A DNA stretch of 64,000 nucleotides from Acidisphaera sp. L21 (lineage in GTDB: Bacteria; Pseudomonadota; Alphaproteobacteria; Acetobacterales; Acetobacteraceae), in NCBI RefSeq assembly GCF_009765685.1, contig NZ_LMUY01000145.1, positions 64,519 to 128,518 on the forward strand, in the 5' to 3' direction. Below are positions 1-64,000 of this stretch, in pieces (the stretch's first letter is position 1; every line of letters starts with the position of its first letter). Both the position numbers and the translations under genes were made by a program. The notes under the pieces are model-generated. The model was given only the letters and a program-made list of their open reading frames with translations, did not search any database and was not told the DNA's origin.

Positions 1-274
1 GCCAGTCCGACGGCTGCGCCTTGGCGGCGCGCACCGGCAGTTCCTGCGCCAGCAGCGCATCGGCCAGCGCCTGGGACCAGGCCCGGGCCGCGTCGTCCGT
101 CAGCAGGGAGTCGGTCGGGAGCGGGATGGCCAGGCGGGAGGGCGGGGGCTGCGCCAGGCGCATGGCGGTGGCGCCAGGGTTGCCGAGGAAGGGCTGCGGC
201 AGGTCGCCGCACCCGGCCAGCAGCAGCATCGCCCCCAACGCGCCCAGCAGGGCCAGGCGGTTAGGTGAGCACAC
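1..274 (-). CDS. lipoprotein, 3' end outside the window (partial)
   Basis: The minus-strand reading from a GTG at 274 begins VCSPNRLALLGALGAMLL and reaches the lipobox LAGC, followed by GDLPQPF. This is a short positively charged, then hydrophobic, signal peptide ending in a cysteine that would be lipidated, so the product should be an inner- or outer-membrane lipoprotein. About 91 residues are visible before the window ends. The mature part starts proline-rich and contains a short helical stretch (DDAARAWSQALADALL). No family is recognised. It follows pgeF in the same direction and probably belongs to the same transcription unit. The GTG start is chosen because it gives the shortest complete signal peptide; no strong ribosome site is seen. 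Confidence 0.6.
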   Translation of the reverse strand, partial: MCSPNRLALLGALGAMLLLAGCGDLPQPFLGNPGATAMRLAQPPPSRLAIPLPTDSLLTDDAARAWSQALADALLAQELPVRAAKAQPSDW

Positions 275-332
275 AGCCGAACAGCACGATGAGGACAATG
301 AAGAGGATTACCGCGAGGGGGAGGTAGGGCAT
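261..332 (-). CDS. possible 23-residue membrane peptide
   Basis: An ATG at 332 opens a 23-codon frame ending in TAA at 261-263. The product starts MPYLPLAVIL and is almost entirely hydrophobic, a single membrane-spanning segment. It starts inside the end of pgeF (stop at 308) and ends inside the start of the lipoprotein gene (274), in a different frame from each. The tight packing is what a small gene within this operon would look like, but a hydrophobic run can also arise by chance in GC-rich DNA. No family is recognised. Confidence 0.3.
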   Translation of the reverse strand: MPYLPLAVILFIVLIVLFGCVLT

Positions 333-1051
333 GCGATGATGGAGACCTGATGGCCGATCGGGCCGCCCCCGGCAAGCGTGCGGCGACGGTGGCTGTAAAA
401 CCGCACTTCGTCGGTCAACGTGTCCAGCCCTAGCACGGTCACGGTTGCGCCAGCCGCGCGCAGGCGTTGGGCGCAGTAGCCCGGCAGGTCGAACAGCCAG
501 TGGCCGGGGCGGCCATCAGCGAAGAACTGGGCGTCGGATTGGTCGCGCGCCAGCACGGCATCGCGCAGGTCGGCGGCGACCTCGTAGGCGGCGGGGCCGA
601 TGCAGGGGCCGACCGTGGCGTGAATGGATTGGCCGCCCATCGCCTCGACCACTGCCTCCAACACGCCGGACACGGCGCCGCGCCAGCCGGCATGGGCGGC
701 GCCGACGATGCCGGGACCGGCGAACAGCACGGGGGCGCAATCGGCGGTGACGATGGCGAGGCCGATGCCGGGGCGGCGCGTGACCATCGCATCGGCGCGC
801 GGGCCGCTGCCGGGCTGCCAGGGCTCGTCGACGGTGACGACGTCTGGGCCGTGCACCTGGTGCAGGCCGACCAACTGGTCCACGCCGATGGCGGCGGCGG
901 CCCGGCGACGGTTTTCGGCCACCGCCTCGGGCGCGTCGGCGCTGGACAGGCTGCAGTTGAGGCTGGCGAAGGGGCCGGTCGAGACGCCGCCCTCGCGGGT
1001 GAAGAAGCCGTGCGGGGCGGCCAAGTGGGGGTCGCTGATATGCGGGGTCAT
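308..1051 (-). CDS. pgeF: PgeF, peptidoglycan editing factor / laccase-domain purine nucleoside phosphorylase
   Basis: 247 residues of the YfiH/PgeF (Cu-oxidase_4) family, cytosolic metal-dependent enzymes described both as peptidoglycan-precursor editing factors and as purine nucleoside phosphorylases. Visible family features are GFFTREGGVSTGPF near the N-terminus, the histidine in VGLHQVHGPDVV, the cysteine in TADCAPVLFA, the histidine in AAHAGWRGAVSGV, and IGPCIGPAAYEV. The His-Cys-His set is the usual metal site. The ATG at 1051 overlaps the TGA of the upstream methyltransferase gene by 4 bp (ATGA), which fixes the start and suggests translational coupling. Length is normal for the family. 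Confidence 0.93.
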   Translation of the reverse strand: MTPHISDPHLAAPHGFFTREGGVSTGPFASLNCSLSSADAPEAVAENRRRAAAAIGVDQLVGLHQVHGPDVVTVDEPWQPGSGPRADAMVTRRPGIGLAIVTADCAPVLFAGPGIVGAAHAGWRGAVSGVLEAVVEAMGGQSIHATVGPCIGPAAYEVAADLRDAVLARDQSDAQFFADGRPGHWLFDLPGYCAQRLRAAGATVTVLGLDTLTDEVRFYSHRRRTLAGGGPIGHQVSIIACPTSPSR

Positions 1052-2007
1052 GCTTCGAATCCGGCTGGGGTCGGCAGGCCCGGCGAGGTGAGCGCCAGTG
1101 CCTTGAACAATGCGCCCATCCGGTCCGGTTCGGCCAGACGGCGCCCGGCCTCGGTCAGGCGTAGCGCCGCCCGCGGGGGGACGGTTTGGGCCAGGCGGTT
1201 GATGCGGGCGAACAGGCCCAGCCGGGTGAGGAACTTGCCCTGGGCGAGCGGGCCGTGGGCTGGCAGGGCGGAGGCGCGGGCGAAGGCGGCGAAATCCACG
1301 TGCGCGGTGAGGTCGGCGGAGCCCGGTTCGGCCAGCGGGTCGCAGAACTTGCCGTCGCGCAGGGCCTGCAGGCTGTCGCCGGGGCCGCTGGCGTAGGGCC
1401 CGTAATCCATGAACAGGGCGACGCCGGGTGCGGCGCGCAGGCGGTCGCCGATGTGCTGCGCCAGCGCCGGGTCGAGGGTTTCGTACAGGCCCGGTGCGGT
1501 GGCGGTGAGGTTCGCGGGCGGGGGGCAGCTTTGTTCGACCCAGGCGCCGCCGGCGACATGGCGCTCGGTCCATTGGCCGTCATTGAGGACAAATTGGCGA
1601 ATGGGCAGGGCGTCGAGGAATTCGTTGGCCAGCAGGATGATCGGGCCGGGGGGCAGGTCCTCGATCCGGTCGTGCCAGGTGGCGCCGGGGAGTTTGGCGG
1701 CCTGGATGGCGCGTAGGCGGGGAGAGGTTTCAACCAGATGCAGGCGCAACGCGGCGTGGAAGGCGGGGGCGACGCGGGCGATGGTGCGGATCGCGTCCGC
1801 CATCAACGTGCCGCGGCCGGGGCCGGCTTCGGCCAGGATCACCTTGTCCGGCCGGCCCAGGGCTTCCCAGGTGATGGCGGCCCAGGCGCCCAGGACCTCG
1901 CCAAAGGCCTGGCTGATCTCGGGTGCGGTGGTGAAGTCGGCGAACGGGTCGTGCGAGGCGTAGTATAGCGCGTTGGCGCGCGCCATGAATTCGTCCAGCC
2001 GCTCCAT
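1048..2007 (-). CDS. SAM-dependent methyltransferase, MidA/NDUFAF7 family
   Basis: 319 residues of the class I SAM-dependent methyltransferase family related to mitochondrial NDUFAF7/MidA, which methylates an arginine of a complex I subunit in eukaryotes; the bacterial target is not established. The family block FTTAPEISQAFGEVLGAW lies near residue 25 and the SAM-binding loop VILAEAGPGRGTLMADAIR near residue 55. ILLANEFLDALPIRQFV and FMDYGPYASGPGDSLQA follow. The N-terminus is shorter than in typical members, which carry about 30 extra residues before the first block. The ATG at 2007 shares a base with the lgt stop (TGATG); a GTG one codon earlier is also possible. It sits between lgt and pgeF in one operon. 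Confidence 0.88.
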   Translation of the reverse strand: MERLDEFMARANALYYASHDPFADFTTAPEISQAFGEVLGAWAAITWEALGRPDKVILAEAGPGRGTLMADAIRTIARVAPAFHAALRLHLVETSPRLRAIQAAKLPGATWHDRIEDLPPGPIILLANEFLDALPIRQFVLNDGQWTERHVAGGAWVEQSCPPPANLTATAPGLYETLDPALAQHIGDRLRAAPGVALFMDYGPYASGPGDSLQALRDGKFCDPLAEPGSADLTAHVDFAAFARASALPAHGPLAQGKFLTRLGLFARINRLAQTVPPRAALRLTEAGRRLAEPDRMGALFKALALTSPGLPTPAGFEA

Positions 2008-2836
2008 CACGCCGTGGTCGGTAGGGAAGCGATCGTCACGGGCGGGCGCAGGCGGCCGTTGATGATGAGCGCGATGCCGGCCAGGGCCATGGGGATGGAG
2101 AGCAACTGGCCCATCGTGGCGCCCTCGAACAGGAAGCCGAGGAAGGCGTCTGGCTGGCGAAACAGCTCCCCCACGCTGCGAGCGATGGCGTAGCCGACCA
2201 GGAAGATGCCGGCGAGGGTGCCGAAGCGGGCGCGGATCGCATCGGACCGGGCGAGGAACCAGAGGAGCAGGAAGAGGAGGAGCCCCTCCATGAGGGCCTG
2301 GTAGATCTGGCTGGGATGGCGGGGCACCGGGCCGGCATTGGGGAAGATCATCGCCCAGGGCAGCCAGTCGGGCGCCGGGCGGCCCCAGAGTTCGCCGTTG
2401 ATGAAGTTGGCGATGCGGCCCAGGCCGAGGCCGATGGGAACCACGACGCAAATGCGGTCACCGAAGCCGAGGATGGGGATGCGCTGCTGCCAGCAATAGA
2501 TGATCACCGCGATGATGACGCCGAGGGCGCCGCCATGGAAGCTCATCCCGCCTTCCCAGACGGCGAAGATCGACAATGGCTCCGATAGGAAGCGGGTGGG
2601 CTGGTAGAAGAACACGTAGCCCAGCCGTCCGCCCAGCACGACGCCCAGCGTCGCCCAGGTGAGGAAGTCGTCGGTCTGCAGGGCGGTGGCCACGACCGGC
2701 GTGCGTTGCACCAGGCGGCGCGCGATGCGCCAGCCCAGCAGCAGGCTGCCGATATAGGCGAGCGCGTACCAACGGATGGCGAGCGGCCCGACCTGGATCA
2801 ATACCGGGTCGAACTGCGGGAACAACAGGACTGGAA

Positions 2837-2840
<4 letters not shown>
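2007..2840 (-). CDS. lgt: prolipoprotein diacylglyceryl transferase
   Basis: 277 residues. Lgt transfers diacylglycerol from phosphatidylglycerol to the lipobox cysteine of prolipoproteins in the inner membrane, the first step of lipoprotein maturation. The product has about seven hydrophobic segments. It carries IRWYALAYIGSLLLGWRIA near the N-terminus, SFHGGALGVIIAV (the family HGG region) and the Lgt signature GLGRIANFINGELWGRP, followed by RHPSQIYQALMEG. A GTG start at 2840 is chosen because it overlaps the hldD stop (GTGA) and places the start at the usual family N-terminus (VIPVLLFPQFDPVLI); the upstream in-frame reading is out-of-frame hldD sequence. Confidence 0.95.
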
Positions 2841-3811
<971 letters not shown>

Positions 3812-4144
3812 GGGCGGGGTTATAGGGGCGGGTTGTGAGGGGGGACAAGGATGGGGAGGCTACGGGCGTGGCGCCCCCTATGATGGCCTGCCCCTAGGCC
3901 GACGGGGGGACGTGCGTGAGGGGCCACATTCACGCCATGCATCATTCGTGATTGGCCCTCCGATTATCGATTGGAGGGCCAATTGACACCGAAGAGGACA
4001 TGCGATTTAGATCCGCGTGGACGTGCGAAAGTCACTGCCCGGTCGGTAGTCCGGGTGACGTTTTGCGTTCGTGCAGCCTACACGCTCTATCCCAGGCGTG
4101 GGCAACCTGCGCGTCCTTTCCCCACGGTGGGAGAGGAGCGTCCT
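3812..4144. other. intergenic region between divergent hldD and DUF6640-like genes
   Basis: 333 bp without a supported gene. It should carry the promoters for both divergent genes. The one clear structure is the long hairpin at 3951-3983, listed separately. No recognisable sigma-70 box could be placed with confidence. Confidence 0.6.
3951..3983. repeat. 14-bp near-perfect inverted repeat in a divergent promoter region
   Basis: ATTGGCCCTCCGAT is followed by TATCG and then ATTGGAGGGCCAAT. The outer 11 bp pair perfectly and the next three pair with one G-T wobble. There is no T-run on either side, so it does not look like an intrinsic terminator. It lies about 140 bp upstream of hldD and 160 bp upstream of the 4145 gene, a position suited to an operator or to a repeated extragenic palindrome. 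Confidence 0.5.
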
Positions 4145-4564
4145 ATGGAAATCGCCCGCTATCTGATTGCCTTGGTTGCCGTGTTCAATTTTGGCGGCCT
4201 GGTTGCCGATGCCATCGTGCCGGCCAGTGCCCGGCAGCATTTGTTCAACCCGCACTGGCCACCACACGCCAAATTCCACAATGCACAGACCATGCTGATG
4301 GGCCTGGTGAGCGGCATCTTGTCGCTGGCCATCCTGTTCGGCACGCCGTCGCTCAGCCTTCCCGTCTTCTTGCTGGCGGCGGCGATCGCGGCAAACTACT
4401 TCGTGACGATGGCGCTCGCGCCGTTGTTTCCGGGGACCGCCTGGATGGACCCGGCGTTTGCCCCAGGCACACCCCGCCCACTCGGCCTGGCCCCGCAACA
4501 GCTTATCACGTACGTGCTTTGCGGCGTCGTCATCGTCGCCATCGTTCTCGCCGTCTCCGCCTAG
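4145..4564 (+). CDS. small membrane protein, DUF6640-like
   Basis: 139 residues with four hydrophobic segments: MEIARYLIALVAVFNFGGLV, a central LMGLVSGILSLAILF, LPVFLLAAAIAANYFVTMAL and a C-terminal TYVLCGVVIVAIVLAV. The loop HWPPHAKFHNAQ after the first segment is the most family-like part and resembles DUF6640-type proteins, sometimes annotated acetyltransferase without evidence. The function is unknown; an integral inner-membrane location is expected. The ATG at 4145 is chosen because GGAGAGGAG lies 8-15 bp upstream and the hydrophobic N-terminus starts there; an in-frame upstream extension is not protein-like. Confidence 0.75.
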   Translation: MEIARYLIALVAVFNFGGLVADAIVPASARQHLFNPHWPPHAKFHNAQTMLMGLVSGILSLAILFGTPSLSLPVFLLAAAIAANYFVTMALAPLFPGTAWMDPAFAPGTPRPLGLAPQQLITYVLCGVVIVAIVLAVSA

Positions 4565-4668
4565 CGATGAGGGTCAGTCCGCTTTCCAGTTCCTGACCCT
4601 GGCGGACTGACCATTTTCCGGCATCAGCGGTCCGGGTAATGGTGCCAAAGCGTTTGGTTTCGGACCAG

Positions 4669-4749
4669 TGCGGTCATAACTCGGCGGCGCAGATGTGCCC
4701 GAACGCCGACGCTCCGCATGGTGCAGACTTCAAGCAGACCGTGTGAAAA
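4669..4749 (+). repeat. left inverted repeat of the IS1182-like element
   Basis: Pairs with 6388-6463. The inner 30 bp are well conserved and the outer 45 bp are degenerate, which suggests either an old insertion or long variable ends. Confidence 0.6.
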
Positions 4750-4906
4750 CGCGATTCGAAGGTGAAATAGGCCCATCCCTGCTTCAGAAGCCTGCAACGA
4801 AGCGGCGCGGGACCGGTGGACGGACTTGCCGAAAACCAGCGCTCCCGACACCGGACCGTCAACAACCGTGGCTGTCAGCAAGCCAAAATGCTGCGGGTAA
4901 GGCTCC

Positions 4907-6337
4907 TCAGGCCGCCAAAGCGGCCATGAGATCGGAGAACCCGACAATGTTGAGCACTCGTCGCAGGTTGTAGGCGAGCGCAGTCAGGCTGAACTCGCCC
5001 CGCACCTTCTCAAGTCCGCGCATCAGGAACGCGCCCTGGTTCATCCATTGCTTTATTGTGCCGAACGGATGTTCCACCGTCTCCCGCCGCTGGTCGAGCA
5101 CACCCGGGCGCTTCGCCAGCCGCGCCTGCATCCGGTCCAGCACCGCTTCGTTTTCCAGCCGGGAGACCGCGCGGAACTTGCCGTTCGTGCAGAGATGACG
5201 GAGTTTGCAATTGTCGCAGGCCAACTTATTGACGTAGTTGGTCTTCTTCAGCCCGCGCAGCAAAGACGATGTATAGGGATGCAGGTGCTGGCCAGCCGGG
5301 CAAGTATACCTGTCGCTCTCGGCATCGTAGGCGAACTCATCCTTGCGGAACAGGCCGGCCTTCACTGAAGGACCCCGCTGCGGCCGCGGCACGTAGGGCA
5401 CCATCCCGGCCGTCTCGCAGGCCTCGATGTCCTCGATCTTGAAGTAGCCCTTGTCGGCAACGACGTCGATCGTCTCGACACCAAGCACCTCTTTGGCCGG
5501 CTCTGCTGTCTGCGTCATCATCCCCATGTCGACGACCTGGTTGGTGACCTGCTGTTCGACAATCAGCTTGTGTTTCACGTCGACCGCCACCTGCACGTTG
5601 TAGCCGACAGCAACGTGGGTGTGCGCCGCCATCGCCCGGCTGTCAGGGTCGGTGAGCGAAATCTGGTCCTCCCCGGTCTTGTCCAGGTGCGCCAGCATCT
5701 CCTTGCACCGAGTGCGCCGCCCGTGAATCGCGGTGATCTTCTCGGCGAGGTTCTTGACGCGCGAGCCGCCCGTCTTTGCCTCGGCCGCGTCGCACTCGTC
5801 GAGCCGCTTCATGTAGTCATCCATCTTGGCGTCAGCCAATTCGATGAACTTGGTCAACGACGCACGCGTAAAATTGCGATCCTTATTGTTGACCGCCTTG
5901 ATCCGGGTGCCGTCGACGGCGAGCAGTTCGCGGCCGAACAGGTTCATCTGACGACATAGCAGCACGAACTGGCGGAATACCGGACGGAAGGCCTTGTGGT
6001 TTAGCCGGCGAAAGTCGGCGATGGTCTTGAAATTGGGCTTCAGGTGCCGCAGCAGCCAGATGACCTCGAGGTTCCGGTTGGTTTCGGCTTCCAGCCGGCG
6101 GCTGGAGCGGACGCGGTTCAAATAGCCGTATATATAGAGCTTGAGCAGGTCCTTCGGATCGTAGCCAGGCCGTCCGGTTGCCTTTGAGGTCACCCGGACG
6201 AAGCCCGCCGCGGCCAGGTCGAGGCCATCGATGAAGGCATCGATGAAACGGACCGGGTTTTCAGGACCAACGTATTCGTCCAGCGATTCAGGAAGCAGCA
6301 GGGCCTGGGAGCGTTCGTGGCCGGCGATGTGCGTCAT
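4907..6337 (-). CDS. IS1182-family transposase
   Basis: 476 residues, intact. The N-terminal domain (about residues 1-130) is of the DUF772 type, with LPESLDEYVGPENPVRFI and GRPGYDPKDLLKLYIYGYL. The RNaseH-like DDE catalytic domain follows: the first aspartate is in LAVDGTRIKAVNNKD, the second in IDVVADKGYFKIEDI, and the glutamate lies in the C-terminal RRETVEHPFGTIKQWM. The order and spacing are those of IS1182-group DDE_Tnp_1 enzymes. TCPAGQHLHPY and ACDNCKLRHLC carry a cysteine set often seen in this group. No frameshift or stop is visible, so the element may still be active. Confidence 0.92.
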   Translation of the reverse strand: MTHIAGHERSQALLLPESLDEYVGPENPVRFIDAFIDGLDLAAAGFVRVTSKATGRPGYDPKDLLKLYIYGYLNRVRSSRRLEAETNRNLEVIWLLRHLKPNFKTIADFRRLNHKAFRPVFRQFVLLCRQMNLFGRELLAVDGTRIKAVNNKDRNFTRASLTKFIELADAKMDDYMKRLDECDAAEAKTGGSRVKNLAEKITAIHGRRTRCKEMLAHLDKTGEDQISLTDPDSRAMAAHTHVAVGYNVQVAVDVKHKLIVEQQVTNQVVDMGMMTQTAEPAKEVLGVETIDVVADKGYFKIEDIEACETAGMVPYVPRPQRGPSVKAGLFRKDEFAYDAESDRYTCPAGQHLHPYTSSLLRGLKKTNYVNKLACDNCKLRHLCTNGKFRAVSRLENEAVLDRMQARLAKRPGVLDQRRETVEHPFGTIKQWMNQGAFLMRGLEKVRGEFSLTALAYNLRRVLNIVGFSDLMAALAA

Positions 6338-6387
6338 GCGCAGGATTCTAACCGAGCTCGCTCCGAGCCGGAATCCGTTACGGAGCA

Positions 6388-6463
6388 GATTTCACACGGT
6401 CTGCTTGAATTATGCACCATCCCAATGTCGGCTTTCGGGCATGCCAGCGCTGGTCAGTTATGG
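6388..6463 (-). repeat. right inverted repeat of the IS1182-like element
   Basis: Reverse complement matches 4669-4749, with the shared core TTCAAGCAGACCGTGTGAAA. It starts about 50 bp upstream of the transposase ATG. Confidence 0.6.
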
Positions 6464-6923
6464 CCATCATTTCCTGCCCTCTGTGGATGCTGTAGGTGCT
6501 GCGCTGCCCAAGCGTCAGGCGCCCAGTCTCTTCGTGGTCAATCGGAGTGTTTTTGGGCATTTGCAACCCACAAATGAGAGTGTCTCTGGCTAATTCGGAA
6601 GCCTGCAAAGGGCGACTGACGCTCTGCCGCGTAGTCAAGCGCTTGTCAGCGCATCTCCTGCCACGGGCTTCTCACCAGGTTTCGCGAGGTCATCGATTGC
6701 AGCTCTATCTAACATCAGCACCGCTGACATCGTCCTGCGTCCACCATCTGGCTCTCTTGCCCGCCCTGTCATCTGCCAGTGCAAGCAACGCAGCCTGGGA
6801 CAGGGTCCGGTGGAGGAGACGGCTGTTGTCAGACGCCAGGGTGGAACTCTCACCTGAAATCTCGTCTAGAAGGTTGTCCAAGTCGCCACCTGCAGGGCTG
6901 CGGTGGCAGACAAACACCTCCGC
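6464..6923. other. gene-free stretch beside the insertion sequence
   Basis: 460 bp between the IS right end and the hydrolase stop. Short frames occur on both strands but none has a family match, a good start site or credible composition. It looks like degraded DNA next to the insertion. Confidence 0.5.
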
Positions 6924-7775
6924 TCATGAGATATCATTGCTCTTGAGGAAGCCGAGAACGTCTCGCTCGAAAAGATCAGGAGCCTCAAGGTGGGGCCAGT
7001 GGCCTACTGTAGGATACTCTCGGCAGATTACCGGGCCCAAGAATGCAAGCCCAGCTTTCCGAAAGATTGCCTTTCGGACTTCGGGTTCGTCCTGACCATA
7101 GATGACCAGACCAGGGGGTGAAAGCTTGACGGAAAACGCGTCTGCGTCTGCGTCGGGAAGAGGCAATCGGTAGTAGTCGACGGAGGCACGTGACCTGCCC
7201 TCTAGCCTTAAAGCATCTTTCACGTCTTTGGCATGCACCCGTGCTGTCTGCCAGTGCGGGCTCCAGAGTGTGTACAGGTAATCGACCTCTGCAAAGTCGT
7301 CCTTCTCCAGGAGGAGTGCCGAGGCTTCGCCTTGTCCAAGGTAGGCGTTGTGAGGGCGTACTTGGCGTTCTTCAGTGCTATCTTCAGATACCAGAAATGG
7401 CGGGATGGCCAGAGCAATGATGGCGGCAACTTTCGCGGGGGCTATGGCTGCAGCCGCATAGGCCGCCAAGGCCCCCCAATCATGCCCTATAATAACCGCC
7501 TTGGTTGTTCCAAGTCGATCGATGATACCGAGGGCATCCTTGGCAAGTTGCCTGATGGAATAGTTTGCGTCCTCCGGAATAGCGGAAGGATAATAGCCTC
7601 GCTGGAAGAGTGCGACGGCTTGAAAATTATGACTGGCCAGAAAACCCAGTGTGCGCTTCCAAGTGCGAGCGGTATCGGGGAACCCGTGAAGAAGCAGGAC
7701 TGGCGTGCCTGATCCCTCTTCGAGGTATGCTAGCTCAACGCCATTAATTTTGGTAAGAAGGACGCGTTCGTTCAT
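6924..7775 (-). CDS. alpha/beta hydrolase, epoxide hydrolase / dehalogenase-like
   Basis: 283 residues with an alpha/beta-hydrolase fold. Visible motifs are LLLHGFPDTARTWK (oxyanion HGxP loop), the nucleophile elbow IIGHDWGALAAYA with Asp in place of Ser, the acid candidate in VIYGQDEPEVRK, and the catalytic His in VGHWPHLEAPDLF. An Asp nucleophile in GHDWG is typical of soluble epoxide hydrolases and haloalkane dehalogenases, so hydrolysis of an epoxide or halide is the likely chemistry; the substrate cannot be read. The ATG at 7775 has GGAGAG a few bases upstream. It is isolated between gene-poor stretches, with lower GC than the housekeeping genes, which suggests acquisition. Confidence 0.85.
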   Translation of the reverse strand: MNERVLLTKINGVELAYLEEGSGTPVLLLHGFPDTARTWKRTLGFLASHNFQAVALFQRGYYPSAIPEDANYSIRQLAKDALGIIDRLGTTKAVIIGHDWGALAAYAAAAIAPAKVAAIIALAIPPFLVSEDSTEERQVRPHNAYLGQGEASALLLEKDDFAEVDYLYTLWSPHWQTARVHAKDVKDALRLEGRSRASVDYYRLPLPDADADAFSVKLSPPGLVIYGQDEPEVRKAIFRKAGLAFLGPVICREYPTVGHWPHLEAPDLFERDVLGFLKSNDIS

Positions 7776-8933
7776 GATCTCTCCAACGCGTCATTGCCGA
7801 TCTTGTTGATAGCGGAGGCATGGTAAGCGGTGGGACCTCGCAGATCAATTCTCCTGCGGTTCGACGATGCCGCGAGGCCGTCCAACCATGCTTGAACATG
7901 CTGACCGCCCCCGGGCGCGGTTCCTCGTCTAGCAAAAAGTGGATCGACGGAAGGCACATCACGCGGCAGCCGAGGCGGCCTTCTGCACTTTCTGCCGACC
8001 GTTCGCGGTCCCCCTACATCTACGGCTTGTTGTCCACGCTTGTTTCCCCGTCGCATCCACCCTCTCCTGAGGATGGCGACGGAGGTCCGGTGTAGAAGGC
8101 AGCCGTCCGGCGCAGCTTCGACAAAAATGGCCGGGACGTCAAATACATCAGGGGGCTTGCGGCAATTCATGCAGCAGGAGGGTTCACAATGGTCGTCACT
8201 CCATCAGGGCCGCCCGGCATGCCTGAGAATGCCATACGGCTACGTAGCCTACCTTTTCTGTCTTTTGCTACTCCGCCAATCCGGTGCTCTGTCGGACCTT
8301 ACATGGCGTCGAGGAGATCGGGCGTGCTTCCGAGAAAACGCTGACCGTCGATCGCTTTAAGGAGCAGCTGCAAAACTGGCTGGTGCGGCCCTGCTGTCCT
8401 GTCAGGGGCATGCCTCCTTCCAATGGGCGTGGTCTTTATTGCAGGCGCCTGCCTCTGCTGGGTAACGACAATAATTTGACCCGCAAGCTGTCATCCGCTG
8501 AGGCTGATATCCTTCGGGCCAGCATGCAGAGGAGGCCACGATGGCGGTGGTGGTCACGCTCTCCCCCTCCGGTGCTCCGGCCACGCTGGGCAGGACCAGG
8601 ATATCTGGCGCGGCAACACAGCCCTAGGCGCCTCCGCGAGCAGCGTTCTCTCCCGGTGCACGAACCGCCCGCCACGTTGTGCGGAACGGTGGGCGACGGC
8701 GAAGCCATAGTCTTTCCTCTGCTGACGCTTCAATGCGACCCAATCGGCACCAAACCCTGTCGTCTTCAACTAGTATTTCGACACAGAGATTTTGACTGGT
8801 TGGCCGGAGACGTGGCCAGCTTACATCCGCTACCTGCAAAGGCTGGTTCCGACCGAAAGCGCACGTGGCTACCCTAATCGTCGAGATGTCTTTCCGTGTT
8901 TCGACACACACGCGCGGCTGACAATGGTACGGC
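7776..8933. other. 1.16-kb region without a supported gene
   Basis: Short overlapping frames on both strands are not protein-like. Two spots have a good AGGAGG-type ribosome site before an ATG (8189, 51 codons; 8541, 28 codons), but neither product resembles anything known. A perfect 12-bp palindrome GCAGGCGCCTGC lies at 8441-8452. The whole stretch reads as decayed accessory DNA. Confidence 0.45.
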
Positions 8934-9461
8934 TTAGCGGCTCAAGCCATTCGCGCAGTAGAACTCGGCGAGCGCGCGTGTAGAGTCGAGCCACACTTTC
9001 GGCAAACGGATATTGCTGAACATTTGCTTATAGCGACTGCGGTTCGCTCTGGTGGCTACGGTAATGTGGTGGATGACATCCCATTTCACGCTGTCGCGAC
9101 CGCCCGCAAGTGCCCCTCGACGATCACGCTCGAACCAGCAGCGCGGGATATAGCGGTAAAGGCTCACTACGGTGGGAACATCAAGTAGGACGAACCCGGT
9201 AGCGTGATGCAGCCTTTGAGGAAGAAGCCGCGAGTAATTGCCATCAATGACCCAGTGAGGCCCCATAATTGCCGCATCATGAAGGGCGCCAAACTCGTCT
9301 GCCGGTCGGGGAATCCAATCGGTATGCGGCAGGTGGTGAAGTTGATCGAGGTGGATCGGCACTAACCTCCGTGCCCGCGAGATTGCTTCCGCCAGCGTGG
9401 ACTGGCCGCTGTTGGACGGTCCCACGATGCAGATGCGCGTCCCAAGCTCGTCCAGCGTCAT
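8934..9461 (-). CDS. P-loop AAA/adenylate-kinase-like protein with altered Walker A
   Basis: 175 residues of the small P-loop kinase family often called topology modulation protein or FlaR-like. It starts MTLDELGTRICIVGPSNSGQST, where the Walker A motif GxxxxGK[ST] has Gln in place of the invariant Lys. The remaining family blocks are intact: HLDQLHHLPHTDWIPRP, HWVIDGNYSRLLPQRL, GFVLLDVPTVVSLYRYIPR and GGRDSVKWDVIHHI. Loss of the lysine normally abolishes nucleotide hydrolysis, so the protein may be inactive or a non-catalytic binder. The ATG at 9461 is chosen as the family start, 25 codons inside the longer frame. It is divergent from the DUF3142 gene. Confidence 0.75.
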   Translation of the reverse strand: MTLDELGTRICIVGPSNSGQSTLAEAISRARRLVPIHLDQLHHLPHTDWIPRPADEFGALHDAAIMGPHWVIDGNYSRLLPQRLHHATGFVLLDVPTVVSLYRYIPRCWFERDRRGALAGGRDSVKWDVIHHITVATRANRSRYKQMFSNIRLPKVWLDSTRALAEFYCANGLSR

Positions 9462-9762
9462 GATGTGGCTTTTAGCTCGGCCAGAGAGCTTCCGCAAAGG
9501 ATGGGAAACGGGAATCACTCGGGTACCACTCGACATTCGTGTTTCGAACCCGTCAAAATCACGGTGCAGTGGTACTAGGCACGTTCGACCAACGACTAAA
9601 ATTCATCTAGGGTTTGCTCAAAGAGCTAATCCAATAGCTGGAGAGGACCACCGCTTGAGAGGGCCGGGAGCGGAGAAGGGGCATTTGTGCTGCCTCGAGA
9701 ACTGGGTGTCGAGGGCCTGCTCAGGGTCGTCGGCCGGGCAGAAAGGTTCGAGAAACGTGGAA
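9462..9762. other. divergent intergenic region
   Basis: 301 bp between the P-loop gene and the DUF3142 gene. The open reading upstream of both starts is not protein-like. Promoters for both are expected here, but no clear boxes or repeats are seen. Confidence 0.4.
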
Positions 9763-10542
9763 ATGATAGTCATGGATGTCCGGCATCGTATCCAGCTGGC
9801 GGTTGCCACAGCAGACTGGGTGTTGCGGGGAATTGGCCTGGCGAGCACTTTGCTGCTCGTCGGGGCCTCCGCTGTGCCGCACCACCCACCCGTGCTTTGG
9901 GCGTGGGAGCGGACAGAGGTCCTAAACACCATGCCGCTCTCCTTCGACGTGGCGGCCGTCGTCGGATTCATCCGCCTTGAGGGCGGGACGGTAACGGTAG
10001 CCCGCGGACGTCGATTTCCCCTGATGCTGCGTGAAGGCGCCCATCAACCGACAGGCGTCGTGCACATCGAAATAGACCAGACGCGGCCGCTGCTGTGGAC
10101 GGAGGGTTTGCGGGCGGAGGTAGTCGGCGCGGTCCTGGCATTTATGCGACCTTATGCGGCTGTGCAGGTGGATATGGAGGTACGGGACAGCCAGCGCGTT
10201 GCGCTGCTGGACGTGCTGCGCGGGGTGCGTGCGGGTCGCCCGCCTGGGACCACGCTTTCCATGACCGCGCTGGCCTCATGGTGTGATACGGAGCACTGGC
10301 TGGCTGCGGCGCCGGTGGACGAGATCGTGCCCATGCTGTTCCGCATGGGACCCAGTGGCGCCCGTCTCCAGGACAAGCTGGCTCGCGGCGGCGACTTCGG
10401 TGAGCCATGGTGCCGTCAGGCCTTGGGCATTTCCACCGATACGCCTGTGGCCATCCCACAGGGCCGCCGCGTCTATGTGTTCAACCCGCACCCGTGGGAC
10501 GCGGGTGCAGTGGCGGCGCTTGAGCAGAGGGGTTTTCGATGA
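9763..10542 (+). CDS. DUF3142 domain protein
   Basis: 259 residues. After a short charged start comes a hydrophobic segment, WVLRGIGLASTLLLVGASAV, probably a signal anchor or uncleaved signal peptide. The DUF3142 hallmark VLWAWERTEVLNTMPL follows directly. Further on are VDMEVRDSQRVALLDVLRGV, TALASWCDTEHWL and VDEIVPMLFRMGPSG, a pattern reminiscent of the TIM-barrel-like layout proposed for the family. The biochemical role is unknown. The gene overlaps the next one by 4 bp (ATGA), and the two probably act together outside the cytoplasmic membrane. The start could also be the ATG at 9772. Confidence 0.78.
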   Translation: MIVMDVRHRIQLAVATADWVLRGIGLASTLLLVGASAVPHHPPVLWAWERTEVLNTMPLSFDVAAVVGFIRLEGGTVTVARGRRFPLMLREGAHQPTGVVHIEIDQTRPLLWTEGLRAEVVGAVLAFMRPYAAVQVDMEVRDSQRVALLDVLRGVRAGRPPGTTLSMTALASWCDTEHWLAAAPVDEIVPMLFRMGPSGARLQDKLARGGDFGEPWCRQALGISTDTPVAIPQGRRVYVFNPHPWDAGAVAALEQRGFR

Positions 10543-12926
10543 AGCGTTCCTTCCTTCGAGGCAGCTTGGCGGTTCTCGCCGCGGCGGCGGCTTTCGCGCC
10601 AGCTGCCGCCTCCACCGACGGCTCGCCTGCGAACTGGGCGTTGAGTGAGTTTGGCGGCGCCCCCGCCCAGCGGCAGATGCTCTATAGCGGCACGCCTGGC
10701 GTATTGATGGGCACGTCGCCTGCCAGTCTTCTACTCGTCGGGTGGAGGCGGCTGCACGGGCAAACCGTTTCGACAGCCGCGGGCGAAGCTTTGGCGGTGC
10801 CGTGCTGCGGGGACAACAGTGCGGCTGATCCGACAGCACCATGGCTGGAGACGCGCAAAACTGTAACCGGCGCCATGACGTTGAACGGCCCGCTCGCCAC
10901 CGACCGCCCGGGGCCGGACTACACCAGCGTCCCAAACTGCATGGCCGACGCTTTTCTCAACGCCACCCGCACTTTGCAGGCCCGCATTGGCAGCTACGGC
11001 GTGGACTCCCCGGACGTGCGGTCATGGCTTGCGGGTCAGGATGCCGTGTTCGCCGCCTGCGCCGCACCGGCGTCGCGCCTGCCTGGGTTGCCCGACACAG
11101 CGCCTGCCTGGCTGCGGGCCGACCATCAGTATCAGTCGGCGGCTCTGGAATTCTACAACGGCGCCTACCCGGCGGCAGCCGAAGCATTCGCAGCCATCGC
11201 AGCGGATACAACATCCCCGTGGCATGATATCGCGCCCTACCTGCGAGTGCGCGCACTGTTGCGGCAGGCACTGACAACCCACGTGCCCGCTGACTTCGCA
11301 ACGGCACGCGAGGCGGCGCGGGACGTGCCCCCAGCGGCCAAGCTGGCGGACATGGCTCAATTGCATGGCGATCCAAATGCGGCCGCTACACGGCTGGCGA
11401 CTGCGCTGGAGGCACCCGAGCTCTCGGCACAAGCGGCTCCCGACTTCAAGGATTTGCAATTTTTGGGAGGGAGCGCAACGAAGCCGGAGTTGTTGGATTG
11501 GATTGTCACCTTCAAGACCGGCGCGGCCGCACCCCCTGTTCCGCCACCTGACAGTCCCACAAAGCTGGATGCGGCCAAGGCTGCTGAGGACCGTCGTGTC
11601 GCGGCCCTGGCCCACGCGCAGGATCGCTACAGTGCGACGCACGACAAAGCCTGGCTGCTGGCTGCGCTTGCGCTGATGCAACCAGACGAGACATCCGGCA
11701 CCATCTTGTTGGCCGATGCCGCGGCCCTGGAACCCCACGATCCGGCGTTTTTGACCGCGCTGTTCCACCGGGTGCGTCTATTGAACGGCACCGCCGACCT
11801 GTCAACTCTGCGCCCCCTGGTGGATGCGGTTCTGGCCCGGACGGACCTGACCACGACGACACGCAACCTGTTCCTGGCGGAACGGCTGCAACTCGCCACC
11901 GGCCTGCCGGAAGTGGCCGCGTTTCTAATGCGGCAACGACAGTGCCAAGACGGCGACGGCTGCATCGGGAACGCCTGGGGGTTTTCGGGGATCGGCCAGG
12001 GGCTTTTCGGGAGTGACGGGAGGGGGCTCGGGGATGATGGGCGCTACCTGATCGACCGCATGGCGCTGTCCACCCGGATGGCGCTGAGCGGGCAGACTTC
12101 TCTACCGGCGCCTATCCGCATGGACATTGCCCTGACGAGTTTTGCCCGCGCGGTGCTGCTGCATGATGATACGGCTGCAGACGCGCTTGCAGGATCGCTG
12201 CAAACGTTGTTGCCGGTCATGAGGGCTGAATTCGGCGCAGTGCCGAAGGCACGGCCTGGACCTGACAAGCTGTATGCCGAATATCTCTTGTTCGCAAAGA
12301 TACCCGGCTTGCGAGCTGACCTGCTGGATTACACTCGCCCAGAGGGCAACATCACCGACTTCCAGGGCAGCTGGCCGAACTGGGTCGTCCTGGCCAGGCC
12401 AGATCCGGAAGCAATCCCGCCGGGATCTGCGCGTTACGACAATGCCTATTACCAGATACTCGACGTGCCAGCCGGTACAGATCTGGGAAACGGACACCGC
12501 CGCATCCCGGACATCGTCTGCGATGGCATGTGCGGTGCAGGCGGCTTCGTGCCGCGTATGCCAGGGTTCTTGACGGACACGGCGGGAAAGGCACTGGTAG
12601 AACGGCGCTTCCTGCCACCGCCGGGCAAGTATGGCGACGCGGGCACCATGCCCCTCGACCGGGCGGAGGCGTTCCCAAGCGTAGCAACCGCCCCGGTGAA
12701 GGCGCAGGCGGCTCCGCCTGGCGCCACCTACATCTGGGAGTTCATTCTCGACTACGTCACCAAGCACCCACAAGACCCACGTGCTCCGGAGGCGCTGCAC
12801 TGGCTGATCCACATCGGTCATTATGGGCAGAGCCACGATCATTCCGGACGGCGGGCTTTCATGCTGCTTCATAGTCGTTATTCGAACAGTACCTGGGCGA
12901 AGCAGAACCCGTTCTACTATGATTGA
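10539..12926 (+). CDS. large exported helical-repeat protein paired with DUF3142
   Basis: 795 residues. It starts with a clear Sec signal peptide, MKRSFLRGSLAVLAAAAAFA followed by PAAAS. The body is alanine-rich and helical, with TPR-like pieces (YNGAYPAAAEAFAAIA; APYLRVRALLRQAL) and a cysteine-containing segment (QRQCQDGDGCIGNAWGFSG) that may form disulfides in the periplasm. The C-terminus WLIHIGHYGQSHDHSGRRAF contains a histidine cluster, and the protein ends NPFYYD. No named family is recognised. The 4-bp overlap with the DUF3142 gene implies coupled translation, so the two may form one periplasmic or surface complex. Confidence 0.7.
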   Translation: MKRSFLRGSLAVLAAAAAFAPAAASTDGSPANWALSEFGGAPAQRQMLYSGTPGVLMGTSPASLLLVGWRRLHGQTVSTAAGEALAVPCCGDNSAADPTAPWLETRKTVTGAMTLNGPLATDRPGPDYTSVPNCMADAFLNATRTLQARIGSYGVDSPDVRSWLAGQDAVFAACAAPASRLPGLPDTAPAWLRADHQYQSAALEFYNGAYPAAAEAFAAIAADTTSPWHDIAPYLRVRALLRQALTTHVPADFATAREAARDVPPAAKLADMAQLHGDPNAAATRLATALEAPELSAQAAPDFKDLQFLGGSATKPELLDWIVTFKTGAAAPPVPPPDSPTKLDAAKAAEDRRVAALAHAQDRYSATHDKAWLLAALALMQPDETSGTILLADAAALEPHDPAFLTALFHRVRLLNGTADLSTLRPLVDAVLARTDLTTTTRNLFLAERLQLATGLPEVAAFLMRQRQCQDGDGCIGNAWGFSGIGQGLFGSDGRGLGDDGRYLIDRMALSTRMALSGQTSLPAPIRMDIALTSFARAVLLHDDTAADALAGSLQTLLPVMRAEFGAVPKARPGPDKLYAEYLLFAKIPGLRADLLDYTRPEGNITDFQGSWPNWVVLARPDPEAIPPGSARYDNAYYQILDVPAGTDLGNGHRRIPDIVCDGMCGAGGFVPRMPGFLTDTAGKALVERRFLPPPGKYGDAGTMPLDRAEAFPSVATAPVKAQAAPPGATYIWEFILDYVTKHPQDPRAPEALHWLIHIGHYGQSHDHSGRRAFMLLHSRYSNSTWAKQNPFYYD

Positions 12927-13254
12927 GTCCAATGCAGAGGGCGAGATGGCGGACGCGCGCCTGCAAAGCACCTTATAAGCAAAATTCTGAAGAGGGATGA
13001 AGGCCGATAATCACGGGGCTGTATCTATCTTCCCGTGCACTTTCCAACAGGCACCGATCTTTGGCCGTAAACTGTCTGCCCAGCCGGAGCCCCTTGCTGG
13101 TATTGTGCCAAGCAGGTTTGTGCCGCCGTCAGACGAGTAAATGTGCGTCTCGTATATAAGCAAGTCTTTGGCTGGAACTCTCAGTCGAACCTGGCGTTTC
13201 GCGCAATTCCCCCCACCCTCATCAACCTCAAACCTCCAGAATGGGACAAAACCA
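12927..13254. other. leader region of the first aldehyde oxidoreductase operon
   Basis: 328 bp between convergent-free plus-strand genes. It should hold the promoter of the 13255-17092 operon. A reading frame runs through it (in frame with the oxidoreductase gene from 13141), but its predicted residues have no family match. No operator repeat is evident. Confidence 0.4.
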
Positions 13255-13791
13255 ATGCAAGACGTAATCCTGGGCACCTCTGTCGAGCTGCCACAGGCCG
13301 TGATGCAGTCAGTCTCGCTGAACCTCACCGTCAATGGACAGCAGCGTGAATTCGTCGTTGAACCATGGACCACGCTGCTGGACCTGCTGCGCCATGAGAT
13401 GGATCTGACCGGCACCAAGAAGGGCTGCGACCATGGCCAATGCGGCGCCTGCACCGTGCTCATCGACGGCCGTCGGATGAATTCCTGCCTGGCACTAGCC
13501 GTGATGCAGGATGGCAAGACCGTCACCACCGTTGAGGGCCTGGCAGCACCTGATGGCACCCTATCCCCAATCCAGGCTGCCTTTATCGAGCATGACGCTT
13601 TCCAATGCGGCTATTGTACGCCCGGCCAGCTCTGTTCGGCCACCGCCCTGCTCCAGGAGGGCCATGCCCATACGCCAGAGGAAATCCGCGAACTTATGAG
13701 CGGTAATCTCTGCCGGTGCGGAGCCTACCCCAACATCGTGGACGCCATCACCCAGGTCCTGGCCCAGGCCGCTACCCCGGAAGTAGCATAA
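13255..13791 (+). CDS. aldehyde oxidoreductase, [2Fe-2S] subunit (PaoA-like, no export signal)
   Basis: 178 residues of the small iron-sulfur subunit of xanthine-dehydrogenase-family molybdoenzymes. The plant-type ferredoxin cluster is in [21 protein letters not shown] and the second [2Fe-2S] helical domain in CGYCTPGQ plus GNLCRCGAYPNI. It passes electrons from the molybdenum site toward the FAD subunit. Unlike the homologue at 46974-47606 it has no twin-arginine signal; the sequence before the ferredoxin domain is only a short tail (MQDVILGTSVELPQAV), so the complex is probably cytoplasmic. The start at 13255 is preferred over the upstream in-frame ATG at 13141. It is the first gene of a three-gene operon. 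Confidence 0.9.
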   Translation: MQDVILGTSVELPQAVMQSVSLNLTVNGQQREFVVEPWTTLLDLLRHEMDLTGTKKGCDHGQCGACTVLIDGRRMNSCLALAVMQDGKTVTTVEGLAAPDGTLSPIQAAFIEHDAFQCGYCTPGQLCSATALLQEGHAHTPEEIRELMSGNLCRCGAYPNIVDAITQVLAQAATPEVA

Positions 13792-14804
13792 TGAACCGCT
13801 TCTCCTATGCCCGGCCGGACACGTTGACCGCTGCCATCCAGGCCCTGGCCCATCCCGGAGCCCGCGCCATCGCAGGTGGCACCAACCTCATCGATCTGAT
13901 GAAATACAGTGTCGAAGTCCCATCCCAGCTAGTCGACATCACCCACCTGCCTTTCGCCAAGATCGAACTCTTGCCGGATGGCGGCCTACGCGTTGGCGCC
14001 CTGGTCAAGAATACTGATGCTGCGTACGACGCCCGCATCGGCGAAAGTTATCCTTTGCTGGCCGATGCCATCCTGTCCGGCGCTTCACCCCAGCTGCGCA
14101 ATGCGGCTACCACCGGCGGCAACCTGCTTCAGCGAACCCGGTGCTACTACTTCTACGACACTGCCACGCCTTGCAACAAACGCCAGCCTGGCTCCGGCTG
14201 CTCTGCCATCGGTGGCACCAACCGGGTCCACGCCATTCTTGGAACGAGCGCGGACTGCATCGCCACGCATCCCTCCGACATGTGCGTGGCCCTGGCCGCC
14301 CTGGAGGCGGTGGTCCAGGTGTCCGGCCCAGAGGGGGATCGTTCCATCCTGTTCTCTGACTTCCACCGCCTGCCCGGCGCGGAACCGGACAAGGACACGT
14401 CGCTCCAGCCCGGCGAAATCATCACCTCGGTCGACCTGCCCGCGCAGCACTTCTCCAGCAACTACACCTACCTCAAGCTACGTGACCGTGCCTCTTATGC
14501 ATTCGCCCTTGTCTCGATCGCAGTGGCCCTGGAGATGGAAGGCGCCACCATCAAGGCAGCCCGCATTGCGCTGGGTGGCGTAGCCCACAAGCCGTGGCGC
14601 GTGCCTGCCGCAGAAGAGGCGCTGGCCGGACAGACGCCCGGGTCTGAGGTGTTCGGCAAGGCGGCTGACCTGATGCTCGCGGGCGCCCAGGGCCAGCCCG
14701 GCAACCGCTTCAAGATTGCGCTGGCCCGTAAGGCCATCGTCCGGGCCCTGAAGCAGGCAGCCAATGGCACGCCACAACACGCCACCGACAAGCAGATCCA
14801 GTAG
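13791..14804 (+). CDS. aldehyde oxidoreductase, FAD subunit (PaoB-like)
   Basis: 337 residues of the CO-dehydrogenase/xanthine-dehydrogenase FAD-binding family. IAGGTNLIDLMKYSVEVP and [12 protein letters not shown] bind FAD. The insertion with cysteines in RCYYFYDTATPCNKRQ and GSGCSAIGG is the extra [4Fe-4S]-binding loop known in PaoB of E. coli periplasmic aldehyde oxidoreductase, so the same cofactor is expected here. The ATG shares one base with the previous stop (TAATG). It is closely related to the 46027-46977 protein, especially around GSGCSAIGG and [12 protein letters not shown]. Confidence 0.92.
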   Translation: MNRFSYARPDTLTAAIQALAHPGARAIAGGTNLIDLMKYSVEVPSQLVDITHLPFAKIELLPDGGLRVGALVKNTDAAYDARIGESYPLLADAILSGASPQLRNAATTGGNLLQRTRCYYFYDTATPCNKRQPGSGCSAIGGTNRVHAILGTSADCIATHPSDMCVALAALEAVVQVSGPEGDRSILFSDFHRLPGAEPDKDTSLQPGEIITSVDLPAQHFSSNYTYLKLRDRASYAFALVSIAVALEMEGATIKAARIALGGVAHKPWRVPAAEEALAGQTPGSEVFGKAADLMLAGAQGQPGNRFKIALARKAIVRALKQAANGTPQHATDKQIQ

Positions 14805-14848
14805 CCGCCACATCCGCAGCTCACATCTTCCAGACAGGAAAGCCCATC

Positions 14849-17092
14849 ATGTCAGCGTCTGCCACGACAGGACTTCACACCGGCCAGCCCCGCAGCCGAG
14901 TCGACGGACATGCGAAAGTCACCGGAGCCGCCAAATACGCTGCTGAGTTCACGGCATCGGGCTTGCTCCATGGCGTCGTCGTCTCCAGCCCCATCGCCAA
15001 GGGACGCATCACCAAGCTCGACATCACTGCCGCCATGGCCGTGCCCGGCGTTGTGGAAGTCTTTACCCATCAGAACCGCATGCGCACCGCTTGGCGCAAC
15101 GCGAAGTTCCAGGACGAGGTCGCTCCGCCCGGCGCCCCGTTCCGTGCACTCTACGACGACAAGATTGTCTACAGCGGCCAGCCCATCGCCCTGGTTGTCG
15201 CTGAGACGTTTGAGCTGGCGCGGTACGTCGCCACTCTGGTGCATGCGGAATACGACATCGAGGCACCTAGCACCGACCTGCGGGCAGTGCGCGGCAGCGC
15301 CTATGTGCCCTCAAAAAAGCGTTCGGGAATCAACCCGCCGCCGAAACCGCGCGGCGATGCGCCTGGTGTACTGGCCGACAGCCAGATCCGGGTGGATGCC
15401 GAGTATTACCAACCTGCTGAATACCACAACCCGATGGAACCGCATGCGTCCACCGTCATCTGGGAGGGCGGCGGCAAGATCACGGTCCACGACAAGACCC
15501 AAGGTGTCGGCAATACCCAGGCCTACATCACCAACGTCTTTGGCCTCAAGAAGGACGACGTCCACGTGGTGGCACCCTACATGGGCGGCGGCTTCGGCAG
15601 CGGACTGCGACCGCAATACCAGCTTTACCTGACAGTGCTGGCCACCCTGCAGCTCGAGCGTTCCGTGCGCGTCGTGCTCACCCGTGACCAGATGTTTACC
15701 TTCGGCCACCGGCCGGAGACCATCCAGACGGTCAGCTTTAGCGCCCGCCAGGATGGCACGGTCACGGCCATCCGGCACGAAGCCATCGCGGAAACGTCGA
15801 CCTTCGAAGATTACCAGGAAGTCGTGGTTAACTGGACGGGTCTCACGACCTCCTGCGAGAACGTCGAGCTCGACTACAAGCTGGTACAGCTCGACCGCTA
15901 CACCCCGGCCGACATGCGGGCGCCGGGTGCACCGACAGGCCAGTTCGCCTTTGAGAGTGCGCTGGACGAGATGAGCTACAAGCTTGGCATCGATCCCATC
16001 GAGCTGCGCCTGCGCAACTATGCGGAGACCGATGAGAACCAGGGCCTGCCGCACACCAGCAAAGCGTTGCGGGATGCCTACAGGCTGGGAGCGGAGAAGT
16101 TCGGCTGGGCCGGGCGCAATCCGCAGCCGCGCTCAACTTGCGAAGGACATGAGCTGGTTGGCTGGGGCACGGCGACCGGAGCCTGGGATGCGCAGATGCA
16201 GAAAACCTCGGCCTCGGCCACGCTGACGCCGGACGGCAAGCTCACGGTGGCCACGGCCAGCGCGGACATCGGCACGGGCACCTATACCATCCTCACGCAG
16301 CTGGCGGCCGATGCCCTGGGGCTGTCCATGGAGGCAGTCACCACCAAGCTCGGCGACACTGACCTGCCTTTCTCGCCGCTGGAAGGCGGGTCGTGGACCG
16401 CGGCCTCGGCCGGATCAGCCGTCCAGGCCGCCTGCTGCAAGGTCCGGTCCGCCCTGCTGGGGTTTGCCCAAGAGATGCCGAGCTCGCCTTTCAAGGACGT
16501 CACCCTGGACCAGGTCGACTTCAAGGAAGGCCGGTTGGTGCTGCGGAACAATCCTGGCATCGGCGTGGCCTATGGCGACATCATGCAGGCTAGCGGCTTG
16601 GAGCAGATCCACATGGAAGAGAGCGCGGCTAGGGACCCGGCGGTCCAGAAGACCCATGCGAGCTACACGCACTCCGCGGTTTTCGCCGAGGTGCGGGTGG
16701 ACGAGGAGCTTGGCACGGTGCGAGTGACCCGGATTGTAAATGCCATCTGTGCTGGGCGCATCCTCAATCCCAAGACGGCCCGTAGCCAGATCATCGGCGG
16801 CGTCGTGTTTGGCATTGGCATGGCTTTGCATGAGGAGGCACTGGACGATTCAAAGATTGGCAGGTTCATGAACCACAACTTCGCCGAATACCATATTCCG
16901 GTGAACGCAGACATCCAGGACATCGAGGTCATCTTCGTGGATGAGCCGGACGATATGACCAGTCCAATCGGCGTTAAAGGCCTGGGAGAAATTGGGATTT
17001 GCGGGACCGCCGCGGCCATCGCAAATGCCGTCTACCACGCCACTGGAAGGCGTGTCCGCGACCTTCCGATTACTATTGACAAGCTTCTCTAG
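14849..17092 (+). CDS. aldehyde oxidoreductase, molybdopterin subunit (PaoC-like)
   Basis: 747 residues, full length for the large molybdenum subunit that oxidises aldehydes to carboxylic acids. The N-terminal aldehyde-oxidase hammerhead domain begins RVDGHAKVTGAAKYAAEF. Cofactor-binding glycine-rich segments are PYMGGGFGSGLRPQ and ADIGTGTYTILTQLAADALG, and the invariant catalytic glutamate is in GVKGLGEIGICGTAAAIANA near the C-terminus. No signal peptide is present. It lies 44 bp after the FAD gene and ends the operon. The substrate cannot be told from sequence; the enzyme will need the bespoke cytosine-dinucleotide cofactor and a maturation chaperone, which are not in the window. Confidence 0.93.
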   Translation: MSASATTGLHTGQPRSRVDGHAKVTGAAKYAAEFTASGLLHGVVVSSPIAKGRITKLDITAAMAVPGVVEVFTHQNRMRTAWRNAKFQDEVAPPGAPFRALYDDKIVYSGQPIALVVAETFELARYVATLVHAEYDIEAPSTDLRAVRGSAYVPSKKRSGINPPPKPRGDAPGVLADSQIRVDAEYYQPAEYHNPMEPHASTVIWEGGGKITVHDKTQGVGNTQAYITNVFGLKKDDVHVVAPYMGGGFGSGLRPQYQLYLTVLATLQLERSVRVVLTRDQMFTFGHRPETIQTVSFSARQDGTVTAIRHEAIAETSTFEDYQEVVVNWTGLTTSCENVELDYKLVQLDRYTPADMRAPGAPTGQFAFESALDEMSYKLGIDPIELRLRNYAETDENQGLPHTSKALRDAYRLGAEKFGWAGRNPQPRSTCEGHELVGWGTATGAWDAQMQKTSASATLTPDGKLTVATASADIGTGTYTILTQLAADALGLSMEAVTTKLGDTDLPFSPLEGGSWTAASAGSAVQAACCKVRSALLGFAQEMPSSPFKDVTLDQVDFKEGRLVLRNNPGIGVAYGDIMQASGLEQIHMEESAARDPAVQKTHASYTHSAVFAEVRVDEELGTVRVTRIVNAICAGRILNPKTARSQIIGGVVFGIGMALHEEALDDSKIGRFMNHNFAEYHIPVNADIQDIEVIFVDEPDDMTSPIGVKGLGEIGICGTAAAIANAVYHATGRRVRDLPITIDKLL

Positions 17093-17105
17093 TCGGATTG
17101 CGAGC

Positions 17106-17146
17106 CTGTCCAGACACTCGGAAGAAGAATTCCGATGCCTGGACAG
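17106..17146 (+). terminator. hairpin after the first aldehyde oxidoreductase operon
   Basis: CTGTCCAG (17106-17113) pairs perfectly with CTGGACAG (17139-17146), and an inner CGGAA (17119-17123) pairs with TTCCG (17130-17134). It begins 14 bp after the stop of the molybdenum subunit. No T-run follows, so it may act with Rho or protect the 3' end. Confidence 0.5.
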
Positions 17147-18427
17147 ACCAGGCTGGAGAAGTGGCAGCCAGGCAGGTTCTCTCACGGACTGTTTTCGTTT
17201 AGGAGAATACGGCTACCGACCTGTCGGACGCGACCCGTGCCGAAGCTGACCAGACTATTCTTCTCGCCGACAACCATCAGGGATGGGCATGCCGATATTC
17301 GGAGGCTGTGCAGCCGTAGATGTTGGGAGGACCGCGTATAGTCCTAAAAACAGCAGAAAGTTCCGTCCCGATCTTTGCTAGCCAGTCCTTGAACAAGTCA
17401 CCTTTTTCACTCCAGTGACAGAGCTGAATTTCCTCGCGGCTTATGTCCTATCAATTGACGTAATGGCCGCCGCATTCCTGCCTTGGCAACGCTCAACCAA
17501 GCTGCTCTTGCTGCCTCAAGCCAAAACAAAGTCTCGCCTCAGTTTGGGCGGGGAGACCGCCAGCTTCCATGCTGATACTCGGGTTTGATTTCTCGTAAGC
17601 TTCGCAGGTTAGATGTCTTCCTCGATGAAAGACCCGGGCATTCATGGTCAACAGCTACGTTGTGCACTATCCGGCTATCGTCGACGTTCAAAAGCGATCG
17701 AGCCAGATAGCTGCAGAAAACACGCGCAAGCAAGCCGCCGGAGCGCCAGCCTCGCAGGTTGCAAAACCTGTGCTATAGGACTTCAGCGCCACACAGGGAA
17801 TGTGCTCCTGGTGCTGCATATGGAGCTCAGGAGTAATCCTGGGCTCCGTTGATCCTAGCGCGTCCCAGCGGCGTGTCTCACACTGCAGCAGAGTGCTTTG
17901 GTCCTAGGACGCATGCTCCTGCCCGGCAGGTCGACACGACTGCCTGTGACCTAGAGGCGACTCACATTCCGGGGGTCCATCCAGCCGCACTGCATGGTAG
18001 TCGTTGCGACCATCGACGGTCTTGTCGTGCAGCGCGTTGACGGCTACAGCGGCCCCAGCGGAACGGACGCCGCGCCAAGCCAGCCACACGCGTCAACGGT
18101 GTCAGCTGCCTGGCTTGCCATACGGACCATTGAACCGGCGGCGGCACAGTGCGGCGATCTCGCCCTACGATTCCTATAAGAGACGCCTGGCGTCCACAGG
18201 CTCCAATTCGCGAGCATGAGCAAATCCCTCCTAGCAAGCAGGCCACCGCCTTCCTGCATGCGGCCGCCTTCCTTCAACCTGCCGAGGTCCAAAACGGCAA
18301 AGCCGAGCGTCTCTATGAGTGCGGACCACGAGACCAAGGAGCAATTCTTCATCCTGGCCGACGGCAGCGGAACGCGGTGGCTGGCGAGCAATCCTTCCAT
18401 TCGAAACCTATAGAAGAGACACCGCGA
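17147..18427. other. 1.28-kb region without a supported gene
   Basis: Only short overlapping frames exist on either strand. None has recognisable family features or a convincing start. With the broken gene immediately to the right, this reads as decaying accessory DNA. Confidence 0.45.
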
Positions 18428-18898
18428 TCAACTTAGCAGTGCCGAACCGGCACTTCTCAAGGCGATGCCGACGCATGCGCCCGCGATAGCCGGGAGGCAG
18501 TTCCTGCCAAGTTGAATGCCCGGCGAGATTAGAATTGCAAGTCCGGGCACGTCGAGCGGGTGCAGCAGGAAGCCCACACTACTATTCATGGAAGCAGCAG
18601 AGACGTGACCCTGCTTTGCCATTTCGCTCAGGAACCCGACCAGGGCGGTGCTTCCTGCCAGATACTTGGTGAGCGTTGGCAGGATAAGCATGTGGTTGAT
18701 ACTAATTCGATCAAGCGACGGCGTCATGATCGCCACCAAGCCGTCCACCGCGCCCAGTTACTGAAGCCCGAAGATGACTATCAGCGACAGCAGCATTAGC
18801 GGGATAATGTTGATTACGATTTGGATAGCCTCGGCACCGCTTAGGTTGATGATTTTCAGGATGGACGGCTCCGATTCGGAGTGTATGGACCTAGAGAT
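18428..18898 (-). pseudogene. nucleoside-recognition-domain (SpmB-like) membrane protein, broken by an in-frame stop
   Basis: One minus-strand frame of 157 codons between 18898 and 18428 is readable as a membrane protein except for a TAA at 18758-18760. Upstream of that stop it reads EPSILKIINLSGAEAIQIV and IINIIPLMLLSLIVIFGLQ; downstream it continues LGAVDGLVAIMTPSL, LPTLTKYLAGSTALVGFL and GFLLHPLDVPGLAILISP. The LTKYLAG and LLHPLD-x-PG blocks match, from memory, nucleoside-recognition-domain / spore-maturation-like proteins. A TAC or TAT to TAA change would explain the stop. The start codon is also unclear, since the frame opens after a TGA with no ATG. A translation restart at an internal ATG is possible but would yield only the C-terminal part. 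Confidence 0.65.
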
Positions 18899-19405
18899 TC
18901 AGACCTTATCGACGGCGTCCAATCACATTTTCCTTGAGGCAGGTTCAGCATCATAAAAGAAGAAGCTATCTTACTCGTGCCGATACTACCAAGCGCTTCG
19001 GCGAGTGTATTTTTACCTACTGCCACTCCCAGCAATGACCAACTGACTTAACGGCGCCTTGAGCCTCGAACGCTCGCCCTAAAGGCTGACCGCCGCGGAG
19101 GCCAGGCTACTCTGGGATCACCGATCGGGATTCTTGCTGACCTCCGGCGCCGGGGAGATGGTGGAGGCGGCATGGAGGGACGGAGGGCTACGGCCGCGCT
19201 GGCCTCATGATGAAGACCAGCGGACGGAAAACTTTAGGCCGGACAAATGCAAAGGTTTTCTTTATCGTCAGGCCATCCGGAACGGTCGAGAATACCAAGG
19301 CTTCTCTATCGTCTCGGTGGGGCGCAACGGCTTGTCCCAGACGCGCATCGAAGCCCGATGGTCGTGCTACGAGGCTTCTGACTAGCCTGATTGTAAGGAA
19401 CTCCC
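18899..19405. other. gene-free stretch upstream of the MAPEG gene
   Basis: 507 bp. The 5' part of the broken membrane gene might lie here but could not be recognised in any frame. Two imperfect copies of a motif around TTCT-TATCGTC occur near 19257 and 19302. The promoter of the 19406 gene is expected near the right end. Confidence 0.4.
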
Positions 19406-19849
19406 ATGTACGTCATGTACGCGCTCGCTCCCACCACCGGCCTGGCAATCCTTTGGCCCTTCATGGCCCACGCCGCGTTGGTGTTCGCGCTGTACGCGTT
19501 GCTCACCCTTGAGCGCACGAGCGCGATCCGTGCGGGCAAGGCCACTTCGGGCACCTTCGAGTTCGGCCGCGAAGAGCCTTCGGAGATCGCCCGGATCACT
19601 CGCAATCTCGCCGACCAGTTCGAGCTACCGATGCTCTTCTACGCCGCCGTACTAATCCTGATGCAGTTGCATGCCGTCCTGGTGATCGACGTGCTGCTCG
19701 GCTGGCTGTTCGTTATGGGCCGCGTCGTGCACACCGCAGTGCAAACCTTAACGGGGAACTTCCCGCTGCGGGGAAAAATCTTCATGATCAACTTTCTCGC
19801 GGTAGCCGGGCTACTCGCTCACCTGCTCGTCTTGATGATCTCCGCGTAG
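19406..19849 (+). CDS. MAPEG family membrane protein
   Basis: 147 residues with four predicted membrane helices: GLAILWPFMAHAALVFALYA, the pair LFYAAVLILMQLHAVLVI and DVLLGWLFVMGRVVHTAVQT, and the C-terminal FLAVAGLLAHLLVLMIS. The loop ITRNLADQFELPMLFY matches the MAPEG signature (N-x-F-E-x-P-x-L-F-Y). MAPEG proteins are trimeric glutathione-binding membrane enzymes in eukaryotes; the bacterial members are mostly uncharacterised. AAGGA lies 6-10 bp before the ATG at 19406; a second in-frame ATG at 19415 is possible. Confidence 0.85.
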   Translation: MYVMYALAPTTGLAILWPFMAHAALVFALYALLTLERTSAIRAGKATSGTFEFGREEPSEIARITRNLADQFELPMLFYAAVLILMQLHAVLVIDVLLGWLFVMGRVVHTAVQTLTGNFPLRGKIFMINFLAVAGLLAHLLVLMISA

Positions 19850-19933
19850 AGGGAGCGATGGATTTCCGCATACGGACCGGGCGCGGAACGCGAGCGGCAT
19901 CGAAAGCTGCCATCCACCGGCGGGTGACCGGCG

Positions 19934-20536
19934 CTACCTCCGAGACACCTTGAGGAAGCGCCTTGAAAAGTACGCGCGGACGTCCCGCTCCAGGGAGGGA
20001 TCGCTCGTCGTGCGAGTGCCATCCGGTCCGTGAAAGGGGCCGAACAAAGTGACCTCCCCGAAATCGTCCGCATACGACCGAGCGCGGCAATGGACGCCAT
20101 CCCGTTCGAAGCGATAGTCGAGGTAATTGTATCGCTGTTCCAGCCGGTCACCGTTCCAAACTTCGTCGACGACGTGCTTGATTTGGGTCGGCTCGATGGG
20201 ATCCGTCACGCGCTCGCCTACTTCGCACTGGGGAAGAGGCCGCGTTTGCCCCAGCGACGGGCTGCCGGGTTCGCCAACCGCGTCGCCACCTTGTCCGCCT
20301 AGGCAGACGGCAAGCTCCAACAGCGCCGTCGTCTGGTGCAGTTCCAACGACATCTCGGTGGCTTTGGATGAGCCAAGATCGAAGCATCGAGACCGCACCG
20401 CTTCCGACAGCCTTCGCGATAGTTCGATCAGGTCCGGGCGGCCCGGGGACGCTGCCCGGCCCCTGAGGAGGGCGACATACGCCTGGAGATACGCTCTCCC
20501 CGTTATCCATCGAAGGATTTGATTTAGGTCATCCAT
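19934..20536 (-). CDS. hypothetical protein
   Basis: 200 residues, not recognised. The N-terminal half is helical and charged (MDDLNQILRWITGRAYLQAY; DLIELSRRLSEAVRSRCFDL), and the C-terminal half contains a beta-like stretch RLEQRYNYLDYRFERDGVHC and DFGEVTLFGPFHGP. No signal peptide or membrane segment. Composition and the long frame without shadows of a better gene on the other strand support a real product. It is convergent with the MAPEG gene. Start at the first ATG, 20536. Confidence 0.55.
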   Translation of the reverse strand: MDDLNQILRWITGRAYLQAYVALLRGRAASPGRPDLIELSRRLSEAVRSRCFDLGSSKATEMSLELHQTTALLELAVCLGGQGGDAVGEPGSPSLGQTRPLPQCEVGERVTDPIEPTQIKHVVDEVWNGDRLEQRYNYLDYRFERDGVHCRARSYADDFGEVTLFGPFHGPDGTRTTSDPSLERDVRAYFSRRFLKVSRR

Positions 20537-21468
20537 TTGCGATCCCCTGGAGCAAAAGCGTCTTAGTCCGTGGAGGGCTGTAATTGCCCACGTCAGCCTC
20601 GTTCGGCGCCAGGATCCGGATTCCCTTCATGGCGGCTAAATGCACCGGCATCGAACGATGCTCGCGCCCACACCCCCACTCGGCCAATACCAGGATTTGC
20701 CGTCAGGCGGGGGCGCCATACTAAATTCATTGGAATGTCCCTGTGGATGACTTTTCGTTTGTAGTGGAAGGGGCGTTTTCCGTAGTGATAATGTCTCGTA
20801 ACACAATGGAATCGCTGAGCGATTAGACCGGAATCTTGGAATAGTAAGGCAAGGGAAGATCGAAGCCAGAAACCGGCTAGATTGCCATGCCGCCGCGCCA
20901 CAGTTGTGCCGCGGCTTGCAAACGCACCGGGCTGCCGCCAGTCGATATCAGCCCGCATCCGAACCGGCTCGCCAGCGTTTGGGCGGCAACAAGCCCAACC
21001 CGCGTGGCCACCGGTTATCCAGATCGTCGGCATGCATTCACCTCGCGTTCGAACTAGGGAGATGGGACGGAGGGGAGCGGGCGCTACTGGCAATCGCCCA
21101 TTCTGGATGCCCGGCATTTTCGAGAGCAGGCCGAAGGTCCTACCCGGACGTAAAGGATTATTGCTGGAACTGCCTCAATCCTATTGGGGAAACACCAAGG
21201 AAATATCACTAAACTGGAACCTGGCATTCACGATTGATAGCCACCGCCAGCGAGGCCGAGGTTCCGGTGGGCGCATACACCTTACCCAGGCGGGGACGGC
21301 CGCGTTGAACGCAGCCGCCCCCGACGGTTTAGCCCGGCATCCTTGCTTCGGGATGGAGGACGCAAAGTGGCAGGGTAGGATGGCCAGCGTCGGGTGACTC
21401 ATGGTGCGTGCGACCGCATGCTGGGGGCGTGCAGACACTCACAGTGAAACGTTCCTGGACGATCTGCC
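20537..21468. other. 932-bp region without a supported gene
   Basis: A 174-codon minus-strand frame spans part of it (20593-21117), but its product is rich in Arg, His, Cys and Trp in the irregular way of a non-coding frame. No RNA gene or repeat was recognised. Confidence 0.4.
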
Positions 21469-22140
21469 GTGACGCCGCTGAAAATCCTCGTGTCGGACAC
21501 GCAAGAGGTGTCGGCTCTCTTGACGTCACCATCCGACCCTGTTGCCTGCTACGTCATGGCGCACGGTGCCGGAGCGGGAATGACCCACTCCTTCATGGCT
21601 GCATTCGCCGATGGCTTGTCGGCACGGGGAGTAGCTACCCTCCGCTACTGGTTCCCGTTCATCGAAAACGGGTCCAAGCATCCAGACTCTCCTCAAATTG
21701 CCCACGCTGCCGTGCGGGCTGCCGTTGCCGAAGCTAGGCGGCAACTTCCCTCGGTGCCACTTGTCGCAGGAGGCAAATCGTTTGGCGGTCGCATGACGTC
21801 GCAGGCTCAAGCCGCCGAGGCGTTGCCTGGCGTAATGGGGCAGGCGTTCGCGGGTTTCCCGCTTCATCCGGCGTGCAAACCGTCGGCCACTCGCGCGGAA
21901 CATCTGTCGGAAATGACAATTCCTATGCTGTTCCTACAGGGGACACGCGACACGGTGGCCGATTTGGGGCTGATTGAAACCACCGTCCCGCATCTGGGTT
22001 CGCTTGCGTCCCTGAAGATCATCGACGGCGCGGATAATTCATTCCACGGCCTAGCCCGGTCCGGGCGCACCGACTCGGAGGCCATGATGGAGATGCGGGA
22101 CGCATTCCGAGCGTGGATCCAGATTGTGGCCAGTGCTTGA
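21469..22140 (+). CDS. alpha/beta hydrolase, KANL3/Tex30 type
   Basis: 223 residues. Motifs are VMAHGAGAGMTHSFMAAFAD near residue 30, the nucleophile elbow VAGGKSFGGRMTSQAQAAE with Ser in GGKSFGG, the acid in MLFLQGTRDTVAD, and the catalytic His in DGADNSFHGL. This is the compact hydrolase group related to KANL3/Tex30; bacterial members are annotated as dienelactone-hydrolase-like or predicted hydrolases without known substrate. The start is a GTG (21469) directly before TPLKILVS; no earlier in-frame start looks better. Confidence 0.82.
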   Translation: MTPLKILVSDTQEVSALLTSPSDPVACYVMAHGAGAGMTHSFMAAFADGLSARGVATLRYWFPFIENGSKHPDSPQIAHAAVRAAVAEARRQLPSVPLVAGGKSFGGRMTSQAQAAEALPGVMGQAFAGFPLHPACKPSATRAEHLSEMTIPMLFLQGTRDTVADLGLIETTVPHLGSLASLKIIDGADNSFHGLARSGRTDSEAMMEMRDAFRAWIQIVASA

Positions 22141-22449
22141 GATGGAGCGACGGGGTGGCCGAGGTCATCGAGCCTCGCCGCTCGCAAGCCGTAGGACGGA
22201 AAGGCCATCTTCATCTCACCCGGACAGCTACACCGTGATCTACAATTGCACTCGCTCCGACCTTCGGAACTGGTCGGCGGCTGCATTGGCCGCGAGGCTA
22301 CAACGCTACTTCGACGCGGGGGAGAGAGCGAGGAGGTGTGGGCCGAGATGGACCTGCTGGGGAACTATCACCCCTCCAAGCCGTGCCGTGTTCCGATACT
22401 GAAAACGGGCGGCATCTGACTATCACGGCTTTAGCCGCCCAGGCTTGGC
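22141..22449. other. intergenic region
   Basis: 309 bp between convergent genes. A plus-strand frame (to 22402) contains one helical-looking piece, SAAALAARLQRYFDAGERA, but has no family match. No clear terminator hairpin was found. Confidence 0.4.
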
Positions 22450-22665
22450 CTAGGACGTCTGGCCATGTAGGTCGTGGACCAGCTTCGTGAGGCTGAATTC
22501 GTCGAGCTTGTGCAAGACCTCGCTCAATTTGGTTTCGCCGGGCAGGCCCAGTGCGAATTCGTGTCCGTAGTGCTGACGGAGCGTCGACAGCAACGTGTTG
22601 CCGTGTTTACGGCTAACCTCGCCGTTCAGATCGCGGTGACGTCCGTTCAATCCTGGTTGAAGCAT
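22450..22665 (-). CDS. small hypothetical protein downstream of ligD
   Basis: 71 residues, beginning MLQPGLNGRHRDLNGEVSRK, with a central KHGNTLLSTLRQHYGHEFAL and C-terminal ETKLSEVLHKLDEFSLTKLV. The pattern R-K-H-G-N-T plus L-R-x-x-Y-G plus a K-L-S-x-x-L helix recalls small alphaproteobacterial proteins of unknown function often found near stress genes. It starts 28 bp after the ligD stop in the same direction and is probably co-transcribed with it. Soluble; role unknown. Confidence 0.6.
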   Translation of the reverse strand: MLQPGLNGRHRDLNGEVSRKHGNTLLSTLRQHYGHEFALGLPGETKLSEVLHKLDEFSLTKLVHDLHGQTS

Positions 22666-22692
22666 TTCGACTTCCCTATTCGAGACGGCGTT

Positions 22693-25368
22693 TCAACGCC
22701 GAGGCTTGGGCTTGAATGCGCGGACGATGGTGCTTTTCCGCGCGTTGGCAGGTGCGGCGGACGGTATGCTGGGCAAGCGTTGAGACGTCGCAGCGAAGCC
22801 CTCCCAAGGGTCGGACTTGAGCGAGGAGAGACGGGCCGGAACGGTGAGCACGGTGAAGCTTTTGGGATCGAGCCTGGCCGTGACTGCCTGCCAGGCTATC
22901 GGAGTGGCCACGGTGGCACCTGGACGCGCTCGCGGCGAGAAGCTTCCGACGGCGGTGGCACCGAGACCGTTTCGCAACCAATCAACGAGAATTCGGCCTT
23001 TACGGTCGGCGATCTTGAGGTGAGCCAGGAACCGCGTCGGCTCCTCGGCGGCCATCAGTTCCGCAAAAGCCTTGCAGAACGGCTTCACGACCGACCAGTC
23101 GGCATCCGGCGCCAGCGGAACGACGACGTGCAATCCCTTTCCGCCGGTGGTGCGGCAGAACGACTCCAGACCAATACGCCCGAGCCGGTCGCGTGTATCG
23201 TGGGCGGCTTTGACGACTTCGGGCCAAGCCACCCCTTCTCCCGGATCGAGGTCGAACACGATCCAGTCCGGCCGGGTCGAATCCGCTTCCGGTGCGCCCC
23301 ATGGATGCAGTTCGATGGCCGACATTTGGGTCAGCGACAGCACGCCTTCGATGTCATCGATCGCCAGGAACGGTTGCTTCGACGACATGCCTTCGCGGAT
23401 TGAACCCGGTAGGTTGCCGTGGCCGTTCTTCTGGAAAAAGCGCTCCTTGGACTGATCAATGCCTTCCGGGCACCGCAGGATGGACAGCGGACGGTGCGCG
23501 ATGCCGGGCAAGGCAATGTCTGCGACGGACTGCCAGTATTCCGCCAGCGCCCGTTTGGTGATCCCGGGCCATAGCTCTCGGTCGGGATGGGTGATCTGGA
23601 CTCCAGCTACCGAAAAAGAAGATTTCTGCGGCGGGCGTGCATGCACGATGGATCCCGAACGCAGAGGTCCACTCGTGACCGGCGGCGAATCCTCCGGCGG
23701 CTGGCGCAAGGGGGGAACTGCGCCGTGCCAGCCCTTACGAGCAGTGGTGCCACGCGCCGCCCGTGTCGGGCGAAATAGGGTGCGCGGTGCTTCCGGATCC
23801 GCCAGATCCCGCACCACCTCCTTGGCCGCCTTGTCCTCTCGGACGCCCAGATACACCGAATGCCTGACCCGCCCGGCGCCGGACCAGGCAGTGTATTGCA
23901 CCTCCACGACGATTTCGGGACGGATCCACGTCGTCGTCGGGTCGACTGGGTCACCAGCCACCTGCAGGTCCGGCAGGTCGGAAACCGCCATAGCTTGGAA
24001 GCGGGTGTGGAACGCCATCAACTCCTTGTGGTCGAAGCCGGTGCCGACTGCGCCAGCGTATTGGAGGTTTCCCGCCGGGTCTCGGTATCCAACCTGGAGC
24101 GCTCCGATGCCGACGCGGCTGCCTCCAGGCGCCGTCCATCCCAGGACGACAAATTCCTCGCGCCCAGAACATTTCACTTTGAGCCAATCGCCACCCCGAC
24201 CCGCGCGGTAGAGGCTGTCCGCCTTCTTGCAGATGATGCCTTCCAGCTTCATCCGGCACGCGCCCCGACGCATCTCGTGGGTCTGACCGACGTGATGATC
24301 GCTGTAGCGAAGAGCGCCCTTCCATTCCGTAAGACCGGCGAGCACCCGCTTGCGCTCCAGCAGTTCGCACCCGCGCAGATCCCAGCCGTCGAGGTGCAGC
24401 AGGTCGAATGCGAAGAAGGTTAACGTGTCATCGCGGCCGGTCTTCAACGCGGCCTGAAGGCCAGGAAAACTGGACACGCCGTCGGCGCCCAAGGACACCA
24501 ATTCGCCGTCCAGCATCCCCGACTTTATCGGGAGGGTCCTAAAGCTGGCGGCGATGCTAGGCATGCGGCTCGCCCAATCATGCCCATTCCTGGTCAGCAG
24601 GCGCACCTTGCCGTCTTCGATGGCGGCCAAGATCCGGTAGCCATCGAACTTGATTTCGCTGAGCCACAGCGCTCCGTCGGGCGGATCTTCGGTTAGCGAG
24701 CATAGTTGCGGTGCTTGCGCTTCCGGCAGTGCTCGGCGAACTGCGCCTCTGGCTGGCGCCGTAGATTTCGCTTTGGCGAGCTTTGTCGGTTTCCCCAGCT
24801 TCACCGTGAACGGAGTCTCATGCTCAATGTCGAGCGCATGCACGCCTTCGCGGGCATACTCGTCATGGCCCTTGATCAGGTACCACGCCTCTTGCTTCTT
24901 CGGGTCGCGCCGGAGCCGTGCGAGCGTGAAGCGGCCATGAAGCCGCTGACCTGACAGTTCGAAGCGTAAACTGCCTTTCTCCATCCCCTTTTCGGGATCC
25001 TCCAGCGCGGTCCAGGTGCCGCGGTCCCAAGTCTCAACGGTCCCTCCGCCATACTGCCCGGTCGGGATCGTGCCTTGGAAGTCGGCGTAGTCGATCGGGT
25101 GATCCTCGACGTGGACGGCAATGCGGCGGTCAGCGGGATCAAGGGACGGACCTTCGCGAACGGCCCAACTCCATAGAACGCCGTTGTGTTGGAGGCGGAA
25201 ATCCCAGTGCAACCCGGCCCGGTGGGCGGCATGCTTTTGGACCACGAACATGGGCGCGTCGGAAGTTTCGGTTGCCTCGATAGGAGCCGGTTCGGCCGTG
25301 ATGGCGAAGTCGCGCTTGGCGTGGTAGCTCGCCAACGACCTATCGCGTCCTGTCGGCTTGGAGGCCAT
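22693..25368 (-). CDS. ligD: DNA ligase D (phosphoesterase-ligase-polymerase)
   Basis: 891 residues with the three LigD modules in Pseudomonas order. The phosphoesterase domain (about 10-180) keeps the family active-site residues: QKH, then GLHWDFRLQHNG, and the EDHPIDYADF block, with a two-residue insertion between the first two histidines compared with P. aeruginosa LigD. The ATP-dependent ligase domain has its adenylated lysine in LSEIKFDGYRILAA and ends in the OB-fold region FVVLGWTAPGGSRVG. The primase-polymerase domain (about 600-870) has the metal-binding DWIVFDLDPGEGVAW and GGKGLHVVVPL. LigD repairs double-strand breaks with Ku, but no ku gene is in this window. The start at 25368 is chosen from family length; upstream in-frame ATGs exist at 25416 and 25464. 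Confidence 0.93.
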   Translation of the reverse strand: MASKPTGRDRSLASYHAKRDFAITAEPAPIEATETSDAPMFVVQKHAAHRAGLHWDFRLQHNGVLWSWAVREGPSLDPADRRIAVHVEDHPIDYADFQGTIPTGQYGGGTVETWDRGTWTALEDPEKGMEKGSLRFELSGQRLHGRFTLARLRRDPKKQEAWYLIKGHDEYAREGVHALDIEHETPFTVKLGKPTKLAKAKSTAPARGAVRRALPEAQAPQLCSLTEDPPDGALWLSEIKFDGYRILAAIEDGKVRLLTRNGHDWASRMPSIAASFRTLPIKSGMLDGELVSLGADGVSSFPGLQAALKTGRDDTLTFFAFDLLHLDGWDLRGCELLERKRVLAGLTEWKGALRYSDHHVGQTHEMRRGACRMKLEGIICKKADSLYRAGRGGDWLKVKCSGREEFVVLGWTAPGGSRVGIGALQVGYRDPAGNLQYAGAVGTGFDHKELMAFHTRFQAMAVSDLPDLQVAGDPVDPTTTWIRPEIVVEVQYTAWSGAGRVRHSVYLGVREDKAAKEVVRDLADPEAPRTLFRPTRAARGTTARKGWHGAVPPLRQPPEDSPPVTSGPLRSGSIVHARPPQKSSFSVAGVQITHPDRELWPGITKRALAEYWQSVADIALPGIAHRPLSILRCPEGIDQSKERFFQKNGHGNLPGSIREGMSSKQPFLAIDDIEGVLSLTQMSAIELHPWGAPEADSTRPDWIVFDLDPGEGVAWPEVVKAAHDTRDRLGRIGLESFCRTTGGKGLHVVVPLAPDADWSVVKPFCKAFAELMAAEEPTRFLAHLKIADRKGRILVDWLRNGLGATAVGSFSPRARPGATVATPIAWQAVTARLDPKSFTVLTVPARLSSLKSDPWEGFAATSQRLPSIPSAAPANARKSTIVRAFKPKPRR

Positions 25369-25565
25369 TGAACACAAACGAAAAAGCACCCTGAAGGTTC
25401 CAGAGACAGTCTTCATTCCAGGACTTGTTGCCGATCGGCCACACTCACCCGGCGCGGGAAGCAAGTGCGAAAACTTTAGACGTTCTCACGCTTTGAGACT
25501 TTCCGCCGAGTAATTAGTCAGTCACCGATCAGTAGTCACGCAATGCCAGACACGTTCGCTCCCAT

Positions 25566-27635
25566 GTGGTCGCGGCATTCCGCGCCTTCGCCCGTTTCGC
25601 GAGTTTCGCTGCCATGCTGCTCGGGTTGCTGGTGCTAACCGGTTGGGCATTGGGTAGCCAGAGCATGATAACGGTCCGTCCCGGCTTGGCCGCCATGGCA
25701 CCGCTCACCGCGATCTCGCTGCTGGTTGCGGGCTGCTCCCTTGCGGCGCGTCAGGCGGAACAACATCGGGCAGCGCAAATCTTGGCTGCAGCTTTGCCGA
25801 TCATCGCTGTCGTCGTGTTGGTCAATCACATTGCCTTTGGTAAGGACCTGCTCAACCCGGCGCTGGAAGCTCGGTTCGCCCCGCCCAATGGAGGTCCGCC
25901 CGGGCGGACCTCTCCCGCAACCGCCACGGCCATCCTCCTGCTGGGCGGAGCACTGCTGTCGGCGGGCGATCGCCGAGCAGACCGCTGGCTGGCTTGGTGC
26001 GCCGCCTCGGGCATGCTGCTGACCGCCGTCGCACTGCTCGGTTACGTTTATGGCGTCGATGATCTCTACGCAGTAGCGGTCTACCGGACCATGGCGCTGC
26101 ACACCGCGGCCGGATTGTTCGTCATGTTCCTAGCCTGCTTGTTGGCGGAACCGGAGGCTGGGTGGGCCGGGCTAGTCGCTTCGGGAATGCCTGGCGGAAC
26201 GGCGATCCGTCGGCAACTTGTCACAGCCACATTGTATCCCTTTGTGGTCGGCTACTTGGCTCTCCTCGGGATCCGCAGCGATGTATTCGGTGCAGGATTC
26301 GCAATCGCTGTCGTGGTGGCAGCCACGATGATCCCACTCGTGCTGCGCATCCTCCACGATGGACGCACCCTGGACCGCTTGGAGATGCAACGCCACGCGG
26401 CCGACTTGGCGGTCCGACGGCTCAACGACACCTTGGAAGAACGCGTGGCGCAGAGAACGACGGCTTTGGAGTCGGTCGAAAGCCAGCTTCGCCAGGCTCA
26501 GAAGATGGAAGCGGTGGGTCAACTCACCGGCGGGCTGGCGCATGACTTCAACAACCTGCTGACCGGCATCGGCGGAAGTCTGGAACTGATGCAAACGCGG
26601 GCGGCGCAGGGCCGATTCGCCGACGTCGACCGCTACCTGAGCGCCGCACAGGCCTCCGTTCGGCGCGCCGCAGCGTTGACCCATCGCCTGCTGGCGTTCT
26701 CCCGCCGCCAAACGCTGGATCCCAAGCCCGTCGACCCGAACCGACTGCTGCCCGGCATAGAGGAGTTGATCCGGCGAGCCGTGGGACCGCAGGTGGAGGT
26801 CGAGTTCATCGGCGCTGCGGGGGCATGGCCGGTATTGGTCGATCCGCACCAACTGGAGAATGCCGTTCTCAACCTGAGCATCAACGCACGCGATGCCATG
26901 CCGAACGGAGGAAAGTTGACGATTGAAACGGCAAATCGGTGGTTGGACGAGCGCACCGGCCGCGACCGCGACCTACCGCCTGGCCAATACGTCTCGGTCT
27001 GCGTCAGCGACAACGGCACTGGCATGTCGCGCGAAGTCGTCGAGAGGGCTTACGACCCGTTCTTCACTACGAAGCCAGAAGGCTTGGGAACCGGCCTGGG
27101 ATTGTCGATGGTGCACGGTTTCGTCAGGCAATTCGGCGGGCAAGTGAGGATCTATTCCGAGGTGGGCCAGGGCACCATGGTCTGCCTCTACCTGCCCCGT
27201 AATCTGGAAGACGCCGAAAGCCCGGAGCCTGCAATCCCGGAGCCGATCGTCTCCGTGTCCGGCAAAACCATCCTGGTCGTCGATGACGAGGCCACGGTGC
27301 GGATGCTGGTCGTGGACGTCTTGGAAGAGATGGGCCTTGCCGCGCTCGAAGCCGAGGATGGGGCCTCGGCGTTGAAGGTGCTTCAGTCTGACGCCCACCT
27401 GGACCTGCTGCTAACTGATGTCGGCCTGCCCGGCGGGCTGAACGGCCGCCAAGTGGCCGAGAGTGCCCGCGCGCTCCGTCCTGGCTTGCCGGTGCTCTAC
27501 ATCACCGGCTTCGCGGAAAACGCGGTGCTCAACCATGGGCATCTGGCGCCGGGCATGCACGTGCTGACCAAGCCGTTCGCCATGGAAACGCTGGCGAGCC
27601 GAATCAGAGCACTGGTGGGAGAAGCTGCCGAATAG
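25566..27635 (+). CDS. membrane hybrid sensor histidine kinase
   Basis: 689 residues. The N-terminal third has about seven to eight hydrophobic segments with a periplasmic loop around DLLNPALEARFAPPNGGPPG, an integral membrane sensor of unclear ligand. A linker coiled coil (TLEERVAQRTTALESVESQL) leads to the dimerisation helix QAQKMEAVGQLTGGLAHDFN with the phosphorylated His in LAHDFNNLL. The ATPase has N-box NLSINARDAMPNGG, G1 VSDNGTGM, F-box DPFFTTK and G2 GTGLGLSMVHGF. A C-terminal receiver (about 570-689) has ILVVDDEATVRML and the phospho-Asp in LLLTDVGLPGG. The GTG start at 25566 is divergent from ligD. The kinase resembles those upstream of general-stress or Crp-linked circuits, but no partner is proven. 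Confidence 0.9.
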   Translation: MVAAFRAFARFASFAAMLLGLLVLTGWALGSQSMITVRPGLAAMAPLTAISLLVAGCSLAARQAEQHRAAQILAAALPIIAVVVLVNHIAFGKDLLNPALEARFAPPNGGPPGRTSPATATAILLLGGALLSAGDRRADRWLAWCAASGMLLTAVALLGYVYGVDDLYAVAVYRTMALHTAAGLFVMFLACLLAEPEAGWAGLVASGMPGGTAIRRQLVTATLYPFVVGYLALLGIRSDVFGAGFAIAVVVAATMIPLVLRILHDGRTLDRLEMQRHAADLAVRRLNDTLEERVAQRTTALESVESQLRQAQKMEAVGQLTGGLAHDFNNLLTGIGGSLELMQTRAAQGRFADVDRYLSAAQASVRRAAALTHRLLAFSRRQTLDPKPVDPNRLLPGIEELIRRAVGPQVEVEFIGAAGAWPVLVDPHQLENAVLNLSINARDAMPNGGKLTIETANRWLDERTGRDRDLPPGQYVSVCVSDNGTGMSREVVERAYDPFFTTKPEGLGTGLGLSMVHGFVRQFGGQVRIYSEVGQGTMVCLYLPRNLEDAESPEPAIPEPIVSVSGKTILVVDDEATVRMLVVDVLEEMGLAALEAEDGASALKVLQSDAHLDLLLTDVGLPGGLNGRQVAESARALRPGLPVLYITGFAENAVLNHGHLAPGMHVLTKPFAMETLASRIRALVGEAAE

Positions 27636-27650
27636 CGGCGAGACGCAGAT

Positions 27651-27671
27651 GCAAAGGATTCTTTGCTTTTT
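27651..27671 (+). terminator. intrinsic terminator of the 25566 kinase gene
   Basis: GCAAAG-GATT-CTTTGC forms a perfect 6-bp stem, followed at once by TTTTT (27667-27671), 16 bp after the kinase stop. A second copy of GCAAAGGATTCTTT lies at 27694-27707 without the T-run. Confidence 0.7.
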
Positions 27672-27729
27672 CGACGCCGTAAAGTAGCGGAATGCAAAGG
27701 ATTCTTTATCGCCTTTTGCAGTGTTGCCG

Positions 27730-28464
27730 TCATTCCGCGGGATAGATGCCGTGCAGCACCTTGTCGAAATGGTCCTCGATAGCCGCCGTGCATCCGCACG
27801 TAAGATCGCGTAACGCTGCCTCGTCCAGCACCTGGAACTTGCCACGCCGCGTTGCGACCATACGCCGCTCGCGGAGCGTCTTTATGGTTCTGGTCACGAA
27901 CGTGCGACCTACCCCGAGCAAGTCGGCGAGTTGCTCCTGCGTCATGTCGAATTCCGAACCCTCGGTGCGCCGAACCGTTGCAAGTAGCCATTTCGCCGTC
28001 CGCTGGGTGATCGTGTGAGTGGCGTTGCAGGCGGCAGTTTGGTAGACCTGGGCCAATAGGCAGTCCGAGTAGCGGGCGAACCAATGCCGTAGGTGGATCG
28101 AGTCTAATTTGGCGTGCTCAAGCGCCGAAGTCTTGATGCGTAGAAAACGTCCGCCACTGCGGACCAGTGCCGTCGAGAACGATGGTAGATTTCCGTTGGA
28201 CACAATCCCGCCGACCGCGCCTTCGCGACCCACGACTGCAACCTCAATCCCGTGTCCACCTGGGTTCGTGGTAACGCAAAAAGAAGCCATAGCCGAGGCA
28301 CAAGGAAACCAAGTATCGAGAACATCATCGCCCGCACGCTGAATAACATCGTGCGGCTTCATGTCGAGGACTAGCATATGAGGTGCGAGCCTACCTCTAT
28401 CTTCTTCCCGAAGCGTACCCAACAGTGCGTTTCCGAGTAGCTCTTCTTGAGTCGGCGATGCCAT
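27730..28464 (-). CDS. Crp/Fnr-family transcription regulator
   Basis: 244 residues. The N-terminal cyclic-nucleotide-binding-like beta roll runs from about residue 15 to 130 (LVLDMKPHDVIQRAGDDVLD; GREGAVGGIVSNG). A long dimer helix and a C-terminal winged helix follow, with MTQEQLADLLGVGRTFVTRT as the recognition region and KFQVLDEAALRDLTCGCTAA after it. There is no N-terminal Fnr-type cysteine set; a CGC pair near the C-terminus is notable but not a known cluster site. The start MASPTQEELLGN is chosen over an upstream in-frame ATG at 28521. It is divergent from the heme oxygenase gene and may regulate the bphO-bphP pair (inference from position). Confidence 0.88.
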   Translation of the reverse strand: MASPTQEELLGNALLGTLREEDRGRLAPHMLVLDMKPHDVIQRAGDDVLDTWFPCASAMASFCVTTNPGGHGIEVAVVGREGAVGGIVSNGNLPSFSTALVRSGGRFLRIKTSALEHAKLDSIHLRHWFARYSDCLLAQVYQTAACNATHTITQRTAKWLLATVRRTEGSEFDMTQEQLADLLGVGRTFVTRTIKTLRERRMVATRRGKFQVLDEAALRDLTCGCTAAIEDHFDKVLHGIYPAE

Positions 28465-28595
28465 CGGTTCACAGGCTCCCGTTGAAAAAATCCTGACGAA
28501 TGTCCACAAGTGGACCGACAAACCTCCATCGCATATGTTACTCGTGAACAGAACGCTTTGGAAAGGCTGAATTGGTGCTTGATCGCACGTCTACC

Positions 28596-29153
28596 ATGGG
28601 ACGCAGGAGGCGCCTTCGGCTCGAAACGGCGTCCTCGCACCGTATGCTGGACGGTCTGTCGGACGAACTCGGCATGTCGTCGACCATGCGGGGTTACCAA
28701 ATCTATTTATCCGCATCACATGCCTTCCGCAGTTTGATCGAAGCTCGATTGGATCAAAACCACGTAGAAATCCTCTATCCCATTTGGCAATACCGGCGCC
28801 TGGCGCGCTTGATTGAGGAAGATTTGGCAGACCTCTCGGTTCCCATTCCCACCTGCGTCGCGAGAGAATTCGTGCTCCCCATGAGCGCGGGAGCCATGCT
28901 TGGAACGCTTTACGTGTTGGAAGGCTCTGCGTTGGGTGCGAAGGTCATTGCCAGACGCGTTGCCGGTTTCGGCCTCGGGCCGCGTTTCGGTGCGCGTCAT
29001 CTTGCCCACCAGACCGACAATCCGCGCGCGTGGCCCGAATTCGTCGATCTCCTGGAGGAGATCTCCCTTACCGGCGAAGAAGAAGACGATTGCGTGCAGG
29101 AAGCACGAGCCACCTTCGACTGCTTCGCGCGCTTTCTCGCGCCGGTGGTATGA
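28596..29153 (+). CDS. bphO: biliverdin-producing heme oxygenase
   Basis: 185 residues of the bacterial heme oxygenase family, which opens heme to biliverdin IX-alpha, the chromophore of bacteriophytochrome. The proximal His is likely that in ETASSHRMLDGL near the N-terminus, and the distal-helix segment is GAMLGTLYVLEGSALGAKVI, typical of BphO. The gene overlaps bphP by 4 bp (ATGA), so enzyme and apo-photoreceptor are made together. The start is uncertain: ATG at 28596 is taken, but in-frame TTG (28572) and GTG (28575) codons lie just upstream. Confidence 0.88.
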   Translation: MGRRRRLRLETASSHRMLDGLSDELGMSSTMRGYQIYLSASHAFRSLIEARLDQNHVEILYPIWQYRRLARLIEEDLADLSVPIPTCVAREFVLPMSAGAMLGTLYVLEGSALGAKVIARRVAGFGLGPRFGARHLAHQTDNPRAWPEFVDLLEEISLTGEEEDDCVQEARATFDCFARFLAPVV

Positions 29154-31699
29154 CGATGATGGAGAAGGTCGACCTAACGAATTGCGATCGCGAGCCGATC
29201 CACATTCCCGGCAGCATCCAACCTCACGGTGCGATGCTCGTCTTGGACCCGTCCACCTTCCAGGTGGTTTACGCGTCCGCGAATGCTGCCGCCGTGACCG
29301 GCTGCTTGACAGTGGAACCGGGGACGGATTTGGCCGCAGTCGTCGGGGAGGCTGCAGCCCACGACCTCCGCAACGCCGCCGCACGGGCCGGTGGCTCGCA
29401 GATTGCCGGTGTCTTGCTGGGCATCTGCCTGCCGGACCACGGCCCCTTGTTCGATGCCATCGTGCACCGCCACAAGGAATACGCGTTCGTCGAGTTCGAA
29501 CGGTCGGCAACGGGTTCCACTAGCGGTGAGAGCGCGTTGGACACCACGCAGGCGTTGATCCGCCGCATCGGGTTGGAAACGGACGTCGACGGCATCGTCA
29601 AGTCCGGCGCCAAGCTAATCCGCGCCTTGCTCGGCTACGACCGGGTTATGGTGTATAGGTTCCTCCACAACGGAGCCGGACGCGTGGTGGCCGGAGCCAA
29701 GCGCGCCGATTTGAACAGCTTTCTCGGCCAGCACTTTCCCGCCTCCGACATTCCCTATCAAGCTCGCAGGCTCTATCTTCTCAATACCATCCGGATGATT
29801 GGGGACGTCACTTACGCGCCCGTCCCGCTGACGCCACCGCTGGAGCCGGGCCAAACGCCGGTGGACATGTCGTTCTCCCAACTTCGCAGCGTCTCCCCCA
29901 TCCATTGCGAGTATCTGATGAACATGGGCGTGCACGCGTCCATGTCGATCTCCATTGTCGTCGACGGGGAGCTATGGGGGCTGGTCTCCTGCCATCACGA
30001 CAGCCCCAAGGTCGTTCCGGCGCCTTTGCGTGTAGGTTCCGAACTGTTCGGGCAGTATTTTTCGCTGCAGGTCTCCGTCGCGGAGCGACGCGCCCAAATC
30101 GTCGCCGCCACCGCGGCGCGCGAACGTTTGGACAAGATCGTCGGTGGACTCGGCAAGGATGGTTCCCTTCCAGCCAGCCTACGCGAACATTTATCTGAGT
30201 TCGCATCGCTCATCGAATGCGACGGTGCGGCGCTCTGGGTCGACGGTGAATGGACGGCGGTCGGCAACACTCCGTCACCGGAGGCGGCCGCCAAGTTGAC
30301 GCCGTTTATTCTATCCGAAGCCAACAACTCGGTTTGGTACACGCAGGAACTCCGCAGCCTTTTCCCAGATGACGGTTACGGGACGTCGGTGGCCGGTGCG
30401 GTGGCGATACCACTCTCCGTGGCGCCGCGCGATTACCTGCTGCTATTCCGCTCGGAGGAAGCCCATCAGGTCGAATGGGCCGGTGAGCCGGTCAAGCGCA
30501 GGGTGGCCACCTTGGACGGCGAACGCCTGTCGCCACGGGGTAGCTTCGAGACGTGGCGCGAAGACGTTCGCAGCCGATCCAAACCATTGACGGATGCCGA
30601 AGTGGCCGTGGCCGAGGCCATTCGCACCTATCTTCGTGACGTCGTGCTGCGACACAACGAAATCACCGCTGAAGAGCGTGCGCGTGCCGAAAAGCGCCGC
30701 CGCGTGCTGAACGACGAACTTAACCATCGCGTCAAGAACATCATCGCCTTGGTCAAATCCATCGCTCTCCAAACGGGGGCGCACGCGACGAGCGTTGCCG
30801 ACTACTCGACGTCCCTGGAGGGAAGACTTCGTGCCCTGGCCTACGCGCACGACCAATCCCTGACAGGCGGTAACGGCGGCGATTTGGGGACGCTGGTCGA
30901 AGCCGAGGCCAGCTTGCATCGCTACGGCGAGACGCCCGACCGCGTGGCGGTGTCGGGACCCGGACTGAAGTTAGACGATCGCACGTTCGGCGTGTTGGCA
31001 CTGGCCATACATGAGTTGATGACCAACGCCGCGAAGTACGGCGCCTTGTCGGTGCCCGAGGGCAAGCTCGTCATCGTCTGGTGCCTGAATGAAGCGGGTG
31101 ACTGCGAAATTGTTTGGGAGGAGTCCGGCGGCCCGCCTCTGGTGACACCCACACGGGAGGGTTTCGGCTCCAAACTCGTCCGAAGCACCATCGCGTATGA
31201 TCTCGGCGGCTCCGTCGAGATCGCTTACCCGCCAACTGGCTTCCGCGCCCGCCTGGCCATACCCGCCAAACACGTCAGCGCGGCCGAACCGAGCGTGGAA
31301 ACGACAAGTTCGACCCCCGGCACGGCTTCGAATCTATTGGGGCTGTCGGTCCTGGTCGTCGAGGACCAGGCGCTCATCGCATTGGACATAGAGGAGACGC
31401 TGCGTCGGCTCGGTGCGGCCGAGGTCTACCTCGCCCCCAGTGTGGAGGAAGCGCATCGCGTCATCCAGGCTTCCAAACCGGACGTGGCGGTATTGGACTT
31501 CAATCTCGGCGGCGAGACATCTGAGGCGGTTGCCGACCTATTGCTCCGGCGGCGTGTGCCAGTCGTTTATTCGACGGGCTACGGTGATAACGTAATGATT
31601 CCGGAGCGTTTCCGTGACGTGCCGGTTGTCCGCAAACCCGTCAACGGGGCCGTCCTTGCGGCGCAGATCGACGCCGCAAGAATGCGCGTCCAAACTTAG
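29150..31699 (+). CDS. bphP: bacteriophytochrome hybrid HWE histidine kinase
   Basis: 849 residues, a red/far-red photoreceptor. The biliverdin-attaching Cys is at about residue 12 (LTNCDREPIHIPGSIQPHG). PAS (about 20-125) and GAF domains follow, with the chromophore-pocket motif FPASDIPYQARRLY and the His pair in GLVSCHHDS. The PHY domain has the tongue motif PRGSFETWRED. The kinase is of the HWE type: ELNHRVKNIIALVKSIA carries the phospho-His, AIHELMTNAAKYGALS the ATP site, and CEIVWEESGG the W-x-E motif. A C-terminal receiver has its phospho-Asp in VAVLDFNLGGET. All signature residues for photoconversion are present. Its stop overlaps, tail to tail, that of the DUF2934 gene. Confidence 0.95.
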   Translation: MTMMEKVDLTNCDREPIHIPGSIQPHGAMLVLDPSTFQVVYASANAAAVTGCLTVEPGTDLAAVVGEAAAHDLRNAAARAGGSQIAGVLLGICLPDHGPLFDAIVHRHKEYAFVEFERSATGSTSGESALDTTQALIRRIGLETDVDGIVKSGAKLIRALLGYDRVMVYRFLHNGAGRVVAGAKRADLNSFLGQHFPASDIPYQARRLYLLNTIRMIGDVTYAPVPLTPPLEPGQTPVDMSFSQLRSVSPIHCEYLMNMGVHASMSISIVVDGELWGLVSCHHDSPKVVPAPLRVGSELFGQYFSLQVSVAERRAQIVAATAARERLDKIVGGLGKDGSLPASLREHLSEFASLIECDGAALWVDGEWTAVGNTPSPEAAAKLTPFILSEANNSVWYTQELRSLFPDDGYGTSVAGAVAIPLSVAPRDYLLLFRSEEAHQVEWAGEPVKRRVATLDGERLSPRGSFETWREDVRSRSKPLTDAEVAVAEAIRTYLRDVVLRHNEITAEERARAEKRRRVLNDELNHRVKNIIALVKSIALQTGAHATSVADYSTSLEGRLRALAYAHDQSLTGGNGGDLGTLVEAEASLHRYGETPDRVAVSGPGLKLDDRTFGVLALAIHELMTNAAKYGALSVPEGKLVIVWCLNEAGDCEIVWEESGGPPLVTPTREGFGSKLVRSTIAYDLGGSVEIAYPPTGFRARLAIPAKHVSAAEPSVETTSSTPGTASNLLGLSVLVVEDQALIALDIEETLRRLGAAEVYLAPSVEEAHRVIQASKPDVAVLDFNLGGETSEAVADLLLRRRVPVVYSTGYGDNVMIPERFRDVPVVRKPVNGAVLAAQIDAARMRVQT

Positions 31700-31974
31700 C
31701 CAGAGGCTAGCGTACCTCTCGCATCGGCTTCTAGTTCGCGCTGCGCCTGCTCCCAATGTTCATCATGGCTTCCATGGGTTGAACCCTCACGTTGCCATAT
31801 TTCGTAAGCACGCTGACGAACAGCGTCCTCGGTTGGCTCGGCGTGTCCGGCGACAACCCCGTGAGTGGGATCCGTCTGGGAGGGTGAATCGCTGGCGGGA
31901 AACGTATCGTCCAGAGCGTCGTCGAGGTCGCTCTGCTCGGTGAGGTGAGACTTGACGGCATCCGGTTGGGTCAT
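31696..31974 (-). CDS. DUF2934 domain protein
   Basis: 92 residues. The N-terminal half contains LDDALDDTFPASDSPSQTDP, an acidic motif frequent in alphaproteobacterial stress proteins, and the C-terminal half is a DUF2934 helix pair (VRQRAYEIWQREGSTHGSHD, then EHWEQAQRELEA). The function is unknown; the domain is common in general-stress regulons of rhizobia-like bacteria. GAGGAG lies 7-12 bp upstream of the ATG at 31974. It is convergent with bphP, with stop codons overlapping by two bases. Confidence 0.85.
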   Translation of the reverse strand: MTQPDAVKSHLTEQSDLDDALDDTFPASDSPSQTDPTHGVVAGHAEPTEDAVRQRAYEIWQREGSTHGSHDEHWEQAQRELEADARGTLASG

Positions 31975-32039
31975 TTTCGACTCCTCTTTGAATCGACGCT
32001 TCGGCTCGACGGTGTCAAGGCAAGATCGCCTGCAAAAAG

Positions 32040-33137
32040 CTAAGCTACCCATCGGGCCTCGACAAGTGCGTCGGCAGCCCGTATCGGACGCAAAATCGCC
32101 TCGGCGCTGACGGTTTCGGCCCCCAGTCGTGACACCGGCACCCGGATTCGTTGCAGGCTCGGCGACGAATCTTCCAACGCCTTCCATGCCAGGCCGAAAT
32201 GGGGAAGGTTCAGCGCCCGCTGGACGGCTTCCACTGGCTGCGACAGTAGGCCCACAAGCAAACCCACGTCGCGGTCCGGCCGTTCGTAAGCTCGACGTGC
32301 GGTTGCGCGGCATCGAGCGCGGAGTGCGCAGATCTCGGCAGGCTCCAGCCGGTCGTCCACATATTCATCCGGTTGGACCATCCGTCGCCGGATCGTCTCC
32401 GCCATGCCGCCCTCGGCCCGGCCTTCGATGCGACCGGAGACGCTGACGTGCACCGCCGGATCGTGCCGGATGCGAGCGTCCACTAGCCTAAGCGCCTCAA
32501 TCAAGGCCCGATCCTCGCCCGAGGCGACGTCCGGGATGCCCCCGCACCGTAGGTATGCTTCGACCGTCACTGCGATGCTGGCGCCGGAGTGCTGGGTATG
32601 ACGTGGCCACGGATCGTGGAGGTCAGGGTCCAGTCGAGCGTGGATTTCGTCGCAAAGCGCGTCGTAGGCGCACTCGCGAGCGTCGTCCTCGTGAAGTCGC
32701 ATCGGGATGCGCCCCCAGTCCAGTGGGTGAAGGTCCACCCAGCCCGCCACGACCTCGGCGCCGCGGGCCATCGCGGCGAGAGTGGAGGCCAGCCAATCGG
32801 CGTCGACCTGACCATCCGCGTCAGTGGCGATGAGGATGCCGTCTGGTCCTGCTAGCCTCAGGCCAGCCTCCATGACGCGTCTGCGAGCCGCCCCGGCATT
32901 CGCGATGTGCGGCGGCAACGTCTTTTCCAGGACGTGCAGCGTCGCGCCGGAGTGCAGCGTTACCGCCGCGGCGATGGAGGCGGTGGCATCGGTGCAATTG
33001 TTTGCGAGGAGGACGATATGGTCGACCGTCGCGGCGACTTGGCCATCCAAGGCTTCCAGGCAGGCGCGTATGTGTGCTTCTTCGTTCCTGGCCGGGATCG
33101 CGACGACAACGGGCAAGCTGGATTCTCCGGGAGACAT
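32040..33137 (-). CDS. glycosyltransferase family 2 protein
   Basis: 365 residues with a GT-A fold. The nucleotide-sugar binding start is VVVAIPARNEEAHIRACLEA, the DxD metal site is in GILIATDADGQVDADWLAST, and the acceptor-side motif is VASGEDRALIEALRLVDAR, the usual ED of GT2. There is no membrane segment, so it is soluble or peripheral. The acceptor is unknown. It is on the same strand as the DUF2934 gene and separated by 65 bp. Confidence 0.85.
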   Translation of the reverse strand: MSPGESSLPVVVAIPARNEEAHIRACLEALDGQVAATVDHIVLLANNCTDATASIAAAVTLHSGATLHVLEKTLPPHIANAGAARRRVMEAGLRLAGPDGILIATDADGQVDADWLASTLAAMARGAEVVAGWVDLHPLDWGRIPMRLHEDDARECAYDALCDEIHARLDPDLHDPWPRHTQHSGASIAVTVEAYLRCGGIPDVASGEDRALIEALRLVDARIRHDPAVHVSVSGRIEGRAEGGMAETIRRRMVQPDEYVDDRLEPAEICALRARCRATARRAYERPDRDVGLLVGLLSQPVEAVQRALNLPHFGLAWKALEDSSPSLQRIRVPVSRLGAETVSAEAILRPIRAADALVEARWVA

Positions 33138-33266
33138 GTTTCGCTGGTGCGCAACGCCCAGGGTTCACCGCGGTGCCCGACCGGGCGCCATCCAGCGCAA
33201 TCGTGAACGATGGAGGATGCGCCCGGCAGGTGCCGCGACACCGAACGGATGCCGCAGCGTCGTCGA

Positions 33267-33769
33267 TCAGTAGGTGTCGCGGTGACGGCCGCCTAACGTA
33301 CCGGCTACTGCCGCGATGAACGCGCCGACCAGCATGGAGAAGCCAGTGTAGAGCGCCAGGGTCAATGCCGCCTTGCGCGCGGCATCCGCCGCTTGCTTGG
33401 CCTTGTCGATTGCTTGCCTCTCCTTGCACATCACGTCGTCGACCCGCTTGCTGGCATCCGCCGCCGACAAACCTGTCCGGGCGGCAACCATCTGACCAGG
33501 TAATCGTGGTCAGGTTGGCTGGTAACTCCCGTGGTGGCAGTCGCCAGAATGCGGCCTGCCTCCGCCTTGGAGTCTGTCGAGTTCTGGTTCGACGAAGGCG
33601 TCGTCGGGCGAAACAGGCTGTCGAGTAGATAGCCGCTCGGATCGCCTACGAAACTTCCGGCAGGTCTGGAGGCTCCACCGGCCACCGAGGAAACCACGCA
33701 AGTCGCGGCGCGACCTGCACCGTCGGTTAGGGAAGAAGCTCCGGATCCCACAAGGCCAACCTCGAACAA
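33267..33769 (-). pseudogene. PhnA-like membrane protein gene split by a frameshift
   Basis: Two overlapping minus-strand frames together make one protein. The first (from 33769) reads DPSGYLLDSLFRPTTPSSN and KAEAGRILATATTGV, then DHDYLVR before running into nonsense near 33490. The second (to 33267) continues LVAARTGLSAADASKRVDDV in family fashion, then KQAADAARKAALTLALYTGF and a terminal membrane helix, ending GGRHRDTY. The joint YLV(R)-VAARTGL is the normal continuous sequence of PhnA-like alphaproteobacterial proteins (from memory). A one-base error or mutation near 33490 explains the split. The N-terminal membrane helices usual in this family also seem to be missing. Confidence 0.7.
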
Positions 33770-33781
33770 CGAAGCAACCGC

Positions 33782-33928
33782 CTAGGCGGCGAGGCGCTTC
33801 AACGCTTCTAATATGCCTCGCGATTGGAAGGCTGCCAGGTCTGAGGACAACTCCGCACCTTGGAACGTGCCGCTTTTATGGGCGCAACGTTTGATGCGCG
33901 TGAGAAAGCCTGCGGGAAACCGCGGCAT
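33782..33928 (-). CDS. small 48-residue hypothetical protein
   Basis: ATG at 33928, TAG at 33782. The product starts MPRFPAGFLTRIKRCAHKSG and ends LEALKRLAA, a basic helical protein with a coding-like composition (GTFQGAELSSDLAAFQSRGI). It sits just upstream of the PhnA-like gene in the same direction and divergent from the ribbon-helix-helix gene at 34021. No family is recognised; it might be a small partner of the downstream gene. Confidence 0.42.
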   Translation of the reverse strand: MPRFPAGFLTRIKRCAHKSGTFQGAELSSDLAAFQSRGILEALKRLAA

Positions 33929-33954
33929 AAGCTATCTCTTGGCTAACGTTATCT

Positions 33955-34002
33955 TGTAAGCACCATGCTTGCAAGAGTTATATTTGTAAGCATATGCTTT
34001 AC
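33955..34002. promoter_or_regulatory. paired operator-like sites before the ribbon-helix-helix gene
   Basis: TGTAAGCA occurs at 33955 and again at 33985, exactly 30 bp apart, close to three helical turns. Each copy is followed by an inverted partner: TGTAAGCA-N3-TGCTTGCA (33955-33973) and TGTAAGCA-N2-TGCTTTAC (33985-34002). The sites end 18 bp before the ATG of a DNA-binding protein, an arrangement typical of autoregulation by RHH proteins that bind tandem operators. Confidence 0.6.
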
Positions 34003-34020
34003 TGTGACAAGGAGAGGTCC

Positions 34021-34584
34021 ATGGGCGACTACGATGAGGGGACGGTTGGGAGGGCCGTCGGCGGCCGGGCCAGAGCCGAAGCGCTGAGTTCGGAGCGCCG
34101 AAAGGAAATCGCCCAGGTCGCAGCCCGTAAGCGGTGGGGGACCAGTGTGGAGGATGTCGCCGCGTCGACTTATCCGCCTCAGGCGCGCAAGCGGAAACCA
34201 GATCTCGGGGAGAAGCTGTTGGTCAACGTGCCTTACGTGGACCTTGGCCACATCGACTTGCTCGTGTCCGAAGGCATCTACGCCAGCCGCGACGAGCTAA
34301 TCCGCACCGCCATCCGCAACCAACTCGACAAACACGCCGAGATGGTACGCCAGTCGGTGGTGCGGCGCAGTCTGGACCTCGGCCTGCGCACTCTGGACCG
34401 TGAGACCCTGGAGGCGGTCCGGAATGCGGGCGAGCGGTTGGACTTGAAGGTTCTAGGCTTGTTGACCATTGCCGACGACGTCGACGTCACCTTGGCCACC
34501 GAGACTATTGCGTCCATCCAGCTGTTGGGCGCGATGCAGGCGCGCCCGGAGATCCGCAAGGCGCTCGCCGCCCGAACACGCTGA
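34021..34584 (+). CDS. ribbon-helix-helix (CopG-like) DNA-binding protein
   Basis: 187 residues. The N-terminal region GRAVGGRARAEALSSERRKE and IAQVAARKRWG is the short motif found in many small plasmid and chromosomal regulators. After a linker comes a ribbon-helix-helix domain of about 45 residues: GEKLLVNVPYVDLGHIDLLV, then SEGIYASRDELIRTAIRNQL. The C-terminal 90 residues are helical and unassigned. The strong ribosome site AAGGAGAGG at 34009-34017, a few bases before the ATG, fixes the start at 34021 rather than the upstream in-frame ATG at 33994. Autoregulation through the TGTAAGCA sites is inferred. Confidence 0.75.
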   Translation: MGDYDEGTVGRAVGGRARAEALSSERRKEIAQVAARKRWGTSVEDVAASTYPPQARKRKPDLGEKLLVNVPYVDLGHIDLLVSEGIYASRDELIRTAIRNQLDKHAEMVRQSVVRRSLDLGLRTLDRETLEAVRNAGERLDLKVLGLLTIADDVDVTLATETIASIQLLGAMQARPEIRKALAARTR

Positions 34585-34695
34585 AATGCCCACGACCCCG
34601 AGGTGGCCCATGAGGGAGCCGAGGGCGCGAAACGGAAGCCGGTTGCCGGTTCCGAACGGAGACGCCCGACGGGGTCTCCAAAGAGGATTGAGCCA

Positions 34696-35841
34696 ATGAA
34701 TATGTCTCCCAACGCCATGCGCGGAGCCACTCGCCTGACCGGAGCCGGTCGCCTGATGGAGGCCACAGCGGCAATCCAGCGGATGCTGGGCGGCAATGCC
34801 ACCGCCTCGGCCTCGACATCGCGCGAAGTTGGCATGACCATCGAAGGCACGGCGGAGCACGTGGACGAACCAAATGCGCCCGCTTCCCGGCCCGGCTTCC
34901 TGGGCAAAGTGTCCCTGAAGGATCTAGTGCGGCCCAAGGCGCGCACCGCGTCGCCTTCGGGCAACGTGTCAGCGCCGGAGGGTTCGCGTTCCGAATGGGT
35001 GACCTACGCCGGACCCACGGGTTCGCGCCGTTACATGCTCTACGTCCCAAGCGGCCACAGTGCGGACTTGCCTGCGTCGTTGGTGATAATGTTGCACGGC
35101 TGCACCCAGTCGCCGGGCGATTTTGCGGCCGGAACCCGCATGAACGAGGCCGCCGAGGCGGGCAACTTCCTGGTGGCGTATCCCGAGCAGACCGACGCCC
35201 ACAACATGCAGAAGTGCTGGAACTGGTTCGTGGATGGTGACCAGCTCCGCGATGCGGGCGAACCCAGCATCATTGCAGGCATCACCCGCGAGATCCTGGC
35301 CGGGCACGCAGTCGATCCCTCGCGCGTCTATGTCGCCGGGCTGTCGGCTGGCGGCGCCATGGCGGCGATCATGGGCGAGGCCTACCCGGACCTCTATGCC
35401 GCCATCGGCGTCCATTCCGGCCTGGCGGGCGGCGCGGCTCACGACATGCCGTCGGCTTTCGCCGCCATGCGCCAAGGCGCGCCCGGCAGATCCGGGAACG
35501 GGCGTCGCGCCACCGTCCCGGCTATCGTGTTCCACGGAGACAAGGATACGACGGTGAACGTCCGCAACGCCGATTGCGTGGTCGCCCAGGCGATCGGCGG
35601 CGCGGTGCTGACGGCGTCGTCGGAGAACGGAGCCGTTTCCGGCGGTCACGGCTACACCCGGCTGGTGCACGAGGACGCTGCCGGTCGTGCGGTCGTGGAG
35701 CAATGGACGATCCATGGCGCGCCGCATGCCTGGGCAGGAGGTTCGGCGACTGGAAGCTATACCGACCCACGTGGCCCGGACGCCACCGCCGAGATGATGC
35801 GCTTCTTCCTCGAACATCCGAAGGTGCCACCGACCCACTAA
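34696..35841 (+). CDS. PHB-depolymerase-type esterase (LpqC family)
   Basis: 381 residues. After an N-terminal extension of roughly 95 residues comes the esterase domain: [39 protein letters not shown] (oxyanion region), the lipase box [14 protein letters not shown] with the nucleophile Ser, the acid in [15 protein letters not shown], and the His in [15 protein letters not shown]. This family includes poly(3-hydroxybutyrate) depolymerases and feruloyl esterases. No signal peptide is seen, so an intracellular esterase or depolymerase is likely. The ATG at 34696 is preceded by AGAGGA at 9 bp. It follows the RHH gene by 111 bp and may share its transcript. Confidence 0.85.
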
Positions 35842-35946
35842 TGAGAGCAACGGCTTGGGTATCCTCGCGAGCGATCCCTGGGCTGAGATAGCCGTCTAAC
35901 TTGGCCTTGATGATTTTGGTGCGGGCGGCAAGCGCCCGCACCAAAT

Positions 35947-36645
35947 CTACATTGCCGCCGGTAGCTTGAACGCCGCTACACGCTCGCTGTAGCGGTTCAC
36001 CAGGTAGTCCGTCCTGTCGCGCGTCAATAGCGTGAACCGCAGCAACTCCTCCATCACGTCTACGACCCTGTCGTAGTTCGCGCCTGGCAGCATCCTCCCG
36101 GCCTCGTCGAACTGCTCGTAGGCCTTGCACGCTGGACTGGTTTGGAATCGTGAACATCCGCATCCAACGCCCGAGCAGGCGGAGCGTGTTCACCGCATTG
36201 AACGATTGCGATCCGCCGGACACCTGCATCACCGCCAGCGTCCGCCCCTGGGTTGGACGCACCGAGCCTTCCTCCAAAGGTAGCCAATCGATTTGGTTCT
36301 TGAATACGGCCGTCACCGCGCCGTGCCGCTCCGGGCTGCACCAGACTTGGCCCTCCGACCACAGCGACAGCGCCCGGAGTTCCTGCACCTTGGGATGGTC
36401 CTTCGGCACGCTGTCCACAATCGGCAACTCGCGCGGGTCGAAGATGCAGGTCTCCGCCCCCATCGCTTGCAACAGCCGCTCGACTTCCTCGCCAGCAGGC
36501 GGCTGTAGGAGCGTTCGCGCAGCGAACCGTAAAGCAACAGGATTCGCGGCGGGTGCGTCATCCGCTCGACCGGCTCCAGCTTGGCCGGGTCGGGTGCATG
36601 CAGCAGGTCGGCGCGCAGGGCGGGCATCGCGTCGGTCATGGTCAT
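35947..36645 (-). pseudogene. arsH: arsH (NADPH-dependent FMN reductase), two frameshifts
   Basis: The ArsH sequence is readable across three frames. Frame one from 36645 gives [20 protein letters not shown] and [17 protein letters not shown], then fails near 36498. Frame two continues [60 protein letters not shown] and FTIPNQSSV, then fails near 36140. Frame three ends [37 protein letters not shown] and a TAG at 35947. Each shift is a single missing base. ArsH oxidises methylarsenite and reduces flavin and quinones. Either the gene is dead or the two bases are assembly errors. It is the last gene of arsC-arsB-arsH. Confidence 0.82.
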
Positions 36646-36650
36646 CGTCC

Positions 36651-37964
36651 TCAAGCCGGTCCGAGTATGGGGAGCCACAACGCCAGCGCGGCGAGCACGA
36701 CCAAAAGCACCAGCGGCGTGATGGCCAACCCGACACGCATGTATTGGCCCCACGAAATTCGGATTCCCTTGGTGGAGAGCACATGTAGCCATAGCAGCGT
36801 GGCAAGCGATCCGATGGGGGTGAACTTGGGTCCAAGGTCGCAGCCGATGACGTTGGCGTAAATCATGGCTTCGCGTGTCGCAGCCGGAATGCCGTGCGCG
36901 CCTTCGATGGACAGCGCGCCGACCAGCACGCCGGGCATATTGTTCATGATGGACGACAGGATCGCCGCGCCGAAGCCGGTGCTGATCGTCGCCGCCCAAG
37001 GACCGTAACCGGCGAGCCAAACCAAGGCGGTCGCCAGGTGATCGGTCAGCCCGGCATTTCGCAAACCGTAGACCACAAGATACATGCCCAGCGAAAAGAC
37101 CACGATTTGCCACGGGGCACCGCGAAGCACCTTGCCGACCGACACCACGGCGTCGCGCCCGCCCTGGTGCCAGCGTCCGGCGAGCGCCAGCAACAAGAGC
37201 GCTCCAGCGCCTGTTACCGCCGATACCGGCACACCCAGCGGCACCAAGACGAAGTAGGCTACCAGCAGCACCCCCAGCAGCGGGAACGCCGCGCGAAAGA
37301 CGGCACGATCGCGAATGGCGGTGCCCGGCGTCTCCAGTCGCGCCGTCGGGTAGGTTGCGGGAACCTGTCGCCGGTAGAAGGCCCACAACACGCCCAAAGT
37401 CGCCAAGAGTGCCACGATGTCAACCGGCACCATGACGGCGGCGTAGCGGTCGAACGAGACCGCGAAGTAGTTGGCGCTGACGATATTGACCAGGTTGCTG
37501 ATGATGAGCGGCAGACTGGTGGTGTCGGCGACGAAGCCGGTGGCGACGATGAACGCGAGCGTGGCCGCCGGACTGAATTCCAGTCGGACCAGTATGGCGA
37601 CGACGATGGGTGTCAGCAGCAAGGCCGCGCCGTCGTTGGCGAAGACGGCGGCGATGGCCGCGCCCAGCAGCACGATCATCGGGAAGAGCAGCCGTCCATT
37701 CCCTCCACCCCAGCGCGCGACGTGCAACGCGGCCCACTGAAAGAACCCGGCCTCATCGAGCAGCAGCGAAATCACGATCAGGCCGATGAAGGTGAAGGTC
37801 GCGTCCCATACGATGTGCCAGACGACCGGCACGTCGCCCCAACCGATGACGCCGGTCAACAGTGCGACGACGGCACCGGCCATGGCGCTCCAGCCGATGC
37901 CGAGACCACGCGGCTGCCAGATGACGAAGATGAGGGTGGCGACGAAGATCGCGAGCGCGAGCAT
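36651..37964 (-). CDS. arsB: arsenite/antimonite efflux membrane protein ArsB
   Basis: 437 residues with about eleven to twelve membrane helices, the ArsB/NhaD-type ion transporter that exports arsenite from the cytoplasm. Family blocks visible are [76 protein letters not shown] and [20 protein letters not shown]. It lies 42 bp after arsC and 5 bp before arsH. No arsA is seen, so it would work alone on the membrane potential. Confidence 0.95.
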
Positions 37965-38006
37965 TGCTGGAATCCATCGGACGATGGGGCCGCTAGTCGG
38001 CGCGCG

Positions 38007-38432
38007 TCAGGTGGCGCGGCGACCGTCCGCGTCGACGACAACTTCGCCGTCTTCCTTGGTGAAGGCACCGCGTTGCGCTTGCGGCAGGATCTCCAGCACC
38101 ACTTCGGAGGGACGGCACAGCCTCACGCCGAGTGGCGATACGACCAGCGGACGGTTGATGAGGATGGGGTTCACCATCATCGCGTCGAGCAGTTGGTCGT
38201 CCGTCAGGTTCGGATTGCCCAGGCCGAGCTCGGCGTAGGGCGTGCCCTTTTGACGCATAATGGTGCGCGGCGTCAGCCCGGCGCGGGCGATGAGTTGAAC
38301 CAGCAAGGCGCGAGCAGGCGGCGTCTTGAGGTATTCCACGGCGCGCGGCTCAATGCCCGCGTTGCGGATCATCGCCAGCGTGTTCCGCGACGTGCCGCAC
38401 TCGGGGTTGTGGTCGATGACGACGTCGGTCAT
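38007..38432 (-). CDS. arsC: arsenate reductase (glutaredoxin-dependent)
   Basis: 141 residues of the ArsC thioredoxin-fold family. The catalytic Cys is in HNPECGTSRNTLAMIRN at residue 12, and the substrate-binding Arg is in NPILINRPLVVSPLGVRLCR. It reduces arsenate to arsenite with glutathione and glutaredoxin, supplying the substrate for ArsB downstream. First gene of the operon. No ArsR regulator gene is visible upstream (38433-38558), which is unusual. Confidence 0.94.
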   Translation of the reverse strand: MTDVVIDHNPECGTSRNTLAMIRNAGIEPRAVEYLKTPPARALLVQLIARAGLTPRTIMRQKGTPYAELGLGNPNLTDDQLLDAMMVNPILINRPLVVSPLGVRLCRPSEVVLEILPQAQRGAFTKEDGEVVVDADGRRAT

Positions 38433-38558
38433 TGCATTGCTTTCGCGGGAGTCATCACCGCGCCCCGGGGATCAATGGGTTTGGCGTCCGGAATAGCGGT
38501 TAAGCTGTCCATCAGGATGTATGCTTTCGTGCAGCGGTCTTTCGACCGTTATGAGGGT

Positions 38559-40388
38559 TCAAAGGCCCGGATTCTTTTGCAAGAATGACATCTTCAGGGC
38601 GGAGAGTGCCTGAATCAGTGCCATCAGCTCGCCGATGGAAAGGACGAGATGCTCATCTTCGCCAGTTGATCGGAGGTCGGCGAGCAGCGCACTATCGGCA
38701 GGAGCCTGCCAAAGGCAGATGACGATCTTGGCAGACGGCATCTTTTTCTGCATCCGGCGAACAAAGTAGCGGATGCCTGAGGCGGTGCTGCCATCTTCAA
38801 GCACGGAAAGGCAGCACAGCCGGGCGTTGGCGAGATCGACGCTTTCTGTGTCAGACGATCCGAGTACCAAGTTTGGCTCCATCGAAACGCCATACCCAGC
38901 GCTTCGCAGCACCTGAACGGCCATGGTCGCGGCGAGATCGTCCAACTGTCCACGCCCGGGGATGCAGACCACCGCGCCCGTGGTTTGCCAGTCAACCGGG
39001 AGAGACGTCGCCGGGTCCGAAGTTGGGACCACGCCGTCCAATTCCTCGAGTAGCCCAGCGATTTGAACATGGATTGCATCGAGGCGCTCGAAAGCAAGCG
39101 CATCCCGGGCGAGATCGCGCTGAGCCAAAGCTAAGCCACGTAGCGCCACCTTGTCGTAGTAGTCAGCGCGTGATGTTGCGGCAATCTGGGCCCGCGCACC
39201 GGGCGTGAGGTCGGAAGCATGTCCTTCGAGCGCCCGTTGGTAGAAGGTTTCGGACGGCTCAAGTGGCGGGGTGTCGCCGAGTATGACGTCAAAGAACGCC
39301 AGAGGCTGAACATGGCGCCCGATTACGACGAGGCAGACCGTCAAAGGCGTGGCGAGCAGTAGGCCGACGGGCCCCCACATGAATGCCCAGAAGGCGGTGG
39401 CGACAATGACGGCAATCGGGGACAGCCCAGTACTATGACCGTAGATGAGTGGCTCAATCACTTGGCCCATCACCATCTCGGTGCCGATGAATAGTGCAAG
39501 GACAGTCAAGGCCAGTGTCCAGCCCGGCACCACGGCGACTGCGAGCAACAGCGGCGGTAGCAGAGCGATGAAGATCCCAATGAACGGTACGAACCGCATC
39601 AAGGCGGCCAGAATGCCCCATAGAATGGGATTGGGCAGACCGGCCCACCAAAGGCAAGCTCCGATCAGGACACCAAAGGAACTGTTCAGACCAAGCTGGA
39701 AAAGAAAATACCTGGAAAGCCTTCTTGCAGCGTCGTTCATTGCCAGGATAGTCCGGTGCAGGTCATGCCGTCCTACAAGCCGGACCAATCGATCCCGCAG
39801 GTCTTCGTTCGAGAGAAGGATGAAGATGGTGAATACCAGCACGACGCCCGCGGTGGTCAGCGGAGCCAGCAGCGGTGTGGCTAGTGTGCGGGCGATCGCG
39901 AGACCAGACGCGTTCTGGATCCCCAATGCTGAGGCAGCCTCCGTTGCTGTTGGCGCCTTCGCTCCCGCGGGTCCTGTGCTGCTGCCTTTTGGCTCCACGG
40001 CGCCCTGCAGCAGCCGTTGGGTCAGGCCGCCGCCGGTGCTCAGGGCGTGCCACTTGTCCATCACCGTCGACTGGTAGGATGGTAGGTTGCCCGCCAGCGA
40101 GCCGATCTGACGGCCGACAACGAGCCCGATGCCGCCGATGGCTGCAAATGCGAGGGCGACCACGATAAGCACGCTTACGACGCGTGGAATTCGGATATGA
40201 CGGAGTAATGCGCAGGCGGGCGCCAGAACGAATGCGAGCAGCCCAGCCAGCACGAGTGGCATTAGCAGTTCCCGGCCGAAGTAGAGTGCCGCGACGATGA
40301 CGGCTCCCGATACCAGGTAGGCCACGGCAGGGGTCCTGACGTGGGGTTCGGACTCCAGCACCACGTCGTCGGGTATACTCTGGCTCAT
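38559..40388 (-). CDS. AI-2E family transporter with an extra C-terminal domain
   Basis: 609 residues. The first 360 are an AI-2E family (PF01594) membrane domain with about eight helices; family-like blocks are AYLVSGAVIVAALYFGRELL, NSSFGVLIGACLWWAGLPN, ILAALMRFVPFIGIFIALLP and the C-terminal GLSPIAVIVATAFWAFMWGP. The last ~250 residues are soluble and not part of the standard family: a helical linker (TFYQRALEGHASDLTPGARA) and then a Rossmann-like portion (GAVVCIPGRGQLDDLAATMA; LCCLSVLEDGSTASGIRYFV; AKIVICLWQAP). That tail resembles a B12-binding-like or pseudo-receiver sensory domain. It is divergent from a lone receiver and a hybrid kinase, suggesting a signalling link. Confidence 0.85.
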   Translation of the reverse strand: MSQSIPDDVVLESEPHVRTPAVAYLVSGAVIVAALYFGRELLMPLVLAGLLAFVLAPACALLRHIRIPRVVSVLIVVALAFAAIGGIGLVVGRQIGSLAGNLPSYQSTVMDKWHALSTGGGLTQRLLQGAVEPKGSSTGPAGAKAPTATEAASALGIQNASGLAIARTLATPLLAPLTTAGVVLVFTIFILLSNEDLRDRLVRLVGRHDLHRTILAMNDAARRLSRYFLFQLGLNSSFGVLIGACLWWAGLPNPILWGILAALMRFVPFIGIFIALLPPLLLAVAVVPGWTLALTVLALFIGTEMVMGQVIEPLIYGHSTGLSPIAVIVATAFWAFMWGPVGLLLATPLTVCLVVIGRHVQPLAFFDVILGDTPPLEPSETFYQRALEGHASDLTPGARAQIAATSRADYYDKVALRGLALAQRDLARDALAFERLDAIHVQIAGLLEELDGVVPTSDPATSLPVDWQTTGAVVCIPGRGQLDDLAATMAVQVLRSAGYGVSMEPNLVLGSSDTESVDLANARLCCLSVLEDGSTASGIRYFVRRMQKKMPSAKIVICLWQAPADSALLADLRSTGEDEHLVLSIGELMALIQALSALKMSFLQKNPGL

Positions 40389-40480
40389 GCTATGTCTCCG
40401 CCGTAGGGAGTGGGATGAGGAACTTTTTGGCCTGCGACGCGATGACGCCCTGCTGGAAATCCGTCAAACTGGACCTTGCA

Positions 40481-40858
40481 ATGACCAAGCTTTTGCTTGT
40501 CGAAGACCACGAGGAGCTCTGGGACTTTCTCTCGCGGCGCCTGCGCAAGCGCGGATTTGATGTGGTTCTTGCCCACGATGGGCAACAGGCCCTCGACCAG
40601 GTCGCAGCCGAAAGCCCGGACCTTGTCCTGCTAGACATGAACTTGCCCGTCATTGATGGCTGGACGGTAGCACAGACGCTCCGTGCCCAAGGTAATGCTA
40701 CCCCGCTGATCGCGCTGACTGCACACGCCATGGCTGGGGACCGAGCAAGGGCTTTGGAAGCCGGATGCGACGACTACCACCCCAAGCCCGTGAATTTCTC
40801 CGGCCTGTTGCAGCAGATCGACGACGTGATGCTGAAACGGGAAGAAGCCACCGTCTGA
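40481..40858 (+). CDS. single-domain response regulator
   Basis: 125 residues, a CheY-like receiver with no output domain. LLLVEDHEELWDFLSRRL carries the acidic pair, the phospho-Asp is in LVLLDMNLPVIDGWTVAQ, the conserved Thr in IALTAHAMAGDRARALE, and the Lys in DDYHPKPVNFSGLLQQ. The ATG at 40481 begins the receiver fold directly; earlier in-frame starts add only a non-conserved tail. It lies 146 bp before the hybrid kinase gene in the same direction and is probably its partner. Confidence 0.9.
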   Translation: MTKLLLVEDHEELWDFLSRRLRKRGFDVVLAHDGQQALDQVAAESPDLVLLDMNLPVIDGWTVAQTLRAQGNATPLIALTAHAMAGDRARALEAGCDDYHPKPVNFSGLLQQIDDVMLKREEATV

Positions 40859-41004
40859 TGGGTCGAGTCGGCAATGGCTCCAGGCGGTAGCCATTTCCAG
40901 ATTCCGATAGACGTGATGCGAAACAACGCCCAAACGGCTTTGTAGTTCCCTCCGGCGCATGATGGAGCATCGCTCCCTCTCCGCTCAAAATTACGGTGCA
41001 AGCA

Positions 41005-43508
41005 ATGTCCACCCGTATGTCGCTGGCACGCGTCACGAGAAGCCGGGAGCTGCTCCTGGCGGCGGCATTGATGGCGGTAAGTGCAGGCTGTTTTGCTGTC
41101 GATCGATGGGATCGCAATCAGGTCGATCTGGAAGTCCGCCGGGACAGCAAGATGGTCATCGCCTCTGAGCGGTTGCTTTCAGCGTTGAAGGACGTCGAAA
41201 CGGGGCAACGCGGCTACCTGTTAACGGGAGATGACGCTTATCTCGAACCCTACAAAGCGGCTGTTCCGCAGCTTCATGGCGAGCTCGACGCCCTGGCCGC
41301 GCTGGGTTTGCCTCTCGACGGCTTACCGGATCTCGTAAATGCCCGGGTGTCGACCGCAGAGGCGGGCATAGCGGCGCGTCGAGCCGGAGGGCTGACTGCC
41401 GCGGTTGATGCCATCAGCGCCGGGCGTGGGAAGGACCTGATGGACGCCGTGCGTGGCAAGGTTGGGTCCATCCAGGTTGCCTCACAGGCAAGGATCGACG
41501 GAGGCGCCGGGCAGGAGCGCGCTTGGTCGGCCATTTGACGGGGCTGTCGCTCCTGAGCTTGGCCGGAGCAGCCGCCACCGTCCTGATCCACGCCTGGAGA
41601 CGGCGGCGGGAAGGTCAGGCATTGGAGCAGCGGACGCGCGAGAGCGAGGCTCGCTTCCGGCGCCTGGCCGAGAACAGCGCTGCCATCATCTGGACGACAT
41701 CCCTCAAAGGCCGCTTTGAAACAGAGCAGACACAGTGGACGGCATTCACCGGCCAGGCGTTCAAGGGCGTCGACGACGTCGGTTGGGCCGACGCTATCCA
41801 TCCTGATGACCGAGACAAGACATTGCGGGCATGGTCGAGGGCAATCGCCACCCGGAAGCCTTTCATCACCGAGCACCGCCTGCGCCGGGCTGATGGCGAA
41901 TGGCGGCACATGGCTGTTCAAGGCGTGCCGGTGTTCGATGACGCGGGCCATGTCCGGGAATGGGTTGGCACGCATACCGACATCACCGAGCGCCGTCACG
42001 CGGAGGAAGCCCTCGCGGCGGCACGCGATGCGGCCGAGGCGGCCAACCGCTCCAAGAGCGCCTTCCTCGCCAACATGAGCCACGAACTGCGGACGCCCCT
42101 GTCAGCGGTCATCGGTTACAGCGAAATGCTGATCGAGGAGGTCGAAGACATGGGGCAGCCACACCTCCTGGCCGACCTGGGCAAGATTGAAAGCAATGCC
42201 CGTCACCTGCTCAGCCTGATCAACGATGTCCTCGACCTGTCGAAGATCGAGGCCAACAAGATGACCAGCTACGCCGAAGAGTTTGACGTCGCCAAGCTGG
42301 CCCGAGATGCGGCAGGCACTGTGGACGCCCTGGTGGAGAAGAAGGGCAACACCTTTAAGCTGGAGCTTGCCGACCATCTGGGCACCATGCATTCGGACGT
42401 CGTCAAGATCCGGCAATGCCTGTTCAACCTGGTCAGCAACGCGGCAAAGTTTACCGAGAACGGCGAAATTATCCTGGGCGTAAAACGCGAGGGCGACTGG
42501 ATGGAATTCCGGGTCACCGACAGCGGGATCGGGATGACCGAGGAACAGGTCGGCCGCCTATTCCAGCGTTTCGAGCAGGCCGACGGCAGCACCACGAGGA
42601 ATTTCGGCGGAACTGGCCTCGGGCTGGCCCTGACGCGGGCTTTCTGCCGCCTCCTAGGCGGCGACGTCACCGTGGAAAGTACCATCGGCCATGGTACGAC
42701 CTTCACCCTCCGTCTACCAGCCAGCCTTCCAGACCAGATCGTGCCCACCGAACCAGAGACGGCTGAACGAGCCATTGTAGGCAAGCAGCTTGTGCTCGTT
42801 GTGGACGATGACGCCTCGCAACGGGATCTGCTGACCCGTTTCCTGGAGCGGGAAGGATTCGCGGTCCGGACTGCCTCCGACGGACGCGCCGGGTTGGAAC
42901 TGGCACGCGCGCTGAAGCCACGTGCGATTCTGCTAGACGTAATGATGCCGCAAATGGACGGCTGGTCGGTTCTGACCGCCTTGAAAGCTGATCCGACAGT
43001 TTCTGATATCCCTGTCGTGATGGCCAGTTTCGTCAACGAACCCGCGCTCGCCAACGCCCTTGGCGCCAGCGATTACGTGCTGAAACCAGTGGAATGGGAG
43101 CAGCTGAAAAGTGTTATGCAGCGCTTCCGTGCCACGGAGGGGTCGGTCCTGGTTGTGGACGACGATCCTGACGCACGTCAGCGCCTGCGGACGGTGCTGG
43201 AGCGCCAGGGATGGGAGGTCGGCGAAGCCGGGAACGGTGAAGAGGCATTGGCAGCCGTAGCCGTGTCCACGCCGCAGCTCATCCTGCTGGACTTGACGAT
43301 GCCTGTGATGGACGGGTTTACATTTTTGGATGCGCTACGTGCTCGTCCGGGTGGACCGGAGATCTCGGTCGTCGTGCTGAGTGCCCGCGATCTCAGCAAG
43401 TCTGACCGCGCCAGGTTAGAGAGCGCCGACCGGGTTCTTCGCAAGGGAGATGTCGACCTACGCGATTTGCCAGGTCAGCTTGCCGAGCTAAGAAATGAAG
43501 CAGATTGA
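41005..43508 (+). pseudogene. CHASE3-PAS hybrid histidine kinase split by a frameshift
   Basis: The 5' frame encodes a membrane-anchored CHASE3 sensor (ELLLAAALMAVSAGCFAVDR; DVETGQRGYLLTGDDAYLEP) and ends at 41538. The 3' frame, open from 41523, begins inside the second membrane helix ([20 protein letters not shown]) and continues with a PAS domain, HisKA ([20 protein letters not shown]), an ATPase ([31 protein letters not shown]) and two receivers ([20 protein letters not shown] with [30 protein letters not shown] with [12 protein letters not shown]). Joined across a one-base shift near 41520 they form one normal hybrid kinase. The gene is either inactivated or wrongly assembled, or it could make two polypeptides from overlapping frames. 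The 5' start (41005 or GTG 40996) is uncertain. Confidence 0.8.
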
Positions 43509-43764
43509 AAGGCATGCTCGCGGCGTGCCGGGCCCGTGAACATAAACGGGTGCCGGAGACAAGCGTGGCGGCAATTACGACGTGAGTGCAGAAGTCAGCC
43601 GACCTGAACAAGGAAAAATCGGAGCGATTTCAGGAAATCAACGCCCAGACATCGGAGCGATTTCGAGTAAAAGCTGAGGCGAAGGATATCGAACTCCTTT
43701 CAGCAGTGGGTTCTTGTTGGATGTAGCGGCGCTCGTGTTGCTACGATGGCTCATGCTTCTGCAT
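43509..43764. other. intergenic region with a short direct repeat
   Basis: 256 bp between convergent units. ATCGGAGCGATTTC occurs twice (about 43618 and 43654). No gene was recognised. Confidence 0.45.
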
Positions 43765-43806
43765 AGTTCGGGCCAGATGGTGGCTAGCTACCATCTGGCC
43801 CGAACT
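43765..43806. terminator. perfect 17-bp stem between convergent genes
   Basis: AGTTCGGGCCAGATGGT (43765-43781) and ACCATCTGGCCCGAACT (43790-43806) are exact inverted copies around an 8-base loop. It ends 12 bp from the stop of the minus-strand molybdenum subunit and lies 257 bp after the kinase stop. No T-run follows on either strand. A bidirectional terminator is the simplest reading. Confidence 0.65.
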
Positions 43807-43817
43807 TACTCTTCGAG

Positions 43818-46022
43818 TTAGGCCACCGCGGGTAACCGGGTCAGATACTTGTCCAGGGTAATTGGATAGTCGCGGACCCGCACACCTGTGGCGTTGTAGA
43901 CAGCGTTAGCTACGGCTGCAGCCACCCCGCACAGGCCCAGCTCACCCACGCCCTTGGCTTTCATGGGGTTTGCAATTGGGTCCGTTTCATCAAGGAAGAT
44001 GACATCCTGATGGGGGATGTCGGCATGCACCGGCACCTCGTAGCCTGCAAGATCGTGGTTCACGAAGAAGCCACGGCGGGTGTCCACCGCAAGTTCCTCC
44101 ATCAACGCCGCTCCCACACCCATAGTCATGGCGCCGATCACCTGGCTTCTTGCTGTCTTGGGGTTCAGGATTCGGCCTGCCGCGCAGACGGCCAACATCC
44201 GACGTACCCGAATTTCGCCGGTGTAGGAGTTGACAGCCGCCTCCACAAAGTGCCCGGCAAAGGTCGATTCCTGATACTTCTTGTCTAGGTCACCATATTC
44301 GATTGCGTCCTCCGCCTGCAGGCCCACCTCACCGGCGGCGTCAGCCAGCGCCGCACTGCGACTGCCAGACGTGACACGGCCATCAGCAAACATTGTGTCA
44401 TCGGACTTGAAGCCGAGCTTCTGAGCCACTGCTTCGCGCAATTTCAAACAGGCCGCATAGACGCCGGAGGTCGAGTTGGAGGCACCAAATTGGCCACCGG
44501 AGCCAGGAGAGACAGGATACGTGCTGTCGCCGAGGCGCACCACGACCTGATGCAGGCCGACACCCATCATCTCGGCGGCTGTCTGGGCAAGGATGGTGTA
44601 AGTTCCAGTCCCGATGTCGGTCATGTCCGTCTCGACCGTAATGTCGCCCTTGCCGTCGAGGTAGACCTTGGCACCTGACTTCTTGACCATACTGTTGCGG
44701 AAGCCTGCCGCCATGCCCATGCCGACCAGCCAGCGGCCATCGACCGTCTTGCCTGGCGCTCCTCGCTTGGCCCAGCCGAACTTGTCAGCACCCATCTTCA
44801 GGCACTCAACCAGAGCCCGGCGGGAGTAGGGGCGCGATGGCTTCTCCGGGTCGACCTGCGTGTCATTCAGGATTCGGAATTGCACCGGATCCATGCCCAG
44901 CTTGTCTGCGATCTCATCCATGGCGATTTCCAGCGCCATCAATCCTGGCGCCTCACCAGGGGCCCGCATGGCGTTGCCCTCCGGTAGGTCCAACGTGGCC
45001 AGCCGCGTCGCCGTCATGCGGTTGGCACCGGCGTAGAGCAGGCGCGTCTGCATGACTGCCGTCTCCGGACGCCCCTCAGGCAGGTTGCCAGACCAGCCTT
45101 CGTGTCCGATGGCCGTGATGTGGCCGTCGGCCAGAGCGCCGATGCGGATGCGTTGGATGGTGGACGCACGGTGGGTCGTGTTGTTGGGGATGAGCGGCCG
45201 CTGCAAAGTCACTTTGACCGGCTGCCCAGCAGCGCGTGCTCCAAGAGCCGCAAGGATGACGTCGGAGCGGATGAACAGCTTGCCTCCAAAGCCGCCACCG
45301 ATGAACGGCGAGATGAGCCGGACATTGTCGTTGGGCAGGTTCAGCGTCGCCGCCACATCTTCCGTGCTGGAGTGGATCAGCTGGTTGGAGGTCCAGATGG
45401 TGACCTTGTTGCCCGTCCAAGCCGCCATCGATGCGAAGGGCTCCATCATGGAGTGCGAGTGGTCAGGCGTGGTGTAGGTCGCATCGAGCTTCACAGGTGC
45501 CGCGGCGAAGGCGCCAGCAAAGTCGCCGACCGATGTCGCGGACTTTGCATCCGGCTCATCCTTGGCTACCGGCGCTATGTTCTTTGCGGCGGCCAGGTCA
45601 TAGGTGCCCTGGTCCTCCTGGTAGCTGACACGGATCAGCGCCGCGGCTGAGCGTGCCTGCTCGAAGGTCTGGGCCACGACCAGGGCGACTGCCTGGTGGT
45701 AGTGCTCGATGGCCGGGCCGCCCAGCAGGTGAGCGGTGTTGAGCTTGCCCTTGCCCAGCTTGCCCGCGTTGTCGGCTGTCACGATGATGATGACGCCAGG
45801 TGCACCTTTGGCGGCATCCAGGTCCATGGAGGTAATTTTGCCCTTGGCGATGGCTGAGCCCAGCACATAGCCGTAGGCCGGGTTGTCGACCACGTCATGG
45901 CGCTCATAGGCATACGGCGCCGTCCCGGTGGTCTTCATCGGGCCATCGATACGTGTGTAGCCTTTGCCAACGACCTTGAGCTGGTCGATCGGGTTCGTGG
46001 TAGCGGGTGTGTCGAACTTCAT
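43818..46022 (-). CDS. aldehyde oxidoreductase, molybdopterin subunit (second copy)
   Basis: 734 residues, the large molybdenum subunit of the xanthine-dehydrogenase family. The N-terminus GKGYTRIDGPMKTTGTAPYA is the hammerhead domain. Cofactor loops are SPFIGGGFGGKLFIRSDVIL and TDIGTGTYTILAQTAAEMMG, and the catalytic Glu is in AKGVGELGLCGVAAAVANA. It shares motif order with the 14849-17092 subunit, but motif spacing and many residues differ, so the two are diverged paralogues. It has no signal of its own and would be exported with its Tat-bearing partner, as in PaoABC. The ATG at 46022 lies 4 bp after the FAD gene stop. Confidence 0.93.
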   Translation of the reverse strand: MKFDTPATTNPIDQLKVVGKGYTRIDGPMKTTGTAPYAYERHDVVDNPAYGYVLGSAIAKGKITSMDLDAAKGAPGVIIIVTADNAGKLGKGKLNTAHLLGGPAIEHYHQAVALVVAQTFEQARSAAALIRVSYQEDQGTYDLAAAKNIAPVAKDEPDAKSATSVGDFAGAFAAAPVKLDATYTTPDHSHSMMEPFASMAAWTGNKVTIWTSNQLIHSSTEDVAATLNLPNDNVRLISPFIGGGFGGKLFIRSDVILAALGARAAGQPVKVTLQRPLIPNNTTHRASTIQRIRIGALADGHITAIGHEGWSGNLPEGRPETAVMQTRLLYAGANRMTATRLATLDLPEGNAMRAPGEAPGLMALEIAMDEIADKLGMDPVQFRILNDTQVDPEKPSRPYSRRALVECLKMGADKFGWAKRGAPGKTVDGRWLVGMGMAAGFRNSMVKKSGAKVYLDGKGDITVETDMTDIGTGTYTILAQTAAEMMGVGLHQVVVRLGDSTYPVSPGSGGQFGASNSTSGVYAACLKLREAVAQKLGFKSDDTMFADGRVTSGSRSAALADAAGEVGLQAEDAIEYGDLDKKYQESTFAGHFVEAAVNSYTGEIRVRRMLAVCAAGRILNPKTARSQVIGAMTMGVGAALMEELAVDTRRGFFVNHDLAGYEVPVHADIPHQDVIFLDETDPIANPMKAKGVGELGLCGVAAAVANAVYNATGVRVRDYPITLDKYLTRLPAVA

Positions 46023-46026
46023 GGTG

Positions 46027-46977
46027 TCATGCCCTCGCTTCAGCCAGGACCGCGGCGAGCGTGCGCTCGACCAGCGGGAGTTTGAAGGCGTTCTCGTCCG
46101 TCGGCTTGGCGCCAGCCAACAGCTTCTCGGCCACGGCCTTGGCCCCGTGCGGCATCTCACCTTCTGCGGCTTCCACGCGCCAGGGCTTGTGAGCCACTCC
46201 GCCCACCGCAACCCGGCCACTGCCGTCCGGCTGCACGACGGCGGCAACCGAGATGAGGGCAAAGGCGTAGGACGCCCGGTCACGCACTTTGTGGTAGATC
46301 TGCTTGCCACCAACAGGCTTGGGCAGGGTCACCGCGGTGATGAGTTCGCCGGGCTGCAGAGCGGTCTCGACCTGCGGGGTATCGCCGGGCAGGCGGTGGA
46401 AGTCGGCAACGGGAATGCGCCGGGCCGCACCGGCGGGGTCGATGGTCTCCACCATGGCATCCAGCGCCCGCATGGCCACAGCCATGTCGCTGGGGTTGGT
46501 AGCGATGCAGGCGTCCGAGCTGCCGATGACGGCCAACTGGCGGGTGACGCCACCAATGGCAGAGCAGCCGCTGCCGGGCTGGCGCTTGTTGCACGGCTGG
46601 TTGGTATCATAGAAATACGGGCACCGGGTCCGTTGCAGCAGGTTGCCCGCCGTCGTGGCCTTGTTGCGCAATTGCCCTGAGGCGCCAGCGAGCAGGGCAC
46701 GGGACAGCAGGCCATAGTCCTTGCGGACCCGCTTGTCGGCAGCCAAATCGGTGTTGCGGACCAGCGCGCCGATGCGCAGGCCGCCGTCTTGGGTGGGCTC
46801 AATCTTGTCGAGGTCCAGGCCATTCACGTCGATGAGGTGGGAGGGTGCCTCGATCTGCAGCTTCATGAGGTCGAGCAGGTTGGTGCCGCCTGCGATGAAC
46901 TTGGCACCAGGATTGTCGGCCGCGGCGGCCGCGGCGGCAGAAGCGCTGGTTGCCCGCTCGTAGGTAAATGGCTTCAT
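46027..46977 (-). CDS. aldehyde oxidoreductase, FAD subunit (second copy)
   Basis: 316 residues, FAD-binding subunit. [20 protein letters not shown] and [18 protein letters not shown] bind flavin, and the loop with [16 protein letters not shown] carries cysteines for the extra [4Fe-4S] cluster found in PaoB. An alanine-rich stretch ([17 protein letters not shown]) lies near the N-terminus. The ATG overlaps the stop of the [2Fe-2S] subunit by 4 bp (ATGA). Closest relative in the window is the 13791-14804 protein. Confidence 0.93.
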
Positions 46978-47606
46978 GCCGTCTCTCCTGAGACTTCGGT
47001 GATGGCGTCCAGGATGTTGGAGTAGGCCCCGCATCGACAGATGTTGCCACTCATCCGCTCGCGGACCTCGTCGGCGCTGAAGCTTGCATGCGGCAGCAGG
47101 TCGCCTGTGACGTGGCTGGGGATGTCGGCCTTGATTTCGGCCAGGACGGCTACGGCAGAACAGATCTGGCCGGGCGTACAGTAGCCGCATTGGTAGCCAT
47201 CGTGCTTGATGAATGCCGCCTGCATGGGGTGCAACTGCTCCGGCGTGCCCAGGCCCTCGATGGTGGTGACCTTGTCGCCCTGATGCATCACGGCCAGGGT
47301 CAGGCAGGAATTGATGCGGCGGCCGTTGACCATGACCGTGCAGGCACCGCACTGGCCGTGGTCACAGCCCTTCTTGGTGCCGGTCAGGTGCAGATGCTCG
47401 CGCAGTGCATCCAGCAGGGTAGTCCGGGTATCAAGCGTCAGGTCTTCGTTATGTCCGTTTACAACCAACGACACCTTGGCCGATGGCAGCGAGGCCAGCG
47501 GGACGATCGGCTGGGCGTATGCCGCCTGGACAGCCAGAACTGCTGCAGTTGCCGCGCCAGTGGCCAACACTCCCCGGCGCGTTACCTCGATGTCATGTTT
47601 TGTCAT
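46974..47606 (-). CDS. aldehyde oxidoreductase, [2Fe-2S] subunit with Tat signal (PaoA-like)
   Basis: 210 residues. It opens with a twin-arginine signal peptide: [18 protein letters not shown] then a cleavage site after AYA. The ferredoxin cluster is in [19 protein letters not shown] and the second cluster domain in [16 protein letters not shown] and [12 protein letters not shown]. The whole three-subunit enzyme is therefore expected in the periplasm, where PaoABC of E. coli detoxifies aromatic aldehydes. A short insertion ([10 protein letters not shown]) occurs between the helical segments. First gene of the second operon; the ATG at 47606 is chosen because the Tat motif follows. Confidence 0.93.
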
Positions 47607-47811
47607 AGGACGCTCCGAGATGTTTGATGGACAGGCACTGTGAGCATGCCGATCAGGTGGCAAGGCATAGCATCGAAGTGGGTGCTGCAATTGGCCCTGC
47701 GACGCGCTACTGCCATCAAATCCCGGTGTAGCAAGGTGTCTGACAAAGCAGTGCCCACGCATCCGGTGTTGTCGTATACAAGCCTCTAAGGGGAGCGGCC
47801 ATGTCTCAGAG

Positions 47812-48411
47812 TTGCAGGGGTTTCGTGTCGGTCGCCGGGTCTATGCCTCTGTTCGTCGCCAGCAGCGGGAGGACGGCCGCTATGAACTGGTCGATGGCTA
47901 CACGACGATCTTGGCTGGGAACACCAACCGCGATGATCGTACTGTGCGCAATGGGCTAGCGTTCGTGGAAAACGGTCTGGCCGGGCACCGATGCCAGCCG
48001 TTCACCTCGGACATCTTCGTCGCCGCCCCATCTGGAAACCGCAGGCACGCCGACATAGGCGTCGATTGTGGCTGTCCCTTCGGTGGCAGCGTCGAAGCCG
48101 ATCGGCCGGGTTCCATCTGTGAAGTGCTACCGTCAGCCCAGGGCGGGGCATTTGAACTGCCCTCCCGGATCCGAGACTATCGCGGCATACCCTCTTTGCA
48201 AGTCCCGGTTCTGGCAGATCCAGAACACCCTCGCGTCCTCGTCCATCGGCGCGCCGCGGACAGTAGGTGGGTTGATCCCCTGGAACTGTTACAAGGTGTC
48301 GAGGCGGTCTTGAGCTTGCCTCAGTTGGGCCTCCAGATGCCTCTTACCGCTCTCCATCCAGGCATCAGCTTTAGTGCGCGGCCGATCGGTTCGCTCGGGA
48401 GCGATGGATAG
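47812..48411 (+). CDS. Uma2-family endonuclease-like protein
   Basis: 199 residues. The core YELVDGYTTILAGNTNRDDR, then HRCQPFTSDIFVAAPSGNRR, HADIGVDCGCP and ADPEHPRVLVHRRAADSRW, matches the Uma2 (DUF820) fold, a PD-(D/E)XK nuclease superfamily abundant in cyanobacteria and some alphaproteobacteria and of unclear biological role. The usual V-V-E-V-L-S-P-S-T segment is degenerate here (ICEVLPSAQGGAFELPS), so activity may be impaired. The N-terminal 25 residues are not family-like, and the only nearby start in frame is TTG at 47812, so the 5' end may be damaged. It is divergent from the second oxidoreductase operon. Confidence 0.6.
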   Translation: MQGFRVGRRVYASVRRQQREDGRYELVDGYTTILAGNTNRDDRTVRNGLAFVENGLAGHRCQPFTSDIFVAAPSGNRRHADIGVDCGCPFGGSVEADRPGSICEVLPSAQGGAFELPSRIRDYRGIPSLQVPVLADPEHPRVLVHRRAADSRWVDPLELLQGVEAVLSLPQLGLQMPLTALHPGISFSARPIGSLGSDG

Positions 48412-48518
48412 CGGGCACCGTTACAGGAGCGGCCGCCGAACCGTCTTTGCCGCTTGGATCCTATCTGGAATGAAGTCTGGTTTGCCGAGTGACAGCCATA
48501 CCGATCGTCGTTCATGTC

Positions 48519-49148
48519 TCAGGAAACAATTGCAGTCAGCCCACTTGGCGTTTCCAGGCAAAGGACTGTGCGCTGGGCGGCAAAGGGCCACTCTGTTGGC
48601 GCCTCCGGGATGTCGGCCATCCGTTGGACCGCCTGCGTGAGTTCGGCGACACAATCCGTGAGCTCAGAATGCAGCCGCATGGTTTGACGCACCAGCTCTA
48701 TCCCGGCTTCGGTGTCCTGGGCTGAGAGCGCCACCGCAGCCTTGGTGTCATGCACTGCGCCCAAGACATCGCGCGCAGTGGCCCTCATCTCACCAACGGC
48801 AGTGATGACAGTATGTTCTGCATTATCGGAGCGTCGGGATGCAGCAGTCACCTCCCGGCTGAGCTGTCTGAGTTCCAGGCCAGCATCTTCCAAGTCAAGC
48901 AGGCCCTCACTTATCTGCACGGATGTCTGCCCGAGCTTTTGGAACATGCAGATCACCTCCCGCAACGAATGGCTTGACGCACCCGTCAATTTGTTGAGCT
49001 GGGCTAGGATAAACGCTGCCTGGGCGACAATCTCGGCCGAACTGGAAATAGCCAGAACACGGGGCGCTGCGGCGGTCATAGCCACCTGTCTAGCGCGATC
49101 ATATGGGCATTCGGTATGGTAGACTGGTTCGATGGAAGCGTGGTCCAT
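48519..49148 (-). CDS. hypothetical coiled-coil protein
   Basis: 209 residues. No signal peptide or membrane segment. The middle (about 50-190) is a long amphipathic helical region rich in heptad-like spacing (LLDLEDAGLELRQLSREVTA; VITAVGEMRATARDVLGAVH; ELTDCVAELTQAVQRM), resembling the signalling helices of chemoreceptors but without their hairpin tip or a membrane anchor. Function unknown; it may be an interaction partner of a receptor. The ATG at 49148 follows an AAGGGG-type site; an in-frame start at 49199 is less likely. Confidence 0.5.
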   Translation of the reverse strand: MDHASIEPVYHTECPYDRARQVAMTAAAPRVLAISSSAEIVAQAAFILAQLNKLTGASSHSLREVICMFQKLGQTSVQISEGLLDLEDAGLELRQLSREVTAASRRSDNAEHTVITAVGEMRATARDVLGAVHDTKAAVALSAQDTEAGIELVRQTMRLHSELTDCVAELTQAVQRMADIPEAPTEWPFAAQRTVLCLETPSGLTAIVS

Positions 49149-49595
49149 ACAAGCGCCCCTTCTTAGTGAGGGATGGTAGAGCTCTCGTTGCGGAAGCAAT
49201 GGCGTTTGACGAAGCTAAATGGCGGACATGTAGAAACCGTTAAGCAATCACTGCGCCAGGCACATGCATTCTCTCTGATATTCACCCGCTTGGAAGCTTT
49301 GATTTTAGAGAACCAGAGCTGATGCTGGGCCGATTGCGCCATTCGAAAGCCGCGGGTCTTCAAACCGGGGCATAGAATTCCAACGGCATCGGCAACGAGC
49401 CTTGTCCCTTCGGGCCACCGTGTCGGTACGCTCATGCTGAAGGCTGTAGACGTGAATGGCAGCATTTAATGGATGTCAGGATAAACGCATTGCAGCGGGT
49501 CTGGCTTGGTCTCCACTCCCGGGTTCCAAGGGTGCTAACCAGGCTAGAGCCTGACGGCCAAGGACCTGAAATGGACCCCGACAGTAAAAGGGGCG
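49149..49595. other. gene-poor stretch
   Basis: 447 bp. Frames on both strands lack family features. No repeats or RNA genes recognised. Confidence 0.4.
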
Positions 49596-49922
49596 TCACC
49601 CTTCCCGGCTGTAGAAGGCGTCCGTCTCTAGCAGGACATTGCAGACGGTAACCGAGGCCGGATCTATCTGGACCCCGGATTCCCGAACCACCTTCAAGGG
49701 TGAAAATCCGGTCCTGCCATTGCCCGCGTGGGGCTTCGGTGTAGTGAGGCCGTGGCTGGGATGAGCTGCTTCGGCTTGTAGTCGTGGCGGGAGACCGAAG
49801 AAGCCGTAGCGAAGTGTCAGTAAGCCATCTAGGTCTCCTGCAATATGCCCGAGGACTCGTCCGGGGGCCTGCTCCCAGCGGATGGCGCCTGTAGCTGCTT
49901 GAAATGTGATAGACGGCTCCAT
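49596..49922 (-). CDS. possible 108-residue hypothetical protein
   Basis: ATG at 49922 to a TGA at 49596. The product, starting MEPSITFQAATGAIRWEQAP and containing DLDGLLTLRYGFFGLPPRLQ, has a more balanced composition than other frames in this stretch, but no family match and no clear ribosome site. It is listed because nothing else explains the region; it may not be real. Confidence 0.25.
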   Translation of the reverse strand: MEPSITFQAATGAIRWEQAPGRVLGHIAGDLDGLLTLRYGFFGLPPRLQAEAAHPSHGLTTPKPHAGNGRTGFSPLKVVRESGVQIDPASVTVCNVLLETDAFYSREG

Positions 49923-49999
49923 CATTATTGGCGCGCAAAGGATTGGAGCGCTTGCCTCGCCGAGGCATGCTCCCAGCCTCGTTGATGAGGTGACACTGA

Positions 50000-50392
50000 A
50001 TGCCTGCACGTCGTGTTGAAAAGCTTGTAAGTCCAAGTGATGAGGGCCGCGGGCGTGTCCTGGGAAAGAAGCCTGGAGATAAAGGCTGGAAGTATGCCGA
50101 GTACGACATGGACCTCAAGGAGGGCTTCGATTTCAAAGCTCTGCAGAAGATGGTTGGTAATAGCATCTTCGCGTCCCTCCGGCTCGACGAGGACTTTGTC
50201 TTGATTTGCGATGAGAACGGCTCCCTGAATGGTTCGAAACCCAATGTTGGCTTGGCCAATCAGAATGGTGAGGTTCTGACCCTTGTAGGACCCATTGCTG
50301 TCGTCCGTGTCACACGCAAGGGCGCTTTTGTAGGGCTCTTGCCTGGCGACGGTGAATTGATAGGCGAGACTTTTGACTGGCGGGCGCTTTGA
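50000..50392 (+). CDS. DUF3846-like small protein
   Basis: 130 residues. A basic N-terminal tail (MPARRVEKLVSPSDEGRGRV) precedes a compact domain: FKALQKMVGNSIFASLRLDE, then FVLICDENGSLNGSKPNVGL, and VLTLVGPIAVVRVTRKGAFV. The order (a short helix, D-E-N-G, N-x-G-L, then a G-P-I-x-V-V strand) resembles DUF3846, a domain common in phage, plasmid and accessory regions. Function unknown. GAGG lies 9 bp before the ATG at 50000. It starts a row of four small plus-strand genes. Confidence 0.55.
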   Translation: MPARRVEKLVSPSDEGRGRVLGKKPGDKGWKYAEYDMDLKEGFDFKALQKMVGNSIFASLRLDEDFVLICDENGSLNGSKPNVGLANQNGEVLTLVGPIAVVRVTRKGAFVGLLPGDGELIGETFDWRAL

Positions 50393-50498
50393 TGGGTATT
50401 GCGCGGCCTGCGCGAATGTTTCTCTCCATTTAAAACGTGCGATGCGCGGTTGGAGACGGTGGCCGCCCATCTGAACCATCGCGAAAAAGAGGATGGAT

Positions 50499-50684
50499 AT
50501 GGCCAGGGATCGGCAGTTCTCCGGCCAGCCAGCCGATATCGCCAGCAAGACAGCGCTAGATCGCGGAACAGGCCATTGTATAACTCGTGCCGACCTTCTG
50601 CAGCAGGCAGCCAGGAAAGGCATTTTGCGGCGGTCCCGGATGAAGAAGTCTGAACTCGAAAAGGTATTGGCTGCTCATGGTTGA
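50499..50684 (+). CDS. small SAP/Rho-N-like protein
   Basis: 61 residues ending TRADLLQQAARKGILRRSRM and KKSELEKVLAAHG. That segment matches the SAP/Rho N-terminal helix-extended-helix motif (L-x-x-x-A-x-x-x-G-I-x-x-R-S-x-M-x-K-x-E-L), which binds nucleic acid. The start at 50499 is preferred over the ATG at 50493 because AAGAGGA sits 6 bp upstream of it. Its stop overlaps the start of the DUF3140 gene. Probably a small DNA- or RNA-binding protein. Confidence 0.7.
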   Translation: MARDRQFSGQPADIASKTALDRGTGHCITRADLLQQAARKGILRRSRMKKSELEKVLAAHG

Positions 50685-51039
50685 CCACAAGGATGATAAC
50701 CACGCCGTCGAGAAGGAATTCAGAAGTGTGGTGAACATGACGCCGAAGGCATTGCGGGAGTGGCTCGCAATGCCGGAAAGTCAGAGCGTGGGCATGACTC
50801 ACGACGGAGAGAAAGTGACGGAACCCGGCGGCCATGAAGCTGTTGGCCACGAGATGGGCCGACATATCGTCTCCCTCCTTGCCAAAAAGAAGGCAGTCCT
50901 GACAGACGATGATTATGCGGTCATGCACAAAGTTGTTGGCTACGTCCACCGCCATCTCAAGCAGCGGCCGAAGGGCGATATCAAGGATAGTCGTTGGCGG
51001 CGCTCCCTGATGAACTGGGGCCACGACCCGCTCACGTGA
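50677..51039 (+). CDS. DUF3140 domain protein
   Basis: 120 residues. Family blocks are EFRSVVNMTPKALREWLAMP, ESQSVGMTHDGEKV, GHEMGRHIVSLLAKKKAVLT, DDDYAVMHKVVGYVHRHLKQ and SRWRRSLMNWGHDPL. DUF3140 proteins are described as putative DNA-binding proteins and are often found with stress genes. The ATG overlaps the previous stop by 8 bp and the stop overlaps the next GTG by 4 bp (GTGA), so the three genes are translationally coupled. Confidence 0.88.
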   Translation: MVDHKDDNHAVEKEFRSVVNMTPKALREWLAMPESQSVGMTHDGEKVTEPGGHEAVGHEMGRHIVSLLAKKKAVLTDDDYAVMHKVVGYVHRHLKQRPKGDIKDSRWRRSLMNWGHDPLT

Positions 51040-51401
51040 GGGCAACGAGTATCCATAGGGTCACGCCCGATGGCCGCTACTTCATCGTACGCGGGCGCCG
51101 CTGGCGTTGCACAGATCCGAGCTTGAGTGCGCCGCGGCGCGATGAGCTGACACGGGAATTGATGGCTGCGCGTCGGGCCAAGGAGGTGGCAATGAGCCAA
51201 AGCGATGCCATCTCTCAGGAAGAAGCCCGCCACCGTGTCGATGCTGCCAAAGTTGAGTTGGGTGAGCGAGGCGCTCCCTGGTGGACTGACGGCTCCCCAG
51301 ATTACAACCGGAAGATGGGGGCGGCAACGCCGTATGCATCTTGGTTTGCCAGCCTGGAAGAGCAGTCGACCTGGTCAATCCGGAAGAGGCTGCCTTCGTG
51401 A
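51036..51401 (+). CDS. hypothetical protein, last of the coupled small-gene group
   Basis: 121 residues from a GTG at 51036. It reads THRV-like at the start (IHRVTPDGRYFIVRGRRWRC), then a basic helix (LTRELMAARRAKEVAMSQSD), RHRVDAAKVELGERGAPWWT and YNRKMGAATPYASWFASL. Proteins with the V-T-P-D-G-R-Y-x-x-V-R-G-R-x-W-R start and the W-W-x-D-G-x-P-D-x-N-R segment are widespread in alphaproteobacteria without assigned function. The start is set by the GTGA overlap with the DUF3140 gene. Confidence 0.7.
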   Translation: MRATSIHRVTPDGRYFIVRGRRWRCTDPSLSAPRRDELTRELMAARRAKEVAMSQSDAISQEEARHRVDAAKVELGERGAPWWTDGSPDYNRKMGAATPYASWFASLEEQSTWSIRKRLPS

Positions 51402-51471
51402 TTCCTGCGAAGGGCAGGCTTGTAATCAGTGCGTATCCGGTGGCTTCCGTTGGCTGGCGCACCACTTTAAA

Positions 51472-54400
51472 TCATGGCTTTCGCTGGCGGAGCTGTCGGG
51501 CAGCCAATGCTTTAAGATACGGCGGGTCGATGACACCTGGGGGAACAAAGACCTCATCCTCTTCCCGCAGGCCCGTCACGTCCGGATCGTGCTCCGTGAT
51601 TGTCCAAGCCTCCTTGACGACGACTCTTCGCATGAGGAATGCATTCTCACGTAGCAAGGTCATAGACCGTCCGTCAGCAGACATGTGCCCAGCCGCTAAG
51701 CGGAAGCCACCGTAGAAGCCGTAAGCCCGCATGAAGGCGTCTAGAACTGTTGGGTCCGTGCTGTTTGATGTCAGTGATTTAGAAGTCATGACAAACTCGT
51801 CGAATGGCTGCGCAGACTTTGCAATCAGGTCCATGTCAGAGCCGACGACAACGCGCCATGAGTGTGGATTGGCGGCGTGCACACCTTTGACAATCGCAAT
51901 CCTCAGCAGCGGCTCGCTCTCGTTGTCATATTGCTTGAACCATTTTGCAAAGATTTGCTCGGCTGGCCCACGGTTTGTAAATGCGAGCACGAGAACGGGA
52001 GGCTCACTCCTTGAGGTGATGAGCGTGACAGCTGACCATAGAGCGGCATGCCAAAGGTCCGCTTCTATCACGGAGAACACCCGCCGTTGACGGTGCTGCA
52101 AGCGTTCCGGGTCTAAGAATTCTTCTGGAGGCCTCCCGACCCCTGGCCTTGTCAAGCCGCCCCGCGCTCCCGCGCCAGCGGCCCTCGTTAGTGGCAACTC
52201 TGTCCCCGGACGCACCCGCGCCAACCTGCCGCTCTCGTCATTCCACTGGCTTAAGCTCGCCACATCGGCGGAGCCAAAATGGTCCACCATGTAGGCCGGA
52301 TAGTTCGCGTAGGCGAGACAGCGCCCGAGAGCTTCTTCTTCCTCGAAAATCCTTGTTAGATAAGCGGAGGCGTCCTTCACGAAAATCGTCTTCGGAATCA
52401 GGAATTTGACAAGCGCAAGCAGGAGTTCGCGCATGCCGCCCGTCACCGCCTCATCCGATGGATTGTAGTCATTATCCACGTCGACGCAGGCAAGGTATTC
52501 GGTTGCATCGGTAACTATCTGAAGCCCCGGCTTGACCCCGTCTGTTTTGATTCCCGGCGCTGCAACCCTCACTCCGATATCGACAGTCTGCCGATGAGGG
52601 GCGACATCACGTTGCAGACTGGTGGCGAAAAACGCCTCAACGAACCCCAGGATTGCTTCGGCTATGTAGAGCGTGAGATTGGTGTTGGGAGTGCTGACAC
52701 GCCATTCGCATCCTAGCAGATTTGATTTGAGGGTGACCGTCTCCTCGTTGAAGGCGAATGGCTGTTCCGAGAACCCTTCTGCGCAAGGGCGACTTGAGAA
52801 TTCGAGCATCGTGGCCTCGAGGTCTGCAGCAGATGTATCCGCTGGTATATACTGTTCGCTCCTGAGCGACTCGAGATGTCCAGTGGCATACAAGAGTGTC
52901 ATCCCGGATGCATTGAGACCGAAGTGAGCGAGGGATTTCTCAAGCGCGGACATTTGGTCGATCTGGCTTGCATCTGACCTCGCAAAAAGCGAGGCCAGCT
53001 CGAAATCTATTTCCTGAATGAATGCTTTGAAATGCTCGAGGTCTTCCTCTTCGAGCTGCAGCTGACTTGCCAGCACATGAGCCATTTCGACATCGAGCAG
53101 GAATTGCGGAAGGCGTCCTTGCTGAAGTTCCAGCCAGGTCATGTGTTCAAGGCAACTCAAGGCTTGCGGGTTGAAGCGCCCGGACAGCCTGAACTCGACG
53201 TGTGCGATGACAAATGCGGCAGTCAAGACGCCATTGGCCGCCCAGAGAAGGCCGACGTTTTGGTATGCAAATGCAGTTGCAGCGAGGCAGCGGATAAAAG
53301 TGTCCTGATATTCCTTCTTGGACAGCTTTGGCTGTGCCCGGCCCAGCAACCGGATTGCGTCGTATGGCAACTTGGCCTCGAGCTTTTGCAATCCTCGTTT
53401 CAGCAGTGCGCGGCCGCCTTCGATGTCACTGCGGCGTCGCTCGATGAGGGGGAGGATGACCTCAAATGCTTCGTCATAGCCGACTTGCTCACCGACGAGA
53501 CTTCCCAGTTCCGTAAAGATTTGCACATACTGGTCGAACGGAAAGCCAGGCAGATGGTCAGCGGACCGGAATATCTCTGCCAGCCGTAGGAGGATGTTTG
53601 CCACGTCCTCTGAGCCGCTGATTGAACTCGTCGTCAGATCCAGGAGGCAGAGCATGGCACCGGCGTGAGCGGCATTGTTCGGCCGCTGAACGTCGCTCGA
53701 GAGCCGGACGAGGCTGTCACGTAAGCGTTGCGCCCGGGCTTCGAGCTGGGCGCTCTCCTGTGTCAGGATGCCGTGGGCGACCCCCGCCAGGAGGCCGTTC
53801 CATAGGTTTGCAGGGCGTTCTATGTCATCTGCTAAATCACTCTCCAGGGCTAACAACTCGACCTTGTCGTAAAGCCGATTAAGTTCGGCAAAGTCATCGA
53901 ACCAGAAATATGTCGTCCAGGCCCACTGATAGAAAACCCGCAGCTCCTGCCCAGGAGCGGGATATTTGGCGGCCAGCCGCTCGGCACGGCGAAAGCGTCC
54001 ATCGACCTCGACCCGGCTCAGCTCGAGTTCCCGGCTCACGACGGCTGCCTCCAGGCAGTCTTCAACCAGTTGATATTCGACTCCTTGGTAACGGTCCTGG
54101 TCGGTGATTTGGTTTTCGAGTTCGAGCAGCCGTGCCCGCTTCTCGCCATCAAGAACCCCACCGCGGGTAACTCTTGTCGGTTTAGCAACGGCAATGTTGA
54201 GAGAGTCGATTGCGAGTTCGATGTGGCCGTTTTCGAATACCCGCTCGAGAATCCAGGAGCGGTCAAGGATGCGGACGGTCAGACCGTGCTTAAGAGAGAG
54301 GCTGTCCTCGAGGTCGCTCCTGTCCTTGTCACGGATATACTGGTTTGAGATAAAGTAGGCGACCTTGTATCCCCGGCCGACTTTGACAATCTTCTCGATG

Positions 54401-54744
54401 TCCGACTTGAGCTTGGACCGCCAGTCCTTTTTGGCGCTGACTGCAAAGGCCCAGCGTTCGGTACCGGCGTTCTGTTCGCCTTCATACCACCGTTCACTTA
54501 CCTCTCCAGCGACAGGGTAGGTCTCGGTGTCCACCTTGCTGTCGCCACCGCCCGTCGGTCCGGTCTGCGGGAGCAGATTTGGGCAGATTTCCCTCTGAGC
54601 CAGCTTTCTGGCGAAATGTTCGAATGGTTTCTCTTCGCTTCGGCTTGTGAGTGAATCCAGGTGATACTCGAGAAAGCCGCGATCCAGCGTGGCGACCTCT
54701 TCGACCACACTGTCTGAAAACTGCTCTGGGCGACGGCCCTTCAT
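51472..54744 (-). CDS. large nuclease-helical-repeat protein, candidate defence effector
   Basis: 1090 residues. The N-terminal ~190 residues look like a PD-(D/E)XK nuclease: FEHFARKLAQREICPNL with Glu42, TGPTGGGDSKVDTETYP with Asp68 (and Asp72), then RWAFAVSAKKDWRSKLKSDI with Lys105, in the order E...D...K. KVAYFISNQYIRDKDRSDLE and VRILDRSWILERVF complete the domain. Residues ~230-690 are alpha-helical, TPR-like (ECLEAAVVS..., LLKRGLQKLEAKLPYDAIRL, WAANGVLTAAFVIAHVEFRL). The last 400 are unassigned, with DVDNDYNPSDEAVTGGM and LVLAFTNRGPAEQIFAKWF. There are no signal or membrane segments, so it acts in the cytoplasm. Nuclease-plus-repeat giants are common among anti-phage proteins; that role is inferred. 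The start is taken at ATG 54744 (MKGRRPEQFSDS); GTG 54798 is possible. The sequence seems less GC-rich than flanking genes. Confidence 0.75.
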   Translation of the reverse strand: MKGRRPEQFSDSVVEEVATLDRGFLEYHLDSLTSRSEEKPFEHFARKLAQREICPNLLPQTGPTGGGDSKVDTETYPVAGEVSERWYEGEQNAGTERWAFAVSAKKDWRSKLKSDIEKIVKVGRGYKVAYFISNQYIRDKDRSDLEDSLSLKHGLTVRILDRSWILERVFENGHIELAIDSLNIAVAKPTRVTRGGVLDGEKRARLLELENQITDQDRYQGVEYQLVEDCLEAAVVSRELELSRVEVDGRFRRAERLAAKYPAPGQELRVFYQWAWTTYFWFDDFAELNRLYDKVELLALESDLADDIERPANLWNGLLAGVAHGILTQESAQLEARAQRLRDSLVRLSSDVQRPNNAAHAGAMLCLLDLTTSSISGSEDVANILLRLAEIFRSADHLPGFPFDQYVQIFTELGSLVGEQVGYDEAFEVILPLIERRRSDIEGGRALLKRGLQKLEAKLPYDAIRLLGRAQPKLSKKEYQDTFIRCLAATAFAYQNVGLLWAANGVLTAAFVIAHVEFRLSGRFNPQALSCLEHMTWLELQQGRLPQFLLDVEMAHVLASQLQLEEEDLEHFKAFIQEIDFELASLFARSDASQIDQMSALEKSLAHFGLNASGMTLLYATGHLESLRSEQYIPADTSAADLEATMLEFSSRPCAEGFSEQPFAFNEETVTLKSNLLGCEWRVSTPNTNLTLYIAEAILGFVEAFFATSLQRDVAPHRQTVDIGVRVAAPGIKTDGVKPGLQIVTDATEYLACVDVDNDYNPSDEAVTGGMRELLLALVKFLIPKTIFVKDASAYLTRIFEEEEALGRCLAYANYPAYMVDHFGSADVASLSQWNDESGRLARVRPGTELPLTRAAGAGARGGLTRPGVGRPPEEFLDPERLQHRQRRVFSVIEADLWHAALWSAVTLITSRSEPPVLVLAFTNRGPAEQIFAKWFKQYDNESEPLLRIAIVKGVHAANPHSWRVVVGSDMDLIAKSAQPFDEFVMTSKSLTSNSTDPTVLDAFMRAYGFYGGFRLAAGHMSADGRSMTLLRENAFLMRRVVVKEAWTITEHDPDVTGLREEDEVFVPPGVIDPPYLKALAARQLRQRKP

Positions 54745-54974
54745 ATACTCGGAGGGCAGCACCGGTTTGCGGGCAGGTTGCTCTGGCGTCGTGCTCACAA
54801 TCGGCCTCGCGCGGGTATGTTCTGGGCGTGTGGAGAGCGGGTATGTTATTGCGCCTCGGTGGGCCGACTCGTGTGCAACGGTCCGGACCCGGAATGCTAG
54901 CACGAGGTTGAGGCGGGGCTATATGTTTCTTGTTAGGAGGCGGCGAGACGGAAACCTCAGCTAATGAGCGACTT
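54745..54974. promoter_or_regulatory. 5' region of the nuclease-repeat gene
   Basis: The 230 bp before the 54744 start contain alternative in-frame starts (GTG 54798, ATG 54903) and must include the promoter. No sigma-70 boxes could be placed with confidence. The hairpin cluster begins just beyond. Confidence 0.4.
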
Positions 54975-55190
54975 GCAGCGGAAATGTTAGCTGCAGACCT
55001 AGACTAAATACGCCAGCCCGCGGAAAGTCCGGGCAATCTACTGATTGAAGCTTCCGTATGAAGTGGGCTTATGCCCATAGCTTCTTGGAAGCGCGTATCG
55101 GCCAGGAACCCCATCCGGCTTCATATCATCGCGTCGTCCCGGGGACGCTTACGCGTCGGTAAACTCCATGGTCAGGAGAGCCGGATGGGG
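54975..55190. other. cluster of four consecutive hairpins, possible structured RNA
   Basis: Four inverted repeats follow one another: GCAGC/GCTGC (54975-54994); GCCCG/CGGGC (55016-55034); a long arm GCTTCC-GAAG-TGGGC around loop TTAT pairing with GCCCA-CTTC-GGAAGC (55050-55092); and CCCCATCCGGCT/AGCCGGATGGGG (55109-55190), which encloses GACGC/GCGTC. The third gives 15 paired bases with small internal loops and the fourth a perfect 12-bp outer stem. The block lies 230-450 bp upstream of the nuclease-repeat gene. A structured RNA or a REP-like palindrome cluster are the main options. Confidence 0.45.
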
Positions 55191-55776
55191 ATCTGTGTAA
55201 CGCGGTCCAGGCCGGAGAGAGGCTTTGGGTGCCTGTGGCCAGGCAGCTTGCGACGATTTGAGCCAGTGGTGGTTTTCCGCGACACGGCCATCATGCGCGC
55301 AGCGGGAGCGCTGGGGCCTGCCTTACAAGCAAGCCGATGAGCTGAGTGCCGCGCGCGGCTGTTTCAGCTAGCTACTGGGAGTGAACCCCCAGGCGTGCCC
55401 GTTTGCCTGGAGCGCACCGATGTCGGCATGGTTTGGCAACATCGGCATTGAAGCCTTCGAAAAGCTTCGGGGTCGCCCGTTCGGGGGGAGGGCAATCTCT
55501 TGCGCAGGTATCCCGTCGCTCGAGTGCGCCTGCAGCCGCTCCCCGTCCAGCAAGCGGCTGAGGGCCATCAATTTAGGAAATGCGAACCCAGCGTCGTGGC
55601 GACGGCCGTAGAGACAATAATCCTGCCGCCGAGACCTGCGTAGCGGCAGGTTTGTAGCCGGGCTGCCAATCGATACCGGCGGCGGTCTGTTCCGCCGCGT
55701 CTAGACGGCATTCAGGCCTGCGCAATAGACGGAAAAGGGTGGTTTGTGAGGCCTTTCAGTGTGTTGTCGGACTGAC
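55191..55776. other. gene-free stretch rich in short palindromes
   Basis: 586 bp without a supported gene. More small hairpins occur (TGCCTG/CAGGCA near 55230, CCAGGC/GCCTGG at 55389-55410, CCTGCCGC/GCGGCAGG near 55622-55655). No coding frame is convincing. Confidence 0.45.
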
Positions 55777-55809
55777 AAGCCGGTTGCCCACCGTTTAGGC
55801 AACCGGCTT
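55777..55809. terminator. perfect 12-bp stem downstream of gyrB
   Basis: AAGCCGGTTGCC (55777-55788) and GGCAACCGGCTT (55798-55809) pair exactly around a 9-base loop, 75 bp after the gyrB stop. There is no T-run on the gyrB side. Likely a terminator or transcript-end hairpin. Confidence 0.6.
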
Positions 55810-55830
55810 GGGAGTAATCCGAGGCTGCTG

Positions 55831-55863
55831 AGTCTCTGGAATTCCGCTTAAGTCTCTGGAATT
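55831..55863. repeat. 13-bp direct repeat at the edge of the housekeeping block
   Basis: AGTCTCTGGAATT occurs at 55831-55843 and 55851-55863, a 20-bp period, directly beside the gyrB 3' end. This is where conserved sequence gives way to accessory DNA. Confidence 0.6.
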
Positions 55864-55883
55864 GTGCTCGCTTACATGTAGCG

Positions 55884-58343
<2,460 letters not shown>

Positions 58344-58383
58344 TCATCAGGATTAGCATTCTATATAGGCGCTCCGCGTCCAT

Positions 58384-59523
58384 TTAGACAGGGCTGAGAC
58401 GGGGAAAGGCAGGGTCCTGGTGCAGTCCGTTGTCACCAGTGCGCCAACCGTCTGCGCGGCCTACCAGGGGGGCAAAAACGTCGGCGTCGGTCCCGGTCAA
58501 CAATACGGTGCCGGGTAGGGTGGCCAGTGCCTCCAGCAGATCGTGCCGGCGGTCGGAATCCAGGTGCACGGCTGGCTCGTCCAGCAGGAGGATTGGCGGT
58601 GCGCCGCGGGCGGTTGCGATGAGCGCGGCATGCCCCAGGATGACGCCGAGCAGCAGCGCCTTTTGTTGCCCGGTGCTGGCGGAGGCGGCGGATAGCCCCG
58701 TGGCGGCGTCGAACAGCGCCATGTCGGCCTTGTGAGCGCCTAGGCTGGATGACCCGGCAGCCGCATCGCGCGGGCGGGCAGCGGCCAACGAATCGCGCAG
58801 CCAATCTTCCACGGCGAGGGCCGGGTCGGTGTCCAGCCGCTCGGCCACCGGGTCCAACAGCGCCATGCGGGCAGCGGGGAATTTACCGGCGGCTCCATCC
58901 AAAAGGGTGGCGTTCAGGCGCGCGACCAGGGCGCGCCGGGCGGCGGCGGCGGCCACGGCGTGGCGCACCATGCTGTCCTCCAATCCCGCCAGCCATGCCG
59001 GGTCGGCGCCGCCCTGGGCCAGTAGGCGATTGCGGCTGGCCATGGCTGTGTCGTGGGCTGCCACCTCTCGTGCGTGCCCGGGCTCCAACGCCCAAACCAG
59101 CCGGTCCAGGAACCGGCGTCGGCCGGACGCACCTTCGCCGAACAGCCGGTCCATCTGCGGGGTGAGCCATACGGCAGCCAGGCGCAGGGCGATGGCCGCC
59201 TGGGAGCGGGGAACCTCGCCATCCAGCCGGAACACCCGACGATCCGCCGGGCCATCGGGTGGGGAGCCGGTGCCGATCTCCAACCCATCGGCAAAGCGCG
59301 CGGCGACGCCCCAGCGCCCCGGGCCTGCCTGGCGCGGCAGGTCCGGTAGGCGGGCGTTGCGCAGGCCGCGACCCGGCACCAACAGGGACACGGCCTCCAG
59401 CAGATTGGTCTTGCCGCTGCCGTTCGGCCCGGTGATGACGACCAGGCGCGAGGCCGGGCGCCATACCAGGGCCGGGTAGTTGCGAAAATCCGTCAGGGCC
59501 AGGCGGGTGAGCTGCACGCTCAC
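58384..59523 (-). CDS. recF: DNA replication and repair protein RecF
   Basis: 379 residues. SMC/ABC-like ATPase that loads RecA at gaps with RecO and RecR. Walker A is VITGPNGSGKTNLLEAVSLL near the N-terminus; the signature motif is SASTGQQKALLLGVILGHAA and Walker B is PILLLDEPAVHLDSDRR. The GTG start at 59523 (VSVQLTRLALTDFRNY) is fixed by the family N-terminus. It lies 27 bp after dnaN. Confidence 0.96.
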   Translation of the reverse strand: MSVQLTRLALTDFRNYPALVWRPASRLVVITGPNGSGKTNLLEAVSLLVPGRGLRNARLPDLPRQAGPGRWGVAARFADGLEIGTGSPPDGPADRRVFRLDGEVPRSQAAIALRLAAVWLTPQMDRLFGEGASGRRRFLDRLVWALEPGHAREVAAHDTAMASRNRLLAQGGADPAWLAGLEDSMVRHAVAAAAARRALVARLNATLLDGAAGKFPAARMALLDPVAERLDTDPALAVEDWLRDSLAAARPRDAAAGSSSLGAHKADMALFDAATGLSAASASTGQQKALLLGVILGHAALIATARGAPPILLLDEPAVHLDSDRRHDLLEALATLPGTVLLTGTDADVFAPLVGRADGWRTGDNGLHQDPAFPRLSPV

Positions 59524-59550
59524 AGAAACTCCGCCGGGTGCTGCCGGGTT

Positions 59551-60675
59551 TTAGACCCGCATTGGCATCAGCACGTATAGCGCGCTGCTGTCGGCGGCAT
59601 CGCGCACCACGGTCGGGGCGGCGCCGTCGCTGAACAGGAATTCCACCTCGCCACCAATCTGGTCGGTGATGTCGTTCAGGTAGCGCGCCTGGAACCCGAT
59701 CTCCAGCGGACCGGCTTCGTATTTCACCCGGTCACCCTCCAACTCCTCGCTGGCGGTGCCTTGTTCGGGGCTGGCGGCGGATAGGACGAGTAGGTCGCGG
59801 GCCAGCGACATCTTCACCGGGCGGGAGCGTTCGCTGCTGATGGCGGCGACGCGGGCCACGGCCTCGGCGAAATCCTTCTTGCCGACGCGCAGGATCTTCT
59901 CGTTGTCGCGCGGGATCACCCGCTCGTATTCCGGGAAGGTGCCGTCGATCAACTTGCTGGTCAGTTGCACGTTGCCGACGGTGAACTGGATCCGCGTGTC
60001 GGATAGCGCGCATTCCACGTCGCCAGTGGCTTCGTCCAGCAGCTTGCGCAGTTCGGCGACCGTCTTGCGGGGCACGATGACGCCGGGCATCGAGCCAGCG
60101 CCCTCCGGCAGAGGCTCCTCCACCCGGGCGAGGCGGTGGCCGTCGGTGGCGACGGCGCGCAGCACGCGGCCGTCATCGCCCTCGGCAGCGTGAAGGAAGA
60201 TGCCGTTCAGGTAGTAGCGTGTTTCCTCGGTGCTGATGGCGAACCGGGTGCGGTCGATCAACCCGCGCAGCGCCAAGGCCGACAGGTGGAAATGATGCGG
60301 GAACTGCCCGGCGGTCATGGACGGGAAATCGTCGGTCGGCAACGTCACCAGGCTGGTGGCGTAGCGGCCAGCGCGTAGCAACAACTGCGCGTCGCCACCG
60401 GCGAACTCCAGCTCGACTTCGGCGCCGTCCGGCAGCTTGCGGACGATCTCGTACAGGGTGATCGCGGGGGCGGTGGTGGCGCCGTCGCGGCTGGTGGCGG
60501 CCGGAACCTCCTCCACCACGGCGATTTCCATGTCGGTTGCGGTCAGGCTCAGCTTGCCGTCGCGCACGGCGATCAGGGCGTTCGCCAAAATCGGGATCGT
60601 GTTGCGCTTTTCCGCCACGCTTTGGATATGTGCCAATGCCTTGATCAGGCTGGCCCGGTCGGCCTTTAGCTTCAT
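59551..60675 (-). CDS. dnaN: DNA polymerase III sliding clamp (beta)
   Basis: 374 residues with three clamp-fold repeats. Visible family segments are MKLKADRASLIKALAHIQSV, IPILANALIAVRDGKLSLTA, TDDFPSMTAGQFPHHFHLSA, RAVATDGHRLARVEEPLPEG and DNEKILRVGKKDFAEAVARV, and it ends ALYVLMPMRV. The homodimeric ring tethers DNA polymerase III to DNA. ATG at 60675. Confidence 0.97.
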   Translation of the reverse strand: MKLKADRASLIKALAHIQSVAEKRNTIPILANALIAVRDGKLSLTATDMEIAVVEEVPAATSRDGATTAPAITLYEIVRKLPDGAEVELEFAGGDAQLLLRAGRYATSLVTLPTDDFPSMTAGQFPHHFHLSALALRGLIDRTRFAISTEETRYYLNGIFLHAAEGDDGRVLRAVATDGHRLARVEEPLPEGAGSMPGVIVPRKTVAELRKLLDEATGDVECALSDTRIQFTVGNVQLTSKLIDGTFPEYERVIPRDNEKILRVGKKDFAEAVARVAAISSERSRPVKMSLARDLLVLSAASPEQGTASEELEGDRVKYEAGPLEIGFQARYLNDITDQIGGEVEFLFSDGAAPTVVRDAADSSALYVLMPMRV

Positions 60676-60789
60676 CGGTTCGGTCCTTCTGCGCGGCCGG
60701 ACTCGGTGCGCTGTCTAATCGGTCTTACAACCTAGCAGACACCGGGTGGCGCGCAAACCGATACCGGACCGTTTTGCGCGGATAAGACG

Positions 60790-62283
60790 CTAGCTCTCCA
60801 GCATGCGGCGCAGAAGCTCCACATCCTCGGCAAATCCGGCGTCCACGCCCATGATCTCCGCCACGCGGCTGCAGGCATGCATGACCGTCGTGTGGTCCCG
60901 ATTGCCGAACTTGCGTCCGATCTCCGGCAGGGAGCGGCTGGTAAGTTGCTTGGCCAGGTACATTGCCACCTGGCGTGGGCGGGCGACGTTGCGGGCGCGG
61001 CGGGCGCTGCTCATCTCGCTTAGGCGCAGGTGGTAGTGTTCGGCAACGCGCTTTTGGATTTCCTCGATCGTGACCCGGCGATCCTGTGCCTTCAGCACGT
61101 CGCGCAGCACTTCCTGCGTGGATTCCAGGGTCACCGGGCGGCCGAACAGGCTGGCATGGGCCAGCAGGCGGTTCAGCGCGCCCTCCAGCTCACGCACGTT
61201 GCTGGTGATCTTGTGGGCCAAGAACTCCAACACCCGGCGCGAGACGTCCACGCCGGCGCGGGTCGCCTTCGCCTCCAGGATGGAGACGCGCAGCTCGAAC
61301 GTGGTGGCGTGCAGGTCGGCGACCATGCCGCAACCAAGCCGGGTGCGCAGCCGCTGTTCCACATCCAAATCGGACGGGGATTTGTCGGAGGAGATGACGA
61401 TCTGCTTGCCCGCATCCACCAGCGCGTTGAAGGTGTGGAAGAATTCCTCCTGCGTGCTGTCCTTGCCGATGAGGAACTGCACGTCGTCCACCATCAGCAC
61501 GTCGACCGAGCGCATGCTGTCCTTGAAATCCATGGTGGAGTGGCTGCGGATCGCCGCGATGAAGCGATACATAAACTTTTCCGCGGACATGTAGGTCACG
61601 CTGGTCGGGCGGCCGTTGTCGCGGCGGGATAGTTCGAGGCCCACGGCGTGCATCAGATGCGTCTTGCCCAGCCCGACGCCGCCATAGAGGAATAGCGGGT
61701 TGAAGCCCTGACTGGCTGGCTGCTCCGCCACGCGGCGAGCGCAGGCATAGGCGAACTCGTTCGGCTTGCCGACCACGAACGCATCGAAGGAGAAGCGGGG
61801 ATCCAGCGCGCTGGCCAGATCGGCCTGGCGCGGTTCGGCCCGTGGGTCGGTGCGGTCGTCGCTACGGGCGACGGAGGCTGGAACCGGGGCGGGGGCAGGG
61901 GCTGGTTCGGTCGGCAGGGTCTCAGCGATGGCAGGGGCGCTGACGCTGCCGGCGCCGACCCGCAGGTCCACGCGATGCACCGCCGGGTTCTCGGCCCGCC
62001 ATAGCGCGGTGAGCTTGTCACCGTAATGGGAGCGGACCCAGTCGCGCAGGAATCGGGTCGGCATGTGGATGGTGATCTCATCCCCATCCAATCCGCCGAG
62101 GGACATCTGGCGCAGCCAGGTGCGGTATTCGACCTCCCCGACTTCGAGCTTCATGCGATCGCGGATGCGCGTCCATTGCGCAGTCAGGTCTGGGTTCATC
62201 GAGCCACGGGCCGAAATTGGTAGGGAGATAGTCGCGGCAGAGTCGCTATCTGGCGGGTCGATCGGGCCGCCAAATGTGATCAT
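60790..62283 (-). CDS. dnaA: chromosomal replication initiator DnaA
   Basis: 497 residues. The N-terminal oligomerisation domain I contains VGEVEYRTWLRQMSLGGLDG. A proline-rich linker follows (EPAPAPAPVPASVA). The AAA+ domain has Walker A NPLFLYGGVGLGKTHLMHAV, Walker B SVDVLMVDDVQFLIGK and sensor segments, and the C-terminal DNA-binding domain IV has the signature GNRDHTTVMHACSRVAEIMG. DnaA-ATP melts oriC. The start is not certain: ATG 62283 is taken, with TTG 62298 just upstream and ATG 62199 (MNPDLTAQW) as alternatives. It is 114 bp upstream of dnaN. Confidence 0.95.
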   Translation of the reverse strand: MITFGGPIDPPDSDSAATISLPISARGSMNPDLTAQWTRIRDRMKLEVGEVEYRTWLRQMSLGGLDGDEITIHMPTRFLRDWVRSHYGDKLTALWRAENPAVHRVDLRVGAGSVSAPAIAETLPTEPAPAPAPVPASVARSDDRTDPRAEPRQADLASALDPRFSFDAFVVGKPNEFAYACARRVAEQPASQGFNPLFLYGGVGLGKTHLMHAVGLELSRRDNGRPTSVTYMSAEKFMYRFIAAIRSHSTMDFKDSMRSVDVLMVDDVQFLIGKDSTQEEFFHTFNALVDAGKQIVISSDKSPSDLDVEQRLRTRLGCGMVADLHATTFELRVSILEAKATRAGVDVSRRVLEFLAHKITSNVRELEGALNRLLAHASLFGRPVTLESTQEVLRDVLKAQDRRVTIEEIQKRVAEHYHLRLSEMSSARRARNVARPRQVAMYLAKQLTSRSLPEIGRKFGNRDHTTVMHACSRVAEIMGVDAGFAEDVELLRRMLES

Positions 62284-62298
62284 CCCTGCCTGCCTCAA

Positions 62299-62448
62299 GC
62301 GTTGCCCAACGCGCCCTGTCGGAAACAGGAAACCCCCGATCCGGATATGAACGCATAGTAATGGTGTAGGTCACGACGGGTCTGGAGGCAATGCAAATCA
62401 GCACAACGAAGAAGCGACACAGTAATGGTCGTAACCCCAAAAACACGA
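62299..62448. other. region between dnaA and the rpsT terminator
   Basis: About 150 bp, relatively AT-rich for this window, probably with the dnaA promoter. No perfect DnaA box (TTATCCACA or its complement) was found by eye, so an origin is not claimed here. Confidence 0.4.
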
Positions 62449-62485
62449 AAGGCTGGGCGATTCCAACGGAATCGGCCCAGCCCTT
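62449..62485 (-). terminator. intrinsic terminator of rpsT
   Basis: On the minus strand GGCTGGGC-CGATTCC pairs with GGAATCG-CCCAGCC around a three-base loop, with one bulged base, and is followed by CGTGTTTTTGGGG. The stem is long and GC-rich, with a T-run, about 50 bp after the rpsT stop, which fits a Rho-independent terminator. Confidence 0.85.
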
Positions 62486-62536
62486 CAATGCGAAACTCTG
62501 CTGACCGGCGACAGGCGACGCCGGCGTTATCTTTGT

Positions 62537-62815
62537 TTAGGTGGCCGTCGCCGTGGCCATCGCCTTCAGGCGTTTGTTCAGCCGGGACAAGCGGCGGGCC
62601 ACCGTGTTGCGATGGATGATCCCCTTGCCAGCGGCGCGTTGCATCTCGGGCTGGGCGGCCTTGAACGCCGCGGTCGCGTCGTCTTTGTTGCCGCCGGCCA
62701 ATGCGACCTCGACCTTCTTGACGAACGTGCGCATCCGCGACTTGCGGGCCTGGTTGCGCTCCGTGCGGCGCTCGGTCTGACGGATGCGCTTGCGCGCGGA
62801 GGCAGTGTTGGCCAT
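62537..62815 (-). CDS. rpsT: 30S ribosomal protein S20
   Basis: 92 residues, very basic helical protein: [20 protein letters not shown], then [40 protein letters not shown] and a threonine-alanine tail (MATATAT). S20 binds 16S rRNA in the body of the small subunit. The ATG at 62815 is the family start. Position upstream of dnaA is common in Rhodospirillales. Confidence 0.96.
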
Positions 62816-62941
62816 CGGTCTGTGTCTCGTTCTTCAGCAGTTTGAGCCGGCTCGCCCGTGAGCGGGTACGATGCGCGCCAGTTCGTGGAAGGGCGTGGTT
62901 CTATGGTGGCGGCTGGCCAGAGTCAAGGAAGCCGACACCCC

Positions 62942-63715
62942 TTACGCAGGCTTGGCAAAGCTCGGCGTCCGCTTTTCCACGAAGGCAGCCATGCCTTCCT
63001 TTTGGTCTGCGGTGCCGAATAGGGATAGGAACAGTGCCCGCTCGGTTGCGATACCCTGGGTCAGTGTGGTTTCGAAGGCAGCGTTGATGGATTTCTTGGT
63101 CAGCAGACTGGCCGTTTGAGACTGGCTGGCGATTTTGGCGGCTATCTTCAGCGCCTCCTCCATCATGGTGCCAGCAGGGAACACACGGCTGACCAGGTTG
63201 GACCGCTCCGCCTCCGCCGCGTCCATCATCCGGCCGGTCAAGCACATATCCATCGCCTTCGACTTGCCGACCGCGCGGGTGAAGCGCTGGGTGCCGCCGG
63301 CACCGGGCATGACGCCGAGGTTGATCTCTGGCTGGCCGAATTTGGCCGTGTCGGCGCAGATGATCATGTCGCACATCATCGCCAACTCGCACCCGCCGCC
63401 CAGGGCGAAACCGGCGACGGCAGCGATGACGGGCTTTTTCACGCGCAACACCGTCTCCCACTTCGCGATGAAATCGTCGTGCAGGACGGCGGGGTAGGTG
63501 CGGGACTGCATCTCCTTGATGTCGGCGCCGGCGGCGAACGCCTTTTCCGATCCGGTGAGGATGATGCAACCGATATCCGGATTGGCGTTAAAATCCACCA
63601 ACTGGGAGCCGATTTCCCCGACGAGCAGATCGCACAGCGCGTTTAGCGCCGCCGGGCGGTTCAGCCGGATCACCCCGACCGCGCCATGGGTTTCGACCAG
63701 GATCATTTCGGGCAT
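62942..63715 (-). CDS. enoyl-CoA hydratase
   Basis: 257 residues of the crotonase family. Catalytic glutamates are in GGGCELAMMCDMIICA and in QPEINLGVMPGAGGTQR, and the oxyanion loop is in FAAGADIKEMQSRTYPA; both glutamates are kept, so hydration of trans-2-enoyl-CoA (crotonyl-CoA-type substrates) is likely, in fatty-acid oxidation or butanoate metabolism. The start MPEMILVETHGAVGVIRLNR at 63715 is chosen over an in-frame upstream ATG at 63733. It lies between rpsT and mutM, a frequent alphaproteobacterial order. Confidence 0.93.
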   Translation of the reverse strand: MPEMILVETHGAVGVIRLNRPAALNALCDLLVGEIGSQLVDFNANPDIGCIILTGSEKAFAAGADIKEMQSRTYPAVLHDDFIAKWETVLRVKKPVIAAVAGFALGGGCELAMMCDMIICADTAKFGQPEINLGVMPGAGGTQRFTRAVGKSKAMDMCLTGRMMDAAEAERSNLVSRVFPAGTMMEEALKIAAKIASQSQTASLLTKKSINAAFETTLTQGIATERALFLSLFGTADQKEGMAAFVEKRTPSFAKPA

Positions 63716-63769
63716 CGTTGGTTCCCTTTTCATTTTACCTAGCGCGGTCTCTGGCGCGGGGAAAGCCGG

Positions 63770-64000
63770 CTATCGTTGGGTACGCGCACAAAAAAATGTC
63801 GACCGCCCGGACTGGACCATGCGTGACACACCATCGCAGTCAGGTGTGCCTGGGCAGCGCTCACAGGGCTCGGCCTCGCGGCCATAGACCTTCCAGGCGT
63901 GCTGGAAATAGCCAAGCTCGCCGTCTGGCTGCACGTAGTCGCGCAGGGAGGATCCGCCGGCCGCAATCGCCTCCGTCAAGGTCGCCTTGATCTCGGTCAC
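63770..64000 (-). CDS. mutM: formamidopyrimidine-DNA glycosylase, C-terminal part (5' end outside the window)
   Basis: 76 residues of the C-terminal region of Fpg/MutM, which excises oxidised purines such as 8-oxoguanine. [20 protein letters not shown] and [15 protein letters not shown] lead into the zinc finger CERC...PDC...GRSTFFC. The last part reads FFCARTQR, where most relatives have F-C-x-x-C-Q, so the fourth zinc ligand appears to be Thr, and an extra Cys (in TPDC) may replace it. The catalytic N-terminal proline lies outside the window. Confidence 0.9.

Follow-up and report, generated by a model that had tools for sequence, protein, structure and literature searches.

A gene in the genome of Acidisphaera sp. 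L21, lying within the stretch of 64,000 nucleotides analysed here (the window), encodes a large protein in which a nuclease-like N-terminal domain is followed by a TPR-type solenoid, a middle domain and a C-terminal module (CTD). The wide mobility of its family, the pairing of a nuclease with a helical arm and the attachment of the same CTD to SEFIR domains elsewhere suggest that it probably constitutes a single-gene anti-phage system not recognised before. We put at roughly 60% the probability that it is a stand-alone anti-phage protein, that is an autoinhibited nuclease in which infection is sensed by the TPR part, the CTD or both, without an NTPase.

The gene and its surroundings

The open reading frame that the sequence-only reading had proposed, from an ATG at 54744 to 51472 on the minus strand (1,090 aa, without internal stop), is real, but its start is probably misplaced. 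In the alignment of full-length homologues a motif P-S-(E/D/Q)-(Y/F)-(M/L), or PSEYM for short, ends at the methionine of this ATG, and P13 of the motif is near-invariant. These conserved residues upstream of the ATG, together with a GAGG a few bases 5' of a GTG at 54798, make the GTG, 18 codons further upstream, the likelier start. The coding sequence of the nuclease-TPR-CTD protein is therefore given as 51472..54798 (minus strand; 1,108 aa), with the ATG as the alternative. Residue numbers below refer to the 1,106 aa encoded by window:51475-54792 on the minus strand, in which residue 1 begins at 54792.

The gene lies downstream of gyrB. Its GC content (57%) and GC3 (0.65) are below the GC content of the window (62.5%) and the GC3 of the adjacent dnaN, recF and gyrB (0.82-0.87), which fits horizontal acquisition. 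Several kb downstream of gyrB were compared in eight relatives that belong to the same family; none of the window's other post-gyrB genes that were tested was found there, so this region is variable. In the first search of relatives, the nuclease-TPR-CTD protein was missing from the remaining 59 genomes. The window copy itself has gyrB and genes of metabolism as neighbours, and no named defence system adjoins it. A Uma2 gene and small DNA-binding-like genes had been reported nearby; the former is confirmed as a Uma2-family gene (47812..48408, plus strand; Pfam PF05685, E=6.3e-8), whereas the small genes, which serve as context only, encode a DUF3846 protein (50000..50389, plus) and a DUF3140 protein (50677..51036, plus) and the DNA-binding label is not backed. 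Between the DUF3140 gene and the target (50994-51465) overlapping, unassigned ORFs occur on both strands, the plus-strand one being without a Pfam match.

A match to a characterised non-defence family, which would speak against the role in defence first proposed, was sought in Pfam, PADLOC, NCBIfam and PDB sequences; none was found, and the whole protein gave no significant match in any of these collections.

The N-terminal domain

Residues 36-212 (54157..54687, minus) are predicted to form a PD-(D/E)XK-like nuclease domain by AlphaFold (pLDDT 80.2, pTM 0.77) and Foldseek, and in the full-length AlphaFold model its elements follow the order of the alpha/beta core of this superfamily. When the isolated domain was compared with the PDB by Foldseek, the best match was Avs4 (8dgf; E 4.8e-3 and 5.4e-3, probability 0.99 and 1.00); EcoT38I ranked fourth and Can2 sixth. 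These E-values are modest, none being 1e-3 or lower, some unrelated folds are interspersed among the matches, and the segment holding the first two core strands has a low pLDDT of 55-59; a nuclease is thus likely rather than proven. PD-(D/E)XK nucleases, the fold put forward in the sequence-only reading, are nevertheless among the top matches of the model. Profile searches with the nuclease domain against Pfam and the PDB gave nothing credible and identify no named nuclease.

The same reading had picked out an ordered Glu42, Asp68 and Lys105, and these hold up in the family alignment as E58 (codon 54619..54621, minus; helix 1; conserved in 19 of 20 members), D84 (54541..54543, minus; 20/20), which lies in an invariant TGPxGGGDxKxDxE block, and K121 (54430..54432, minus; 20/20), which lies in an S-A-K motif after a core strand, where (D/E/Q)-x-K is usual. 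D84, D88, E90, S119, K121, K127 and D131 are invariant in the 20 members. The E58/D84/K121 motif is conserved among proteins only 24-39% identical to the window protein and is thus not due to chance. The N-terminal domain is also the best-conserved part of the protein: its alignment columns average 57% identity, those of the entire protein 45%. This conservation adds weight to the model, and the domain is likely to be a PD-(D/E)XK nuclease. A protein of 736 aa encoded at L032:6159-8369 (minus) carries a related N-terminal domain and perhaps a PIN-like part, to judge by a weak Pfam match (PIN_12), and may represent a further combination of this nuclease fold.

The solenoid and the middle domain

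The full-length AlphaFold model (seven sequences: the window protein, L002 and the viral-contig rows; pLDDT 78.6) places after the alpha/beta N-terminal domain a solenoid (residues 213-667), an alpha/beta domain (685-839), a disordered linker (853-905) and a further alpha/beta domain (approximately 911-1074). The solenoid, annotated as residues 213-668 (52789..54156, minus), is of TPR type judging by its AlphaFold helices and by Foldseek matches to TPR proteins in the PDB such as LGN, in agreement with the approximately 450 TPR-like helical residues expected from sequence. Foldseek searches with the full-length model are dominated by TPR proteins and are uninformative for the other domains. 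The 400-residue C-terminal region that had been left unassigned resolves into the two folded domains and the linker. The first of these, the middle domain, is annotated as residues 676-862 (52207..52767, minus) from the AlphaFold model, and its start aligns with a distant sister clade. The solenoid follows directly on the nuclease domain; no NTPase was matched in the window protein by Pfam, and no Walker A motif or P-loop was found in any of 19 members. A Walker-like match in the DNA within the gene was rejected since the encoded protein has no Walker A motif.

The C-terminal module and its SEFIR fusions

The CTD (residues approximately 903-1078; 51559..52086, minus) was delimited by alignment and HMM and is common to a set of SEFIR proteins. 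A genome search with the family profile recovered two proteins of 369 and 362 aa (P0002 and P0003) that match just its C-terminal 180-200 residues. Both begin with a SEFIR/TIR domain (Pfam SEFIR, 1.3e-14 and 8.7e-18) and match the PADLOC bSEFIR model at 1.2e-61 and 2.3e-56. A third CTD-SEFIR protein is encoded on a Lactiplantibacillus plasmid, where an AbiEii gene adjoins it and a toxin-antitoxin pair lies nearby. Such fusions (L030:7840-8949, minus; L031:7401-8489, plus; L039:3982-5097, plus) comprise three proteins from two phyla. An HMM of the CTD built from the nuclease-type proteins alone, without the SEFIR rows, recovers P0002, P0003 and P0006 (E 5.8e-45, 4.4e-36 and 1.6e-19) and reported none of 2,000 shuffled sequences. 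As judged from these alignments, the CTD is a portable module common to two effector types.

The CTD profile gave nothing credible against Pfam or the PDB. It was considered whether the CTD is the known bSEFIR sensor; this was rejected, as the CTD alone has no match to the PADLOC bSEFIR model. In a scan of viral contigs, the SEFIR protein used as query had no relative. The three CTD-SEFIR proteins offer a possible basis for splitting bSEFIR by sensor type. A separate protein of 1,544 aa on a Nostoc plasmid (P0007; L040:5977-10608, plus) has an N-terminal SEFIR domain, an apparent P-loop (GIPGSGKSAL) and then a long region, and resembles a SEFIR-STAND receptor.

The sister clade mentioned above (L035:7739-10912, plus; L015:5971-9018, plus, on a Mycobacterium gordonae plasmid) can be aligned with the family from the nuclease domain through the TPR region into the first part of the middle domain (hhalign probability 99.4%, columns 38-743). 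Its C-terminus is a different one, with a G-x-K-D-W motif and no match to the CTD, and the site of K121 is occupied by E or Q. A Shedu gene adjoins the M. gordonae member. The presence of the CTD on SEFIR proteins, and of the nuclease and TPR regions with another C-terminus in the sister clade, indicates that the protein is modular at its C-terminus.

Distribution and mobility of the family

Plasmids, prophages and chromosomes all carry copies: the approximately 20 full-length homologues, with the identities given above, come from Alpha-, Beta- and Gammaproteobacteria, Cyanobacteriota and Bacillota. Full-length or near-full-length copies were located by tblastn on plasmids of Nostoc, Agrobacterium, Pseudosulfitobacter, Cupriavidus, Burkholderia, Cohnella, Sphingobium and Polymorphobacter. 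Further homologues occur in Rhizobium sullae, in five viral contigs, in an unverified gut-phage scaffold and in the genomes G262, G377, G723, G958 and G1075. Broken copies were found in Pantoea (L012) and Bradyrhizobium (L014), where the homologue is split into several ORFs; besides being gained, the gene is therefore also lost through decay.

The nearest relative of the window protein, itself alphaproteobacterial, is a cyanobacterial plasmid copy (39%). In a tree of 21 proteins, in which long branches leave some placements unsure, the topology is incongruent with taxonomy, and well-supported branches require a minimum of four gains or losses in the Alphaproteobacteria. The copy in L022 sits between phage primase and terminase/portal genes, as prophage accessory genes do. 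Matches came from 4 genomes in the class (385 searched) and 5 in the phylum (399 searched), counts that include the query genome and some partial or distant matches. The family is thus rare and patchy, being present in about 1% of the proteobacterial genomes sampled, and its plasmid and prophage positions, tree incongruence and patchiness mark it as widely mobile.

Neighbours of the homologues

The 99 proteins encoded within 6 kb of 12 homologues were compared with 140 control proteins that the same replicons encode at other places (PADLOC, E<=1e-10). The neighbours matched 178 PADLOC models and the controls 57, many of the latter seemingly due to a single reverse transcriptase; as the control is small, the models counted are redundant and the named ones come from among the matches listed, this is to be read as a qualitative contrast. 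AbiEi/AbiEii, MkoA (8.6e-220) and PD-T4-6 are among the neighbour matches listed. The Sphingobium copy (L010) has Hachiman HamA and HamB directly downstream, the Burkholderia copy (L008) has PD-Lambda-4_A (6e-302) and IetS alongside, the Bradyrhizobium remnant has SAVED and Fic genes nearby, and the Nostoc plasmid (L003) carries NACHT and AbiEii. ParA/ParB adjoin the copies in L003 and L009. A 1,924-aa neighbour of one homologue (L033:2298-8069, plus) was considered as a Zorya component and was not called, as the ZorA models matched weakly (1.5e-17).

The homologues are accordingly not confined to conserved housekeeping loci, an outcome that would have counted against the sequence-only reading, and instead lie on plasmids, within prophages and next to known defence systems. 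The family thereby combines mobility with association with defence genes, as expected of an anti-phage system. When all neighbours within 4 kb were compared with one another, no partner gene conserved across the family emerged, and the protein therefore appears to act alone.

Proposed mechanism and alternatives

In the uninfected cell, the TPR and C-terminal parts would hold the N-terminal PD-(D/E)XK nuclease inactive. Upon infection the TPR solenoid, the CTD or both may bind a component of the phage, with a protein as the likeliest candidate, and this binding would cause the protein to rearrange or multimerise so that the nuclease cuts DNA. The phage could then be stopped either by degradation of its DNA or by death of the infected cell. 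The CTD would be a sensing or assembly module, which in the course of evolution has also become joined to SEFIR NADases; we infer that sensing of infection is its role, with assembly as the alternative. Nuclease activity, autoinhibition, trigger and immunity are all put forward here as predictions from domain content and context.

This proposal has to be weighed against the possibility that the protein is a large restriction-type (type IV-like) endonuclease, in which the CTD or the middle domain recognises incoming or modified DNA and phage or plasmid DNA is degraded without a phage-protein trigger. The match of the nuclease fold to a restriction enzyme, EcoT38I, and a plasmid location suited to the exclusion of competitors would agree with such a role. 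We nevertheless regard it as unlikely, as no cognate methyltransferase is a conserved partner and the TPR solenoid is a protein-binding fold, while a CTD that recurs in SEFIR proteins, which use an effector other than a nuclease, is better suited to a general sensor than to a DNA-specificity domain. A toxin of addiction, competition or stability, borne by plasmids or prophages and having no anti-phage role, would explain the frequent occurrence on plasmids and the ParA/ParB genes alongside two copies; the lack of a conserved antitoxin partner, the existence of chromosomal copies, the very large size of the protein and the named anti-phage systems in its neighbourhood make this the least probable explanation, and we give it little credence.

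Hardly more probable is that the N-terminal domain is a nuclease fold that has degenerated and serves for binding or scaffolding, in a protein that acts by some other mechanism. The S-A-K in place of the usual third motif, the E or Q at the K121 site of the sister clade and the modest Foldseek E-values could be taken in this way, but the invariance of D84, D88, E90 and K121 across 20 divergent members and the higher conservation of this domain than of the rest of the protein are difficult to reconcile with loss of catalysis. An autoinhibited anti-phage nuclease therefore remains the reading that we prefer. The architecture was not described in the open-access literature searched, and its novelty is accordingly provisional. 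The family is not in PADLOC-DB 2.0.0 (2023), and would thus be missed by routine annotation despite its presence in several phyla.

Comparison with known systems

The sensor of Avs4 is a TPR-like arm. Avs4 (AVAST type 4; PDB 8dgf, bound to the PhiV-1 portal) is the closest fold match for the nuclease of the window protein and also has its effector at the N-terminus, and the C-terminal repeats with which AVAST proteins sense a phage protein may have a counterpart in the TPR-type repeats described here. In contrast to Avs4, the family has no STAND NTPase and no PADLOC match, and the window protein has an additional middle domain and CTD; the absence of the NTPase sets the family apart from AVAST. 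An Avs4-like effector and repeat arm with no STAND NTPase would suggest activation by ligand binding or oligomerisation without ATP. EcoT38I and Can2 share the PD-(D/E)XK core by Foldseek but show no detected sequence similarity and have other additional domains and another context. With bSEFIR (PADLOC PDLC03957) the possible link is the CTD, carried by the matching proteins P0002 and P0003; the window protein, however, has a nuclease in place of SEFIR, has TPR and middle domains in addition, and matches neither SEFIR nor bSEFIR in Pfam or PADLOC. Lacking SEFIR, the family is not bSEFIR.

It has been shown that the nucleases of Avs1-Avs4 cut phage and host DNA, killing the cell, upon recognition of conserved phage proteins such as the terminase and portal (PMC12931631), and that SEFIR systems deplete NAD+ (PMC12774641). 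By analogy, the present family may work in the manner of Avs4 and SEFIR systems. More tentatively, at somewhat less than even odds in our estimation, it belongs to an unnamed family of NTPase-free single-protein immune sensors in which one CTD sensor is coupled interchangeably to a PD-(D/E)XK nuclease, with a TPR arm in between, or to a SEFIR NADase with no such arm, and in neither case with a STAND switch. Should the protein work as proposed, the CTD would be a recognisable sensing module and a handle with which to search for further systems, the same trigger should activate both the nuclease and the SEFIR NADase, and a compact NTPase-free single chain would accomplish the task for which Avs systems rely on a STAND switch.
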